From positions 1,406,501-1,470,500 of the forward strand of contig OY101126.1 in NCBI GenBank assembly GCA_956465555.1: a stretch of DNA of 64,000 nt, given 5' to 3'. The notes beneath the pieces are model-generated. The model saw only the letters and a list, made by a program, of their open reading frames with translations. It made no database searches and was not told where the DNA came from. Below are positions 1-64,000 of this stretch, piece by piece (within the stretch, counting starts at the first letter, position 1; every line of letters begins with the position of its first letter). The translations under genes and the position numbers were made by a program. This DNA comes from Nitzschia sp. pyKryTriq1 (Eukaryota > Bacillariophyta > Bacillariophyceae > Bacillariales > Bacillariaceae).

Positions 1-2321
1 TTATTGGGATTTGGGAGCCCACAAACAGCAACATAACAATCTCCAATGGTTTCCACCTTGAAGACTCCGTGGTTTGCGGCGATCGCATCGAAGGCTGCAT
101 ATATTGTCTCCAAAAGCGTGAACACTTGATGCGGCTCGCGCTGGCTGCTCCAAGCGGTGAATCCTGATGAGAAATAAGGTGTGAGATATGATCAGATCAG
201 ATCGAGGTGATGCATTGGCAGGCAGCACTGAAGGCTTTCTCTACTTACCGACAAGATCGCCGAACATGCAAGTGGCTTCTGGGAACAACTCAGCGAGTGG
301 TTTGGAGCCCAAATTCAATCTATCATCAGTTTCCGGATCTCCGCCATTGTTGATGAATGTCTCAAATTTTGCCCTTGTATTGAGGAATGTTTTGCCCTTT
401 TTCTTGTTGTCGTCGGCTTCTTCAGCCTCCTGTACGAGCTTTCGTGCGATCCGCTCGGGGAAGAGGGAAGAGACGATGGCTCGGACCTTCATTGCACTTT
501 GCATCGTTTTGTTCTGACGTCTAGTCACTACCAAGTCGTAGATCACAAAGATGATGACGAGAGCAACTGCAATGCCGAGAATTGCAAGGTAGATGCCGAG
601 GGAATTGGTAGTGTAGGTTTCTTGTAAGGCGGCAGTGGGATAAATATACAAATCGTGACCACACAGGTCGTCAAGGAAAGCCTCATTGTACATTTCAATG
701 TTTTCTTGGACCCGTACGTAGTCATCGAATGAAGAATCGTGGAAGTCACCGTTTCCTAGGAATAAGGCCTTACCACTGCTCAATTCAAAGGACAACAAGG
801 TATCACAGCGACCCTTGAACACGGCAATAATGCCTCCATCGGCTTCCTTCGGAACCAGACGGTCCAGCAAGTTTCCAAAAGGCGTAACACCGATGAGAAC
901 GCCCACGATCTTTTGATTCTCTTTCTCCACGATTTTTTCGAAAATGGGAGTCATAATGAAACCGTGTGGATCTTTTTTGAATTGCTTCTCGTTGTCGTCA
1001 AACAGATAGTCGAACTGGTAGAATTTCAAGTTGTTGGCACAATGTTAGTGTTACGACATGGACTAAAACAAGAAATGCTGCCAGAATCATCGTACCATTT
1101 CACCGATTTCAAGGTGTTTCGACAATACCGTAGACTCTATCTTGATCATCTTGTCGTATAGTTCAGCCACACTTGGGTCGGCAAGAAGATTGACGTTTAC
1201 TTCACCGGCACTGGCTGGGGAGATTTGCCAAAGTGGAGCAAGCAGCTGCCCAGATTGACTGACTTCAGGCACCTTTTGACCGTTTTCCCACTTGTAGATG
1301 TACGGAGAGACTCCTTCCTCGGCTTCTTGAAGCTTTCGCTTCCTATCATGTTCATGATCTTGGATAGTCCCGTGAAGAGCGTCCCTATGGACAGGATGCA
1401 CCGCCTTGAGATGTGCGCTCTTCTCGATCCAGTCTTGATTGTTTACAGCATACTCTTCCCATTCCTCGCGCTGTTCAGGAAAGATTAGCGGCGCAAAGCC
1501 AGCACTCATGATACCTCCTATAACAAAAATGAACAGCAGCAGGATGGAATACAATATCATATCGTTAGATCACTCGATAGTCCAAGAGTCGTACAGCGTC
1601 GAATAACAGTCGGCCTTACCCATGCCATCCACGAAACCTCCAGTGATTTCGTACTCTGGTTCGGTATGAAATGGAAAAGTTTGGTTCATTAGCCCAGCAA
1701 TAATGGTGATCTGAGAGCTGTAAAACCACAAGTTAGTAAGAGTAATTCGTCTTGTAAGAAATCAAAAAGAAGGGGATGGTATCATGGTTCGTTTTCCATA
1801 GTGACCTTACCCGAGTTGTTCCATCAAGGCAAAGTTGTACTTCACTTCCCATACGACGAGGGCTTGAATGTCCGTGACAAGGCCATCGTACTGGTGGATT
1901 AAAGAAGAGTACACCATAATGACGGTGAGTGGTTGAGGAAACGATCACAACGAGAGAAGGCGAACTCGCACTTCTGCTGGAGCCATGTTCTTGTATTACT
2001 TACCGCCAATTCAAAGCTGCGAGTATCACTTGTCGAAGTGAGCAAGTAGACAGCGACAATGACCGCAACGGCACAGAAGAAGACGCTGAGCCCGACAAAC
2101 AGTTTGGCCCTTTTCACAGCTCTTTCTTCTCTCTTGATCATGGCCAAATGACTGTCTTCCCCGTTGGTCCCTTCGCTCGTCGACTGATGAGTACTAGAGT
2201 TGCCTGTTCCAGATTCAATATCGGACACGGTGCCGGAAGAGGACTTGTTAGATTCATCTTGATCCTCATCATCTTCCCTACTAATCCTGGGAGGATCACT
2301 GAGTTCAGAAGTAAACGGCAT
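1..2321 (-). CDS. Receptor-type class III nucleotide (guanylate?) cyclase, 3' end cut by window
   Basis: Membrane cyclase that would make cGMP or cAMP. I read six exons: 2321-2004, 1890-1811, 1717-1574, 1504-1096, 1014-249 and 163-<1; all introns are GT-AG and phases match. The N-terminus is an acidic cytosolic tail, then a membrane segment (KLFVGLSVFFCAVAVIVAVY), a large extracytosolic domain with motifs such as PLIFPEQREEWEEY, a second membrane segment (YLAILGIAVALVIIFVIYDL) and the start of the catalytic domain. The last intron splits MFGDLVG|FTAW, which holds the first metal-binding Asp; KVETIGDCYVAVCGLP follows. Glu in VETIGD is what guanylate cyclases carry, where adenylate cyclases usually have Lys, so guanylate cyclase is favoured by inference. 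The 1095-1015 intron is inferred from frame plus a CTAAC branch-point-like motif. The rest of the catalytic domain lies outside the window. Confidence 0.85.
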
Positions 2322-3366
2322 GGTGTTATCCTCGTAAAAAGGCGATGCTAATGTTGACTTCGCCGTTTTTTGTTTTGTTTTGAGAAATATGAGAAGATGC
2401 AGAGGATATTCACATACAGGTCCAGCGGGATTTTCTTTTTCCGAAAAAACAATCGTCGCCGGTGATGGTTTACGAAAATCTGATGGGAATGTTCCTCCCG
2501 GTTCGGCGTCTTGGTTTCTGATTCTTTAATTAAGGTGCGGGCGAACTTTTCACAGCACGAACTTGTACTGTTCCATGTACCTGGTACTGGTATCACCATC
2601 CAACGAAGGAAAGTTCTCTCACTGCTCTTCGAACAATCTTCGAAAGAAATAAGCCCACTAAGGAACATCATGATATTTTAGGTTCGTTGTGGTGCCATTC
2701 GTCGTAGATTTCTAAAGTGTCATTTCCATCTAGGGACATTTTCGTTCACAGGTAACAATAGCCTGTTCACATCGAGCTCGGATGGTCGTAACCAAGATAC
2801 TGGTAGAGATGACTACTACTACTTGTTCTGTTAGGTCCTGTTCTACCGGGCTTATCTGTGATATTTCAAGGACATTCTACCTTCCTTTAGCGGTTCGACT
2901 TGCATTTTCTCTTCCCCGCGTGATTGTTATTCCGAGCAATTCTTATTGCCCCCACACAAGGTGGAAATTCTGGATTATGAGGATTATTCTGGATGGGCAT
3001 GCGGGGAGTGTCGAGCGAAGCAGACGAACCATTGGTTCTTCGTGCCTGTCGTGTCGACGTACGTGTACGGTACCTGGTACCGTACCGTACTGCACAGGCG
3101 AACCTAACAAAAGGTCCAACAATAGCAAGCGGATGAAGCCTCCGCCGGCCGCTACTGGAGCGAGAGAGAGTTGGGTGGCCGAACAAAAGTTGTCGCGAAG
3201 TGTTACGGTTGAATTTGAAAAACTATACAGTACACTAATATTCATCGGTCTAGAATGTCCGAGAGAGTTGAGGGCTGGTTGGCGCCTGCGCCATGCCATG
3301 TCATCATCATCATGGTCAGTCCGTTGTGCGGTCCCATAGATTTCCCAACATCTCCAACAACTCGTT
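2322..3366. other. Spacer upstream of the cyclase
   Basis: No convincing gene seen. Several open frames exist on both strands but none shows a recognisable motif. The stretch holds a GTAC-rich palindrome near 3062-3095 (repeated GGTACC/GTACCGTAC). The promoter of the minus-strand cyclase should lie just above 2321. Confidence 0.4.
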
Positions 3367-3408
3367 TACCGGTAATACCGGTACCGGTACCGTACAGTAT
3401 TACCGGTA
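3367..3408. repeat. 12-bp perfect inverted repeat (hairpin)
   Basis: TACCGGTAATAC at 3367-3378 and its exact reverse complement at 3397-3408 surround an 18-bp centre that is itself CCGGTACCGG-like. It lies just before the first minisatellite. Confidence 0.7.
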
Positions 3409-3449
3409 TTACAGGGATACTCGGCAAAACGTCGCCGATCGGACAAAGA

Positions 3450-3772
3450 ACGTCCGAAACGTCCGAAAAGTCCACGAACGTTCCCAAACGTTCACTAACG
3501 TTCAAGACGTCTATCAGACACTTCCAAGACGTGTCCATGACGTCGAAAACGTCCAGAGTACGTCCAACAACGTCCGACAACGTCCAACATCGTCCAACAT
3601 CGTCCAACATCGTCCAACATCGTCCAACAACGTCCAACAACGTCCAACATCGTCCAACATCGTCCAACATCGTCCAACATCGTCCAACATCGTCCAACAT
3701 CGTCCAACATCGTCCAACAACGTCCAACAACGTCCAACCACGTCAAACCACGTCCAACCACGTAAACCACGT
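3450..3772. repeat. Minisatellite 1, 10-bp unit CGTCCAACAT
   Basis: About 20 near-identical copies of CGTCCAACAT/CGTCCAACAA run from roughly 3570 to 3740. Decayed copies lie on both sides (ACGTCCGAAA, ACGTTCCCAA before; CGTCCAACCA, CGTAAACCA after). The core is homogeneous and the edges diverge, as expected of an array that turns over from its middle. The long open frames across it (HRPTSSNIVQ-type repeats) follow from the repeat unit having no stop codons and are not treated as genes. Confidence 0.9.
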
Positions 3773-3787
3773 ACCGTACAACAACAC

Positions 3788-4381
3788 ATGGCACCAGCAG
3801 AATGGATGCAACAAAACTTTAAACACAAACCACAGCATGACGGACTTCGTAGCGTCGGGTATCACGGCGGGACCAATGTCGTCGTCGTTATCATTACCAG
3901 CACCTAGCTCGAGCAAGGAATCAAGATGAACAGTTGCGTATCTTGGAGAACAACGAGAACTTGAAATGGCACTCAAAGCTTCAGAACAAGAGGCGAAAAC
4001 CTCCAGCAGTCGTAGCAAACCCGGTGCAGTCAGTATGGACGAGCCTGCCAATTACTTGTACAGACAGCAAAAGGCCATGGAAGACTGGGCACGGCCCGGA
4101 TTCCTGCATGACAAGGATGCTGTTGCTTCTTCCGCGTCGTCACAGACAAAGACGGAAACGACTCGCCCTCGAACTCAACGAGAGAATTCCATGAACAGTA
4201 TTGATTCGGACGGACGCCGCCGTGCGAACTGTTGGAACGGGGGACCTCGGAAACAAAAATTGCTATTCAGGCGGGACAAGCCCATATCGTCACTTGCCGC
4301 GAATGTGGTGGGCGACTGCAAGCACCCGTCTCGTATTCCTTGGTGTTTTGTCCCAAATGCCAGACTATTTCACCGTCTTAA
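3788..4381 (+). CDS. Small protein with UIM-like motif and LSD1-type zinc finger; frame break inside
   Basis: Exon 1 (3788-3848, MAPAEWMQQNF...) joins exon 2 at 3934 across an 85-bp GT-AG intron with matching phase, reading AYLGEQRELEMALKASEQEA. The ALKASEQE stretch fits the ubiquitin-interacting motif (Ala-xxx-Ser-xx-Glu). In a different frame, 4205-4381 reads ERGTSETKIAIQAGQAHIV, then a C-x2-C...C-x2-C finger (CRECGG...FCPKCQTISPS) and a stop. That ending resembles LSD1-type fingers of stramenopile proteins. Between about 4130 and 4250 the frame must change. A weak intron (GTTGCT near 4129 to ATTCAG at 4250) would restore phase; otherwise there is a one-base frameshift. Gene identity is moderately supported and the exact structure is not. 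Confidence 0.45.
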
Positions 4382-4924
4382 AAAATCAACCTATAACGAA
4401 CTAGAGTACAAATTAAATCATAGAATGAGTGTATCCACGGTACCAGTGAACATGTAGAATTACAACGCCTGAGATAGCAGGACCCCCCAGCAAGAAACGA
4501 AAGATGTAAGCCAAGAACTTTTCTACTATTAGTAAAGGATTGGTTTCTCAGCTTGAGAGCTGCGGGAACATGAGAGCCTAGCGAGAGCGGGTGAACTCTT
4601 TCTATGGAAAAAGAACGATACGTAGAGTAGTGCCAGTCATAGCAAGTTCCACTTGACCAAACGAGCACTATCGGCAAATCAAAATATACAACTACCGTAC
4701 TTGTGTGACAACAGTGGAAGCAGACTACATGAACAAAACGATACCAAGACAGCAGAGTCGACACGAGACTTCGAAAACTGAAAATGGCACGATCCAGCAT
4801 GTTTCCACCGTTGGACGGCCTACACACAACAAATTTCACTCAGCTCAGCTGCAGGCACGAGAAGTAGGGACGAGTAGAAGGAATGTACACTCGGCGTGGT
4901 GGTGCAGGATATAAAGAAATATGT
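4382..4924. other. Spacer downstream of eS30
   Basis: No gene recognised. It lies between the zinc finger gene and the 3' end of eS30. The 153-residue minus-strand frame here has no recognisable motif and is treated as chance. Confidence 0.4.
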
Positions 4925-5126
4925 TTATTTCATCTTGTCAGCATTCGAGTTGGGACCCACTCGCTTTCCTCCCATACCCGTTACGACATTGACATAACGG
5001 CGGTTGTATTGAAGGCGCTTCTTGGCGCGGACTCGTGGCTTTTTCTTCTTTTCTTCTCCCTTTTCTACCTTGGGGGTTTGTCCCTTGACTTTACCGGCAC
5101 GTGCCAACGATCCGTGAACTTTTCCC
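4925..5126 (-). CDS. RPS30: 40S ribosomal protein eS30 (FAU), main exon
   Basis: The frame reads [20 protein letters not shown], then a Lys/Arg-rich block and [17 protein letters not shown], ending NADKMK. This is the eS30 signature over essentially its full ~60-residue length. eS30 is a small-subunit protein. No ATG precedes GKVHG in this exon. The bases before it (ACACAAG) can serve as a splice acceptor at 5126, and a start codon split or carried by an upstream exon would give MGKVHG. I could not locate that first exon, nor an FUBI ubiquitin-like fusion as in animals; none is seen in the ~600 bp upstream. It is on the opposite strand to both neighbours. Confidence 0.9.
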
Positions 5127-5339
5127 CTTGTGTATAGTTTCTACAATTACAACAACAAAAAGCCTGAAAGATGAACGCAAGGAGCAGAGAAAGAATGTGA
5201 GAACAGTGGCTCGTTCGAATGTTGCGGCATTATTTGTCATGGGGGCACCACTACACCCTCGTCCACTCCAAGTTATGTATCATCGACTGGTGCTGGATCA
5301 TCATCGAATATTGGCAGCAGCAACCCTCTGGATCAAATA

Positions 5340-5729
5340 ATGATGAATATTGGCAACGATGATCATATTGGTTTGGTCATCCCAAATAATAGTACTTCCA
5401 ACAGAAGGAGCAACAAGCGTCCCGTTCGGAAGTCACCGGTCCCTCATTCTTTTTTCCAGAAACGTTCCTCTTCTTTAGATTCTCAAAACAACAAACGACA
5501 CAACTGGACCGAGAAAACCCCACCCGCGGCTCCAGCACCAGCACCAACACAACCTTCCCACCATATGCCGTACGAGGAACCCCCCACCGCCTCGACGGCT
5601 TGGATGGGCGCTCCTCCTCCTCCTCCTCCTTATGGTGGCGGTGGGTGGCATCCGACGAACACAAATACCTACAGTAGCAGCAACAGCAACAATGCCTTGA
5701 ATTCACGGCCGGTGACCACTGCAGAGTAA
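5340..5729 (+). CDS. Hypothetical Pro/Ser/Asn-rich protein
   Basis: Open frame beginning MMNIGNDDHIGLV with a basic stretch (RRSNKRPVRKS), a proline run (GAPPPPPPYGGGGW) and Ser/Asn repeats. The same frame stays open upstream to about 5170 without another ATG, so an upstream exon or a start inside the region shared with the eS30 promoter is possible. No domain recognised. Low complexity alone could keep the frame open. Confidence 0.3.
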   Translation: MMNIGNDDHIGLVIPNNSTSNRRSNKRPVRKSPVPHSFFQKRSSSLDSQNNKRHNWTEKTPPAAPAPAPTQPSHHMPYEEPPTASTAWMGAPPPPPPYGGGGWHPTNTNTYSSSNSNNALNSRPVTTAE

Positions 5730-5822
5730 TACCATAACGCTACTACTAGAGAGAGAATATGCTGTAGGTAGACTACTCTTGTTGCTGGTACGAGTACTAC
5801 TAAAACAAAGCAGCGAAAAAGA

Positions 5823-6085
5823 CAACGTCCAACATCGTCCAACATCGTCCAACATCGTCCAACATCGTCCAACATCGTCCAACATCGTCCAACATCGTCC
5901 AACATCGTCCAACTTCGTCCAACAACGTCCAATAACGTCCAATAACGTCCTGTAACGTCCAATAACGTCCAATAACGTACAACGAACGTCCAAGACGTCC
6001 GTCGTTAGATGTGCAAGACGTCCAGACGTCTCAAACGTCCAGATAACGTCCACAAACGTCCAGCAACGTCGCAAACGTCCAGGGG
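5823..6085. repeat. Minisatellite 2, same 10-bp unit
   Basis: About nine perfect or near-perfect CGTCCAACAT copies (5826-5920), then CGTCCAATAA variants, then decayed copies (GTCCAAGACGTCC, GTCCAGATAACGTCC, GTCCAGCAACGTC) to about 6085. Unit and orientation match the array at 3450-3772. Here decay is on the right side only; the left edge is abrupt. Confidence 0.88.
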
Positions 6086-6281
6086 AGCGCTGAAGAGGAC
6101 TAATTCTGGACATTTTGCCGAGTATTCCTGCATAGTACAGATCCTTTCTCTTTGGCCCGCCTTATTGTGTCGTTATTATTATACTAGAAACTGTGCAACC
6201 CCGATTCATTACTAATACTATAATACTCGTACATACCGTCATCTATATCATTCTGAATTGAGTATAGTATAATAGTAAAGG

Positions 6282-8429
6282 ATGGTGGATGAGGAGATTT
6301 TGGAATCGTTAATTGAAAAGTTGGCTCAACATCAACATCAACATCATCAACATCATCAACATCATCGTTATCGTCATTGCCATTATCACCACTCTTCTTC
6401 TATTACTCCTTCTAACAGCAGAAATATTAGTGCAACGGTGGAGGAGAAAGAGGAGCCGTCGTCGTCATCGTCATCATCGCCGTCCTCGTCATCGGAGCCA
6501 ATAAAGTGTACGTGGGACATCAGTACTCTACCACTCACATCCGAGCAAGAACTGCTTTCCATTCCTAGTTCCTTGGTATATTTGGCGGGTCTTGCACTGG
6601 CACATGACGACAAAGAAGAAGAAGACGAAGTGATACCGCGTCTTTTCAACAAGAACCGCACTGACGATGAGGATGATGATGCTTCTTCACGCATTCTCCA
6701 CCAGCGCTTTCAAAAGTATTGTCAACTCTACAACCGGTATCTCAATATTTCTCTACTCTCAGATCATGATCATGATCATGATATTATGGATGTGAATGAC
6801 AATCGTTCGCCTTCTTCTTCTTCGTTTCTACTACTACCCGAAGGCGGCACCGTTGTATTGTCTCCACGCATCCTTCCCAGTCCGGAGCAATACTTTTTGA
6901 TTCGAAACGATATTGCCAACCGAATGGCAGACCATGTATTAGTGCTTGAAAAGAAGAAGAAGAAGAAGAACCGTGTATCATCAGGAATGGCATCAGCATC
7001 AGGAGGAGTCATAAAAATAATGTCAAAATCCAAAACATCCAAAAAGAAAACCAAAAAGGCGGGTCGTCCTCCAAAAGAACAAGAACCACAAAGTCACAAT
7101 AAGCACAGTGTAGAGGAGTCGTTAGAAAAGAATGACCATGGCGATGATGATGACGACGACGACGACGATGACATCCCAGAGACGAAAGAAGAATCATTGC
7201 AAGACATCCTTGTTGGCAAACGACTTCATGCTACTACTGTAAGCGCGGTGGAGGAGGAGGAGGAGGAGAAGGACACTGCGAGCTCATCCGAAGAATGGAT
7301 ATCGGTCCCCCAAACCAATCGAACTGTGAAAAGAATCATCATGGTCCACAAACAAGAACAACAAGACGATGCAGTAATCGTGCCAAGAATGTCTGAGAGG
7401 AGGATTCAACAACCATCACGGAAGAGTCAGGACGACTCGTCCACCAATGAAGATTTTCCTCCTTTGCTGGTGGGGGTGGTTGAATCATCATCATCATCAT
7501 CAGCAGCAAAGTCACCATCATCATCAGCATCATCATCGAACGCTACTGTCATCAACGACCCAGAGGAGCCAGAAAACCAACAAAATAATGCTTCTCCGAA
7601 ACCTTCGTCGTATTCCGCAGTAGCAGCGTCATCGGTGGGTGCGTCTACTGCACGTACGAGAAGAAGAAGCAAATCCAACCAGCACAACAATAACAATGAG
7701 CAATCCGAAGCAGCAAAATCCACCACCTCTCAAGCCCTTCCTACGACTGGGCCACCACAGATTAAACAGCATCACGAGAATGTACCTGCTAGCTACAATG
7801 ACAATGGTGTAACCAGCAGCGACGAAGATAATATTGCACGTAATATGGAAGCGCCACTTCATGATATGATGGAGTCATCCAGCAGCAAGAAACCCAACGA
7901 GGAACATTATTTGTCGTCGCCCGGCAATCAAGACAAAGCCGCTGCTGCTATTATTGCTACCACGAATACTAGCACTACTGAAACCGAGGATCAGCGGAGG
8001 ATTCAAGAATTGGAGCGTGCTTTGGTAGAATCCAATCGGTTGTTGGAAGAAGAACGACGCCAACATACCCTTCAACTGCGGAACGTACAAGAACGTCATT
8101 CCAATTCGATGCAAGCCCTGCAACTTCGACTCTACATTAGCGAAACACGCCTCAAGACGTATCAAGAGGCTTTGGAAGAACACATTCAATCCGTAGCGGA
8201 AAATGTGTATACACCAAGTTCGCCGCCGCGCAAAAGCCAGCAGCATAATACTGCTACTACTACTACTGCTAGGACTACAGGCAGCAGTATCAACGGAAGC
8301 TCGACTGGTGATTTACCTCATGCAAAGACGAAGACGACGACGACGACCACCACCACCACTCCTGCTTCTCCTTTGATATCCCGTGTGTTGCAACAAAACA
8401 ACCGGCTACAATATGAAAGCAAATGCTAG
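6282..8429 (+). CDS. Low-complexity protein with AT-hook-like motif and C-terminal coiled coil
   Basis: Single open frame of 715 residues from ATG 6282. It has a His/Asn/Ile-rich start, long Ser, Asp and Glu runs, a Lys-rich patch followed by KAGRPPKEQ (GRP core of an AT-hook) near residue 260, and a predicted coiled coil at roughly residues 570-645 (RRIQELERALVESNRLLEEE and following). The end is Thr-rich. The basic patch and GRP core hint at a nuclear, DNA-associated protein; this is inference. No family recognised. Many CAT, GAT and TCA microsatellites inside it look like coding triplet expansions. Confidence 0.6.
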   Translation: MVDEEILESLIEKLAQHQHQHHQHHQHHRYRHCHYHHSSSITPSNSRNISATVEEKEEPSSSSSSSPSSSSEPIKCTWDISTLPLTSEQELLSIPSSLVYLAGLALAHDDKEEEDEVIPRLFNKNRTDDEDDDASSRILHQRFQKYCQLYNRYLNISLLSDHDHDHDIMDVNDNRSPSSSSFLLLPEGGTVVLSPRILPSPEQYFLIRNDIANRMADHVLVLEKKKKKKNRVSSGMASASGGVIKIMSKSKTSKKKTKKAGRPPKEQEPQSHNKHSVEESLEKNDHGDDDDDDDDDDIPETKEESLQDILVGKRLHATTVSAVEEEEEEKDTASSSEEWISVPQTNRTVKRIIMVHKQEQQDDAVIVPRMSERRIQQPSRKSQDDSSTNEDFPPLLVGVVESSSSSSAAKSPSSSASSSNATVINDPEEPENQQNNASPKPSSYSAVAASSVGASTARTRRRSKSNQHNNNNEQSEAAKSTTSQALPTTGPPQIKQHHENVPASYNDNGVTSSDEDNIARNMEAPLHDMMESSSSKKPNEEHYLSSPGNQDKAAAAIIATTNTSTTETEDQRRIQELERALVESNRLLEEERRQHTLQLRNVQERHSNSMQALQLRLYISETRLKTYQEALEEHIQSVAENVYTPSSPPRKSQQHNTATTTTARTTGSSINGSSTGDLPHAKTKTTTTTTTTTPASPLISRVLQQNNRLQYESKC

Positions 8430-8567
8430 ACTGCCTGGTTTTCACAGTGCTTTGTTAATATCTGCCGCTGTATCTTTGCTGTATTGTTTGTCCTCGAAAA
8501 AGAACGATTTATTGGCACTACGCTTCTAATAGTTCTAACTAATAAGGACAAGTGATCATGTCAAAGT

Positions 8568-10643
8568 TTAATCATTTTCATTTGCCAGCTGTTTCTTCCA
8601 CTTGACCCGAAACTCTTGTAATTGCTTGACCGGATGGTCGAACGATTTGGGCGAAGGCTGAACTTTGAAGCGATGGATCGGCAACGGATGCGAATGGACA
8701 AAATTTCCAATAGATTTGTCTTCTGCGTGTACGGAAAGCTGTTCCCGACGACAGAGAGGGGAGGTAATATATCGTGCCAGATCCACAGACATCCAATAAA
8801 AGGAGCCTTGGTTGAAAATTGGTCCAGTGAGTTGCCCGAATTCTTCCTTGGCACGCGGGGAACCCCCATAGACACGAACATTGTCGGGGAATCGCGGCAA
8901 CTGGTGGATAGTGTAATTGAATAGGTTTCGAGGGTAGATCAAGGTATCCGAGTCGGTCTTGGCAATGTAGTCAAAGTACACGTGTTCGTCCACAACCATG
9001 GTAGCGTACTTGAAGAAGGATTGTGACTTGCCTTCATTCATGTTTTCTCGAATGTTCAACAAAACGAGGTCCTTCTCATCGCTCAAAGAGGAGGCAGGAA
9101 GAGTCATCGGTACAGAGATGTTGGACTTCACACGCTCAGTCGGTCCGTCGGGATTACCACCGGCAACAAAAACATAAGCAATCTGGCATTCTTGAAGTAG
9201 CCGCGGGTGTTCCCGATTGTGGGATGACAAAAGCTCAATGAGAGAGCAGATTCGGTGGTTCCCAAGCGTGCCGTTCTTCGATTTGTAATAAGACAGATAG
9301 GTCTCCCGAATCGCAGCTCGTCGCTTGATCTCCTTGGCATCGTCTTTCATTGTAAAAATTCCCAAAAGTACTCTCGGCCCGTACTGGCAAGTACCGACGG
9401 TAGGGCTGATACGAGGGTTCGACCGAACTCGAGCTTCTTCCTCGGGATCTTCGTAAGCCACCAACCTAGTATCCTTGTAGGCATCCCACTGAGAAATGAA
9501 TGGAACATAGATATATCGTCCCAATACATTGGCATCATCTTCCACGAGATACGTGCTATCTTTCAGCGGGATGACGATGGTGGTGTTGGAAGGAATCTTC
9601 TCAGGAGTCATCATGGTTGACGGATCATGCACGATTCTCGTATGGGACGAATCATCATCGATGATCCGTTCAAGAATCATTTCTGTATGTTCATTTGGTA
9701 CTCCAGCATGAAAGGATGGATGAGCCATGACCTGTTTCAGGAGATGAAGAGACAAGACGACATAATCTTTTATTCTCGTTCGTGGTGCTCCTATGTTTGT
9801 GTTCGAGTCGGAAGAGGCAGCTCCAAAGTAGACCTTGGGATGTGAAAAGGCAGAAAGAGTACCAGCACTACTACTACTACTAGAAGCACTACCATCACCA
9901 ACTCCTCCACCAAACAGCTCTCGAGGCCAGACCCGGTCGGGATACAAGACGACCCGACTATGTGTGTACGCCACAAAATCAAAAGGGAAACCACCAGATT
10001 TTCGAGACGACGAAAATTGCGAAGGGTTCTTTTGGGTGCTGTGTTCCTCGTAGGAGGATCCAAGCAAGTACTCATACAGTCGATGGACCCGGTTCGATCC
10101 GCCATTCGTTGTGATGTTGAGATAAATCATATCGATCTCCGGAGCAAACTGATTTTTTGGATTGGGTTTGAATTGCCCTTCTGCCACGAAAGAATAAACA
10201 ATCTGACATGTCGAGGTAGAACGTGTAAATTCCGCCAGCGAGCAAATACTCGGCCACGTGGATCCTGTTCCACCAACAAGCTTGGTAAATATCTCCAAAT
10301 AGGTAGTGCGGATGATATTTCTCAATCTCATGTCGACTCCTTTTGGATTTGTGAAAATTCCCACAAAGATCCTTCGGTGATGTTCCTTTGCCGCTGGTAG
10401 TCGTACATTTGACTTCCCTTTGACGTTGATGATATGAGCGGGCTCTGGCGTCGCTTTCCCCAATTCCCTGAGAGTCGTCGGTGGTGCAGCAAGAAAAAAG
10501 GAAGACTGGTCTTTTGTCCCGACGGTGGAAGACGTTCGAATCAGACCCAGAGTGGTCGCAGCAACAATGCAGCATAGCAGTAAGCGAATTCTTGTGGGGT
10601 GGGACAACGCCTCACGCTGCTGTTTCGTTGTTCGTGCCCGCAT
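8568..10643 (-). CDS. Two-lobed GT31-like glycosyltransferase, copy A
   Basis: Probable Golgi type II glycosyltransferase of 691 residues, intronless. A signal anchor (LLLCCIVAATTLGLI) lies near residues 20-37. Two tandem GT31-like lobes follow. Lobe 1 has RRIFVGIFT and IIRTTYLEIF; lobe 2 has RVLLGIFTMKDD and AAIRETYLSYY. The second lobe has the DxD-type motif AKTDSDTLIYP expected for nucleotide-sugar and metal binding in beta-1,3-glycosyltransferases. The first lobe has THSRVVLYPDRV at the matching place, so it probably does not catalyse. A paralogue lies in inverse orientation at 28400-30442 and shares the upstream region. The sugar transferred cannot be read from sequence. Confidence 0.8.
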   Translation of the reverse strand: MRARTTKQQREALSHPTRIRLLLCCIVAATTLGLIRTSSTVGTKDQSSFFLAAPPTTLRELGKATPEPAHIINVKGKSNVRLPAAKEHHRRIFVGIFTNPKGVDMRLRNIIRTTYLEIFTKLVGGTGSTWPSICSLAEFTRSTSTCQIVYSFVAEGQFKPNPKNQFAPEIDMIYLNITTNGGSNRVHRLYEYLLGSSYEEHSTQKNPSQFSSSRKSGGFPFDFVAYTHSRVVLYPDRVWPRELFGGGVGDGSASSSSSSAGTLSAFSHPKVYFGAASSDSNTNIGAPRTRIKDYVVLSLHLLKQVMAHPSFHAGVPNEHTEMILERIIDDDSSHTRIVHDPSTMMTPEKIPSNTTIVIPLKDSTYLVEDDANVLGRYIYVPFISQWDAYKDTRLVAYEDPEEEARVRSNPRISPTVGTCQYGPRVLLGIFTMKDDAKEIKRRAAIRETYLSYYKSKNGTLGNHRICSLIELLSSHNREHPRLLQECQIAYVFVAGGNPDGPTERVKSNISVPMTLPASSLSDEKDLVLLNIRENMNEGKSQSFFKYATMVVDEHVYFDYIAKTDSDTLIYPRNLFNYTIHQLPRFPDNVRVYGGSPRAKEEFGQLTGPIFNQGSFYWMSVDLARYITSPLCRREQLSVHAEDKSIGNFVHSHPLPIHRFKVQPSPKSFDHPVKQLQEFRVKWKKQLANEND

Positions 10644-10654
10644 GGTGGTACACC

Positions 10655-10680
10655 AGGTATACGTTATATACCACGCTTTT
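10655..10680 (-). promoter_or_regulatory. TATA-like box of GT31 copy A
   Basis: On the sense strand GTGGTATATAACGTATACC lies about 12-35 bases before the ATG and is unchanged in the paralogue at 28368-28387. As a TATA box it would place transcription start almost on the ATG. Its conservation is directly seen; its function is inferred. Confidence 0.4.
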
Positions 10681-10876
10681 CATTCAACATAGACATCTGC
10701 TCTTTTCACTCACTTCCCTTCTACTTTATGACCCTATCTTCGTCACACCATGTTCAGTTTTCATTGTGTAATGTTGATGCTGATCACAGACTACTAATAT
10801 GCTGCGATGCATTATCATCGTAGTCGAACGATGAATTAGATGAACAGCAATACCGCAGGTAGCAAAAAAAGAGCGG

Positions 10877-10904
10877 TTTTTCGCGCCAAAAGGGATGACG
10901 TCAT
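10877..10904 (-). promoter_or_regulatory. Conserved 28-bp element: E2F-like plus CRE (copy A)
   Basis: TTTTTCGCGCCAAAA immediately followed by GGGATGACGTCAT. The first part matches the E2F/DP consensus (TTTSGCGC) and the second holds the palindromic bZIP/CRE site TGACGTCA. The same 28 bases occur upstream of the paralogue at 28147-28174, inside flanks that are otherwise only partly alike. Confidence 0.6.
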
Positions 10905-11109
10905 ACTGGCAATAAACTTCTGGTCAGTACACTACTATGTACTTGTACTGTACCAGCTACTATAATTTGACAGTGGGCACTTTTTCGCTGCTTTATACGG
11001 TATACAGTAGTAGGCTGGCACAGCATGGGTATACGAATCATGTACTACGTATATAATATCTTCTGATCCATATCTTTTAGTATTGGTTCGATCATCATCA
11101 TTATGATCA

Positions 11110-12949
11110 TCATGTTTCGTTTTTCTCTTTGAGTTTTTGGGCCCACCACTTTTCTTCGTCTCTAACAATTTCAATCCACTTCTGGTGCCGCGCGTTGCGT
11201 GCTTCATCATTCATATAGTATATAGGTCTCATGTGACCTGATGGTATATCATTGAAAGAAATAGTCTTGTCTGACGATGAGTTCTTCCTGATGCAATCGA
11301 CTCCCATTTCAATGTCTAATTCAAGAATAGCAGGGAGCGACGAATGGAGTTATGAGAAGAATGATGATGATTCAAGGAGGACCATAATAATAGTAGTACT
11401 AGACCCAAAACAATATCAGCGCGCCAAAGTCGTTCTGCCGCTTACCTTCATGAAACTCCCACATGGGCTTCTCCATTGCGTCCGGGATATCATGCCCATA
11501 CGTCAAGTACTTGTAATGAATCTGTTCCGTACTCTCAAATTGATTATGGAAATGATACCCAGTATGACCGCCCGACTCTTGTGAGACCATATTTCCTCCA
11601 GATTCTAATCGAATATCAGCTGCTTGCCATAATGGAAAGACACCATTCTCGTCTCCGGTCGGGTTTGGCTTGTAGTTATGGTATTCGTTGAATCTTCCAT
11701 AGCCTGGCAACCGATGACTATGGTTCTCTAGATATTCACGCTTTGCTGGAGGGTGAAGCGTTTCGTTACCAATTCTGTCAACGCATTCTCCCAAAATGGC
11801 ATCGGGATGATACCATCTACGATCTTTGGCCAAGCATTCAGGGCTGCCCTCAAAGACAAGCGTAGATCCAAGGATCTTTCCTGCTTTGCAATTTTGTCCC
11901 GGACGAAATTGTGGTATATCGCAAATCTGCATCGCCCTTAAAAAGTCACGAGTAAACATTTCATCTGCATCCACAATGATTCCAATATCATCGGGTCGCA
12001 TTCCATTTCTCTTCCAACGCAACGTCAGACTTTCAAATTGAAGATTCTCTTGTCCAATTCCACCATGGCCAAATGTCTTGGTAGCGTTGGTGGTATAGTA
12101 ATCCATTGAGACTCGAGTCTTTGGCCCGTGAGATTGCATCAGCAAAAATAAGTCTTCCGAAGACTCATTGAATCGAAGTCGACGAGGCGATAAATTTTGT
12201 GTTTCGGTGAACTCAATGTAAGCCACCGTATGAAAGACATTCCAGGCTTCTGTTCCCGCGACTAGGACTTGCAGGATGCTATCATCCGTGATTCGAACAC
12301 CACCGAACAGGCGCCGCCGGGACGTCCGACGGCCGTCGTATTTATATTTGTATCGAGCACATCTCTGCGTTTCCTTTTCAATATCAATTTCTTCGTCATC
12401 TAGCAACGCCTTTTGTTGTGGATTCCACCATTCACCAGCATTATTATAAAAATGATAATGCTTGTTCTCCAGGAAAGGAAGAGGAGCCTGCTGCTGCAGA
12501 TCATGCTCCTTGGGGATCTCGATCTCCTGCGAGTGCGGTCCCCAAAAGAAGGTCCCGTGCGGCAGCGCGACTTGCTCCAAATCTTCCAGCTGATACGAAG
12601 TGGGTTTCTTCTTCTTCTTCTCGCCGGTAATTGTGCTTGTGCTTGTGCTTGTGCTTGTGCTTGTGCTTGTGCTTGTGCTTGATGATGATGATCCAACACG
12701 TACGTGTAGTACGTTCTTGGAATAGTCGGCATAAGAATCGACGACGACTCCAGGATGATCTAAAACGCCATCACCATCATCAACAGCAGCAGCAGCAATG
12801 CGTGACGAGAATAAACAAAGCCATACCAGTAGTGCTACCAAAGATCCAATAAATACAATCCTCAACAAAACAGTCGTACGACCAAGTGAGAACGACGACG
12901 ACGACGTCCCGACCCTGCTGCTCCTGGTGCTGGTGATCCGCAATGCCAT
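11110..12949 (-). CDS. Type II membrane glycosyltransferase-like protein with DADE motif
   Basis: Exon 1 12949-11446, intron 11445-11316 (130 bp, GTAAGC...AATTAG), exon 2 11315-11110; phases match (HE|DIEMGVDC). An N-terminal membrane segment (TTVLLRIVFIGSLVALLVWL) is followed by a Ser/Thr linker encoded by a TGTGCT hexamer microsatellite (about 12632-12680). Then comes a catalytic-looking region with GIIVDADEMFTRDFLRAM, where DADE resembles the acidic metal-binding motif of GT-A enzymes, and a conserved Cys/Trp/His-rich C-terminal half. The reading resembles GT17-type or related diatom proteins, but the family assignment is uncertain. It probably acts in the Golgi. Confidence 0.7.
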
Positions 12950-13169
12950 CCTCCTCGTGCTAGTAATACTCTACTCGACTGTACTCTACTCGTCTACTCT
13001 ATTTATAGAGTAGTAGTCATACAAGAGTAGAGAGAGTAATATACAAGAACACCACAACTTCTAGCAGCAGATAGCATCATAGTCATGCAGTACCAATAGT
13101 ACGGTATTACACATACAGTACCGGCAGCAGCACATCACATCGCAGAGAACAAATATGGTCGATTGCCTT

Positions 13170-13493
13170 GCTACGGCCGATCAAAACCCGCCGGATTATC
13201 AAAACCCGCCGGATTTTGGATGGTCATTAATGACCGATTCGACCGCAAAAATGACTGTCGACGGCTGGACCTCAGACTCCGCGCCATTTGGAATGTTTGT
13301 TTTCCTAATAGGAACTCATTCAAATGCTACGAGAGCAGCGGAATTGCATCCGATGTGTAAAAAAGAAAAATGCAGCGACGATCTTTTATTATCACTGCCA
13401 ATAGACAACCTCTACAGTACTTCGACTATCTTTCTATTAACGTTAACGATTACAAATGGGTGACGAGAATACACCTCCCAACCCTGGTCTAAA
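13170..13493 (+). repeat. Left terminal inverted repeat
   Basis: Contains a short ORF (MTDSTAKMTVDGW... to the stop at about 13463) whose TGA overlaps the ATG of a second frame beginning MGDENTPPNPGL. Both are repeated in the right arm because the arms are identical. Confidence 0.85.
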
Positions 13494-13546
13494 CAATGGT
13501 TTCTCGACGAAAAAACAAGCGATTTTCAAATTTCAAAGTTGCAGCA

Positions 13547-14365
13547 TTATTTGTCAGAGAAAGTGTTACCATTCTCCGAATGTATTTGTTTCGCAGCCAT
13601 GGCAGTTTCGTTCAATGAAAGGTAAGGAAGACGACCTGTCAGGCCCCAATCATCGTGCATTGGAACACCATTCTCATAATCCCTGCAAATTTGTATCATT
13701 CTGTCTTGGGTTGTGATGGGGATCAATTTCTTGATGATCCACTCCCTGGCAACTTTAGGACGAAGAATTCTATCGAGCAACAACAAAGTCTTTGCTGCTT
13801 CTATGCATTTATATTCCACACCATTATCTGGTAGTGGATAGGATAGAGCCGGCTCCTGCGCGCCTGCCTCAAGTGTTGGAGTTACCGGCCTTGCAGTTTT
13901 CCTTCTCTTAGTAGGACTGGGAGATAATGATGCGTGTCGAAACTTGTTTGAACGTGCAGGCTGTTTCAGTGAGTTTTGAAGGGCTTCTAGGTTCACTTGT
14001 GCCTCACTCTTTTTAGTGAGAACATTTGACGAGGAGCTTGAGAGCGCTGTGTTGAATCTGCTTGCAACATAGGCTGCGGAACTGAGTCCAGTAGTGCGAG
14101 ACAATTTGTTGGACAGGGACCCAAGCACCAATTCGGTTTCCTCTGCACGAGAAGTGACGGCTTGTTCAACTTGACTCAGGAGTTCTATGTGCTTACGAGA
14201 GAGAGAAAGGGACGCTTCCGCGCGTAAAGTTGAGAGGGCATCTTTCACGACTTGTGTAAAAAGCTTTGTACTTTGCACCAACTTTCTCGCAGATAGCTGT
14301 GCTTCGAAGGCATTATCCAAGCCCGACTTTAGACCAGGGTTGGGAGGTGTATTCTCGTCACCCAT
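13547..14365 (-). CDS. 272-residue protein of the TIR element
   Basis: Starts inside the right arm (MGDENTPPNPGL) and ends in the core. It is Ser/Leu-rich and probably helical to residue ~125, with a basic nuclear-localisation-like patch (SPTKRRKTARP) and then a C-terminal region containing WIIKKLIPITTQDRM and DDWGLTGRLPYLS. The latter is shaped like the W-x-GRP-x-L tail of some transposon-linked HTH proteins, but I do not recognise the family. It could be a DNA-binding accessory protein rather than a transposase. Confidence 0.55.
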   Translation of the reverse strand: MGDENTPPNPGLKSGLDNAFEAQLSARKLVQSTKLFTQVVKDALSTLRAEASLSLSRKHIELLSQVEQAVTSRAEETELVLGSLSNKLSRTTGLSSAAYVASRFNTALSSSSSNVLTKKSEAQVNLEALQNSLKQPARSNKFRHASLSPSPTKRRKTARPVTPTLEAGAQEPALSYPLPDNGVEYKCIEAAKTLLLLDRILRPKVAREWIIKKLIPITTQDRMIQICRDYENGVPMHDDWGLTGRLPYLSLNETAMAAKQIHSENGNTFSDK

Positions 14366-14651
14366 TTGTAATCGTTAACGTTAATAGAAAGATAGTCGAA
14401 GTACTGTAGAGGTTGTCTATTGGCAGTGATAATAAAAGATCGTCGCTGCATTTTTCTTTTTTACACATCGGATGCAATTCCGCTGCTCTCGTAGCATTTG
14501 AATGAGTTCCTATTAGGAAAACAAACATTCCAAATGGCGCGGAGTCTGAGGTCCAGCCGTCGACAGTCATTTTTGCGGTCGAATCGGTCATTAATGACCA
14601 TCCAAAATCCGGCGGGTTTTGATAATCCGGCGGGTTTTGATCGGCCGTAGC
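14328..14651 (-). repeat. Right terminal inverted repeat
   Basis: Reverse complement of the left arm. It supplies the start codon and first 12 residues of the core ORF, plus a 77-residue ORF (14591-14358) that ends on the start of MGDEN. Confidence 0.85.
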
Positions 14652-14652
14652 C

Positions 14653-14735
14653 CGGTACAGACTATTCTTTACTCGTACAGACTATTTACTCGTACAGACT
14701 ATTTACTCGTACAGACTATGTTTACTCGTACACAT
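14653..14735. repeat. 17-bp tandem repeat beside the TIR element
   Basis: Four to five copies of TACTCGTACAGACTATT with small indels, directly adjoining the right end of the element. No copy is seen on the left side. Confidence 0.75.
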
Positions 14736-14797
14736 AATAGCTAATGTCTGCATACTTGTCGTACTGCATATGAGCAATATACTTCTTGCATATGATC

Positions 14798-15385
14798 ATG
14801 GCAGACATTTCCGAGTACAAAGTTGGAGTCATCTTATCGGTCGAAGACATTGCCGCCAAGAATAAAGGTGGAAAGACACTCAAGACTTGTTTGATCAATA
14901 TCGGACGACGTCGACGAGGTGGCGGCGATGATGATGATGATGGTGATGGTGATAATAGTGAAACGAAGCTCACAGTGGTGACGGCGGCTCCCAATGTCCG
15001 AGCAGGATCTCGTGTTGCGGTAGCACCGGTGGGATCGACAGTCATCACCGAAGAGGGAGAGGAGCTCAAGATTCAAAAGACAGCCGTCGGCGGTGTCATG
15101 AGTGAAGGGATGTTGTGTGACTCGAGAATGTTGGGCTGGACGGGTGGAGCGGCGGGAATTGCCGTTCAGATACCGGAATCGGTGGAAATTGGATCGGCTC
15201 CGCCTGCGACAAAACCAAGACCGAATGATGGTGGTGGTGGTGGGGAAGATGCTGCCGGTGGACCGCCGCCGGTGGCTGAGGGACTCTTTCAAAAAAAGCT
15301 GACCAAAGAAGAAAAGAAAAAGTTGGCAGCGGAAAAGCGAGCCGCCAAAAAGGCGGCAAAGGAGTCGGCGACAGAAGAATCATAA
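14798..15385 (+). CDS. tRNA-binding OB-fold protein (EMAP II/Arc1p-type domain)
   Basis: MADISEYKVGVILSVEDI opens a tRNA_bind OB fold: LKTCLINIG, LTVVTAAPNVRAG, VAVAPVGSTV and the C-terminal signature MSEGMLCDSRMLGW. An acidic Asp/Gly loop is inserted near residue 50, and a Lys/Ala-rich basic tail (KLTKEEKKKLAAEKRAAKKA) could add non-specific tRNA affinity. This domain docks tRNA onto aminoacyl-tRNA synthetases or acts in trans. The start is set at 14798; a second ATG at 14792 is in frame. About 196 residues, no synthetase catalytic domain. Confidence 0.8.
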   Translation: MADISEYKVGVILSVEDIAAKNKGGKTLKTCLINIGRRRRGGGDDDDDGDGDNSETKLTVVTAAPNVRAGSRVAVAPVGSTVITEEGEELKIQKTAVGGVMSEGMLCDSRMLGWTGGAAGIAVQIPESVEIGSAPPATKPRPNDGGGGGEDAAGGPPPVAEGLFQKKLTKEEKKKLAAEKRAAKKAAKESATEES

Positions 15386-16052
15386 CATGCCTATGTTGTA
15401 CTCTAGCTATACTACTCTAGACTTGGAGGGATGGATCTTGGTGCGTGGTGCTTGTTTACTTTTCTTTCCTATTGATGATTTTAATTGGATCAATTCTCGA
15501 GACAAGTCTTCTACCACCGGTCGTTTAGTTTCATGTCACTCTGGACGTGGCACCATACTGTTTCCGGTATCGTCCTGCTGGAATGGTCGTGTAGGCCATG
15601 ACCTGCTTTCCGAAGGACGGGACGAGAGCTACTATTTTTTTCATTGTCAAGTAGTTTGTTATATACTACTGTAGTACAATATGTTGTTCGGGTAGTAGTA
15701 ATACTAGTCTGTGCAGTCAAGCATTAATACGGTTATACTCTAGTAGTCTTTCTAGCTACTAGTAGCTAGTAGTAGTACTTCGGGAAATAAAAGGGGAGAT
15801 CAGGAGCAGCAGCCAGATTCATTCTCGGTCGCAGGCGGCACCAGCACAAGAATAAGAACAACCCAAGCAGAACAAGAACAGCAGATCATCTCGTACGTTG
15901 TAGAAGAACAATGCAACACATCTACTACATACAGTACTAACTAAGCTGACTATAGTATCGTGACTTGGACTATCTCTCCTTTTCGCTTCCTCTATCCTAT
16001 CCGATCGAACAAGTCGTTGTCCCTCCCCCCGCGCCTCTCTTCAATACAAGTG
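15386..16052. other. Spacer
   Basis: No gene recognised. Contains CTAGTAGT-type repeats near 15740-15780 and a purine-rich stretch. Confidence 0.4.
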
Positions 16053-16410
16053 TTACCGGGACCGTGCGGTAGTACGGGCGAACCCTAGCGTCGGGCTCAT
16101 GACCCCCCAGCTAGGAATACTTAATGGAAGCGTTGATTTTTATGGCATTGACATAGGGAACAGAATTCCACTCTAAACTCGGAACGCGCGTTAAGTCAAT
16201 TTCGATTCGTTGACTTAACATTCGTTGAAATAGAATCATTGACGTAAGAAACGTGGAAATAAGCATCGGTCGTGAAAAATGGAAACATAAAAAGCGCGTT
16301 AAAAAAGGTTGCTTGGTAACAATATTTCCGGTCGTGGGAAGTCACTACTAAGGGGTAGGGCCTCCCCCCTTAGGGTTTGCCGCGCAGTACCGCACGGTCC
16401 GGTACCGGTA
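16053..16410. repeat. Possible MITE with imperfect ~33-bp inverted ends
   Basis: The left end TTACCGGGACCGTGCGGTAGT with a downstream AACCCTA matches the reverse complement of the right end (TACCGGACCGTGCGGTACT with AACCCTA), with a few mismatches. The interior is non-coding and holds a 10-bp perfect hairpin, GTTAAGTCAA / TTGACTTAAC (16190-16219). No clear target duplication. The size and form fit a MITE-like element or old solo inverted repeat. Confidence 0.45.
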
Positions 16411-16694
16411 AAGTCGTACGGGCCGTCTGTATGTCGCCTCTCGCCGGATTTTTCGACCGTCTGTCTGTATGTCGCCTCCGATTTTGGCTTTGATTATGAT
16501 GATTACTGTATTGATTTGTTTTGTGGAATGCTTATTCCCAAAATACGCGCTCCATCAAATCACGCGCAAAGCAGAATATTTCATTCATGAGCGCGTCTCT
16601 ATAACTTTTTGTTGGACCGAGGAGTATAATATATCATCCCGAGTACAGGGACAATCCACAACACAATCAACACATCATCATCATCGTCATCATC

Positions 16695-19496
16695 ATGGAC
16701 GAGAAGATGGAGGACGAGGACAAGGACAACAAGGACATGGAGGAGGAGGACGAGGGCGTGAATATCCACAACAACAGCATTTCCGCCACGACTGATGATG
16801 CCTGGACGCAATCCTTTCTCCGTGAATGCAAACGGGGAGCCCGCCAAACAGCACTGGCGTTAGTGAAAGCCTGTGGTCAATCCAAGGAAGATCGGGACTC
16901 TCTTCGAGAGACGGCGATTCAAATGATTCAAGAGCTCCAGGAGGCAGTGGTGATGGCGGCGGCGGCGGCGGCGCAAACACAACAACCTCAGCAGCAACAG
17001 CAGCAAGAGACAATCACATTATTGTTGGAGCAAGCCCGGAGTTTTCAATCTCCCTACCACTACTATTACGAATATTCCAGTTCTTCCTCTGTGAATATTG
17101 CTGCTGCTGATGCTTCCTCGCCGCATTGCTCCAAACCTTTCGAATACTACAATGCCGAAGACGGTGAGAATATATTCCATGTCTGGCAGTCTCTTTTGGG
17201 CCATCAGCCGCCCGACCTTGATCCTTCTCTCAAAAATAATAATACTAATATCATCATCAACAACAACAACAACAACAATCAAGCCAATCGGAGCGCCCGC
17301 TGTTTGTGGCGGCATGATCCATCACATGCCGACCAATTGTTGTGGGCCAAGCAGGCTTGGGAACATCCGGAAATTGATGGTCAAGTAGTATCCTCCTCCT
17401 CATCACCATCACCATCACCATCATCACCATCCTCTACTTCTACTAGTAGTAGTAGAAGAAGAAGTTTTTCTTCTTCTTCTTCTTCTTCTTCTTGCAACCA
17501 GCAAAAGAAGCAGCTTTTAATGTTGCACTGGAACAAACAGGACTTAACGGCTACTTCTGCTACAGCATTGGCGTTGCCGCCCAGTAATACAACTACCACT
17601 ACCACTACTACTACTACTGCCACTGTCGAACCAAGAAATCTTTCCAACTGGATTCAAAAATGGTGTGAACCATTTCAGGTGACGACGGAAGAATGGATCT
17701 TGTTGTTGCCGGCAAGCGACTTTTTCTTCTCCTTCAACACCACCACCACTGCAGCGGCGGTCGTCCAAGAACAAGAACAACAACAACAACAACCACAAAA
17801 TCCTGATCCATCACCACAACCAGCAGTAGATCCAGCAGGCAGAAATGCTAGTAGTAGTAGTAGCAGCAGCAGCAGCAATTCAAAAAGAAGAAAAAGAACA
17901 ACAACAACAACAACAACAACCTCTCCTACTTCTCTTCTTTATCAGATTGCAAATGCTCGATGGGATTGGTTGCTGTTGAAACTTTGCGAGGCCCTGACGG
18001 AATGGCGGCTCGATTCCATGTTTCCAACGTTGATGCATCCAAATGTTCACAAGCATTGGAAGCCACCACCACCGCCACAGCAGCAGCAGCGTCTACGGAA
18101 TAATGATGATGATGATGATGATGATGATGACAATCATGATAATGACAATGACAAGGATCACCACAATTTCGTCATTGTCATGCAATGTCTCCTCTTTGTG
18201 GCAAGAGTGCATTGTGCCATGAAAGTACTGAAACGAGAGGCGCTGGAAAGTAAAACACTACTTACCAAAATACTTCGCTGTTGTCATTTATTGCAACACC
18301 ATGCGGCGCAAACAGTCTACCGGAATATGGATTGGAAAAAGGAGCTTCTTCTTCTTCTTTCTTCTTATTCTTCTTCCAATCGTCCAGATCCAAAGAATGG
18401 AAATTTCGACTCCTCTGTACGACGACCAAAAGATAGTGCGGGCGGTGGGACAGCAGTGGGAGTATCTCAGTCGCAAGACGTTTCTACGACGGTCATTGAA
18501 ACAGCAGAGCACCATCAGCCATCGGCGTCCGAGTCGTCGTCATGGATCCATTCAATTCCGATGGATCCACGTGTTGAAAAGGTGCTGGCAGAGGCGCCTC
18601 CTGGTCAGAGCGCTGCGAAGACTGTTCTAGACCAACCGGTGGAAAAACTCGATAGTGTGTCTGGCTCTGTTCTGGAGACTTTTTCGACCGGACACTTGGC
18701 GAGTAAGGCCTTGGGGTTGAAAAGGAAATCTTTTCTTGTCTTTGCTCTCCAAGGTCGAAACTACAGTACGAATACCAGAAAATTATTTGGGCATGTCTAC
18801 AAGGGTGCATTTTGGCGGCTCAAAGGATCCAATGCCGAACCGACTACTCTTCAAGCTACCTCAGCTGCCGCTGTTAGTTCTGCTGGCAGAAACCCGGATC
18901 CGTTCGCAGCTCAACTTCGCCACAAAGGATGGACCAAAACAAAGATCCTCGAACAACACGAAGTTGAACAAGTTGACCTACAAACGGGTGAGGTGCTCAA
19001 AACGTTTCCTAACGGTCTTGAGGCTCTCAAAAGCCAGTCAGATTCGAAGAGTACCAACAACTTCTACGCAGCTCTCCAGGGCAAACGGATGAATTGCGGC
19101 CATGTCTGGAAAAAGCACTTTTGGAGGCTCAAAGGGTCTAAAGCAAATCCAAAAGCAACAACCGTAAGTGAGATGTCTCTGGATGCGGCCGCTCCAGAAG
19201 AGTCGGCCCGTGCTCCTCGCCCCACGACCGAGGACAACGCAGATCTCAAACGGAAGTACACTGATCTGGAAGAAGACAGTGACGATGATGGTTCCGTCGC
19301 GTCAAACGACGGCTTGTCTCGCAAGCGACCAAAACGGCTGCAAGAACCCGAGACCCCCCGTCAAACCAAGCAAGACGAAGCCTCCAAAACAGTAAGCACA
19401 CAACGCGTGGATATCCCGGTAGACACACCATCCAGTGATCATTTAATTGGAGATGACGATGAAGACGATGGCTGGTACGAATGTGCGGATGTCTAG
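16695..19496 (+). CDS. Large acidic/low-complexity protein with two C-terminal NUMOD-like repeats
   Basis: 933 residues, single open frame from ATG 16695. It has an acidic N-terminus, then poly-Gln, Asn, Ser and Thr tracts between blocks of ordinary sequence (WLLLKLCEALTEWRLDSMF). Two tandem ~70-residue modules follow near residues 640-825: VEKLDSVSGSVLETF...GHVYKGAFWRLKGS and VEQVDLQTGEVLKTF...GHVWKKHFWRLKGS. Their plan (a hydrophobic strand, an Asp/Gly turn, an ALKxQ helix, then G-H-V-x-FWR) is like NUMOD1/HNH-associated DNA-binding modules. An acidic tail follows a basic segment (SRKRPKRLQ). A nuclear DNA-binding role is inferred only from this. Confidence 0.65.
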   Translation: MDEKMEDEDKDNKDMEEEDEGVNIHNNSISATTDDAWTQSFLRECKRGARQTALALVKACGQSKEDRDSLRETAIQMIQELQEAVVMAAAAAAQTQQPQQQQQQETITLLLEQARSFQSPYHYYYEYSSSSSVNIAAADASSPHCSKPFEYYNAEDGENIFHVWQSLLGHQPPDLDPSLKNNNTNIIINNNNNNNQANRSARCLWRHDPSHADQLLWAKQAWEHPEIDGQVVSSSSSPSPSPSSPSSTSTSSSRRRSFSSSSSSSSCNQQKKQLLMLHWNKQDLTATSATALALPPSNTTTTTTTTTTATVEPRNLSNWIQKWCEPFQVTTEEWILLLPASDFFFSFNTTTTAAAVVQEQEQQQQQPQNPDPSPQPAVDPAGRNASSSSSSSSSNSKRRKRTTTTTTTTSPTSLLYQIANARWDWLLLKLCEALTEWRLDSMFPTLMHPNVHKHWKPPPPPQQQQRLRNNDDDDDDDDDNHDNDNDKDHHNFVIVMQCLLFVARVHCAMKVLKREALESKTLLTKILRCCHLLQHHAAQTVYRNMDWKKELLLLLSSYSSSNRPDPKNGNFDSSVRRPKDSAGGGTAVGVSQSQDVSTTVIETAEHHQPSASESSSWIHSIPMDPRVEKVLAEAPPGQSAAKTVLDQPVEKLDSVSGSVLETFSTGHLASKALGLKRKSFLVFALQGRNYSTNTRKLFGHVYKGAFWRLKGSNAEPTTLQATSAAAVSSAGRNPDPFAAQLRHKGWTKTKILEQHEVEQVDLQTGEVLKTFPNGLEALKSQSDSKSTNNFYAALQGKRMNCGHVWKKHFWRLKGSKANPKATTVSEMSLDAAAPEESARAPRPTTEDNADLKRKYTDLEEDSDDDGSVASNDGLSRKRPKRLQEPETPRQTKQDEASKTVSTQRVDIPVDTPSSDHLIGDDDEDDGWYECADV

Positions 19497-19743
19497 TACA
19501 GAGCGATTCTAATCGAGAGTATCGTGGGAATAAGTGCGCTTTCCTACTCCGTCTCTTCCTCTAAACTATCGGTAGACGTTCCTTTAAATCAAGGGGGGAG
19601 CTACTAGCGCTCGCTCGGTGGTGACCCCCTCCGGCTTCCTTGATCGGGGAACCACCATCATTGAAGCAATACGATGCATCAGAAGTCACTGGTATAGTAC
19701 GAATACTACTTTCCTTTTTTCGCTTGTTCTTTTTCTCCTCTCC

Positions 19744-21725
19744 CTATTCATTCTTTTTGGAATTGCTCAAATGAGTAATCATTTCCTTGATCGTCTCCAG
19801 CTCTCGAGACATGTCTTCGAGTTTCTTGTCACTCAAAAGAGACAGTGTTTCTGGTATATTACTACCCATAGTATTTTGGTCGTCTCCTCCTCTCCTTCGG
19901 GTCGTAGATATCGTAGGAGCACCCTCTACTCCTCGTTCTGGTATCGCTTCGTCGACAAGAGCAAGATCATGTTGCAGTTGTACTTCAAGATGCTTGTTTT
20001 TGTCCCCTTTCAGTTGTGTTCGTTTACTCCAAATGGCCATCAACACAGTAACGGCAATCACCGAATACAGAAGAATGAAGAGTCCACCCAGATTTTGTAC
20101 CGTCAATTGAGGTTCTTCATTTCCGGTACTTGTTCCGTCACTAGATGTCGTGCTGCTACTACTGCTACCATCGGCATTTCCACTACTGCCACTAGTACAG
20201 GCTCCCTGACCGCCCATTTCCAATACTTTTCTCGTAGCGTCCTCCACAAATCCATCCTCGTCCATCTCTATCAAGTGTAAATTCAAGATATCTCGGATCA
20301 GGGAGGTGCACAGAATGCCCGAATCAGATCGCGTAGCGAATCCAGCGGAGAGAAATCGAAAGACTCGACCGACCCATTGCAGGTCACAAGACGGATTGAT
20401 CACTGGGTTGCGACGATCTTTTTCCCAGTCCGTTACGGTCGTCAAGACGAGTCGGCACTGCCCAGCAAATAGAGCTTCGTAGGCGGCAGCATAACCTCGT
20501 TCAAAGCTGTCAATGAGAACCAGGTTGGCAGTGGGAAATTTTCCTTGGACGAGGAGAGCAGGGGCCGCCGATGTCATTGCACACATAGGAACCTGGAGAC
20601 GAACGGCATCTTCGACGGTTTCGATATCCCATTGAGGAGCTGATTGCATACTTAAGAAGGAAGCGAGATTGGCAGTGTATGCTGAACTGATCAAAAGACT
20701 GTGTGTGGTCCATTGGAAAATAATGAGAACCAGACAGACAAAGGATACAAAAAGGCACGCGACGATGTTGTGTTTTAGAACAAACGCTCATCACCACAAA
20801 AGTAGGGATGCCACCAAATTTTGTCGCCTTACCTCCACAAAGCCAGAGTAAAGACAAATAGCCGGGCGTAGTTGGTTGAAGGTTGGAATTTGATATCTCC
20901 TATGAATGTAAGGGCCGAAAAGAATATCGTTTCGATCGGTTGGCTCTCCAACTCCTGGCGATCCGAATTGTGATTGGTCCTTTCCATCCAAAAATAGATA
21001 AGTCCCGAAATGACAAATGTCAACGCTATAAGCAGCCAACAGTCCCAGCTAAATGGCAATAAAAAGCTCCACAGATTGAGTGATTTTCTCCCGTCTGCCT
21101 TTGGCGCTCTTCCGACCAGAATGATACTACCATCCACAAAGCCCTGGGGGAAGGCCGTTCCTCGATTGATCCGATCTCTGGTCCGCGTCCATCCAATCGC
21201 ACTGACATCAAAGGTCTCGACAGACCAATCTAATATTTCGTCAAAAGTAATGCTGGAGTTATTGCTGGGTGGCGTGACAGCTGCGAAGGATTCCCGCCAC
21301 GCAAAGCCTGCACGGATTGCCAACTCATCCATAATTCGCACATCCAATTTGGGTTCTTGTTCCGGAATGGTGCCATCCAGATCAAGGCCTCCAAAGACAC
21401 CTTGTGACAGAGCCACGTTCAACCTCATTCCCTCGAGACCGTCTCGGAACTCCAGGGTACCATTGTTGATGGCCAACTGTCGATCACAGACAGACTGCCG
21501 AAAGGAAGTGGAATAATCCAAGAGCGAGATGTTCAACGTAGGATAGTCAATTTTGGCATCTGCAGCAGCGACGAGGAGGATCCAAAGGGCAGTGGTGAAC
21601 AGCATCATGCCGCTACTAGCAGTAGGAAGGCGCAGCCGATGGGCTCGGATGGCATCCAGCGTCGTCGTCGTCGTCGCTCTACGAATAGTCCGCGACTGAT
21701 GGGTGCCCATCAAACACGGAATCAT
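19744..21725 (-). CDS. Ionotropic glutamate receptor-like ion channel
   Basis: Exon 1 21725-20833, intron 20832-20687 (146 bp), exon 2 20686-19744; the splice restores LALW-SSAYTANLASFLS. Signal segment (MMLFTTALWILLVAAADA), then ligand-binding half S1, M1 (CWLLIALTFVISGLIYFW), pore loop (IETIFFSALTFIGDIKF), M3 ending in the iGluR hallmark SSAYTANLASF, ligand-binding half S2, and M4 (LGGLFILLYSVIAVTVLMAI). A cytosolic tail with a short coiled coil follows. The large amino-terminal domain of animal receptors is absent, as in bacterial GluR0-type and many protist channels. The ligand is unknown. Confidence 0.88.
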
Positions 21726-22471
21726 AATATCCTTACGAAGATGATTCTTCTGCCAGTACTACCTGGTACCAGTACCAGCAGATCACGAGACTCTAATTGT
21801 AATGCTGTAGGCTACTCTATTACGAGTACCAGACCCGTTGTGTGATGTCTCTTCTTTGCTTTTTTTTTTTAAATAATACAAGTATGTAGTAGTCGTCGAA
21901 AGTCGAAATAATAATATGTGTAATGATGTGTGGGAAGAATCATCATCATCATTGCTACCGTACTAAAAGAAGGAAGAAAGAGAATAAGCAGAGGCTTCGC
22001 GCGTGGCAGAATTGTCCAAACCATACTTTACCCCAGAGTGCTACTTAATTAGCTCAGGATTAAACACGATAGAGTTTTAACACTCAAGGCCAGAGTCGAA
22101 AATAATTGGTTTTACCCACGACTGCAAAGGTACAAGATATTACCGCGGTTTCCGCTCGCGGTATCCTGGAACGACTTAACCGAATCGAAGTGCTTGTACC
22201 AGTAGCGCTTCAAGTTGGAAGACTGGCGCTACTACTACTTCAGACCATCGCATGCATATACCGACGTGATTCGAGACATACATTGTACAAGTACTGTACA
22301 TCCAACAACGGCATCATTTTCTCCCCTGCTGACGGCACTTTAGTTGATTACTGAACGTCTCCGAGAAATTGTATTTCACTGTTTTCGGAAAGCAAGCATT
22401 CTACTAGACTATTAAAATAGATACTTTCACGGAAGCAGAGCGGCGTACGACTACAGTACTTGTACTGTAAC
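21726..22471. other. Spacer between divergent channel and permease genes
   Basis: The iGluR-like gene (-) and the RND permease (+) start on either side, so both promoters must lie here. A poly-T tract near 21860 and a GTAC-rich stretch near 22280-22300 are visible. No gene recognised. Confidence 0.4.
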
Positions 22472-25400
22472 ATGTCGGACACGGACGATGACAAGGTTCC
22501 AATCTCGCAGGATCCCTCAACGGTGGAAGAGGAAGAGGAAGATAGCGATCCATCAAGTATCGACGATTTTCCTGTGAAGGAGAAGAGGGAAGAAGAAACT
22601 TTGAATGAAGACGATCTGAACGGTTTCTGGGCCCGTCAGTTCAAACGCATGGCAAGGACTGCCTGGATTCATCTCAACGTATCGCTCATTATTTCGACCG
22701 TGCTTTCTGTTGTAGCCTTCACTGTGGGTGGATTCGAGGCTTCCGTGGAAAATGCCGGTTGGCAGTCTCGAGGAACTCCGATTGCTGACAGTCAAACCCA
22801 GTTGATGCTCACAGAGTATTACCAAGATTACCTTTTCTATGAGGGGCAGAAAGCCTGGGACGACCTTTTGACGAATGTTCAAGTCGGATGGGAAACGGAC
22901 GCGATTGGTTCGGACGATGAGGAACGTCGTCGCTTGACTATAATATCATCTGGAACTCCGAAGAAATCCCGGTCCACCGAGCGCCGTTTGCCTTTTCATC
23001 TGGATGCTCGATTGCTTCAGGGCTCGGACGCTCTGGAGGGTTGCGACTTGAGCTGGTACACAAACTGGACTAGACTGGAGGATGAGACCCATCTGTGGCC
23101 CATCTGGAAAGTCGAAAGCAAGCAAGATACAATCCTTGACCCTGATCTCCTGCATGACCTCTGTGTAGCTGAGTTGAACACGCAGGCTATTCTGGAGGCT
23201 AACGGGTTGTGCTTTGGTTGTGACGAAGGATGTCTACCGCCATATTCTGTAGTGCTGTACGCTCGATTGATGGTACCTAATGGTTTTGAATTGGAATGCA
23301 AGGAACTCAGCGTGCAGTGGGCGGATTTCCAGGAGCAGACAGAAGTACAATGGGCACAGTGTGTCGCTGAACTCAAAGCGGTGTACAACCCAATGGGGTC
23401 CTTTGATTACCCCCTATCTTGTCCTGTCGGTTTTTCTCCAACGTTGGTGGAAGAAAATTTTGACAAGACAACCTCTATGGCCTACTCGTCTTCCATTTTT
23501 GCTACCTCAGAAGAGCATGTCGACGACCTCTACGAGCTCGTAGAGTCTTTCGACCGTGGATCCAGCAAGATATACGCTGCCTATGATACGCAATATGAAG
23601 ATTTCAACATGATCTTCACCGATGGGGCGGTTGGTAGGGACATGGCTTTGGCTTGTGGTTCGGCTTTCATTACAACCCTGGCGATGATTGTTCACACTAG
23701 AAGTCCCTTTATCACAATGATTGGTCTCCTACAAGTCATGTTGAGTTTCCCACTCGCTTACTTCGTGTACACATTCCTTGGTCAATTGGATTTCTGTGAG
23801 TGATTCTTGTGAGCGTGTTGTTTCATCGGATTTGGCATTTCTGCTAACACGCCTCTTTTTATTTCAAATCGAAAAAAGTCCCTTTCTTGAACTTCATTGG
23901 TGTCTTTGTCGCATTTGCACTGGGTGCGGACAATATCTTTGTCGCTACCGATAAATGGAAGAACGCTCGCATTGAGCATCCTTCGGCGACTACCCTTGCG
24001 ATCGCAGGCTTGGCTCTCCCGGATGCTGCCGGGGCCATGTTCTTGACTACCATCACGACCGCTATTGCCTTTTTTGGAACTGCAATCTGCCCGGTGGCCC
24101 CGATCAAACTGTTCGCCATCTTCTGTGGTCTCCTGATCATGTTTGATTATATCCTGTGTATTTTGCTAGTGTTCCCAGCCCTGTGTATCTACGACAGAAG
24201 ACTACAATCTGGAAAAAGCAACCTCTGTATCGCTTGTCACTGTTGCAAAGGGATGGAGGGCTCTAGTGATGAAAATGACGACGAAGACAAACAGAGCTTC
24301 ATTCGCCGAATGTTGCTGAAATTTTATCACATTCTCCACAAAATTCGCTGGGTTATGTTTGTTGTTTGCCTGGTAGCTCTTGGGGTCTGCATTTACTTTG
24401 CCGCCACGCTTGAGCTTCCGACTTCGGCAGACGTGCGCATTTTGGATGAAGACAATGAGTACGAGCAAAATTATGGTACGTCGGATCCTGGCGGGAGGAA
24501 CTCATCTTGGTTTAGTGCCCTAGTAGTCGAATCTCACGTTTTGCGTTGCGAAGCCTGGCGTAAACTTCTTTTGTATGATGTATTGAGCAAGTCTGGAGGC
24601 AGCGAGGTGTCGGTAGGCTTTGGTCTCACAGCAGCTGATACTGGAGATTTGAGTAAGTCTTCCCTTTTTTCCGTGTGCCTTGTTATTTCCGTCCGTCCGT
24701 TAGTCTCATCCGTGAAATTACGATGATAGACAATCCGAATGAATGGTCGCAGTTGGTTCTTGACAATAGCTTCGATCCTTCTTCAGAAGAAGCACAAGGT
24801 TTCCTTTCGGGGTTCTGTTCTTCTCTCTTCGAGGAGGAGTTTGCTGAGGCACCGAATGAAAAGTATATCTGCTCTTTCGATGCCTTTGAGTCATGGGTGG
24901 AAGAACAAGCAACCTCTCAAGATCCTGATGATGCCTATACAGAAAACTGTGGTGGGGCCCAAAGCATACCTATTCCTCCTGATAATTTCCACGACTGTAT
25001 GATCGCATGGAGCCAGCTGGTCGAGGATAGCCGGGTGCTCTCCAACAACGGCAAAGTGAGAATCATTTGGCTTCAGTTCGCAAGTCGTGTGCGCTGGGAC
25101 TCGCCTTTCGACGATCTTGACGAAGAGTGGGCCCGAATTGAGAATTGGTTTAAAAGAATATCTGCAAGTGCTCCAGCGGGTGTGAATAAGCCAATATATT
25201 CTTCGTATGACTTTTGGTGGTACGATACCAATGGTCAGATGCTTTCGACGGCATATGGATCCGCAGGAATTGCCCTCGGGGCTTCAGCAGCCGTGATCCT
25301 TTTCTCTTCGCGATCCTTCACCCTGACATTCTTTGCCGTTGTGACTATCGGATATGTGTTGACAGCAGTCACTGCGACATTGGTTGGCTTTGGTTGGACA

Positions 25401-26012
25401 TTAGGATTCCTCGAGAGTATCTGCTTTGCTATTCTGATAGGCGTCTCTGTTGATTTCGTGATCCACTTCACTCACAGTTACGCACATTTCAAAGGGAAGC
25501 ACTCCAGATCTGAGCGCACCAAACACGCCTTGATCCAAATGGGACCTTCGATCTTGGCTGTAAGTATTGTTTGCGAGTAAATTGCTGGTGATATTGCATA
25601 CTCGATCTTTCTCACAGTATTATTTACCGCAACCACTGACTTTCCAACAGGCCGCGTTCACCACCATTGCTGCAGCAGTTGTCATGCTCTTCACGATCAT
25701 GTGAGTACTTTCTTCTCGCATGTGCGTGCTTGCTATTGATTTTTCCTACTTGATCTTTCTCACTCTCTTTTTCCCCAACCACCTTCCGACAGTACCTTCT
25801 TTCAAAAGTTCGCCCTGATTTTGCTATTGACAATCCTACAAGCGACTATCGGGTCATTTATTGTTTTCTTGACGCTGGCAGACTGCATGGGACCCAACGA
25901 CCCTACGGCTTTGTTAGATCGGTTGCTCACTTGTTGTAAGAAGGATCCACTGGCAGAAGTAGCTCACGAAAAGAAGGGTCCACTCGCCCAAGCAGCTTAC
26001 GACGAAATGTAG
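22472..26012 (+). CDS. Dispatched/Patched-like RND permease with sterol-sensing domain
   Basis: Six exons: 22472-23795, 23879-24475, 24554-24652, 24730-25559, 25651-25700, 25793-26012. All introns are GT-AG, 77-92 bp, with matching phase. An acidic N-terminal tail precedes TM1 (WIHLNVSLIISTVLSVVAF), a long extracytosolic loop, and an SSD-like set of helices with the telling GVFVAFALGADNIFVATDKW. A second loop with LTAADTGDLNNPNEWSQL is followed by the second helix bundle (VSVDFVIHFTHSYAHF). This is the 12-TM plan of Dispatched/Patched/NPC1 proteins, which move lipids or lipid-linked ligands with an ion gradient. The GAD motif carries an acidic residue expected for proton/sodium coupling. The substrate is unknown. 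The ATG at 22472 follows an in-frame TTG-led extension that I ignore. Confidence 0.88.
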
Positions 26013-26322
26013 GTTACTATGAAGACTCGATGGAGCTTCCTCCAAGCGTAGCTACAGTACTTTGAAAAATCGTGGAGGAGTTATTCGTCCCGGTGTGACA
26101 GACGACAACGACAATGCGACTCTTCCATCCAAGTCTATTGTATACGACACAATATATATATATATATATGTATATGACCTCGGATTATACTTTGAGAAGA
26201 AATCTAGTCTATGGCAAGTCAAACATGGCTCAATGTGACACTTCTTTTTAAAAAACAAACAAACAAATAGCAAATAGCACACTATCTAGTACGGTACTCG
26301 TATATGCATCATTGTTTCGATA
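26013..26322. other. Convergent 3' spacer
   Basis: The 3' ends of the permease (+) and DTW gene (-) face each other. It contains a TA dinucleotide run near 26152-26175. Nothing else seen. Confidence 0.4.
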
Positions 26323-27849
26323 TCATTTTCCGGCCACTCGAGGAGGACCTAGCTCCCTCTGAGCGGCACGGTTCGCAATCTCCTGATAGGATTTAATCTT
26401 GGACCAAACGGGGATGTTATTTTCGTTGCCCTTGTTGTTGTTGCTGTTGTTGTGATCACACGAATGAGCCAGACCCACGTCGCGCAGAAAAAGACGAGTG
26501 GCTTCAAATGTACCAATTTGACGCCAGGCAATCGAATGCCGACGAAGCTGGTGACCCTCCACGACGTTTTCGCCACCATTAGATGATTCTTCTCCGCCGA
26601 GCTCTGCTAAAGCCTCGGCACTTAACTGGACACGCCTTGGTCCCCCGTTGGATGGTTCTGGAAAGTATCGTTGATGAAACTTGCGTGCTTGTGCCCATGT
26701 CCCATCGAGCACCACCAAATCCCAACCATCACTCGAGTCGTCGTCATCGGGCGAGCTAGTTGAAGTAGTAGAAGTAGTAGTGCCAGAGTTGATATCATCA
26801 TTCTCAGCAGCCATCGCTCCAACGTTGTTTCCCACTTCTTGTTCCAACAAGAGTTCCTCGTACGTTCGAGCCGTCTCGTCTGGAAACAAGACCAAACACT
26901 GATCAGGTCGCTGATCCACTGCATCCATCAGCTCTTTCATACTGGCTTGATACTCGGGTCCAATCCCACCGACTATTAGTCGGCTTTCCTTTGGAAATGC
27001 CCCCAATATCAACTTGGCTGTATCCACTTTAAGAGCTACTTCTTTGTGGTGAAGTATTAAAAAGATGCGTCGAATTATTGGCCGCTGCTCCTCCTCCTCC
27101 TCCTCGTGTGAAATAATAATACTATCATTGTTGTTGTTGTTGTTGTAGATGTTGATTGAAACGGGAGGACACTGCGAGCAAATGCAATGGGCGCGTTGCA
27201 TCCAACACCGCGGACAATCATTGTTGCGTCTCAAGGATTGTAAACGAGTCTCCAAATGGCGGGCAATTCCCACTGCCTCTCGATCTTGACATGGTAACAA
27301 TAGAATATCGTCCTTATTGTTGTTGTTGTTGTCGTTGTTGTTTTTGTTGGTTACTAATACCAACTTCATATTGTGTGCGGACAAGACATTACGAGCTGTG
27401 ATCTCGACTTGTCGCAAAAAGAAATCTTCATCTTGTAGCTCGTCTGCAGAAGAAGAATGATAGCCATAGCCATCATCACCACCATCACCATCATCGTTGT
27501 AGCTTATTCTACGAGTAGTAGTTTGCAGAAATTGACTTCTTCTTCCGCTACTACTAGTAGCATGCTTTTTGCGGATGGTGAGTGTTTCATCCGTGATGCT
27601 CTTAATATTATTCCAACAAGGCAGCAGCAGCAGCGGCGACGACGCCGACGAAAATCGAGAGGCAGAGTTCGTCATTATCCTAGTAGTAGTAGTAGTAGTG
27701 CAACAATAACTGCCATGATGGCGGGTGCAGAATAAGGCTACTACCGAAAAGCAGCGAGCTCCTCGGACACCGCCGGCCCAAACAAGCAGTACTACTACTG
27801 ATGGTACCGGTAGTATTAGTATTCTTCTGCCGCAACGCAACATTTTCAT
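26323..27849 (-). CDS. DTW-domain protein (tRNA acp3U aminocarboxypropyltransferase type)
   Basis: 508 residues. The C-terminal two thirds carry the TDD/DTW plan: a CPRCWMQRAHCICSQC zinc-cysteine cluster, RRIFLILHHKEVAL, then the family hallmark VVLDGTWAQARKFHQRYF and HSIAWRQIGTFEA near the end. Family members (TapT, DTWD1/2) add the 3-amino-3-carboxypropyl group of SAM to uridine in tRNA. The N-terminus is hydrophobic and Ser/Thr-rich (LILPVPSVVVLLVWAGGVRG), which could be an organelle presequence; this is inference. Two Asn/Asp-rich insertions lie in loops. Confidence 0.85.
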   Translation of the reverse strand: MKMLRCGRRILILPVPSVVVLLVWAGGVRGARCFSVVALFCTRHHGSYCCTTTTTTRIMTNSASRFSSASSPLLLLPCWNNIKSITDETLTIRKKHATSSSGRRSQFLQTTTRRISYNDDGDGGDDGYGYHSSSADELQDEDFFLRQVEITARNVLSAHNMKLVLVTNKNNNDNNNNNKDDILLLPCQDREAVGIARHLETRLQSLRRNNDCPRCWMQRAHCICSQCPPVSINIYNNNNNNDSIIISHEEEEEEQRPIIRRIFLILHHKEVALKVDTAKLILGAFPKESRLIVGGIGPEYQASMKELMDAVDQRPDQCLVLFPDETARTYEELLLEQEVGNNVGAMAAENDDINSGTTTSTTSTSSPDDDDSSDGWDLVVLDGTWAQARKFHQRYFPEPSNGGPRRVQLSAEALAELGGEESSNGGENVVEGHQLRRHSIAWRQIGTFEATRLFLRDVGLAHSCDHNNSNNNKGNENNIPVWSKIKSYQEIANRAAQRELGPPRVAGK

Positions 27850-28146
27850 CCTTCGACTAATATTATTACCTTCTTACAGTATTATCTATTAATGATGATG
27901 CATCGACAGATTCTTGGGAAGCGAAGCGAAGCGATGGATGGGTTATATTATTCATCCGAATGGTATTATAATGTATGTACTACTGTAGGATGTCAATGTC
28001 AATGTCAACATTGTATACGTCATGATGTGATGGTTGTGCGAGATGCCGATGCCGTGGCAAAAGTAGTCTATGGCAAAAGTACCGGTTACCGGCATTTATA
28101 ATTTAGCAGGTATGCGCCAGACGGTCGGCGGCCAGAAGTTATGAGG
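27850..28146. other. Spacer upstream of GT31 copy B
   Basis: No gene recognised. Homology with the flank of GT31 copy A begins near 28130. Confidence 0.4.
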
Positions 28147-28174
28147 ATGACGTCATCCCTTTTGGCGCGAAAAA
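28147..28174 (+). promoter_or_regulatory. Conserved 28-bp element: E2F-like plus CRE (copy B)
   Basis: ATGACGTCATCCC followed by TTTTGGCGCGAAAAA, the reverse complement of 10877-10904 without a mismatch. It lies about 225-250 bp before the ATG of copy B, at nearly the same distance as in copy A, and survives while bases around it have changed. Confidence 0.6.
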
Positions 28175-28399
28175 TCACTTTTTTCCTGCCTGCGTTATTT
28201 TGCTTCTTCGCATCGCATCTATGTAATTCGTTCGACTACAATGATGATGATGATGATGCAGCGCGCAGCCTTTTAACAAATGAATGCTGACCATGGAAGA
28301 TGGGGCCATAAAGTAAAAGGGAGTGAGTGAGTGAGAAGAGCATCTGTCTATGCTCAATGAGGAAAAGCGTGGTATATAACGTATACCTGGTGTACCACC

Positions 28400-30442
28400 A
28401 TGCGGGCACGAACAACGAAACAGCAGCGTGAGGCGTTGTCCCACCCCACGAGGATCCGCTTACTGCTATGCTGTATTGTTGCTGTGACCACTCTGGGTCT
28501 GATCCGAACGTCTTCCACTGTCTTGGTGAAAGACCAGTCCTTCTTTTTTCTTGCTGCACCACCGACGACGACTTTCACGGAGTTGAAGAGGACGAAAACT
28601 AGTAATTATTATCACCACCGACGACTCTTTGTAGGAATTTTCACTTCCCCCAAAGCGGACATGCGATTGAGAAACATCATTCGCACCACCTATTTGGAGA
28701 TATTTACCAAGCTTGGTGGTTCGTCGTGGCCGAGTATTTGCTCGCTGGCGGAATTCACCTCAAGATCATCTAGTACTGGGAACACATCAGTTCCCTCCAG
28801 CTCTTGTCAGATTGTTTATTCTTTCGTGGCAGAGGGGCAATTCAAACCCAATCCGAAAAATCAGTTTGCTCCGGAGATCGATATGATTTATCTCAACATC
28901 ACAACGAATGATAGTAAATCGAATCGTGTCCATCGACTGTATGAGCACCTCCTCGGATCCTCCTACGAGGAGTATATCATCATGAACCCATCCTTTTCCT
29001 CATCATCTCCGAGGACTTTTGGTTTCCCTTTTGATTTTGTGGCGCACACGCACAGTCGGGTCGTCTTGTATCCCGACCGGGTCTGGCCTCGAGAGCTGTT
29101 TGGTGGAGGAGTTGGTGATGGTGGTGCTTCTAGTAGTAGTGCTGGTACTCTTTCTGTCTTTTCACACTCCAAGGTCTACTTTGGAGCTGTATCTTCCGAC
29201 TCGAACACAAACAGAGGAGCACCACGAACAAGAATAAAAGATTATGTCGCGTTGTCGTTTCATCTCCTGAAACAGGTCATGGCGCATCCATCCTTTCATG
29301 CTGGAGTATCAAATGAACAAACAGAAATGATTCTTGAACGGATCATCGATGATGATGATTCGTCCCATACGAGAATCGTGCATGATCCGTCAACTATGAT
29401 GACTCCTGAGGAGATTCCTTCTTTAAACACCACCATCGTCATCCCGCTGAAAGATAGCACGTATCTCGTGGAAGATGATGCCAATGTATTGGGACGATAT
29501 ATCTATGTTCCATTCATCACTCAGTGGGATGCCTACAAGGATACTTGGTTGGTGACATACAAAGATCCCGAGGAAGAAGCTCGGATTCGGTCAAACCCTC
29601 GTATCAGCTCTACCGTCGGTACTTGCCAGTACGGGCCGAGAGTACTTTTGGGAATCTTCACCATGAAAGACGATGCCAAGGAGATCAAGCGACGAGCTGT
29701 GATTCGGGAGACCTATCTCTCTTATTACAAATCGAAGAACAGCACGCTCGGCAACCATCGAATCTGTTCTCTTGCCGATATTGTGTCATCAGACCATCCC
29801 GACCAACCGCGGCTACTTCAAGAATGCCAGATTGCTTACGTTTTTGTTGCTGGTGGTAATCCAGACGGTCCACCTGAACGTGTGCATTTCAATGCCTCGA
29901 TACCGATGACTCTTCCTGCCTCCTCTTTGAGCGATGAGAAGGACCTCGTTTTGCTGAACATTCGAGAAAACATGAAGGATGGCAAGTCGCAATCCTTCTT
30001 CAAGTACGCCACCTCGATTGTGGACGAACACGTGTACTTTGACTACATTGCCAAGACCGACTCGGATACCTTGATATACCCCGACAACCTTTTGAACCAC
30101 ACCATCCGCCAGCTGCCGCGATTCCCCGACAATGTTCGAGTCTATGGGGGCTCGTCTCGTGCCAAGGAACGATATGGCGAACTCAAAGGACCAATTTACA
30201 ATCAGGGTTCCTTTTACTGGATGTCTGTGGATCTGGCACGATACATTGCGTCTCGTCACTGCGATCGGAAACATTTAGTGACTGTATATTCGGAAGACGT
30301 ATCCATTGGAAATTTTGTCCATTCGCATCCGTTGCCAATCCATCGCTTCAAAGTACAGCCTTCGCCCAAATCGTTCGACCATCCTGTCAAGCAACTACAA
30401 GACTTTCGCACTAAATGGAAGAAATACCTTTCTACAAAATGA
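28400..30442 (+). CDS. Two-lobed GT31-like glycosyltransferase, copy B
   Basis: 680 residues, intronless, same plan as 8568-10643: signal anchor, degenerate first lobe (RRLFVGIFT, HTHSRVVLYPDR) and intact second lobe (RVLLGIFTMKDD, KTDSDTLIYPDNLL). Most of the protein is identical to copy A by eye. Differences cluster in loops, with short Ser-rich indels, and at the C-terminus. This copy is on the opposite strand 18 kb away. Both keep open frames and the second-lobe motif, so both are probably functional. Confidence 0.8.
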   Translation: MRARTTKQQREALSHPTRIRLLLCCIVAVTTLGLIRTSSTVLVKDQSFFFLAAPPTTTFTELKRTKTSNYYHHRRLFVGIFTSPKADMRLRNIIRTTYLEIFTKLGGSSWPSICSLAEFTSRSSSTGNTSVPSSSCQIVYSFVAEGQFKPNPKNQFAPEIDMIYLNITTNDSKSNRVHRLYEHLLGSSYEEYIIMNPSFSSSSPRTFGFPFDFVAHTHSRVVLYPDRVWPRELFGGGVGDGGASSSSAGTLSVFSHSKVYFGAVSSDSNTNRGAPRTRIKDYVALSFHLLKQVMAHPSFHAGVSNEQTEMILERIIDDDDSSHTRIVHDPSTMMTPEEIPSLNTTIVIPLKDSTYLVEDDANVLGRYIYVPFITQWDAYKDTWLVTYKDPEEEARIRSNPRISSTVGTCQYGPRVLLGIFTMKDDAKEIKRRAVIRETYLSYYKSKNSTLGNHRICSLADIVSSDHPDQPRLLQECQIAYVFVAGGNPDGPPERVHFNASIPMTLPASSLSDEKDLVLLNIRENMKDGKSQSFFKYATSIVDEHVYFDYIAKTDSDTLIYPDNLLNHTIRQLPRFPDNVRVYGGSSRAKERYGELKGPIYNQGSFYWMSVDLARYIASRHCDRKHLVTVYSEDVSIGNFVHSHPLPIHRFKVQPSPKSFDHPVKQLQDFRTKWKKYLSTK

Positions 30443-30514
30443 ATCACGAATTCGCAATATTCCACTGTTCACAATATTCCATTGTATTATTTGGTGGAAC
30501 TTAAGTTAAAGGTC

Positions 30515-30672
30515 ACCTACTGGAGAGCCAAATCCAGTACCGACAAGGCCAGAGCGCCAAATCCAGCACCGACTACTAGCTAGAGGTCCCCGACTCCAGT
30601 AGCGACAAGGCTATACCTACTACTACTAGAGCGCCGACTCCAGTACCGCCTACTGGGCCACCTACTACCCGT
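30515..30672. repeat. Degenerate tandem repeat (CCAGTACCGAC-type)
   Basis: Repeated variants of GCCAAATCCAGTACCGACAAG, then GACTCCAGTAGCGACAAGG and CGACTCCAGTACCGCC, spaced about 30-60 bp apart. Too decayed to fix a unit. Confidence 0.5.
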
Positions 30673-30746
30673 AGAACCGCTAAAGTAAAGATCATTCATT
30701 TATTCGTAGTCCAATAAGATTATAACGCCAACAACTCAATAACAAG

Positions 30747-32279
30747 TTAAACCAATCTAGTATTGCATAGAATATTGAGTAGCACCGTGTTGAGCTCCTC
30801 ATACACCCAAGGTTGATAATGGACGGAATCCCAAAATACACTGAGATATTCGAACATATTATGCCTTGGCGGGTCAAACATTTTATTCGGTGGAGGAGCA
30901 GGATGCATATAGATCGTAGTGCTGAACTCTTTTGTCAGGTGTCCAACATCTATATATTCGCAACCATGAGCATATGCCGTGCGACGGACTACTGTATCTT
31001 CATGCTCATTGATTTGATCTTGTCTTGTTCGCTCGCTCCCGGTAGTACTTCGGTAGAAGCATCGCTTTGATGTGTAGTTGTAAAGCAACGCCATCATTTT
31101 TTCTGCTTTATCTTGTTGTATATTGCCCCAAAGCCCTCGGTTATAGAATACATAATGTGGATCCGGGTGTTGCTCGTGGAAGATTCCCCCCTCCGGTCCA
31201 AAGGCATCCACAATCGCCGTAATATTCCAGTCATACTCTTTGTCCTTTACCTGCTTCAACTTTTTGTCGTATTCTTCTTGTGTATAGCGGCAACTACCAG
31301 TATGGGCACAGCCAGTGAAATTCCATCCGAAAGAAAATTGCTCCATACCCATCCAACCGGCCTCAGCTGTATAACTAAGCTTTGTGCTGCCTTTTACTTT
31401 GGAGCTGATGTACTGGTGGTTCTCGAAAGCTTTTCCATCCGTCCTTATAGATTGCGATTCCATACGTCCACGGAAAATGCTCCCATCCGTACCACCTCCC
31501 ACGGCCCTGTATGAAAATTAATCAACGACGAGGAGAATGAGGGCCTCTTCCAACCTCGCGTCAAAAACACAGTACTACAGATCCATCCATCCCTGAACTT
31601 ACCGTAAATAGACAGGCCAGCCTCCAAATTTATTCCAATCTCCCTCTGCGCAAACATTGGGGTCTTCTGTTGGTGAGCAAGTTGCATTGCCGGACTCGTC
31701 TATATGAGTACATGGAACTTGGTTGCTGAATCTTGCAGGCCATTTGTCGTGTTCTAGAAAGTAGGCCAAACTCAAATGTTGATACCGTGTCAATGAATCT
31801 CCAATAAACCAAAGATGTTCGCCTGCCAAACATTTTTGGGCCTCATGAGATGTATAGCGCTTCAGATGACAAGTCAATGGCAACGTCAATTCACGAGATC
31901 CATCATGCCGAAGTTTCCAGACAACAGGTGTTGTAGTTCTCGTCAAGAAGGACCCATCGGCAAAAGGACTTGAAGGTTGCTGCATCAGCTGTTGGCATGT
32001 AGCAAGGTGCCCGTCATCGTCTCGATCGTCTCGAAGAAGAGAAGTTCCCAAAACTTGTGCCGTAGGAACTGCAAGTCCTCTTATAGCCGACGGATTGGTC
32101 GTAGTGCTGACACTTGCAGCATGATTTCCAGAACCTTTCATATTCTCGTCGAGCCGTGTACTCAAGTTCAGCGCAACCAGCAAAGAAACACACCCAAAAC
32201 TAATGAGGGTTAAAAGACGTGGGTTCGGGAAGTGATGGCGACCGCCGGAAGGTTCCTCCTGTTTCATTTTTATCGCCAT
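30747..32279 (-). CDS. PC-esterase / TBL-like polysaccharide O-acetyltransferase
   Basis: Exon 1 32279-31603, intron 31602-31507 (96 bp), exon 2 31506-30747. A signal anchor (LLTLISFGCVSLLVALNL) leads to a lumenal domain with the GDSL-like motif LWFIGDSLTRYQHLSL and, near the C-terminus, the paired DxxH motif (FWDSVHYQPWVYEELN). GDS Ser plus DxxH Asp/His form the catalytic triad of TBL/Cas1-type enzymes that O-acetylate cell-wall or secreted glycans. The spacing between the motifs fits the family. The substrate is not readable. Confidence 0.8.
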
Positions 32280-33177
32280 CTACATACGTGTAAAGAGTCT
32301 GTCTGTCAGTGGAAAGCCCACCACGGTCATCTGATGAAATAATGAAATAATGTACAATCCTGAGCCCTATCCTTCGAGGCTTCTCGGTAATATAGGCGTC
32401 TTGATTCCTCCTTTGGTTTTATGATGTAGATAGGTAATATAGATGCTGTGTCGGCTACTAGTAGAAGATGATTCACGCAACACAGTACGCAGTATGAGCT
32501 TTTCTCCCATCTCTTGCATCGCGCGTCCTCGTACACGTGTACACTCCAGGTCGAATGGAGGGTCCGAACAAAAAGTTTTGCGGTACAGTACACGTACTTA
32601 TTTGTGTAGGTTCTACAGAGCGTACCCGCTGCGTAGACGTGTACCAGAAACTCCTAGGACTCAATCGCTCGTTTCGCCGCGTTACCGTGCAATTTCCCCT
32701 CTCTAGTACTACGTGTCCAATCTCTCCAGCTCTACTCTAGTAGAGACTACTCATTGTTTCATTGATCCAAATAATCCACGTTCAGAACATGGTAGTAGCT
32801 AATTACTTTCTTGTATCCGGATTGATGCCGAGTTCAAATTTGGCACCGACTGTCTGATGTGTTTCATCTCCCCATTCCGGACAATCACGAACTTTATCGA
32901 GCAATGCGCGCTTGCCTGTGCGCATTGTTCGATCCATTCGACCAAACACAAAAATGGACACAATAAAACACACAAAGATCCCACCACCACGCTACACGTA
33001 CGCGCACAGTATGGCGAAAAAAAGAAAACTCTTCAACGTACAACAATGACAATACTTGTATATAAGAATGCTTCACAACAATAACCTCGACCTTGACACT
33101 GGGACGCTCGTCGACATACTACCGGTATATATTCATTTGACGTTCACAATCCATACAGTGTTCCTCGCATCACCATC
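32280..33177. other. Spacer between divergent genes, with a hairpin
   Basis: Shared upstream region of the TBL-like gene (-) and the aldehyde dehydrogenase (+). At 32897-32932, TCGAGCAATGCGC faces GCGCATTGTTCGA (13-bp arms, one mismatch, 10-bp loop). ACACGTGTACAC-like E-box palindromes occur near 32534. No gene recognised. Confidence 0.5.
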
Positions 33178-34809
33178 ATGCCGCCCAAGCCATCTTCGAC
33201 AACTCCTCGTCTTTTGAGATCCTTTATCAATGGGAAGTACTGGCCGTCGCCGCCGCCGCCGTCGTCGTCGTCGCCGTCACCATCATCGACGAGTAGTAGT
33301 AGTAGTAGTAGTAGCAGTAGCACTGCCACCACGAACTGTTACAATTTGCAGTCGGCAGTGACGGGTCAACTCCGAGCGACGGTAGAGCCAGCGACTGCCC
33401 AAGCCTGTGATGCGGCACTCGAGGCCGCCCATCAAATCCAGCCACACTGGCACCGAGAATTCAGTCCCACGGAACGATCTCAATTGCTGCTTCGAGCGGC
33501 GGACCTGTTCCTGCAGGATGAAGAAATGCAAAGAATAGCGAGAATGGAGACGGAAGATACCGGTCGGCCCGTCTCGGAAACGCAATTCGAAGCGGCGGGG
33601 GCAGCGGATTGTCTACAGTGGTTTGCTGGATTGACTCGAAGTGTCGGGGGGCAGCACATGGAAATTCCTTCCTCTGCTGGCGCGGGCAGCGCCAGGAAGA
33701 ATAATTTTGGATACACGCGGCGAGAGCCCATCGGGGTGACGGTGGGAATTGGAGCTTGGAATTATCCAATGCAATCGGCTATTTGGAAATCGGCTCCAGC
33801 GTTGGCCTTTGGCAATACCATGGTCTTTAAACCAAGTGAATTTACTCCCCAAACGGCCTTGAGAGTAGCGGAAATCTATCAGCACGTTGGAATCCCCGAC
33901 GGTGTCTTCAATGTGGTATTGGGAACCGGCCCGACTGTTGGTAAGCAGCTAGTGGAAGATCCTCGAGTCGGCAAGGTTAGTTTTACAGGGAGTGTCCCCA
34001 CAGGTCGCCATATTTATACGAGTGCCGCAAAGGATTTCAAACGGGTCACTTTGGAGCTAGGAGGTAAAAGTCCACTCATTATCTTTGAGGATTCGAATTT
34101 GGAATCGGCCGTATCAGGAGCCATGATGGCCAACTGGTATTCCTCTGGACAAGTTTGCAGTAATGGAACGCGGGTCTTTGTACAGCGAAACATACTTGAT
34201 GCGTTTACTGCCAAGCTGATGGAGCGCACTGCCAAGCTGAAGATTGGAGATCCCATGCACCCCGAGACACAAATTGGTCCGTTGATCAATGAAGCGCATC
34301 GGAAAAAGGTGCAAGAGTACATTCGCATTGGTATTGAGGAAGATGATCAAGCGGATCTCATTTATGGAGGGCGGCGGATTTTGACCGACCAATATCCCAA
34401 TGGGAACTTTTTGGAGCCCACGATATTTGTTTGCCGACGAGACGATCATGATGATTGTCGTGACGATAATAATATGAGAATTGTTCAAGAAGAGATTTTT
34501 GGGCCCGTCATGGCCATTCTGCCATTTGATAGTGAGGAGGAGGTACTCCAGCGAGCCAACAATACCCCATTCGGCTTGGCAGCTGGAGTGTTTACCAAAG
34601 ATTTGCAACGGGCCCATCGAATGGTCGCTCAACTCAATGCCGGAATTACCTGGATTAACAATTACAATCTGGCGCCCGCCGAATTGCCCTGGGGTGGATT
34701 TGGGCAATCGGGGATTGGTTCCGAAAATGGATTAGCCGGTGCAGAGTCCTGGACGCGGATCAAATCCGTCTACGTTGAAATGGACGAAATGGAATCACCC
34801 TATTATTAA
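33178..34809 (+). CDS. Betaine aldehyde dehydrogenase (ALDH9-like)
   Basis: 543 residues, intronless. NAD-dependent aldehyde oxidation; in this subfamily betaine aldehyde or aminoaldehydes, giving glycine betaine, an osmolyte. Visible motifs: GIGAWNYPMQSAIWKSAPAL, FTGSVPTGRHI, catalytic Glu region VTLELGGKSP, catalytic Cys in SSGQVCSNGTRVF, and EEIFGPVMAILPF. The C-terminal PWGGFGQSGIGSENG is typical. The N-terminus has a Ser/Pro tract from GTC/TAG microsatellites. No peroxisomal SKL or clear plastid presequence. A decayed copy of its 3' end lies at 37564-37735. Confidence 0.92.
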   Translation: MPPKPSSTTPRLLRSFINGKYWPSPPPPSSSSPSPSSTSSSSSSSSSSTATTNCYNLQSAVTGQLRATVEPATAQACDAALEAAHQIQPHWHREFSPTERSQLLLRAADLFLQDEEMQRIARMETEDTGRPVSETQFEAAGAADCLQWFAGLTRSVGGQHMEIPSSAGAGSARKNNFGYTRREPIGVTVGIGAWNYPMQSAIWKSAPALAFGNTMVFKPSEFTPQTALRVAEIYQHVGIPDGVFNVVLGTGPTVGKQLVEDPRVGKVSFTGSVPTGRHIYTSAAKDFKRVTLELGGKSPLIIFEDSNLESAVSGAMMANWYSSGQVCSNGTRVFVQRNILDAFTAKLMERTAKLKIGDPMHPETQIGPLINEAHRKKVQEYIRIGIEEDDQADLIYGGRRILTDQYPNGNFLEPTIFVCRRDDHDDCRDDNNMRIVQEEIFGPVMAILPFDSEEEVLQRANNTPFGLAAGVFTKDLQRAHRMVAQLNAGITWINNYNLAPAELPWGGFGQSGIGSENGLAGAESWTRIKSVYVEMDEMESPYY

Positions 34810-34904
34810 ATAAACAAGATACGCTACTACAAAAGGCAGCGATGAGAGTTCATGGTCGGGTTATCAGTCTATCTAGCTATCTAGCTAGCTAGAGCTACTT
34901 TAGA

Positions 34905-35160
34905 GGAGTAGCGTGTTTTGGCGACTTGTTGTTGTTGTTGCTACTGCTGTTGGCGTTTTAGATGAGCTGAACGGCTTCTGGTGCAACGTTGTTTTTCAAG
35001 AAGGTACTACATTAGGATAGAGTCCCCCCTTAACAAACGGCGACGAGGGCCTCTACTAATCTAGTTCCTTTTCGGACGCGTTGTACGACTCTTCTCGTAC
35101 ATGGGTAAACAATGATCATACTACAGTATGAAGCAAATGAGGATTGGTTCGTTTCCCAGG
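34905..35160 (-). pseudogene. Decayed 3' fragment of the tyrosine recombinase gene
   Basis: This stretch matches 37795-38030, the 3' end of the intact recombinase gene. Shared blocks include GTTTTGGCGACTTGTTGTTG, GATGAGCTGAACGGC, TTCCTTTTCGGACGCGTTG and AAGCAAATGAGGATTGGTTC, interrupted by small insertions. The frame is broken. It faces the 3' end of the intact aldehyde dehydrogenase. Confidence 0.85.
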
Positions 35161-36016
35161 CTCTACTACTAGTAGTAGACTAGAGAGAAGATACGCCGCG
35201 AGATCCTTGAATAGACTAAACAGATCAAATAGAAGGGGGGGGGGGTGATGTGGGTGATTGCTCGAATTAGGGGTGTGATATTATTACACTTTGTACTTAT
35301 ACAAATACGCGCGAATATCGCAGTAATCATGTGTTGAATAAGAGGGACTTCGATCGGAAGAGTCTAACACCGAGCGAAGGACAGACACTGGTAATTCGAT
35401 CAAGGACGATTCGCTCACGGACGAACATGGATGAGTGACATCGATCTTGGATCTTGCAATGTCTATTGCGATCACTGACAACCTTGGGTGTGATGAGATC
35501 TAACACTTTACAAATGTCTCTTGAACCATGATCGAACATGTGGTATGTATTGGAGACATTCGAGACGGTTGTCAAGATGAATGTCAGACGTATTCTACTG
35601 GAGGAACCGTCCCAGCTAGAACAGGCAAATATCTAGCGTTGAATCTAGAACGTTGGATGTCAAGACGGAGCTATAGATTGATCGTGAAGTTAATCTTGGA
35701 ATCAAGATTGTGATCTTGAAAGAGAAAACGGATAGAGTAGAGTAATCAATCTGTATAGCTCACAATTCAAAAGGAGATATACAGACGTGTAATATCTTGA
35801 GTTGTGCCACGGGAATTTGATCACTCTCGTGTAGAACAATTGTTGACTACGTGGATTCAATTCTACAGTAAAGTTTGTCAGTCGTACGTACAAGTATTTC
35901 GATTACTTTAACAATCATGATCTCCAAAATACTGTGAAGATCGCATCGCGTCATTTTACGTGCCATCATGCGCGGCTTTTGATGGAAATGTAATATCTTT
36001 CGACGAGAAGGAAAAC
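35161..36016. other. Spacer before the ATP-grasp gene
   Basis: AT-rich, with many TCTTGATC/GATCAAGA-like words between 35400 and 35720 and a G run at 35234-35246. No gene recognised. Composition differs from the flanking duplicated blocks, so it probably entered separately, together with the ATP-grasp gene. Confidence 0.4.
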
Positions 36017-37414
36017 ATGTTTTACGTTCTCAACGTCTTCTCTCAGGGCTGGGCATCCTCATTTCTGTTCAAGAAGATAAGAGCCATGGAGTTGGTAAGA
36101 TCCAGGTCGAAATCAGAGCGGCGACTCCTCGCGTCCCAACCCAAACATCGACGTAATCGGACAGGTACTATGATGCCATTCGGCATTTCTAAAAAAATGG
36201 CAGGCATCGTTTTGATTTTTATATTACCTTTGTTCATTTTCATTGGCAATATTATTCATAAAAAGGCGTCGGGGAACTTGGATGAATATCTCCGTGTGAC
36301 CAATCTTCCTCATGCTCATGGTGTATTTGGTACTGAGTCTCCATCCTTTCTTAAAGAAGCGATTGCTGCATGTGAGGAAGCCAACAATGAGCGTGGAGGG
36401 TACCCATCCATGTATAAGACAATTTTGAAAGAAAGGAGAGCGCGCTGGCGGAAGGATGACCACAAATACAACTTCCTTCAGATGATAGACGACAAGCTTG
36501 GTGGATATATCTACGCAACAAAACTTGGTATACGCACACCTCGCGTCCTGTTTTGTGGGAAGGCCAAGGATATTTCTCAGAACATGCACTTGCTTGGCAA
36601 TAAGTATGTGATCAAACCGCTCAAGGGGCACAGTTCTCGCGGGGTGAAGGTAGTAAAGGATGGTGTTGAGCTATTGACGAAGGAACGTGTTAGCTATGAT
36701 ATATTGGCCAAGCAGTATAATGGAGACGAAAAAGAGACTATTGTTGAGGAGCTTATTGAGAGTGCCAATCCAAAGTATGATGGTCTCATCCCACCGGACT
36801 TTAAGTTTTTTGTTTATGAAGGAGGTGTATCTGAGATAATGTGGCAAATGGACCGAAACAAGGGGCAAAAATGTCGGGATTCCTTTGATGTTGTTTCCTC
36901 CCAAAAAAGTCTGCTAAAAGAAGTCGGTGGTCTTAGTATGCCCAGTTGCTCTCAAGACACACGGAATGCACTAGACGATGCACCAAGACAAAAAGCTATG
37001 GAAGATGCTGTGCAGATCTTAGCAAGCAATGCCGGTCCGAATTGGATAAGAATCGATATGTTCGATTCCAAGGATTACGGTCCAGTACTAGGGGAATTCA
37101 CGCCCTTTAGTGCGGAAGGTTTCGACCAACCTCGGGGTAGCTGTATCATGTCATATCTTTTTATTGCTCACGCGGACCATGGGGCTCCAAATGATGACAG
37201 CGACCTAATCCAAAACGATCTTACCAAGCATCTTACCAAGTTTAAGGGTAGGATGAGAATGCAGAATAAAATGAATGCAAAACTTTTCAACAGCACCACC
37301 TTCGATTTTTATCCTCAAGAAGCTCGTGAATGGTTGCAATATGATGAAATGACAAAATGCAAAAAAAAGGTGATGGAGGCACATCTTCTTGAGGCTGATT
37401 CCACACAAAAGTAA
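36017..37414 (+). CDS. TupA-like ATP-grasp protein, type II membrane
   Basis: Start taken at ATG 36017; the frame is open further up only with a GTG, and ATG 36086 is an alternative. A membrane anchor (AGIVLIFILPLFIFIGNII) precedes a lumenal domain: KYNFLQMIDDKLGGYIYATKL, ATP-binding YVIKPLKGHSSRGVKVV, VEELIES, PPDFKFFVYEGGVSEI and WIRIDMFD...GPVLGEFTPF. These match the TupA-like ATP-grasp family found in bacterial teichuronopeptide and polysaccharide biosynthesis clusters, where the enzyme ligates an amino acid or peptide to a sugar acid. In an alga a role in modifying a secreted glycan is inferred. It sits between the two halves of the duplication at 34.6-38.0 kb. Confidence 0.8.
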   Translation: MFYVLNVFSQGWASSFLFKKIRAMELVRSRSKSERRLLASQPKHRRNRTGTMMPFGISKKMAGIVLIFILPLFIFIGNIIHKKASGNLDEYLRVTNLPHAHGVFGTESPSFLKEAIAACEEANNERGGYPSMYKTILKERRARWRKDDHKYNFLQMIDDKLGGYIYATKLGIRTPRVLFCGKAKDISQNMHLLGNKYVIKPLKGHSSRGVKVVKDGVELLTKERVSYDILAKQYNGDEKETIVEELIESANPKYDGLIPPDFKFFVYEGGVSEIMWQMDRNKGQKCRDSFDVVSSQKSLLKEVGGLSMPSCSQDTRNALDDAPRQKAMEDAVQILASNAGPNWIRIDMFDSKDYGPVLGEFTPFSAEGFDQPRGSCIMSYLFIAHADHGAPNDDSDLIQNDLTKHLTKFKGRMRMQNKMNAKLFNSTTFDFYPQEAREWLQYDEMTKCKKKVMEAHLLEADSTQK

Positions 37415-37488
37415 CAGTGACAATATTCACAGCCGGCAATCTATCAATATCTGTCATGGGCATGACTTTAGTTGTATCGAAAGTTATT

Positions 37489-37532
37489 TCGCTCGAAATA
37501 CTTTAACTTGTCGCTCGAAATACTTTAACTTG
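37489..37532. repeat. Two tandem copies of a 22-bp unit
   Basis: TCGCTCGAAATACTTTAACT plus TG occurs twice head to tail with no mismatch, ending four bases before the GT31-derived fragment at the duplication junction. Confidence 0.85.
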
Positions 37533-37535
37533 CCT

Positions 37536-37563
37536 GGATGGTCGAACGATTTGGGCGAAGGCT
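37536..37563. other. 28-bp fragment of the GT31 gene at a junction
   Basis: Identical to 8632-8659 and to the matching place in copy B (reverse complement near 30362-30389), which encodes the PSPKSFDHP part of the enzyme. It is joined directly to the aldehyde dehydrogenase fragment. It is probably filler DNA captured during break repair; the identity is seen directly and the mechanism is inferred. Confidence 0.75.
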
Positions 37564-37735
37564 AAGTCAATGCCGGAATTACCTGGATTAATAATTACAA
37601 TCCTGCGCCCGCTGAATTGCCATGGGGTGGATTTGGGCATTCGGGGATTGGTTCCGAAAATGGATATGCCGCGGATCAAATTGGTCTACGTCGAAATGGA
37701 CGAAATGGAATCACCCTCCTGAAGTACATGATAAT
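37564..37735 (+). pseudogene. Decayed 3' fragment of the aldehyde dehydrogenase gene
   Basis: Matches 34636-34805 (AATGCCGGAATTACCTGGAT, GGTGGATTTGGGC, GAAATGGACGAAATGGAATC) with substitutions and a deletion of about 18 bp over the GAESWTR codons. Followed by the same short spacer (AAAAGGCAG) that separates the intact gene from the recombinase fragment on the left. Confidence 0.88.
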
Positions 37736-37769
37736 AAAAGGCAGAGATGACCTCAAGAGTATCGGATTA

Positions 37770-40406
37770 TCATTCTACCAAGCTACGGGGAGTAGATTGT
37801 TTTGGCGACTTGTTGTTGTTGTTGTTGTTGACGTTTTGCATGAGCTGAACGGCCGGTGCAATCTTGTTTTTCAAGGTACGTTTGTCATACGAGCTTCGCT
37901 GCATTTGGATAGAGTGCCCCATGAACAAGGCGAGGGCCTCCAGTTCCTTTTCGGACGCGTTGGATTCCTCTCGTACATGGGTAATGATCATACTACGAAG
38001 CAAATGAGGATTGGTTCGCTTCCCAGTGTATTTGAAACAGCTTCGTGTGACTCGGGCAAATACCGAGTCTTGGGTCAGCGGCTTTCCGGTCCGTGTTTGG
38101 ACAAAGAGGAAATTGGTGGATGGTCGAAGTGCCGGTCGCCACCTTTCGATAAAGTCGTCCAGGGCCGGGGTCAATTCCGGAGCTAGTTGCAGGGGAGGCC
38201 GTTCTCCGTATGATTTTCCCGTCTTGTAATCTTCCGGCCCGTGCTTGATGTAATAGCAGTACTGCCCATTACTGGCATTTTCTTTGTCTTTGACCAGCGT
38301 CCGTCCAATTTCCAATTCACGGATCGTCCGTTGTCGATCCGGGATGCTGGCAAAAATAGCCAAAATCAAATACTTTTGAAAGGCAGATGCGATTTCCTCT
38401 TCTTCCAAACTATAAAGACGTTCTGTATCTTCTTTGCGATACCGTCGTCGTTCCGATTTATTGTCAGTAATAAGATCCTGGTAACGTTGTATGAGTTGTA
38501 GTGTTTCATCTTTGGTCTTTTCAATGACTTGGAGATATTCCGGCCAAGAAAGCCACTTTTTTTGTTCGTCACTGGATTTGGGCGCGACGCGTTGTTTTTG
38601 ATTTGCCGTCCGATGCAATTTTCGAATCTCCTTGATGAGGGGAATATCCGTAAAGGTATTTCCCCCGTAGGTAGAGTCGGTTTCACTTTCTTGGGCAAAT
38701 CGGAATTTGAGCAACTTGAGGAGGCCTCTTAGAAAATTAGCTTCGTAGGCGGCACTGACTTGACGTTCCGATCGTAGCCACATTACAAATTCAATTAAAG
38801 TTTGAGCTGATTCTTTCTCCTTGCTGGGGATGATCGAGTAGATCGAAAGGGAGGCCGTGTTGTCGGATTGATGTTGGTGTTGGTGATGTTGGCGGTGTTG
38901 GTGACTGTGGACGTACCAACCAAGGAAAAGTTTGGCATGGCGTAAATAGACATTGGCTGTCGCCGGTCGGATAGGATCTTCCTGTGACTGCGTCGAGGGT
39001 TGCGTCATGAACTTGTCAAAGGCTTGCAGTTCCAAGGCCAAGGTAGGGTATACGGTTTCGTAGTCGGCTGGAAGTCCATATTCGTACGACAACGACGAAG
39101 ACGACGACGAAGAAGAAGAAGATGAAGGTTGGGTGGCTGCCTTGTCGTCCTGATCCTCATGTTTGGTACTTCTACTAGTAGTAGCCGCGTCGGTAGTTGC
39201 TTTGGCTTTGCGGCGCCTTTGAGAAGCCTTGTCATTGACCACTTCATCTTTATAACCCGAGAAAAGGATAGGTGGTGATGATGATTCCTCCCCCTTGCTG
39301 TTCTCGTCAGGATGATAATAATGATTATTATTGTTGTTGTTGTTGTTGTTGTTATCTGCTGATCCTTGGATGATATCTTTCTTCGCGGGCGCCATGGGAG
39401 TAGTCGTGGTAGGAAAGGATCCAACTGGGGCTTCCCATGCATCAAGTGATGGATCATCTGGATCTGGATCTAGTACTAGGCGATCTGTGCGAACACGGCT
39501 TGTCTGATTATGTTGTTGTTGTTGCTTTTGTTGTTGTTGTTGTTGTTGCTGTTTTTCTTGTTGTTGTTGAATAATCATCCTCATGACGACTGCTCTGGTT
39601 TGATGAGCCACGAGGGGTGGGAATGAAAAGTCGGAAATGAGTAGAGACGAAAAGACTTCGGGTCGTTCCACGAAATCTTGTGCCAGCAAAATCAATGTTT
39701 GGATGTCTGTAAGACCCGTTCGTTCCAAATGATGATTCAAAATAAGAATCATACGTGTACTACTATCTGCATCATTCCCAATGCTGCCTTCGGCCGCCAT
39801 GGCCTTTCGTAGTAATGCCCATCCTCCATCACCATTGTCATGATCCTTGTCATGATCATTGTCATGATCCTGATCTTCAGCAGAGAGTGATGATGCCATT
39901 CCAAGGCGGAAAAAGACTCTTGGAGGCAGCTCGTCGTCCTTTGGATGATAAAAATATTGCGGGCGATGCGGGTGGTATGATGCCGAGAGAGCAAAGGCAT
40001 CCACAACCACAACATCCTGACAACCACATCCTGATGATGCCACTAATAGCAGAGCGGCGAGGATGGTACACGAGAGGAATCCAAGTCCGCCGACTTTTAT
40101 GGATCCTGATCCTGATGATGATGATGATGATGGCTGCCGGAATGAATGGGAGGAACGATGCTGGCTTGTTGTCTCATGATGATGAGCCCAGCAGAAGAAG
40201 CACGACCCTGCTGGATGATGATGCATATCGGTACTTTTACTTGCACTTTTACGTGTACCTGATGATGATGATGTACAACATGGACGTGTTGTGTTGCTGC
40301 TTCCTCGAACAATATCAAGTCGCATTCCTGATGATGATGATGATGATGATTGCTGTGCGATATTAGGATTTATTGATTCCAACAAGTTCATCCAAAATTG
40401 GATCAT
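37770..40406 (-). CDS. Eukaryotic tyrosine recombinase, possibly organelle-targeted
   Basis: 878 residues, intronless. The C-terminal ~350 residues have the tyrosine recombinase/integrase core: first Arg in RQRTIRELEIG, a Lys-bearing turn (YKTGKSYG), HLLR (about 801-804), MGHS (about 831) and Tyr in RSSYDKR (about 840). An N-terminal SAM-like core-binding region precedes it (VYLRHAKLFLGWYV...). The first ~350 residues are Ser/Gln/Asn-rich. Near residues 105-130 a hydrophobic stretch ends VVVDAFALSAS, which resembles the cleavage site of diatom plastid presequences, but it lies too far from the first Met unless the true start is further in. Conservative strand exchange is the expected reaction. 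Crypton-type transposons and domesticated derivatives use this fold; I saw no element ends around it. Confidence 0.8.
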   Translation of the reverse strand: MIQFWMNLLESINPNIAQQSSSSSSSGMRLDIVRGSSNTTRPCCTSSSSGTRKSASKSTDMHHHPAGSCFFCWAHHHETTSQHRSSHSFRQPSSSSSSGSGSIKVGGLGFLSCTILAALLLVASSGCGCQDVVVVDAFALSASYHPHRPQYFYHPKDDELPPRVFFRLGMASSLSAEDQDHDNDHDKDHDNGDGGWALLRKAMAAEGSIGNDADSSTRMILILNHHLERTGLTDIQTLILLAQDFVERPEVFSSLLISDFSFPPLVAHQTRAVVMRMIIQQQQEKQQQQQQQQKQQQQHNQTSRVRTDRLVLDPDPDDPSLDAWEAPVGSFPTTTTPMAPAKKDIIQGSADNNNNNNNNNNHYYHPDENSKGEESSSPPILFSGYKDEVVNDKASQRRRKAKATTDAATTSRSTKHEDQDDKAATQPSSSSSSSSSSSLSYEYGLPADYETVYPTLALELQAFDKFMTQPSTQSQEDPIRPATANVYLRHAKLFLGWYVHSHQHRQHHQHQHQSDNTASLSIYSIIPSKEKESAQTLIEFVMWLRSERQVSAAYEANFLRGLLKLLKFRFAQESETDSTYGGNTFTDIPLIKEIRKLHRTANQKQRVAPKSSDEQKKWLSWPEYLQVIEKTKDETLQLIQRYQDLITDNKSERRRYRKEDTERLYSLEEEEIASAFQKYLILAIFASIPDRQRTIRELEIGRTLVKDKENASNGQYCYYIKHGPEDYKTGKSYGERPPLQLAPELTPALDDFIERWRPALRPSTNFLFVQTRTGKPLTQDSVFARVTRSCFKYTGKRTNPHLLRSMIITHVREESNASEKELEALALFMGHSIQMQRSSYDKRTLKNKIAPAVQLMQNVNNNNNNKSPKQSTPRSLVE

Positions 40407-41368
40407 GGAGGAAAAGAAGGAGGGCTATTAGAGCCGTATTACTCACTGACTGCGACTGATTGATTGACTTACTGACTTACTGACTGGCTGTTTCTACAAA
40501 TAATGCAGACATCAGTCAGGTATACGATTATTAATACCACTCGGAATGTTGCAAAAGAGTACCAGTAGTCTACGGTAGTCGTCCTAATAATGCAATAATT
40601 ATAAACGACAATGATCACAATGCGAAAAAGGATTTGGAGAGAAGATGGGTTATTGTTGGACTGAGGTAACTTTTACGTACGAACAGTACAGTGTACCCCA
40701 CGCTACTGTACGCGTGTAATACCGGTACAGTATTACCTACTGGTACCAGTACGCACTCGCGAACGAGATGACGCGAGCATACCGGTAAGAGACGACGACT
40801 GTTCTGTACGGTACCCGTGCATAGACTTGGAGACTACAGAAGTACCTGTACTCTTGAGTCTTGAGGGACTGACGAATGTTTGAATTGAGGGAGCCCCCAA
40901 ATAATACATACGCGCTTAGAAAAAGTCGAAACGGGGGCGGGAAAAGTCAAATCCCCGTTTGTACTCGCGCGCGTATCCCGCCGTGCCTCGGACGTGATAC
41001 AAACTACCGGTGAATGTATTCGCACAGTAAGTACCTGGTATACCAGGTATGTACTCGTACTACTGTATTGTTATGCGCGCACTTGGAACTTATTCGTCCG
41101 TTCAACGCATAATAATTTCGAATTTCCTCTCACATTATTATGGATAGTAAAAAGAAGAGATTAATAGCCTCTGCCACACTATTATTGGCCACAACCTCAA
41201 ACCAAGCTTTGCTTTACGATTCTCTCAATAAGTTTTGGCTTTTGCTGTTGTTGTCAAACATCAGCGAACTGAACAACAACCTAACCTATACGGTACAGTA
41301 CATTGATATTCGTACTCCCCCTGACGAGTGACTGAGGAATCATCATCATCATCATCATCATCATCGTC
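40407..41368. other. Spacer between divergent genes
   Basis: Holds TACTGACTGACT-type repeats (40440-40495) and several GTAC/ACCGGT palindromes (40690-40820, 41030-41060). A 63-codon plus-strand frame at 41140 (MDSKKKRLIASATLLL) has no support beyond being open. No gene recognised. Confidence 0.4.
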
Positions 41369-42931
41369 ATGGTAGAAATTCATCAGAGGAGCCAGCAGCA
41401 TGTCTTCTTCATGGACTTCTTCCGTCCTCGCACTATGATCACCGTTGGTATTTTTTTAACCTTTATTATCAGCAACATACAACAGAACAATTACCCCCTG
41501 ACTGTGATGGTTGAGCGCTCCTCCTCTCCCGCTGCCGCGGATGCTCCTCATACTACTACGACGAAGTGCAACGAAGAAAGTACTAGTAGTGATGCTGCTG
41601 CTGCATCGAGGAACAGCATCCACCACCCTCAAAGCGACAAAATGGCATCAGTGGATGCGCTTCTTGTGGATGTGAGCAATAACCAACAGCAGAGAACCTT
41701 TACGAGTACAGACAATCAGCTACAGCAACAGCAACACCAACACCAACACCAACAACCACAGAATAAACCTTATATTCCATCAAGGATCGAATCATATTTC
41801 CTGGATCATGGTCGAGAGCTGGGACTTGACAACGAGGAAACGCCGGCATCGGGATGCACAGCATGGAAGGATCCTAATTCACCTATTGCGCCCGAGCTGG
41901 CCGCATTTAGATCGGAATTAAAGGTATACCAAGAAAAGATATTGGCATTCACCACCACCAAGAAGAATGGGACAGCAGCAGTAATAACTGATTTGCGACA
42001 GGACATCCTCAAACATCGTGACCACACGATATGTGACTCATTGAAACTTCATCCGGACGGTTTGAGGGGGATCTTTCCTACCAACGCAAGTCTCTCGCAA
42101 ACATCCAATGGATTTCTCGAGCCCCTATTTGCACCCATGCGCAGTCCAGAGATTTGTTTTGTTGAACAACAAGAACCTGCTGATGGTGGTGGTGGTGGTG
42201 GTGCTAGTAGTAGCGGTGAAGGCTTGCTGGCACTGGACTACTTGGTGCATGATTTTTCAGCATATTGTCGGAAACTCAAGCCCACATCGCGTGTCGTGCT
42301 CTTCGACATGGGAGCATCCCTAGATTTTCATGGGAGTCAACAGTCACCTGCTATATTCTTGACGCAAATCTATCAGAGTTTTGGGTTTCATTGGGATCAT
42401 ATTTACGCCTATGAGATCACGAAACAGGATGCGGCAGATGTTTTTCAAAACGTTCCCGAGGAGCTTGGTCATGCTTATCATTGGATCAACGCCGGTGTGG
42501 ACTCGGACAAGGACTCAAAGATGAACCCTTGGAATATGCTTCGTCGGGAATACACAGAAGATGATTTTGGTACGTACGGATGATATTCTGTCTTTATCAT
42601 ACTAGTTTGTCCTCCTCCGGCAATTTTCTCATCATGCTCTTTGTTCTCGTCTTGTTGATGCTATTATGCATGACCACCACCATACGAATAATACATAGTG
42701 GTTGTCAAATTAGACATTGACACCCCATCTGTCGAAGTTCCTCTTGTTCAACAACTGAGCGAGTCTCCAGAGCTTTTGAAATTAGTGGATGTTTTTTACT
42801 TTGAGCATCACGTCCTTTTGAGTGAACTCGCCCCTGCATGGGGGGAAACCATGCAGGGCAGTATCTTGGCATCGATGGAGCTTTTTTCAGACTTGCGTGC
42901 ACATGGAGTGGATGCGCACTATTGGGTATAA
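41369..42931 (+). CDS. Secreted/anchored methyltransferase-like protein
   Basis: Exon 1 41369-42569, intron 42570-42698 (129 bp), exon 2 42699-42931; the splice gives DDF-VVVKLDIDTPSVEV. N-terminal anchor (MITVGIFLTFIISNIQ), Gln/His-rich linker, then a Rossmann-like domain: VVLFDMGASLDFHGS (glycine-type loop, motif I place) and IYAYEIT (acidic residue that would bind SAM ribose). The end, VVVKLDIDTP...VDVFYFEHHV, recalls FkbM-like proteins. It is a membrane-anchored relative of SAM methyltransferases by reading; activity is not assured. Confidence 0.6.
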
Positions 42932-44086
42932 TGATGCTGATGATAATGATAATGACGATGATACGATGAGTTTATTGTTGTGACGACCTGTGCACCAGTC
43001 GGACTACTATCATACGTACATTCTTCAAAAAATCATCATTTCGCACCAGACCCGCTAAACAAATCGAAGCATCAGTGAATAGAGAACGTATATACTCCAG
43101 TGATGTGACAATTATGGAGTTTGGAACAATGAACCTTGAAAAGGCGCCCATACCCAGCATGACGACTACTGCTGACTCCTCCTTTTGAACCAGAGGAAGC
43201 GATCAAGAATCAAGAAGTTCCTGGAAAGTGACATGCGCAAAATCAGTCAGTCAAGAAGTAAAATAGTAATCCCGAATGCTAGCTTTCTGTAACAACACTC
43301 TGCTGACCGCCGCTTGACGACGACGAATGGACTATACTACTAGTAGCTAGACTACGAACAATTCGAGTGGAATGTTTTCTCTCTACTACTCTAGTAGACT
43401 ACTAGTAGTAGCAGTAGAGCTACAGTAAAGATCAGGTATACGAGTAGAGCGAAAGAATCATCCATGCAATAAGACTGACGTCTGCTACCTGTGCAGTGTA
43501 CGAACAAGTAGATTCTTTTGTGATATTGTAGACTACTAGCTAGTAGTACGAATACTTTGTTTTAGCAGAACGCGAAAAATAACGACCGAAAAGTAGACTA
43601 TACAGTGATGAAAGAAAATGATGGACTATATAATGATAGGTATATATGCATTTTAGTATGTATTAGAAACTATCGAACAATAAGTAGTGGTGGTGCAGTG
43701 GTGGTTGTTTGTTGGCGCAGCAAAATTGTGAGTCAATCTGCTTCCATAGATATAATATATAAAAGCCATACGACAGGTGAAAGTCGTCGGGGTTGGTATT
43801 AGACGGTGGACTGTCTCAAGGATCTACTGGAAAGAATACACGATCAGCAAGGCAAGAAGAAGAACAAATTCATCATCATCGTCATCATCATCATCATGCA
43901 GGGTCGAAGAAAAGAAGATCGTCTTGGATCCCATCATCGATGATGCTGATTCTTTCCTTTTCCCCCGTTCCATCCCACCAGACTGGATCCAGCCGTCCAT
44001 ACCCATTTCCATCCGCCAACATTTCCAACACACCACAATAGAACACAACACGACCAACGTGCGACGACTGTTTGTTCTTCCCCTTT
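42932..44086. other. Spacer
   Basis: Mostly CTAGTAG palindromes (43330-43420, 43535-43550), ATG/GAT microsatellites and an open plus-strand frame (43777-44112) without recognisable motif, which overlaps the 3' end of the RING gene. No gene called. Confidence 0.35.
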
Positions 44087-45097
44087 TTAAAAGCGAATCG
44101 TTTGCAGATTAAAGGCGGAATCTCCCGTCCAGACAATCTTCTTTTCTCTTCGAATTTCCGCCCAGTCGGTAAATTCTTGCCGACAGCACGGACAGGGCGT
44201 GGCGGGTTGCATTTTAATCAACCAATCCACGACACACTCTTGATGAAAGGCATGGGGACATTCCTGATTGGAACTCCATGCCACTTGGTCGCCCACATCG
44301 TAATCTCCCAAACAAATGGCACAGCAATTGGGAACGAGTGCTTGTGTGGGCAGTCTCAGCTGACCATTGTTGTTGAAGGAAGTGACGCTGCTGACTTCCA
44401 TGTCCATACTATTAGTATCATTATTGTTATTTTCCTCCATATTGTCCTGGTTGTCATCGGGCTTGACAAAGTCCGAGGGGTGGTCTTTATTCTCGTCGGA
44501 AATGATGTCTTTCTCTTCGACCGTCTGAAGAAGACAGCAGGGAAGCATTCAAAAGAAAAAAAGAAAATCGGTTGAGAACACGGCAGGATGGGATGGGATG
44601 GGATGTGAACGTTAGAAGAATCGTCTAGCTCATATCGTCTCGTCTCGTCTCCTCTCGTTGTGTACAAGAAGCACACAAAGAGTAATAATAATACGTACCA
44701 TGGTGACTTTGTGACGACGGAAGGATGCCAACAGCTCCCGACGCCGCTGTTCGGGAGACAGAATCTTGGCCTCTTTGCGCTGCTGTTCTCGGGCTCGTAC
44801 CGTGGCTTGATACTGCGCATCGGCTTCGCGACGGCGTTGATGCATGGTGGTCAGCCAGCTCATGTTGTCTCCGTAGCAGCAGTAGCATACCGTGGCGATG
44901 AGAGCCACTACAACACACGCGTTGACGGCCCAAAAGATCTGGGGATCAAAGGCCTCCTTGACGTTCACGTCGCTGGTACTACTTATTGTGGCATTCGACA
45001 CGACTTCTACCATCACTCGTCGTAGGTAAAAATGGTGACGGGAGACTGTTGTTGCGACTGATGCTGCTGCTGCTGCTGCTGAACTTGAAGGATCCAT
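44087..45097 (-). CDS. Membrane RING-type E3 ubiquitin ligase
   Basis: Exon 1 45097-44699, intron 44698-44525 (174 bp), exon 2 44524-44087; the junction reads HKVTM-TVEEKD. N-terminal Ala-rich region, a membrane segment (IFWAVNACVVVALIATVCYC), a basic/coiled stretch (RRREADAQYQATVRAREQQ), then an Asp/Asn-rich acidic segment and a C-terminal RING: CAICLGDYDVGD, CPHAFHQECVVDWL and PCPCCRQEF supply the eight Cys/His ligands. Such proteins ubiquitinate membrane or secretory targets. Substrate unknown. Confidence 0.82.
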
Positions 45098-46185
45098 TTT
45101 GTCGACGACTTTAGCTGTGAAATAGTCTAGTCTAGTCTACTATAGTAGTAGAGCTCGGATGATGCTGAATGCTCGGACAGAGTTGAGTTGTATGCTTTGT
45201 TGTATGTGGAAAGTGGAAATGCAAAACACACAACACAACACAACACAACACACAACCGATGAGACACAAAGACCCGCGCCGCCGCCAAAGCTGATGAAAT
45301 TGCGGATATGAGAGCTCTTCAAGTTCAGAATCCAAAGTTCTCATACCCGTGTATCGGTAGTACAGTTAGTACTGGTACAGTACTGTGTAGTGAACGCCGT
45401 GGCGCCGGCGAGCACATCATGTGCGAACCCCAAAGGAAGAACCAGAGTTACTAGTGATCGGTGATCCATGCATGTATGCGTCGTCGTCGTCGCACACCCA
45501 AAAGAACCGTTCCGATTATCGGATCTTCCCGGGAGTGGTACTCATTTCGACGTAGAGCTTCACACGCACATCAGGCAGGCAGGCAGGGCCACAGAACATC
45601 GATCAGGAAAGTAGAAGTTCGTAACAGTGAGAACCTTCAACGAAGGCAATAATCTGGACGGAAAGTGCGAAAAATATAGAATACTCCAATGCGAAATGAT
45701 ATTATACTCCATGTTCTCTGTCACCGAATTTCCGCGCAATGATGATGACATCAACCTCCTCCCCCATCGCGCGCTCGCCCATTGCGCCTTTGCAGAAAAT
45801 GACGGAACGAACGGTAATGGACAGATGGAAAGACAATCGGACAGTTTGATGCATACTACATTACATGTAGTACTGGTTTCCATTGTTCGTGCGTTGAAGC
45901 CGGAGATTGACTCAATTGATCCTCTCGGACCGCGGAGCTCGGAGCTCGGAGCCCGCTCTTTTCGTGATAATAGTATTACTACTGATGTACTCGTACTTGA
46001 ATTGTGTATTGTGTATTATAACTTTCTACTTTCGACTATATGATGCCGACTGATGAGATGCCGATATGATATGTATGATGAGATCGGCATCATACTTCGA
46101 ACTCCCCCCACTGCACAAGTACAAGTAGTCTCCGCGGTCAGTAGCAGTAGCAGTAGCAGTGGCTTCTTCCTACCACAAGAAAAAA
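45098..46185. other. Spacer between divergent RING and sulfatase genes
   Basis: ACACAACACA repeats at 45224-45256 and a GGAGCTCGGAGCTCGGAG repeat near 45934-45952. Open frames on both strands lack motifs. No gene recognised. Confidence 0.4.
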
Positions 46186-48717
46186 ATGGTGATGGTACAT
46201 CGATCCTGGCGAAGTCTATTTTACAAGCCATCGCTCGGCCACACAAAGGGATCGCTGCTACTCCTTGTTGGATTTGCGCTGTTTATTTTGCTACTGTCCA
46301 TTCTCATGCTAAATATTTGGGTCATGACATCACCGTCGCTGTTGGGCGGCCCGGAGGACGACAAAAACTCGTTTTACTCTCATCATCTGAAAAACAGTGG
46401 CAGACAGACCGGGCCTCATCATGGGGGGCGTGACAGTACCGGTACTAGTACCGGTACCGGTACCGGTACTGCATCAAGAATACGAAGAGATAGCGACCGA
46501 CCCAATATTCTATTCCTCATCACAGACCAGCAACGCTTCGATACGATTCGTCGAGTCCAGGACGAACTTTGGTACTACGAGAATGCCACCAAGATTCAAA
46601 CTCCCAACCTCGATCGATTGTCGAAACGAGGCGCTTACTTTGAGACTGCCTACACGCAGTGTGCAGTGTGTGCTCCCGCTCGAACAACTCTTCGCACTGG
46701 TTGTACCGTGGAACGAACAGGTGTCCAAATGAACGATCTGATTGAAGCAGAGACCTATGGGGAGTCTCGTCTTTTTACTCAACGCGTAGAAGCTCTTGAG
46801 GGGCTTGATAAGATCTTGAATAGGTATGGAGGATATATCAACGAATACTACGGGAAATGGCATATGCCAGAGCGACTCTGGGGGTCCATTCAATACAACG
46901 CTTACGATTACAAAGAAGAAGAGGTATCTTTCGATGCTGGTCGACAGGCGGACCTGTACGGTTCCTTTTTGGATCACTTTAAGGAACTCCAACAAATCGA
47001 TTACGGCTTGGAGCCTGAAATGCAACTTGATACTTGGTCCGGCCGGCCGTATACGCCAATACAAATTGATTCTCGGTTCCACATGAGTAAGGGCACAAAG
47101 CTGAATAAAGAAAAGTTCAAACCCTGGCAGCGAGTGGAGCCGTCGCAAGCCGGTGTCAGCAAGTTCAGTCATGAGTATTCCAGTGCCTTTTGTGTTTCGG
47201 ATCTAGCAACCAAAGCCTTGCATCGCTTGGTAGCTCAACGCGAGCAGCAGGACGGAATCAATCGTGGGCGCCCGTTTGCATTGACAGTGTCCTTTCACGG
47301 CCCGCATCCCCCCATGATTGCTTCTCCCAAACACTTTCAGCGCTATGACAAGATAAAACAACGCAAGCTACTGGTTCCAAAGTCTTTTTACGATGACATG
47401 CGAAACTCGCAATACGAGCAAATTGCGTCCCAAGATCCAAATTACCACAACGAGGAAATGGTCCAAGAATGGACCGCGGTTTACTACGCTATGATTGAAG
47501 AAATCGACGAACGAATCGGGGAAATTCTCAAGCATCTTGGAAATCAGGCAAGCAATACCTTGATCATATTCACTTCCGATCATGGGGAAATGCTCGGTGC
47601 TCATGGAATGCGAGACAAGTTCAATTTCTACGAGGAGGCCTCGCGCGTCCCGCTTTTCATTTCGTGGCCCGGGACGATTCCAGAAGGAACTGTGGTGAAG
47701 GAGGCGGTGAGTCACTTGGATGTCTTTGCCACGATCCTAGACTACGTGGGTTTGTCGGAATATGATGGTAGCGACGGGAGCAGTCTACGGCCCATGGTTG
47801 AAGGACGCTCTTACAACGCCGACTACGACGAAGATGTTGTGGTGTCGGAATGGGATGCAAGGATGCCCGATGAGGATAATCCTTCCAAGCTGTGGCCACG
47901 GATTGATGAGAAGCCGGCCTTGATGATTCGGAAGGGCAACTACAAGCTTATGACGCACAAACTCGCCAAGTCTCACAGGATGGATTTGATGTTCAATCTC
48001 AAGGAGGATCCATTTGAGCTGAACAATCTGCTGGGCCACAAATCCTTGATTGCTTCAGTGGCAACTCGAGAAAAGGCAGAACACTTGCGTTGTCTTCTGT
48101 TGGATTGGATGCAGTGTATGGACGGGGGGACAGACCCCAATATCCGATACTACAGTGATCCAGGGGCCAATTATTGGGAAGGGCGAGGAGACATCGAGGA
48201 GGTTCGGCGTCGACAATCCTGGCCTGCCTTGGAGTTTTGGGTGAGCGATTCGATAATTGAATTTGGTCGTCTTGTCTGGGACGGGTATGAATTCGTTCGG
48301 AACGAGTACTTGTATCTTGGAACACGGACGGCCGACGAAACCACGTTTGGGCCCGTTGAGATTGCCACGATCTCTATAGTGGGACGCGATGCGGCATTCT
48401 TTCGGATCGACACGCAGGAGGCAGCAGACACGACGAGGGGCGCCAAACAAGACTTGTCTCATTCAATCAACAAGAAGAGCAACAACAACAACAACAAGGA
48501 TGGGGAGGGGACTTCTGCCAACACTACTGTTTATCTTTACAAGAACCAATGCGTGCGGATCAAGGTTTCACTGGCCACAAAGTCACTCTCAATGCTGCCG
48601 TCATCGCCCCTAGATGCCTTCGTGCATATCGAACCCCCCAGCGGTGGGACGATACCTGTCCGAGACGTCATGCTGGTTTTGATTACCGGCGCCGCCGCTG
48701 CGGCCAAGGCCTACTAA
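46186..48717 (+). CDS. Type II membrane sulfatase
   Basis: About 843 residues; the first ATG in frame is 46186. Signal anchor (LLLLVGFALFILLLSILML), a Thr/Gly linker from GGTACC repeats, then the sulfatase fold: RPNILFLITDQQRFD (metal Asp pair), the formylglycine signature CAPARTTLRTG with Cys in the CxPxR core, and FTSDHGEMLGAHG. Sulfatases of this class hydrolyse sulfate esters of polysaccharides or lipids once Cys is converted to formylglycine. A C-terminal ~200-residue extension with GTIPVRDVMLVLITG at its end is not recognised. In a diatom, remodelling of sulfated extracellular glycans is the likely job. Confidence 0.9.
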   Translation: MVMVHRSWRSLFYKPSLGHTKGSLLLLVGFALFILLLSILMLNIWVMTSPSLLGGPEDDKNSFYSHHLKNSGRQTGPHHGGRDSTGTSTGTGTGTASRIRRDSDRPNILFLITDQQRFDTIRRVQDELWYYENATKIQTPNLDRLSKRGAYFETAYTQCAVCAPARTTLRTGCTVERTGVQMNDLIEAETYGESRLFTQRVEALEGLDKILNRYGGYINEYYGKWHMPERLWGSIQYNAYDYKEEEVSFDAGRQADLYGSFLDHFKELQQIDYGLEPEMQLDTWSGRPYTPIQIDSRFHMSKGTKLNKEKFKPWQRVEPSQAGVSKFSHEYSSAFCVSDLATKALHRLVAQREQQDGINRGRPFALTVSFHGPHPPMIASPKHFQRYDKIKQRKLLVPKSFYDDMRNSQYEQIASQDPNYHNEEMVQEWTAVYYAMIEEIDERIGEILKHLGNQASNTLIIFTSDHGEMLGAHGMRDKFNFYEEASRVPLFISWPGTIPEGTVVKEAVSHLDVFATILDYVGLSEYDGSDGSSLRPMVEGRSYNADYDEDVVVSEWDARMPDEDNPSKLWPRIDEKPALMIRKGNYKLMTHKLAKSHRMDLMFNLKEDPFELNNLLGHKSLIASVATREKAEHLRCLLLDWMQCMDGGTDPNIRYYSDPGANYWEGRGDIEEVRRRQSWPALEFWVSDSIIEFGRLVWDGYEFVRNEYLYLGTRTADETTFGPVEIATISIVGRDAAFFRIDTQEAADTTRGAKQDLSHSINKKSNNNNNKDGEGTSANTTVYLYKNQCVRIKVSLATKSLSMLPSSPLDAFVHIEPPSGGTIPVRDVMLVLITGAAAAAKAY

Positions 48718-49475
48718 CAAAGCTGACTCTTTCATCATTGTGTCCCAGCACTGTTGTTCTCACCAGCACGCCGTACAGTATGTATCGATCAATCAAGTGA
48801 TATTATACAATAGGAATGAATGAATGAATGCATTAACCTATCTTTCCAGAGAATCTGATCAAAGTACTACTGCTAGTAGTAGAATCTACTGGAGATGTTG
48901 ATTGAAAGCATTACACACGCAAAAATTGAAATCTTGATCTTTCACAGTACATAGTCGCAGAATGAATCCGCGTCTGTACGAAGGAATGTACCGGTTCGTA
49001 TGATACTACTTTGGAAGACTAGTAGTAGTAGTAGTAGCTACTACTACTCTCTACTTTACTTCTCTCTAGTAGCTAGTAGAGTAGCTACTACTACTACTCT
49101 CTAATAGCTACGAAGTAGTAGAGTACCATATTGTAGGGAGAAAAGAACTCGTTCCTCCGTGGTTGCACATACGCGGGACTCACTAAGCAGCGCCAGCGTG
49201 CGTGACTGGAACAGCTGGTTTCATTCGCGCGCTTATCGCGAAGAAGAAGAATCGGATCTTTTTGTTTCAGAATTTTTATGGTTGTTCTTCTCTCATATCA
49301 CGCGCATCTCCGGTTCTTCGCCACTTGCTGATGTCTTTTGATGAAGAGGTCGGCACCTCTCCACTATTAGAGAGCAGGCAGGTACAGTACATCATATCCG
49401 TCACATCATCCCCTGTGAACGAATCACCGCACCATCGTGATCGTGATCGTCAGCGTCGTCATTGTCATCGCCGTC
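48718..49475. other. Spacer with CTA/TAG palindrome block
   Basis: 49018-49128 is built of (TAG)n, (CTA)n and CTCTCTAC words that pair with one another. Elsewhere nothing recognised. Confidence 0.45.
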
Positions 49476-51119
49476 ATGGTCGTTCTAGCCGTCGTCGCCT
49501 CCTCCCCCTTGACCGTCGGGTTCTCGTCGACCCAGCACCATCCGATGAGTAGTATGAGCGAAGATTCCGTATCGGTATCTTGGCTGCACAAAGCGATTCG
49601 AGATCATCAGTGGGACGAAATCCCAGAAGTTCTAGCAAGGCAGCCATATTTGCTATTTCAAGCGAATGCGAGGGGATGGAATGCTCTGCATGTGGCGGCC
49701 AGCAGTCGGCCGTACGGCTTTTGGTGGAAATGGATCTTGCAACAGTCAAGAGCAGCAGCAGCAGCATCAGCAGTCCAAAGACAAACACAAGCACAATCAT
49801 CTTCCAACAGTCCCTCCGTGACGGAAGCAACCAACGACATGGGGCAAACTGTACTGGACTTGTACTTTCGGTACTCTCTCTGCCCGCTGCCTTGGCAACG
49901 GCTTTCGCTTCAAGAAAAGGCAAACGATTTGAGACTGGCCATGGAATCCATGCTGCTAGTAGGCAATGATGATGCTGCTGCTGATGATGAGGATGATAAT
50001 GATAATGATAATGCCGGTGATGGTGATGGCGCATGCTTGGATTCTTCCTCGTCGTCGAGCCTTTTGGATCATGTGCGTCTACAACTCCAGGTCGGTCAAC
50101 ACAACAAAGAAGAATCGGCGCCACCAGCTTCAATGGCAAACATCGAGGATGTGGATGACGATGATGATACTGTGGCTGTAGTTGTTACATTTTGGAGGAA
50201 CTTGCTACTTCTCTTGGAAACGTCGCACTTTGAAATGCGGAGAAGGGCCCACCACAACAAGGGTTACGATGATGATCATGATACCGATCATCATCGTCAT
50301 CATCCTCTTCCGGTGCTGCAGATTTTGGCGGCCGCGCATTGGTGCCCTCCACTGGTAGCTAAATTTGCGGCACGACTCTTTCCCGAACAAATCCGAACCG
50401 AACCTCTTCCGTTGCATATTTGGTGTCAAACCCCCAAGATCTTTTGTCACTATGATTATTGTTCTCATGATCAGCACCATCACCATCATCATCATCACCA
50501 TCATCATCGGCGCCACGGGAATATTACATTGACGGAAGAGGATATCATTCTATCCGGCACTACTGGCAGCAGCAGCAACAACATCAGCACCACCACCACC
50601 ACCAGCATGCTCCAAGTCTTGTGTCAGGAATATCCCCAGGCGGCGGCGACTGCCGTTTCTCGTTTGGCGGACGAGGTGACTACCGTTTGTTCCTCTCAGT
50701 GGAACAATGACGAACTTCCTCTATCCGTAGCGCTGCGCCAGGGGAAATCTTGGAAATCCGTCAAATGTCTTTTTGATGCATATCCATCAGCCTTATTGGT
50801 CGATTTTGATATTCTAATCCATCATGGTGATCATCAGCACCACCAGCACCACCAGCACTGCCACTGCCACCGCCACCATCACAAACTCCCAATGTTTTGT
50901 CTTCCTGCCGCCGCCGGGTGCTGTCGTCCCATATCCACATCGGATGCGGAATGGGCGGCCAAGCGACACGATCCTCATCAGCGCCTCTTGTCAATTTGGT
51001 GCTATCTATCCAAAAGTGACAAAGAAACTGCTATTGACCAAGCACGCCAACGTTTAGATTTGGAACGTCTCGATACGATTTACGAATTGTTGCGGCGAAA
51101 TCCTGCCGCCATCCGATAA
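49476..51119 (+). CDS. Ankyrin-like repeat protein with hydrophobic N-terminus
   Basis: About 547 residues from ATG 49476; ATG 49545 is an alternative that drops the hydrophobic leader (MVVLAVVASSPLTVGFSS). Near the start, WLHKAIRDHQWDEIPEVL and ANARGWNALHVAAS follow the ankyrin helix-loop-helix plan. Similar, weaker units recur in the C-terminal half (LPLSVALRQGKSWKSVKCLF). Poly-His and Asp stretches come from CAT/GAT repeats. Proteins of this kind are expanded in diatoms with unknown roles. Confidence 0.6.
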   Translation: MVVLAVVASSPLTVGFSSTQHHPMSSMSEDSVSVSWLHKAIRDHQWDEIPEVLARQPYLLFQANARGWNALHVAASSRPYGFWWKWILQQSRAAAAASAVQRQTQAQSSSNSPSVTEATNDMGQTVLDLYFRYSLCPLPWQRLSLQEKANDLRLAMESMLLVGNDDAAADDEDDNDNDNAGDGDGACLDSSSSSSLLDHVRLQLQVGQHNKEESAPPASMANIEDVDDDDDTVAVVVTFWRNLLLLLETSHFEMRRRAHHNKGYDDDHDTDHHRHHPLPVLQILAAAHWCPPLVAKFAARLFPEQIRTEPLPLHIWCQTPKIFCHYDYCSHDQHHHHHHHHHHHRRHGNITLTEEDIILSGTTGSSSNNISTTTTTSMLQVLCQEYPQAAATAVSRLADEVTTVCSSQWNNDELPLSVALRQGKSWKSVKCLFDAYPSALLVDFDILIHHGDHQHHQHHQHCHCHRHHHKLPMFCLPAAAGCCRPISTSDAEWAAKRHDPHQRLLSIWCYLSKSDKETAIDQARQRLDLERLDTIYELLRRNPAAIR

Positions 51120-51802
51120 TCATCATCATCATCATCATCATCATGACGGTGATGATGATGATGATGATGGCAACAGCAACAACATCATCAGCAACAGTAA
51201 GAAGAAGGACAACAACAACAACAACAACAATGAGTTCTTGGATTGCTGGAGCCACCGGCGGTGTTCTCGCTATTAGCGTTGCCGTCGTGCTTTTGTCCAT
51301 ATATTAGACTACTATTAGCTCTTGAAGCAAGGGAACTCCTGACGACTGACAACGACTCCTGCGGTAGAGGAGTAGTACGACGAGCGAGCGAGTGCACTAA
51401 TTCTGTTGCGTCTTGTTCGTTATAGTAGTAGTAGTAGTAGTAGTAGTAGTTGCTAGCTACTAGTATTACCCAAGGAAGGATGCTGTCACGCATCGCCTTT
51501 ACGAGAGAATACGTAAAGCAATACTCATAGGTATGTAGCATTGACAGTTGTTGGGCGGCAAGAAGATACTGTAGCACAGTATCGAGCGTGCCGCGAGAGT
51601 CACGAGCATGCGTTGAAGCATAATAATAATATAGTAGAGCTCAGTATTACTACCTGCAAGTACCTTATTATCGCGGATCGCGGTGCCGAAAGACACCACG
51701 CGATGATGCGAAAGATCCCACATGCATCATCATCCTCATAATACTGCGGCACCCCAACACGACATTGACAACCAAAATTGAAAATAAATTAATATTATCA
51801 CC
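51120..51802. other. Spacer
   Basis: Runs of CAT/GAT (51120-51175), AAC (51208-51230) and TAG (51424-51450) follow the ankyrin-like gene. No gene recognised. Confidence 0.4.
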
Positions 51803-54800
51803 ATGTCTAATTACCATCAGCGAGGAGGATATTACGGCGGAGGAGGTGGACGATATGGACGCGACGGCGGGTGGCGCGGAGGAAACAGTAGAGGCGGGGG
51901 AGGATTCCAGCAACAGCAGGGTGGACGATACGGCGGCGGCGGCGGTGGCGGTGGTGGATGGCGAGGTAGTGGCAACACCAACAACTTTGATTTCCGCCGA
52001 GGAGGTCCGAATTGGGATGCAGCGTTGGTACGTCGTGGTAATTTCGGTGGTGGCGGCGGCGGCGGCGGTCCGCCTCCACAGCATCATCATCAGCAGCAGC
52101 AGCAGAAGAGAATCAATCCATCACCATTCACCGATCACAATGATACTGAGCAGATCAAGCAAGAATGGGAGCAGCGGAGGGAGCGACTCGAAAACCTCAT
52201 GCTGGAGAAACCCAGCGTGGAGGACCGCACAAAAGCCTACGAAGAAATGCCGGCAAAAGAAAAGCTGGTGTTCTTTTACCCCGAGGGCATCGCACTGGAA
52301 AGCATCCCTCCGCTCGATCCTCCCCGCGACTGGGACGAGCGAGTGCAGAATGCAATTATAGCTTTGAAGGGGGAAGTGCAGGCCTTGTTCAGTCCGGACA
52401 ATCCTCGCAAGCGCCAACGAGAAGTTGCCAGAGCTGCTGATGGCCCTGCTCGGGATGAACCACAGCCCATGACGGATTTCGAGAAAAATAATCCCAAACC
52501 AGATCCAAGCAATAAAAGCGCATGGATTGAATGGCATAGGTCAGTTGACGAAGAACGAGAGTTCTACAGAGATTCTAGCGAGGACGAAGAGTCTGACGAA
52601 GACGACGACGGAGGCATGTTCGATGATGACGACAACCGTGCCGAGACATTGTGTGCACCCGCACTTCATTTTTTGAAGACGCTTCAATACTGTCCACCAT
52701 TGACAGCTCCTTTTCTTGTATTGGCCATATCCTACCAGGCCCAGGATAACAGGCTTTGCTACTGCCCTTGCGGAAAGCACATGGATCGTTGGCGAGGCTA
52801 CTTTGGCAATGATCTCTTTATCGACCATGGTCACGACCAACAGTACAGGTGCGACTTCAAGGGCAACGTCACTCCCTTTCAACTGTATCGGCACATTCTT
52901 ACCAAAAAAGAATCGTGCAAAGCGCATTGGATACTCTATGCATTCCTCAAGAATGTATTCCAGGACTACCATGCCAAGGGCAAGCAACACATTGCCCTCG
53001 AGGATATCGGTACCAAAGCTTTCAAGGACGCGAATCGAATCCTCATGAAGAGTGTAAAAGAGTAAGTGATCGTCAAGTCACGTCAAGTCAAGTTCGTAAG
53101 TACGCCACAAGCATCTCACATAGCTATCATTTCTTTGCGTTGTTCTTGCAGTCAACTCAAATCGCTTGAGAAGGAAGTCGAGGAGAAGAGGGAGCTTGAG
53201 GTCAAGCTCAAAAAAGCGGCGGAAGAGAAGGAGATTCTTTTCAAAACGAACGTTGAACTTTCCAATAAACTTTCTGTTGCGCAGAAGCTGAAAATGAACT
53301 TGGGGGGCACAGACAAGGAACAAGATCTTTCAAAAAGTGGCAGGGATCTCGCCAAAAAACACTACAGCAAATTCCGCTCTTTCATCCGAGAGACCTTGGC
53401 GAGAGGGTGCCCGAGACCAAAGCATGCGGAGATTACAATTACCATCACCCAAGAGTTCAGTATCAACGATGAATTTCGTCTTTGGTACAGCAGTTTTCTG
53501 AAACATGCCTCTTCGGAAACCAGTGCATTTTCATTGAATCCCCAACACAAGGCATTTCTCTTTTCCCCCCTTCCAGATGGTATGGGGAGCAACGTTGTCC
53601 TTGAAAAGCAGCTTCAGGTCGTGAAGTCGTGGCCCATTAATTTCGAATATGTGAAAAGTGAAAATGAGCATGCACGTGCAGTAGACGATGGGGGGCCAAC
53701 AAAACACGTCTTCAACCGACTGTGGCTCAAGCTCGGGGATCTTTGCGTAGAAGACGTGCGCTTGTTTGAGCAAACGATGGGGGGACTAGTGCCAGTACCA
53801 GACGATGTCATTCAAAACGGTCTTCAAAAGTACAAGGAGGATCCATTGGACGACGACGAGGCAAAGAAGAAGAAGAAATCAGCAAGGCAAGCTGCGATGG
53901 AGAAAATCGAATGCTATTTCCGAGCGATTGGTAGGATTCTTGCGCACGCCATGTTGTTATCCGAAAATGACTCCGGTCCCATTCTGATCGCGTCAAACGT
54001 GCTACCAAACTTGTACAAAAATGGTAAGTGGCTGATGTTTAGCATTTTGCTTCTACAGATCCAAACTCATCTTAAACGTTCCATTTAGTGTTGCTCCGTG
54101 ATCTACAGGTTGGCTCCGAGGAGTACCTTTCGGGGGATCTTATCGAGCACAGCATGGATTTGTTGGATGTAGATTGGAGTAACAAGAAGGCCGGCGAAGA
54201 ACTGGTTCTCAAGAGGCTTGGGCTTTCAGGGCTGGACGAGGAAGAACAAAAGGCCCAATTGCGGGAGCATGTCGACTTTCTTTTTGTCCAGCGACGATCA
54301 ATAGCATTGAAAGGGCTTCGCAACGGTCTCAATTTAGGTGGAATCGTGGATTGGGGTGCGTGTTTTGGCTGGATGCCCACCAAGACTGTGAACACACTTG
54401 CCTTTGGAAGACCATTCATCTCCAGGGATATGGTCTTCGATGGCATGGGCAACTTCCGGTTCATCAAATTCAAACAAGACAAATATAAAGCAGATTCGTC
54501 AATGGTGCACAGCGAGACTCAGCTGCTATTTCAGCAGGAGCTCGCAAGATTGTTCGGCGAGAAATTGGAGGATGATCCGACGTTCATATTCAAGTTTGCA
54601 GGTCTTTGTACCGGCTCAGAGTTCATCCCGGACATAGACATGCATCCTGAGTATTTTATTGAGATTGAATTCAATTGCTCCGAAATGTCAGAGGAGGCGA
54701 TTCCTGTGGTACACACGTGTGAACACGTGCTGAAGATACCAGCGCTGGCCTACGACGCTTCCATGGAGACTTTCGAATCAAAATTGGGTAAAACCATGGA

Positions 54801-54831
54801 GCATTCTTACGGTAGGTTTGATATGGAGTGA
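51803..54831 (+). CDS. RGG-box protein with C-terminal HECT-like domain
   Basis: Three exons: 51803-53062, 53152-54023, 54089-54831; introns 89 and 65 bp with matching phase (SVK-DQLKSL; YKN-VLLRD). The N-terminus is an RGG/Gly-Arg-Tyr box (about 100 residues) of the RNA-binding kind. Then come an acidic stretch, a Cys/His segment (CYCPCGKHMDRW), a coiled coil (SLEKEVEEKRELEVKLKKA), and a region matching the HECT fold: GPILIASNVLPNLYKN, FKFAGLCTGSEFIPDIDMHP and the C-lobe end IPVVHTCEHVLKIPALAYD with the catalytic Cys in HTC. If active it forms a Cys-linked ubiquitin thioester. RGG joined to HECT is not a pairing I know, so a role in RNA-linked ubiquitination is only inference. Confidence 0.75.
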
Positions 54832-54955
54832 TGGAGTGGAGTGGAATTGGAGGATGAATGGCCCGATAGTTTGTTGTTGCATAGGAGTACGTACCGGACC
54901 GGTATAGTCTCTAATCGATTATGTATAAGATTATATAAGATTATATTATATTATA

Positions 54956-57382
54956 TTACGTCAAGGCTGTTCCCAAGAGCATCTTCGAAAATTGTTCGTA
55001 GTCGACCATCATATCCGTGTCCTCCACGTCAATGATACTTCTTCGATCGTCCGTCACCAAGTCTCGAATACCACAGAGTACTCGGTCCAAGTCCTTGGCG
55101 CGGACAAAGCCGGAATCATGTACATCCAATGCCCGGAACGTCTCCAAAAACAAATGATAGAATTCGACTTCCGCCATGATTCCGAAAAAGTCTCGATACG
55201 TAATGACTTGTTTTCCAGCATCCTCGTCGCCACCAGTATTCCTACTATTCGTAGCAGTAGGTGATGACATGCTAATACGGTGGCTCGTTTCAATGAAATC
55301 GACCAATTCCTTGTCAGGGCGTGCATCGCCTATCGAGTCCATGAGTCTTCGGAGTTCCATCAATGTGATTTCGCCGTCGCCATCGGCATCAATCAACGCG
55401 TAGGCGTCCCGAATTTCAGCTTGTTGGCCGAGACTCAAGAGATTGACCAGCTGCAGTCGACGTTTCTGACCACCCTCGTCTCCAAATCGAAGACGATTGG
55501 CAACAATATAGTCAAAGCATCGGGTGACAAGTCGGATCAGTTTGAATCGGAGCAATAGTGGAACAATCGTTTCTGGATCGCCTCCGATCGACAAAGCTCC
55601 GACGGGTGTTGTTCGTTCCTTGTTGTCCTTGGCGTCGCCCAGAGTCAATTCGGCGGCGGCGGCGGATGCGGAGGAGGAGGACGATTCTTCGGGCACCTCT
55701 CTATCATTGTCCACTCCATCAATTTCGAAAGGTCGGTTGACACTTCCTCGAACCTGGTTGGCTTGAAGGGCTTGCATATATTGTTGATCGTTCATTGCCG
55801 AAATATCGTAGAGACTGACTCCGTATCGTTCGTTCATAAAGTCCATCTCTTCGTCTTCTTTATTGTTTTTGCCAGAGGCCTCGGAAGCCTTGCCACTCAG
55901 CACGCATGATGCGGGGAAGTCTTCCCGATCAAACGACAAACACATGGTCCTTGCCGAGGCCCGAATACTCGCCGCTCGTGGCTCTCCCGTAATCAAGGCC
56001 CGCTCTCCGAAATAGTCTCCATTTTCAAATCGATTAATGACCGTTCCCAAGTAGGTGGGTGGAGTCGTCAAGGGATCTTCAAAGGACGTCTTTTGACAGA
56101 TTTCCACTTCTCCATCGACAATAAAATAAAAGGTTCGTCCCATATTCCCTTCTCTCATGATGATATTTCCGCTATCAAAGGTGAGAATAGTGGCCTTGCT
56201 GAGTACGGCATCAAATTCCGATTCGAGCATGCCCTTGAAGAAGGGAATACCTCGGAGTTTGGATTTTTGCTGCTGAATAATCTTGTCTTTATCCATAATA
56301 GTCGACAAGGTCTTTGTGTCATCGGAGGAAAGCGATGGCACTGCCATGGTTGTGGCAGATGATGATGGTTTGTCTGTAGACGAACCGCTGGTGACTGTAG
56401 TATCGCTGCTGCTCCTGATGCTGCCGCTGTCGTCCATCAAGTCATCATCACCAGTCGTAATTTCCAAAATGGATGTTCCTCCCACAGGTTCTTCTTTGAC
56501 TGTGAGTGTTGTTGGATCGACATTGTCATTGACGAGTTGCGCCAATTTTCGTTTCAAAATGGGAACCTTGGACGGTCCACAGGGGAAGGTATCCATGCGT
56601 TGTCCGCGGGCATAGAATTGAATGGTCGGCAAGGCCAAGACGCCAATCTTTTTAATATAGTCCTTGTTGTGTTGAATCGTCAAGTCGGCCCAAATAATTG
56701 GCAAATTACTGTATTTGGTATCCTTGACAATGGCATTGAATTTGGGTTCGAGACCCTTGCAAGCGCGACACCATGGAGCAAAGACTTTCATGACTACCAA
56801 CTGATCCGGAAAGGCTGCCAAGAGCGCTCTATAGAAACAGGTAGAAACAGGAGAAAAAAAAGAATAATAGGAGTAAACGAGTAAACGATAATAGTAGTGA
56901 TATCGTGTATCGAATGAGATGATGAGAACAAGACGTAATGCCACGCAAAGCACAGCAAACCGCAAAGACAAACCGCAAAGCAAACAGCAAACCGCAAACA
57001 CTTACTTGTGCTGCTCTTCCGTCTGAACGTGATAGAGTCCATCGGGACCTAGCTCGGGCATGTTCTCCGTGGCAACATTGGAAGAAGAAGAAGAAGAAGT
57101 GGCGACTTGAAGAAGACTCTTACTCAACATTGACCTCGACCGACTGCTGGATATTATTGATAATGATGCTGATGCTGATGCTGCTGATGATGATGCTGAT
57201 GATGATGAAAGCATCCGCGATGGATGCTGCTGCTGCGTCATAATAAAGGCACTGCATGCTGGTACATGATGTTGTAATACCGAGAGGAAGCCAAAAGCTG
57301 CAGCAGCAGCTACTGCTGCTGCTACGGTAATACTCCGTCGACCCGACTGGTGGTTTTGACTTTGAATTGGCGTGCGGCCCAT
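54956..57382 (-). CDS. Plastid-type thioredoxin / cNMP-binding / EF-hand fusion
   Basis: Exon 1 57382-57006, intron 57005-56829 (177 bp, with AAACCGCAAAG repeats), exon 2 56828-54956. The N-terminal signal sequence (TVAAAVAAAAAFGFLSVL) runs into HVPACSAFIMT, fitting the S-A-F cleavage motif of diatom plastid presequences. Then a thioredoxin fold with active site APWCRACKGLEP and cis-Pro LPTIQFYARG; a cyclic-nucleotide-binding domain (FKGMLESEFDAVLSKA, GDYFGERALITGEPRAASIR); and an EF-hand (LIDADGDGEITLMELRRLM) with possible weaker partners. This would couple disulfide chemistry to cyclic nucleotide and calcium signals in the plastid. Domains are clear; plastid location is inferred. Confidence 0.88.
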
Positions 57383-58613
57383 GATTTTTCAAGTGGCTTG
57401 AATGAATGAATGAATGAATACACTATACTATACTCGTACTGTATTGCCGGTCGTACGATGAGTAGGAGTATTTTGAATTTGATTTTGAACAGCGGGTTTG
57501 GGATGCGTATTGATCCTGATCCTGATCCTGATCTTGATCCTGATTTTGATCCTGCGACTTCGACTGAATGAATCAATCAATCAATCAATCAACAAGAACA
57601 CACTACCACTATACTGGTACTGGTACTGGTACTCTGCTAATAGAGTAGACAGACAATCAATCTTGTGTGTTTATCACAATAACTCACAAAACCAATGAAC
57701 ATAAAATGCCAAGAGCCGCGAGAGGTGGGATGGGATATGGGATGTGACTATGAGTACGTAGACTAATATGAAATAGACTACATACCAGTACCGTCCGTAC
57801 CGCGTATCCGTGGCAACCGGCCCGGAAAGAAGATAGCCAACAGATTAGAGAGAAATAAAGGAGACTTCGGCGAAATAATACGGCAGCAAGGAACCCGTCG
57901 CCTTTGTTCTTCGCGTTCGTTCGTTCTCGTTGCTACTCCTCGCGTCGCGCCGATGATTCATTCATTGGAGCGGAGGTCTGCCGACTGCCGACGTCACGCG
58001 CTGCGTGGTGCTTGTTTGTGGCATGGCATGGGTTGGGCGACGTCTGCTCGGCAACCGTCCGATCGTCGGAGATCAGAACGTCTCCTCTCTACTCTAGAGA
58101 AAGACGTAAAGTAGTTAGGACTTTAAGGCATGGATTTTGACGGGAGTTGTTCAAAAAGTCCAACAAGATGCTGAACTATTGGTGCATCAAGGAATCTTTC
58201 GAATCAGAGACCTTACCTAAAAGGTACCATTATTGGCTTTCATAGCTAGTCGCAGGATGCATTCTTCATTGACTCGTTTGACTAAGAAATTGACTCGGTG
58301 GACTACCACCCTCTCCTCTAGAGAAAGATGTACAGAAGTTAGGACTTCGTGAAAACTATGAAATTGGGCGAAAAAGTAAGGTATTCGAGCGCGAGATGTT
58401 TCCACAGTACGTGTACGGGATTTGTGCGGCCACTCTCTGGATGCAGGAAAGCTGCAGTATTCTCATGTCAAATAATCTCGACTCGTGTCTACTACTAGCT
58501 ACCGGTAGTAGTCGCAACCACTTCCTTCTCCATTACCCACACCCACCAAACGATATCAATAGAGTAAAGTGTACAGTACAGTATCATACGAGGCGAGTGT
58601 AGAATAGGATACC
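57383..58613. other. Spacer between divergent genes with a direct repeat
   Basis: Two copies of a ~37-bp sequence (TCTAGAGAAAGACGTA...AGTTAGGACTT at about 58091-58125; TCTAGAGAAAGATGTA...AGTTAGGACTT at about 58317-58350) lie ~228 bp apart. CCTGATCCTGAT hexamers lie at 57511-57545. No gene recognised. Confidence 0.45.
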
Positions 58614-61000
58614 ATGTCTCCACCGTCCGCCGCCGCCGTTGATCCCAAAAGACCCGGCGCATACGCCGTTTCCACGGAATCCAAGGGCGAGCCCGTCTTT
58701 TTTTCCTTGGCGGTTCCGGCCGGAGTCGAGCCCGGCCATTCCTTTACGTTTGCGGCCGGTGATCGTCGAGGATTGACTGCCCGATGCCCTCCGACGGCCA
58801 AACCGGGCGATGTGTTGCAAGTTGCGCTCTCGCCCGAACCCGAGACGCACTACACTCCCTTGAAGATGAGTCCCTTGACGACCCCGTCGAATGTTCCGAA
58901 CGGAGGTGCCAAGCCAATGACTCCGCAAATCCGCAAGGCCAATCAAGAGTTTTTGGAAGAGACGGCCGACACTTTTTTAGTGACCATTCCGCCCAGCATC
59001 ACAGCCGCGGGACAACAATTTATTGCGCAAACGCCCCAGGGAGAGCGTTTCCTAGTGACCTGTCCCCCCAACGCACAGGGCGGCCAGCGGTTGCGAATTC
59101 ACGCACCCCATCATCGAGACGAGGATCAGGCGCTGATCTCATCAGCTTCGGCTTCCAACGATGGTTCTACTAGTATGAGTAGTAGTAGTACTAGTACCAA
59201 TCATACGAAAATATTCCAAATCCGAGCCCCCGAAGGGGTGCGACCGAATCAAGTCTTGCCAGTCTTGGTATGCGGAAAACGCATCCCAATTACACTTCCG
59301 GCCAATGTCGTGCCCGGTCAGATATTGAATTTGAAACTTCCTGTGGAACAAGTGGTGGGAAGTATTGAACTCTCGTACGACGACAAGGGTGACAAGGCAA
59401 GTCAGGGATGGTGCCGGACGATTCGCATGAGTGATTTGAAATTTCAATGGGTGCACAACAGCAGCAACAAAAACAACAACAACAGCAGCAGCAGCAGCAG
59501 CAACAAGGATGATGGTGATGATGGCAAGGATCACAAGTTTTCCTTACCCAAAGCCGCCTATTGTAGAAAATTGACCTTTTTGGAAGGCAACGATCCAAGA
59601 TTACGCACGGGGACTCTGGATTTAGTTCCAGCACCCGAAGTGGTGGCCGATTCCGAATTGCGCCATCATCATCGGACTCTCGTCAGTTATGCGACTGTCG
59701 CCGATGTGCAAGGCAAATCCTTGGAAGACAAATTGACGTGGTTCCAGACCATTTGCAATGAATTGACGGCACCGTGGGAATCGGGTCGGATCAAAATTGT
59801 GGTCCGTCGGGAGCAGCTCTTGAGCGATTCCGTAAGGGCTATGATGAGTCTTTCGCGAGCGGATATGCGGAAGCGATGGCGCGTCGAGTTCGTGGGAGAA
59901 CCGGCCATTGATTCTGGCGGTGTTATGCGAGAATTCTTTCAACTCATTTCGGAACAACTGTTCAATCCGGACATGGGATTGTGGCTGCCATCGATCAATA
60001 ATCAAAAATGTATGCGGATCAATCCTGCCAGTGATATTTCATGCCCTGAAGATGCCTTGATCATGTTTCGATTTTTAGGACGCCTGCTCGGTCGAGCCCT
60101 TTTTGATCGACAGCTCATTGATGGTCATATGGTCCGATATCTGTACAAGCACATTTTGGGTTGGCCAATTACGTTTGAAGACTTGCAACTCCAAGATGAA
60201 GAATATTATCAGTCGCTCAAGCAATTCACCAAAATGAACGAAGAAGAGATTTCGGCCTTGTGTCTAGACTTTACTCTCGCCGAAGAGACGTTGGGCGTGC
60301 GTCGGGATGTCGAATTGGTGGAGGGTGGCAAGGATATCGAAGTGACCAAGGAAAATCTACCACAATACCTGGAAGCGATTTTGAAGTATCGCACCTTGGA
60401 TCGGACCAAACCTCAAATTACGGAACTATTGTTGGGATTCTTTGATGTCATTCCCGAACCGGCCTTGACGGTGTTTGATCCGTCCGAACTTGAACTCATT
60501 CTTTGTGGATTGCCAACGATTGACATTGATGACTGGGAGTCCAATACCAATTACAGTGGTAACTGCAATGAGGGAGATGAGGTGGTGAAGTGGTTCTGGC
60601 AGATTGTCCGGGACGATTTCGATCAAGAAATGCGAGCGCGACTTCTCCAATTTGTGACGGGAACCAGTGGTGTACCCTCGCGAGGCTTTTCCGTCTTGCA
60701 AGGAAATGACGGCAATATCAAAAAGTTTGCCATTCATGGCATCGACCGGATGGCTTACGCCTACCCAAGAGCACAGTACGTATTTCTCCTTATCTGCTAC
60801 CATCCTCCATCATTGGTATGTATTTGTCCCTTGCTCATGATTCTTCTCTTCTCTTCTCTTCTCTTTCCTTTTTGTTGATCATATATCGTAGCACTTGCTT
60901 TAACCGAATCGACCTGCCAAATTACGCCAGTAAAGAGGAGCTCTTGGAAAAATTAAAGACGGCCGTGACGTATACCGCTTCTGGATTCGGGATCGAGTAG
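58614..61000 (+). CDS. HECT E3 ubiquitin ligase with three N-terminal PPxxxxG-type repeats
   Basis: Exon 1 58614-60775, intron 60776-60891 (116 bp), exon 2 60892-61000. The N-terminus has three ~45-residue modules of one plan: VPAGVEPGHSFTF...CPPTAKPGDVLQV; IPPSITAAGQQFI...CPPNAQGGQRLRI; APEGVRPNQVLPV...LPANVVPGQILNL. These beta-rich repeats are common in stramenopiles. The HECT domain follows (WRVEFVGEPAIDSGGVMREF, FRFLGRLLGRALFD, LPNYASKEELLEKL). The intron lies two bases into the His codon of the active-site HTCFN motif, so the catalytic Cys is in the small last exon. Confidence 0.92.
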
Positions 61001-61223
61001 TCTCTACTACTACTAGTAGTAGTAGTAGCTAACTAAAGAGCAGGAGGAGAAGATACAGGTACGACTGGTACTACTACATATTCAATATTGCACACAGTAT
61101 TCCTCCAATTTTCAGAGTTAGTAACGAGTACGAATAGACGATAAATTCATGTTGATTTATCTTTCCAAGATTTTGCTAACATACGAGTACACTAGCTAGT
61201 ACCGGTAGTGCCAGATGTAGCAG
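61001..61223. other. Convergent 3' spacer
   Basis: Starts with (CTA)n(GTA)n at 61002-61030, the same palindromic motif seen after other genes. No gene. Confidence 0.45.
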
Positions 61224-63995
61224 TTACCCTCGCAACGACATGCCGCGAGCAAAGCCATCCTTCTTGCGACCTTTTGCCGTGCCACCTTGCTTCTTTTTTT
61301 TCTTTTTTGCGGAATTGGACTGGTTCGTCTCCAGTTTATTGAGCTTGTTATTCGAAGTATCCACCATGTGGCGGACATCGTCACCGGTTATCGCAACACC
61401 GCACCAACTAAGAGCCAAGCCGACTGTCGAGCCATTCCAGACCGAGAATATGGGTACATCCAACGAGTCGTCTTCAAAGTTTTCCACGCCGGCAGGTCTT
61501 CGGTAGATTTCTTTGCGGCTGGCTAGATGGATAATGATCAAACACGCCGACTGGGGGACGATTGCCATTTGGACGCCTTCGGCGGCATCCACTTGGATAA
61601 AATCACCATATTCGCGGCAGACAAGGCCGATGTGGCTATTATCTCGCAGTATCACCAGGCGAAGAATTTGAACCTTGCACAATTCCAAGGTATGGTACAT
61701 GATTGCATCACCACCATCATGTGGTTGCAACGGATAGAACGACAAGATAGACTTGCGCTCCCGGACTCCCTCTCCAAAGTCCTTCGCTAACACGTCTGCA
61801 GCAATTGCAAGGCTTTCTGTCAAAGCAACTAGTCGATGGAGTGGCTCCCAGCCATCGTTCAATATTTCATCGCGGACCAGTAATGATGCTTCGAGTAGAA
61901 ATGGGTTGTTCACAGAGCCGGACGGATCGACCGATCCAAGACGAAGATCGGGAGACGTTGGCGATGCCAAGAGAAAGTTGCACGTGGGCCGATAGTCACC
62001 TGGCCGCGTATGCCGTTGGCTTGTCATCGTCGTCATCTCTTCGATGCGAGGTTGAAACAGAGATGTTGGATCAGCACTGTCATTGACCCATACAATCGCT
62101 CCCACACTTGCCGAAAATATTACGAGCTTTCGATCGATCAAGCGCATGGGCGGCCCAGCCATCAACTCATCCTCAACCTCATTTTCGGAAGGAATCGATA
62201 TCGATACTTCCACCATGAATCTTCCGTATCCGCAGGCAACCAGCTTCTTTGACGTAAGGACCTGAATCTCGCTAATTTCCCCTCCATCCTGTAAAAAGTC
62301 CATCAACTGCAACTGACGATGGTCCGCGGTGTCCGTACTGAGCAAATAATTAATCGTTGCTTCACCGATGTCGATGATGTTCAAGTTGAGATCCTCCGAA
62401 TACCCTCCTTTGTCCGCGACGGCACTACTCTCGCCCAAGAGAAATTCTTCTCTGTTGATGACGACCAGCATGTGTTTCTCCGTGTCCTCGCTGTCATCTC
62501 CGACCTGCCCTTCAGTATTCACCTGACACAACGATCCAATGCATTCTTCATCCAAAACCATGGACACAAGAGTGCACCGTCGTCGCTTTGTATTTTTGTA
62601 GGGGTCGATTCGCTGGTAGACAAGTTCCTTGCACAACTTTTCGTCGCCAGATTTTGGAACAGCCTCGAAGAGCCGTAAACTACAATCTTGAACGTAGGCC
62701 ACTAGTATGAGCTTCGGCGACCAAATCTGGACTGAAACGCAAAAGTTTGGCGGCCGAGGCGATTGCTTTCGTGTTGCAAAGTCTTGGTAACACATTTCAC
62801 GTTCTGGTTGGATCTTACGAGTAGTTAGAGCAGACATGGCGAGCTTCACGGCATTCATGTCACGCACGGCAGTATAGTGCTCAATAAAAGTCTTTCGAAA
62901 CACCTCTTGACTCTGATCTGGGCCTTCTGGCAAGGGCCAACTTCGTCTTTCGAGTAAATGTCTCCATAGATTTGGAGATGCCTGACCAATCTCATTATGC
63001 CAATCTCTGCACACACTGCTGCAAGCCGTAACTGCCGAATCCGGTAAATAGGTGAGAGTATGCTCCAAAATGGACCCTGGGAGCTTGTTGAGGGTTCCAG
63101 CAACATCCTCTTCGCTACCAACAGATATTCTTCGTTTGCCCAACTCATCATGTCCCAGGACGGCATACAAAAATTCCCGCTCACTTAAAATGACTCCTTC
63201 GCGAAATCGATCGTATATTAGAATTTCATTCATGGCCACATAGACAATATTGGCAATTTTGATGTCGTTCCGAGACAGCTCACTGACAACATCATCACTC
63301 AGCAGAGCTGTTGATGATGATGATTCTTCCGCATCAGTATTATTAGTATTATTAGGACGCTCCTTGATATCGACCAATGTATAATTTAACATTTCCATGG
63401 AATTGGGTTCCGTTTCCAATATATCATCGGGAATGGATTCGATTGCCGCGGTCTTGGCCATGCCCAGCGCTTCCTGGTCCTTGACAACGCTAGCCAACGT
63501 CTTGAAGGGTGAAAAATAATGCTCATAACGACACCCGCTATTACCCTTCTTGCTGTTCCCACCCGAGCTGCTGCACTTGTCATGAAAGAAGTGTGACATA
63601 CACGCTAGTGGAGCTTGGTCCTCCTCGTCAGGCATCGGTGAGGAGATGGCTTCTTTGCTATTCGGATGGGCTTTCTTGGGCGTACTTGCTTCTCCGGCAT
63701 TGGAATTGCTTCGATTTCGTCCCTTCTTTTTCTTTCCTCCTCCTCCTCCTCCTCCAACTTCATCACCATTGGAGTCTGCTGCATCTGCTAGTAGTAATAA
63801 GGGCCCGTTGCTCGTTACGGTGTCCGTCCAAATGTGCAGCCGAAGAGGTCGACTACTTGTACCGGTACTTGTTACGTGCTTGTCGAGTAGCTGCAACAAC
63901 TTTTGCGCATGTTGCTTGAACAACCGTCGATCCTGTTTCTTTTGTTTGACTTGCTTGGCCTCTTGACGTCTTGCCTCGGTCCTCTCGACTCGTTT
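61224..63995 (-). CDS. F-box protein with CCCH-type finger, 5' end beyond window
   Basis: About 920 residues visible. The frame is open to 63995, where TTTAG can be a splice acceptor, so a first exon outside the window is likely. The N-terminal part is basic and helical (EARRQEAKQVKQKKQDRRLF), then Gly/Lys-rich. A Cys/His cluster (CMSHFFHDKC...CRYEHYF) fits a CCCH zinc finger. Near residues 300-350 a clear F-box reads LNKLPGSILEHTLTYLPDSA and CRDWHNEIGQASPNLWRHLL, which would bind SKP1 in an SCF ligase. The C-terminal half looks beta-rich, as for substrate-binding domains, without clear repeats, and ends with a Lys-rich tail. Confidence 0.82.
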   Translation of the reverse strand, partial: KRVERTEARRQEAKQVKQKKQDRRLFKQHAQKLLQLLDKHVTSTGTSSRPLRLHIWTDTVTSNGPLLLLADAADSNGDEVGGGGGGGKKKKGRNRSNSNAGEASTPKKAHPNSKEAISSPMPDEEDQAPLACMSHFFHDKCSSSGGNSKKGNSGCRYEHYFSPFKTLASVVKDQEALGMAKTAAIESIPDDILETEPNSMEMLNYTLVDIKERPNNTNNTDAEESSSSTALLSDDVVSELSRNDIKIANIVYVAMNEILIYDRFREGVILSEREFLYAVLGHDELGKRRISVGSEEDVAGTLNKLPGSILEHTLTYLPDSAVTACSSVCRDWHNEIGQASPNLWRHLLERRSWPLPEGPDQSQEVFRKTFIEHYTAVRDMNAVKLAMSALTTRKIQPEREMCYQDFATRKQSPRPPNFCVSVQIWSPKLILVAYVQDCSLRLFEAVPKSGDEKLCKELVYQRIDPYKNTKRRRCTLVSMVLDEECIGSLCQVNTEGQVGDDSEDTEKHMLVVINREEFLLGESSAVADKGGYSEDLNLNIIDIGEATINYLLSTDTADHRQLQLMDFLQDGGEISEIQVLTSKKLVACGYGRFMVEVSISIPSENEVEDELMAGPPMRLIDRKLVIFSASVGAIVWVNDSADPTSLFQPRIEEMTTMTSQRHTRPGDYRPTCNFLLASPTSPDLRLGSVDPSGSVNNPFLLEASLLVRDEILNDGWEPLHRLVALTESLAIAADVLAKDFGEGVRERKSILSFYPLQPHDGGDAIMYHTLELCKVQILRLVILRDNSHIGLVCREYGDFIQVDAAEGVQMAIVPQSACLIIIHLASRKEIYRRPAGVENFEDDSLDVPIFSVWNGSTVGLALSWCGVAITGDDVRHMVDTSNNKLNKLETNQSNSAKKKKKKQGGTAKGRKKDGFARGMSLRG

Positions 63996-64000
63996 CTAAA

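Follow-up and report, generated by a model that had tools for sequence, protein, structure and literature searches.

The Recombinase Gene and Its Locus

The gene considered here occupies an open frame on the minus strand at positions 37770..40406 of the window (the entire 64-kb stretch of Nitzschia DNA that was analyzed), delimited as the longest ATG-to-stop frame, 878 codons long in the standard code. Its conserved recombinase part, comprising core-binding and catalytic domains, spans residues 443-866 (37811..39080, minus strand) as defined by alignments, a profile match and a fold model. A mostly low-complexity stretch (poly-Q, poly-N, poly-S) runs from Met170 to this part (39081..39899, minus strand). 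A sequence-only reading of this DNA had described a complete tyrosine recombinase catalytic set in a single open frame and a stand-alone nuclear gene carrying it. Both descriptions hold, as R691, K728, H801, R804, H831 and Y840 are all present within the conserved part, which constitutes the R-K-H-R-H-Y set of the tyrosine recombinase superfamily. Column conservation was judged in a 13-row alignment of the Nitzschia protein with cyanobacterial proteins. The first arginine box, PDRQRT (PDRQRTIREL), places R691 to R693 at 38328..38336 (minus strand, as for all of these residues); both alignment columns are invariant, and we read R691 rather than R693 as the catalytic arginine. Columns are likewise invariant for the catalytic lysine K728 in DYKTG (38223..38225), for R804 of the HLLR box in PHLLR (H801 to R804, 37995..38006) and for the nucleophile Y840 in SSYDKR (37887..37889), and nearly so for H831 in MGHS (37914..37916). 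The H801 column is variable among relatives, with Gln in the closest of them (L017) and Lys in two others (L024 and L027), while the Nitzschia protein has His.

Profile and structure comparisons point to the same fold. The family profile matches residues 407-866 at E 1.1e-84 in a one-sequence search, and itself retrieves XerD at E 4.1e-9. The fold model of the conserved part (mean pLDDT 81.7) matches XerA, Cre and Tre at probability 1.00 in structure comparison, with E-values of 5.9e-5 for XerA and 1.6e-3 for Tre, though TM-scores normalized by query length are only 0.33-0.38. As modeled, the conserved part has the recombinase fold, and XerA, XerD and Cre/Tre would share both fold and catalytic residues with it, at 10-14% identity in the fold alignments. 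Other searches speak against this placement: no integrase model appeared in the Pfam and NCBIfam scan results for the protein, and no recombinase appeared in a single-sequence search against solved structures. A PHROG integrase match (E 1.2e-8) was obtained with the last 256 residues and was absent with the 436-residue part.

The downstream flank of the gene records a duplication. The original convergent neighbor is an aldehyde dehydrogenase gene (33178..34809, plus strand; PF00171, E 1.5e-155), and the junction between the two genes exists in two copies. The left copy (34627..35159) joins an intact aldehyde dehydrogenase 3' end to a recombinase 3' end that survives only as a decayed fragment with a broken frame (35056..35160, minus strand); the right copy (37561..38026) joins a decayed aldehyde dehydrogenase 3' end to the intact recombinase 3' end. 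Between them lies a TupA-like ATP-grasp gene (longest frame 35960..37414, plus strand; PF14305, E 5.1e-7), so that the decayed recombinase copy is some 2.9 kb from the gene. The two copies align in blocks of 84.0% (175 columns) and 84.5% (97 columns) identity and are 71% identical over the whole. Their recombinase part differs by 40 substitutions, distributed 12, 12 and 16 over the codon positions, and by nine indels, five of which are not multiples of three. The presence of a decayed 3' copy next to the aldehyde dehydrogenase gene shows that the recombinase has long been resident in the chromosome.

Protein and DNA searches show the recombinase gene to be single-copy in the searchable part of its own genome, returning only the gene itself, the fragment close by and matches that are weak or lie in repeat tracts. 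No repeated flanks were detected in the searchable genome, and no interrupted inverted repeat (arms of at least 11 with at most one mismatch, spacer 4-9) was found in about 35000-42000, which bears out the earlier observation of no recognizable transposon ends; the flank and copy searches would miss short direct repeats if the element is single-copy. Near the gene, no site of dif or lox type was found. Elsewhere in the genome, the sole PF00589 match is a fragment (C1:1809428-1809730, within a frame of 158-197 codons) that shares the tyrosine recombinase domain with the Nitzschia gene and that we take to be DIRS-like. Because PF00589 detects this fragment but misses the gene at 37770-40406, it cannot exclude other diverged recombinases in the genome. 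The serine resolvase family (PF00239) has no match in the searchable genome. The assembly also includes a plastid contig of 123,508 bases, in whose readable 64,000 bases no member of the recombinase family was found; this negative is incomplete because the other 59,508 bases read N. With neither a PF00239 match nor a family member in the readable plastid bases, a plastid-encoded partner was set aside as a candidate.

Cyanobacterial Relatives

The relatives recovered for the Nitzschia protein are cyanobacterial throughout. All 20 matching plasmid records in a tblastn search are cyanobacterial (E 5e-46 to 3e-9), as are all 14 confirmed loci from a scan of 84,980 prokaryote species, which registers only places matching two peptide patterns; the latter loci reach E 1e-64, a value relative to the candidate stretches alone. 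The best match shows 40% identity over query residues 13-422 (E 4.8e-57), or 34% by another search method. Across the 13-row alignment the core-binding and catalytic parts align end to end at 22-39% identity, and the boxes PDRxRT, DYKTG, PHxxR, MxHS and YDxRT are common to the Nitzschia protein and the nearer cyanobacterial rows. By this homology, the sequence places the protein in the cyanobacterial recombinase family. Examples include BAZ78649.1 (Aulosira laxa NIES-50 plasmid4), BBD63617.1 (Nostoc sp. HK-01 plasmid6), WP_179076821.1 (Nostoc sp. C057) and the L017 locus of a Pseudanabaenaceae MAG. Many relatives are located on plasmids and some are not, with one match lying more than 3.4 Mb (G050) and another more than 1.2 Mb (G178) into its contig. 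Most carry an extra N-terminal domain of about 165 residues, where the Nitzschia protein is instead largely low-complexity: the profile of that domain has no match in Nitzschia residues 1-450, its best domain E-value being 0.18 over a poly-Q tract. Short proteins occur among the cyanobacterial members as well (L019, 493 aa). The trees give the Nitzschia gene no firm position, and of three placements compared by AU test none is rejected.

Other sources were considered and discarded. No phage record matched at E ≤ 0.1. Three scans of viral contigs, which register only peptide patterns, failed to confirm any relative, and structural matches to algal-virus recombinases lie at the level of the general fold (11-20% identity). 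A target site shared with the relatives was also rejected. A palindrome lies upstream of six genes of the Nostoc-type clade, with a variant in a seventh, and the other rows examined do not share it; it is absent near the Nitzschia gene and from the searchable genome at up to three mismatches. The role of the palindrome is uncertain because a near-identical copy sits next to a relaxase gene on a plasmid of Nostoc commune, one absent from the recombinase-matching plasmid records. Weak matches (E 0.07 and more) occur in small enterobacterial plasmids, in one of which, on examination, the match adjoins a mobilization gene. The palindrome could serve as an origin of transfer or as an operator.

The 5' End and the Question of Compartment

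The sequence-only reading had also proposed a plastid presequence, based on a hydrophobic segment ending DAFALSAS. That segment is in frame as described, although translation of this part is in doubt: the hydrophobic stretch begins at residue 109 and is followed by a VDA-FAL motif (39975..40082, minus strand), with F138 of DAFALSAS at 39993-39995. The motif resembles those of antenna proteins, in that AxAF(A/V)-type motifs occur in six of 12 antenna-protein loci of the same genome, and F138 conforms to the diatom plastid rule that an ASAFAP-like motif has F, W, Y or L at +1 (PMC4329603). Other features of the 5' end do not conform. The distance from F138 back to the nearest Met is 77 residues, vs. 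15-18 residues in the six antenna loci (counted from an internal Met in one of them). Read as one continuous frame, the protein has its hydrophobic core starting 108 residues downstream of Met1 and 48 downstream of Met61, too far from either for an N-terminal signal peptide. Against the ORFs of the 64-kb window, which supplied the base rates for codon usage, start context and F-motif, the first 130 or so codons show weak usage: codons 1-20 score +0.22, codons 61-130 score -0.10 (the lowest among 27 window ORFs) and codons from 131 onward score +0.22. The context of Met1 is poor, with a T at -3 shared by none of 15 other ORF starts, whereas an alternative start, Met170 (39897..39899, minus strand; GGA ATG G), lies downstream of the hydrophobic stretch. 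Enumeration of 31 loose and seven strict-donor intron models yielded no convincing exon that might rescue the 5' end. A diatom transit stretch would be expected to be hydroxyl-rich, low in acids and net positive; the 20 residues after the putative cut contain one acidic residue, two K/R, three His and two Ser/Thr. Two of 28 window ORFs, the recombinase included, show an F-motif preceded by a hydrophobic stretch within their first 150 residues. We consider a plastid presequence on this protein doubtful. Because the 5' end of the gene does not support one, nucleus/cytosol is the default compartment, and action of the recombinase on plastid or plasmid DNA is possible.

Plastid-borne tyrosine recombinases offer a comparison, which we draw by description. 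TyrC of Heterosigma and Kryptoperidinium represents the superfamily in stramenopile-type plastids, where it has been speculated to convert plastid multimers to monomers (PMC2873285 and PMC2410131). TyrC is plastid-encoded, unlike the nuclear Nitzschia gene; the Heterosigma protein measures 298-318 residues and is most similar to mitochondrial recombinases of two green algae (PMC2410131).

Origin, Rival Readings and Meaning

Our preferred reading, to which we assign a probability of roughly two in three, is a single-copy nuclear gene for a tyrosine site-specific recombinase, laterally acquired from a family that is cyanobacteria-only in our searches and since retained as a gene of the host. These searches covered prokaryotes and the Nitzschia genome itself, and a family of long standing in algae could overturn the lateral origin; the transfer may have been recent or ancient. 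The frame would be translated, and the enzyme, probably active, would cut and rejoin DNA through Y840 via a Holliday junction. Its job might resemble that presumed for its plasmid relatives, namely multimer resolution of circular DNA, or integration and excision.

One rival reading gives the protein a bipartite presequence (signal peptide, cut at VDA-FAL, short transit peptide) and a role in resolving plastid DNA multimers or acting on plastid plasmids. The F at +1 (PMC4329603), the antenna-locus motifs, the composition past the cut (one acidic residue, two K/R), the positive score of codons 1-20, the many relatives on circular plasmids and the plastid contig in the assembly all speak for it. 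The distant Met, the low score of codons 61-130, the T at -3, the unconvincing intron models, the scarcity of Ser/Thr in the putative transit stretch and the recurrence of the F-motif in another window ORF weigh against it, and we regard it as unlikely, if still a contender. Its fuller version, in which a cyanobacterial and possibly plasmid-derived nuclear recombinase is imported into the plastid and there resolves plastid-genome or plastid-plasmid multimers, we hold to be rather unlikely. Exaptation as a DNA-binding protein, with the fold retained for binding or regulation and recombination lost, would suit the long low-complexity N-terminal part, such parts being common in nuclear regulatory proteins. 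It has a precedent in the Crypton-derived DUF3504 genes; however, these lack most catalytic residues (PMC3212892), whereas the Nitzschia protein keeps them, including the tyrosine nucleophile, and we judge exaptation improbable.

The earlier suggestion of a Crypton-derived gene fares poorly, and we find it very improbable that the gene is a Crypton, another transposon or freshly derived from one. It is true that CryptonS, which like the Nitzschia locus have a tyrosine recombinase as main gene, are present in oomycetes and in one diatom, Phaeodactylum tricornutum, and that low, often very low, copy number is usual in Cryptons (PMC3212892). CryptonS also carry 5- or 6-bp terminal direct repeats, whereas no element could be delimited at the Nitzschia locus, where own-genome searches yielded neither element ends nor extra copies. 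DUF3504 and GCR1_C models are absent among the Pfam matches of the protein, and the relatives found are cyanobacterial, unlike CryptonS, with Cryptons compared by description only. Bacterial contamination or an assembly artifact, for which one might cite the bacterial nature of every relative found, is hardly credible: the gene lies inside a 1.65 Mb contig with a HECT-domain gene in the same window, a fragment of it is duplicated within its own locus, its codon usage matches that of neighboring ORFs from residue 131 onward, and the best bacterial identity found is 40%.

What is known of nuclear tyrosine recombinases in eukaryotes comes mainly from transposable elements. In searches of open-licence full-text literature, we found no description of a cyanobacterial-type tyrosine recombinase with intact catalytic residues as a resident algal nuclear gene. 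Should import into the plastid prove true, a plasmid maintenance enzyme would have been turned into an organelle DNA maintenance enzyme. If the laterally acquired recombinase is inactive, it would represent a case of lateral transfer and retention; if it is active, it would provide a defined enzyme and a defined residue, Y840, with which to probe which DNA eukaryotes resolve or excise, plastid and plasmid circles included.

Nuclear setting and catalytic core

The sequence-only reading had placed an open frame at 37770..40406, and the frame was recovered at exactly these coordinates, on the reverse strand, with a length of 878 codons. Its contig (C12) measures 1,646,914 bases, of which the window covers positions 1,406,501-1,470,500, and belongs to an assembly of 20 contigs and 40.65 Mb. 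The same assembly holds a plastid contig (C20; 123,508 bases) with a Photo_RC match, one ORF of which we take to be psbA, as well as 69 matches to the antenna-protein family, each exon being counted separately. The recombinase gene thus lies in the nuclear DNA of a photosynthetic alga, most likely a diatom to judge by its targeting motifs. Elsewhere in the alga's own genome (G000), a match to a photosystem reaction centre, containing a TGA in frame, lies at G000:C11:1340421-1341221, on a 1.65 Mb contig, and is probably plastid DNA inserted in the nucleus. Equal-score pairs of antenna-protein matches about 40 kb apart (G000:C1:4283352-4323732 and G000:C3:3144038-3187064) possibly reflect a large segmental duplication.

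The putative catalytic residues R691, R693, K728, R804 and Y840 (the candidate nucleophile) occupy columns that are invariant across a 13-row alignment; the H831 column is nearly so, and the H801 column is variable, with Gln in L017, a Pseudanabaenaceae locus. With the predicted structure (pLDDT 81.7, pTM 0.62) as query, XerA, Cre and Tre come up at probability 1.00, with low TM values of 0.33-0.38 by query length, and the family profile finds XerD (4.1e-9). Pointing the other way, Pfam and NCBIfam scans listed no integrase model, a search of solved structures with the single sequence found no recombinase, and a PHROG integrase family matches solely when the last 256 residues are the query (E 1.2e-8). 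The enzyme is a diverged branch.

Cyanobacterial relatives and origin

Full-length protein queries were swamped by low-complexity tracts, and residues 443-878 were used for tblastn. All 20 plasmid records matching this part are cyanobacterial, as are all 14 loci confirmed when 84,980 prokaryote species were scanned solely at places that fit two peptide patterns; the eight genomes re-searched among those carrying confirmed loci all matched again. Across a sample of the cyanobacterial phylum, 4 of 386 genomes match at E <= 1e-10 (the centre genome, G001, counted among the four), so the family is rare and patchy there. Plasmids carry many members, and since two matches sit far inside large contigs (G050:C1 at 3.47 Mb and G178:C2 at 1.22 Mb), not all need be plasmid-borne. 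The nearest relative, L017, comes from a metagenome-assembled genome, where its contig measures 59.8 kb, and is 40% identical to the alga recombinase over query residues 13-422, 34% by a second search and 39% in the alignment. Phage records gave no match at E <= 0.1, and three scans of viral contigs, all limited to peptide patterns, confirmed no relative.

The alga recombinase, the only eukaryote sequence in both trees, groups in the 33-row tree with a divergent set of eight cyanobacterial rows (support 91/81), and these with L017 (83/81); in the 18-row tree it groups with four rows of the same set (86/87). AU tests rejected none of three enforced placements: with L017 (p 0.163), with the Nostoc-type clade (p 0.125) and with both (p 0.121). 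The simplest reading is that the gene was transferred from a cyanobacterium, whether in the time of the plastid ancestor or at some other date. No description of a recombinase of cyanobacterial type encoded in the nucleus of a diatom came up in full-text searches of open-licence papers, among them PMC2873285, PMC3212892, PMC2410131, PMC4329603 and PMC5859163.

Tyrosine recombinases act as four protomers on two sites, where the tyrosine attacks the DNA backbone and a Holliday junction is formed and then resolved. By analogy, Y840 of the alga enzyme would attack the backbone, leading to a Holliday junction and its resolution. Plasmid-borne relatives, one of which lies on an Aulosira plasmid (56.7 kb) that also carries genes for ParA and VapC, may serve in multimer resolution or integration. 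A palindrome of 31-35 bases, conserved as an island, precedes the first start codon of seven Nostoc-type clade genes by 127-325 bases: on plasmid records at L009 4198, L010 4206 and L011 4156, and on genome contigs at L018 5198, L020 5199, L021 5161 and L022 5324, the last a variant with matching changes in both arms. In architecture it resembles a lox- or dif-type site, and it may be a recombination site, an origin of transfer or an operator; a further copy (L084 3501) near a relaxase gene rather than a recombinase gene, and weak matches in enterobacterial plasmids, are compatible with the latter two readings. The palindrome was not found in the searchable genome of the alga.

The 5' end and the putative plastid presequence

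Of the possible plastid presequence noted from the sequence alone, the motif is present: VVVDA-FALSAS follows the hydrophobic stretch in the recombinase frame. Of 12 antenna loci in the alga's genome, six show a comparable motif 15-18 residues past a Met (one of the six Met being internal to the printed frame; in the other six loci the motif was absent from the chosen frame or no frame was printed), whereas in the recombinase the nearest upstream Met precedes the F of VDA-FAL by 77 residues. Moreover, neither the 31 loose intron models nor the seven with GTRAG donors were judged to combine good sites with a Met near the hydrophobic core.

Codon usage, scored after training on the window's other long ORFs, also speaks against this part of the frame: codons 61-130 score -0.10, the lowest of 27 ORFs, and values beyond are +0.22 and +0.23; scores learnt from a smaller set of ORFs likewise turned positive at about codon 130. 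Codons 1-60 score 0.00 (lower in 5 of 26 other ORFs), and codons 1-20 by themselves +0.22. A low score alone is not proof of non-coding sequence, because in another window ORF, whose start is signal-like, codons 1-60 score -0.33. The openness of the first 130 codons is weak evidence, since their TCA/ATC/CAT repeats read as stop-free in every frame. At 15 other predicted ORF starts, position -3 is a purine in 14 (A in 12 of those); among the recombinase candidates it is T at Met1 and Met6, and G at Met28, 61, 170 and 203. Met170, downstream of both hydrophobic stretch and motif, is a serious alternative as the translation start, and the plastid presequence is unproven.

History of the locus

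Derivation from a Crypton, the other origin suggested earlier, is not supported by the searches of the alga's own genome, in which one copy was seen. A protein search of its searchable part gave no second copy; the other 18 matches comprise a local fragment and weak ones (E 7e-5 and up), nearly all over low-complexity tracts. When the DNA of the gene was searched together with the intergenic sequence on either side, at least 58 matches came back with 40 of 157 candidates scored: the gene, the local fragment, 54 in the poly-Q tract and two in a trinucleotide run (41335-41368). PF00589, which misses the recombinase ORF itself, has its sole match in a short frame on C1. The gene is no recognisable transposon.

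The locus contains a duplicated junction, both copies of which run from the aldehyde dehydrogenase 3' end to the recombinase 3' end in convergent orientation. In the left copy (34627-35159) the dehydrogenase end is kept and the recombinase end broken; in the right (37561-38026) the reverse holds. Between them lies an ATP-grasp gene, and these flanking direct copies of about 0.5 kb resemble a target duplication of great length or a repair-linked insertion. Elsewhere in the window, ORFs 8571-10646 (-), with a Galactosyl_T match (E 2.7e-5), and 28400-30439 (+) are inverted about 18 kb apart, their main block 88.5% identical, and 13170-13493 and 14328-14651 form a perfect inverted repeat of 324 bases.

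The junction copies share two blocks at 84.0 and 84.5% identity (71% overall). In the recombinase part, 40 of the 246 aligned bases are substituted (12, 12 and 16 at the three codon positions), and there are nine indels, five of them not multiples of three. The recombinase gene thus already adjoined the dehydrogenase when the duplication took place, and its frame remained open as the fragment decayed, a pattern that hints at selection without proving it.
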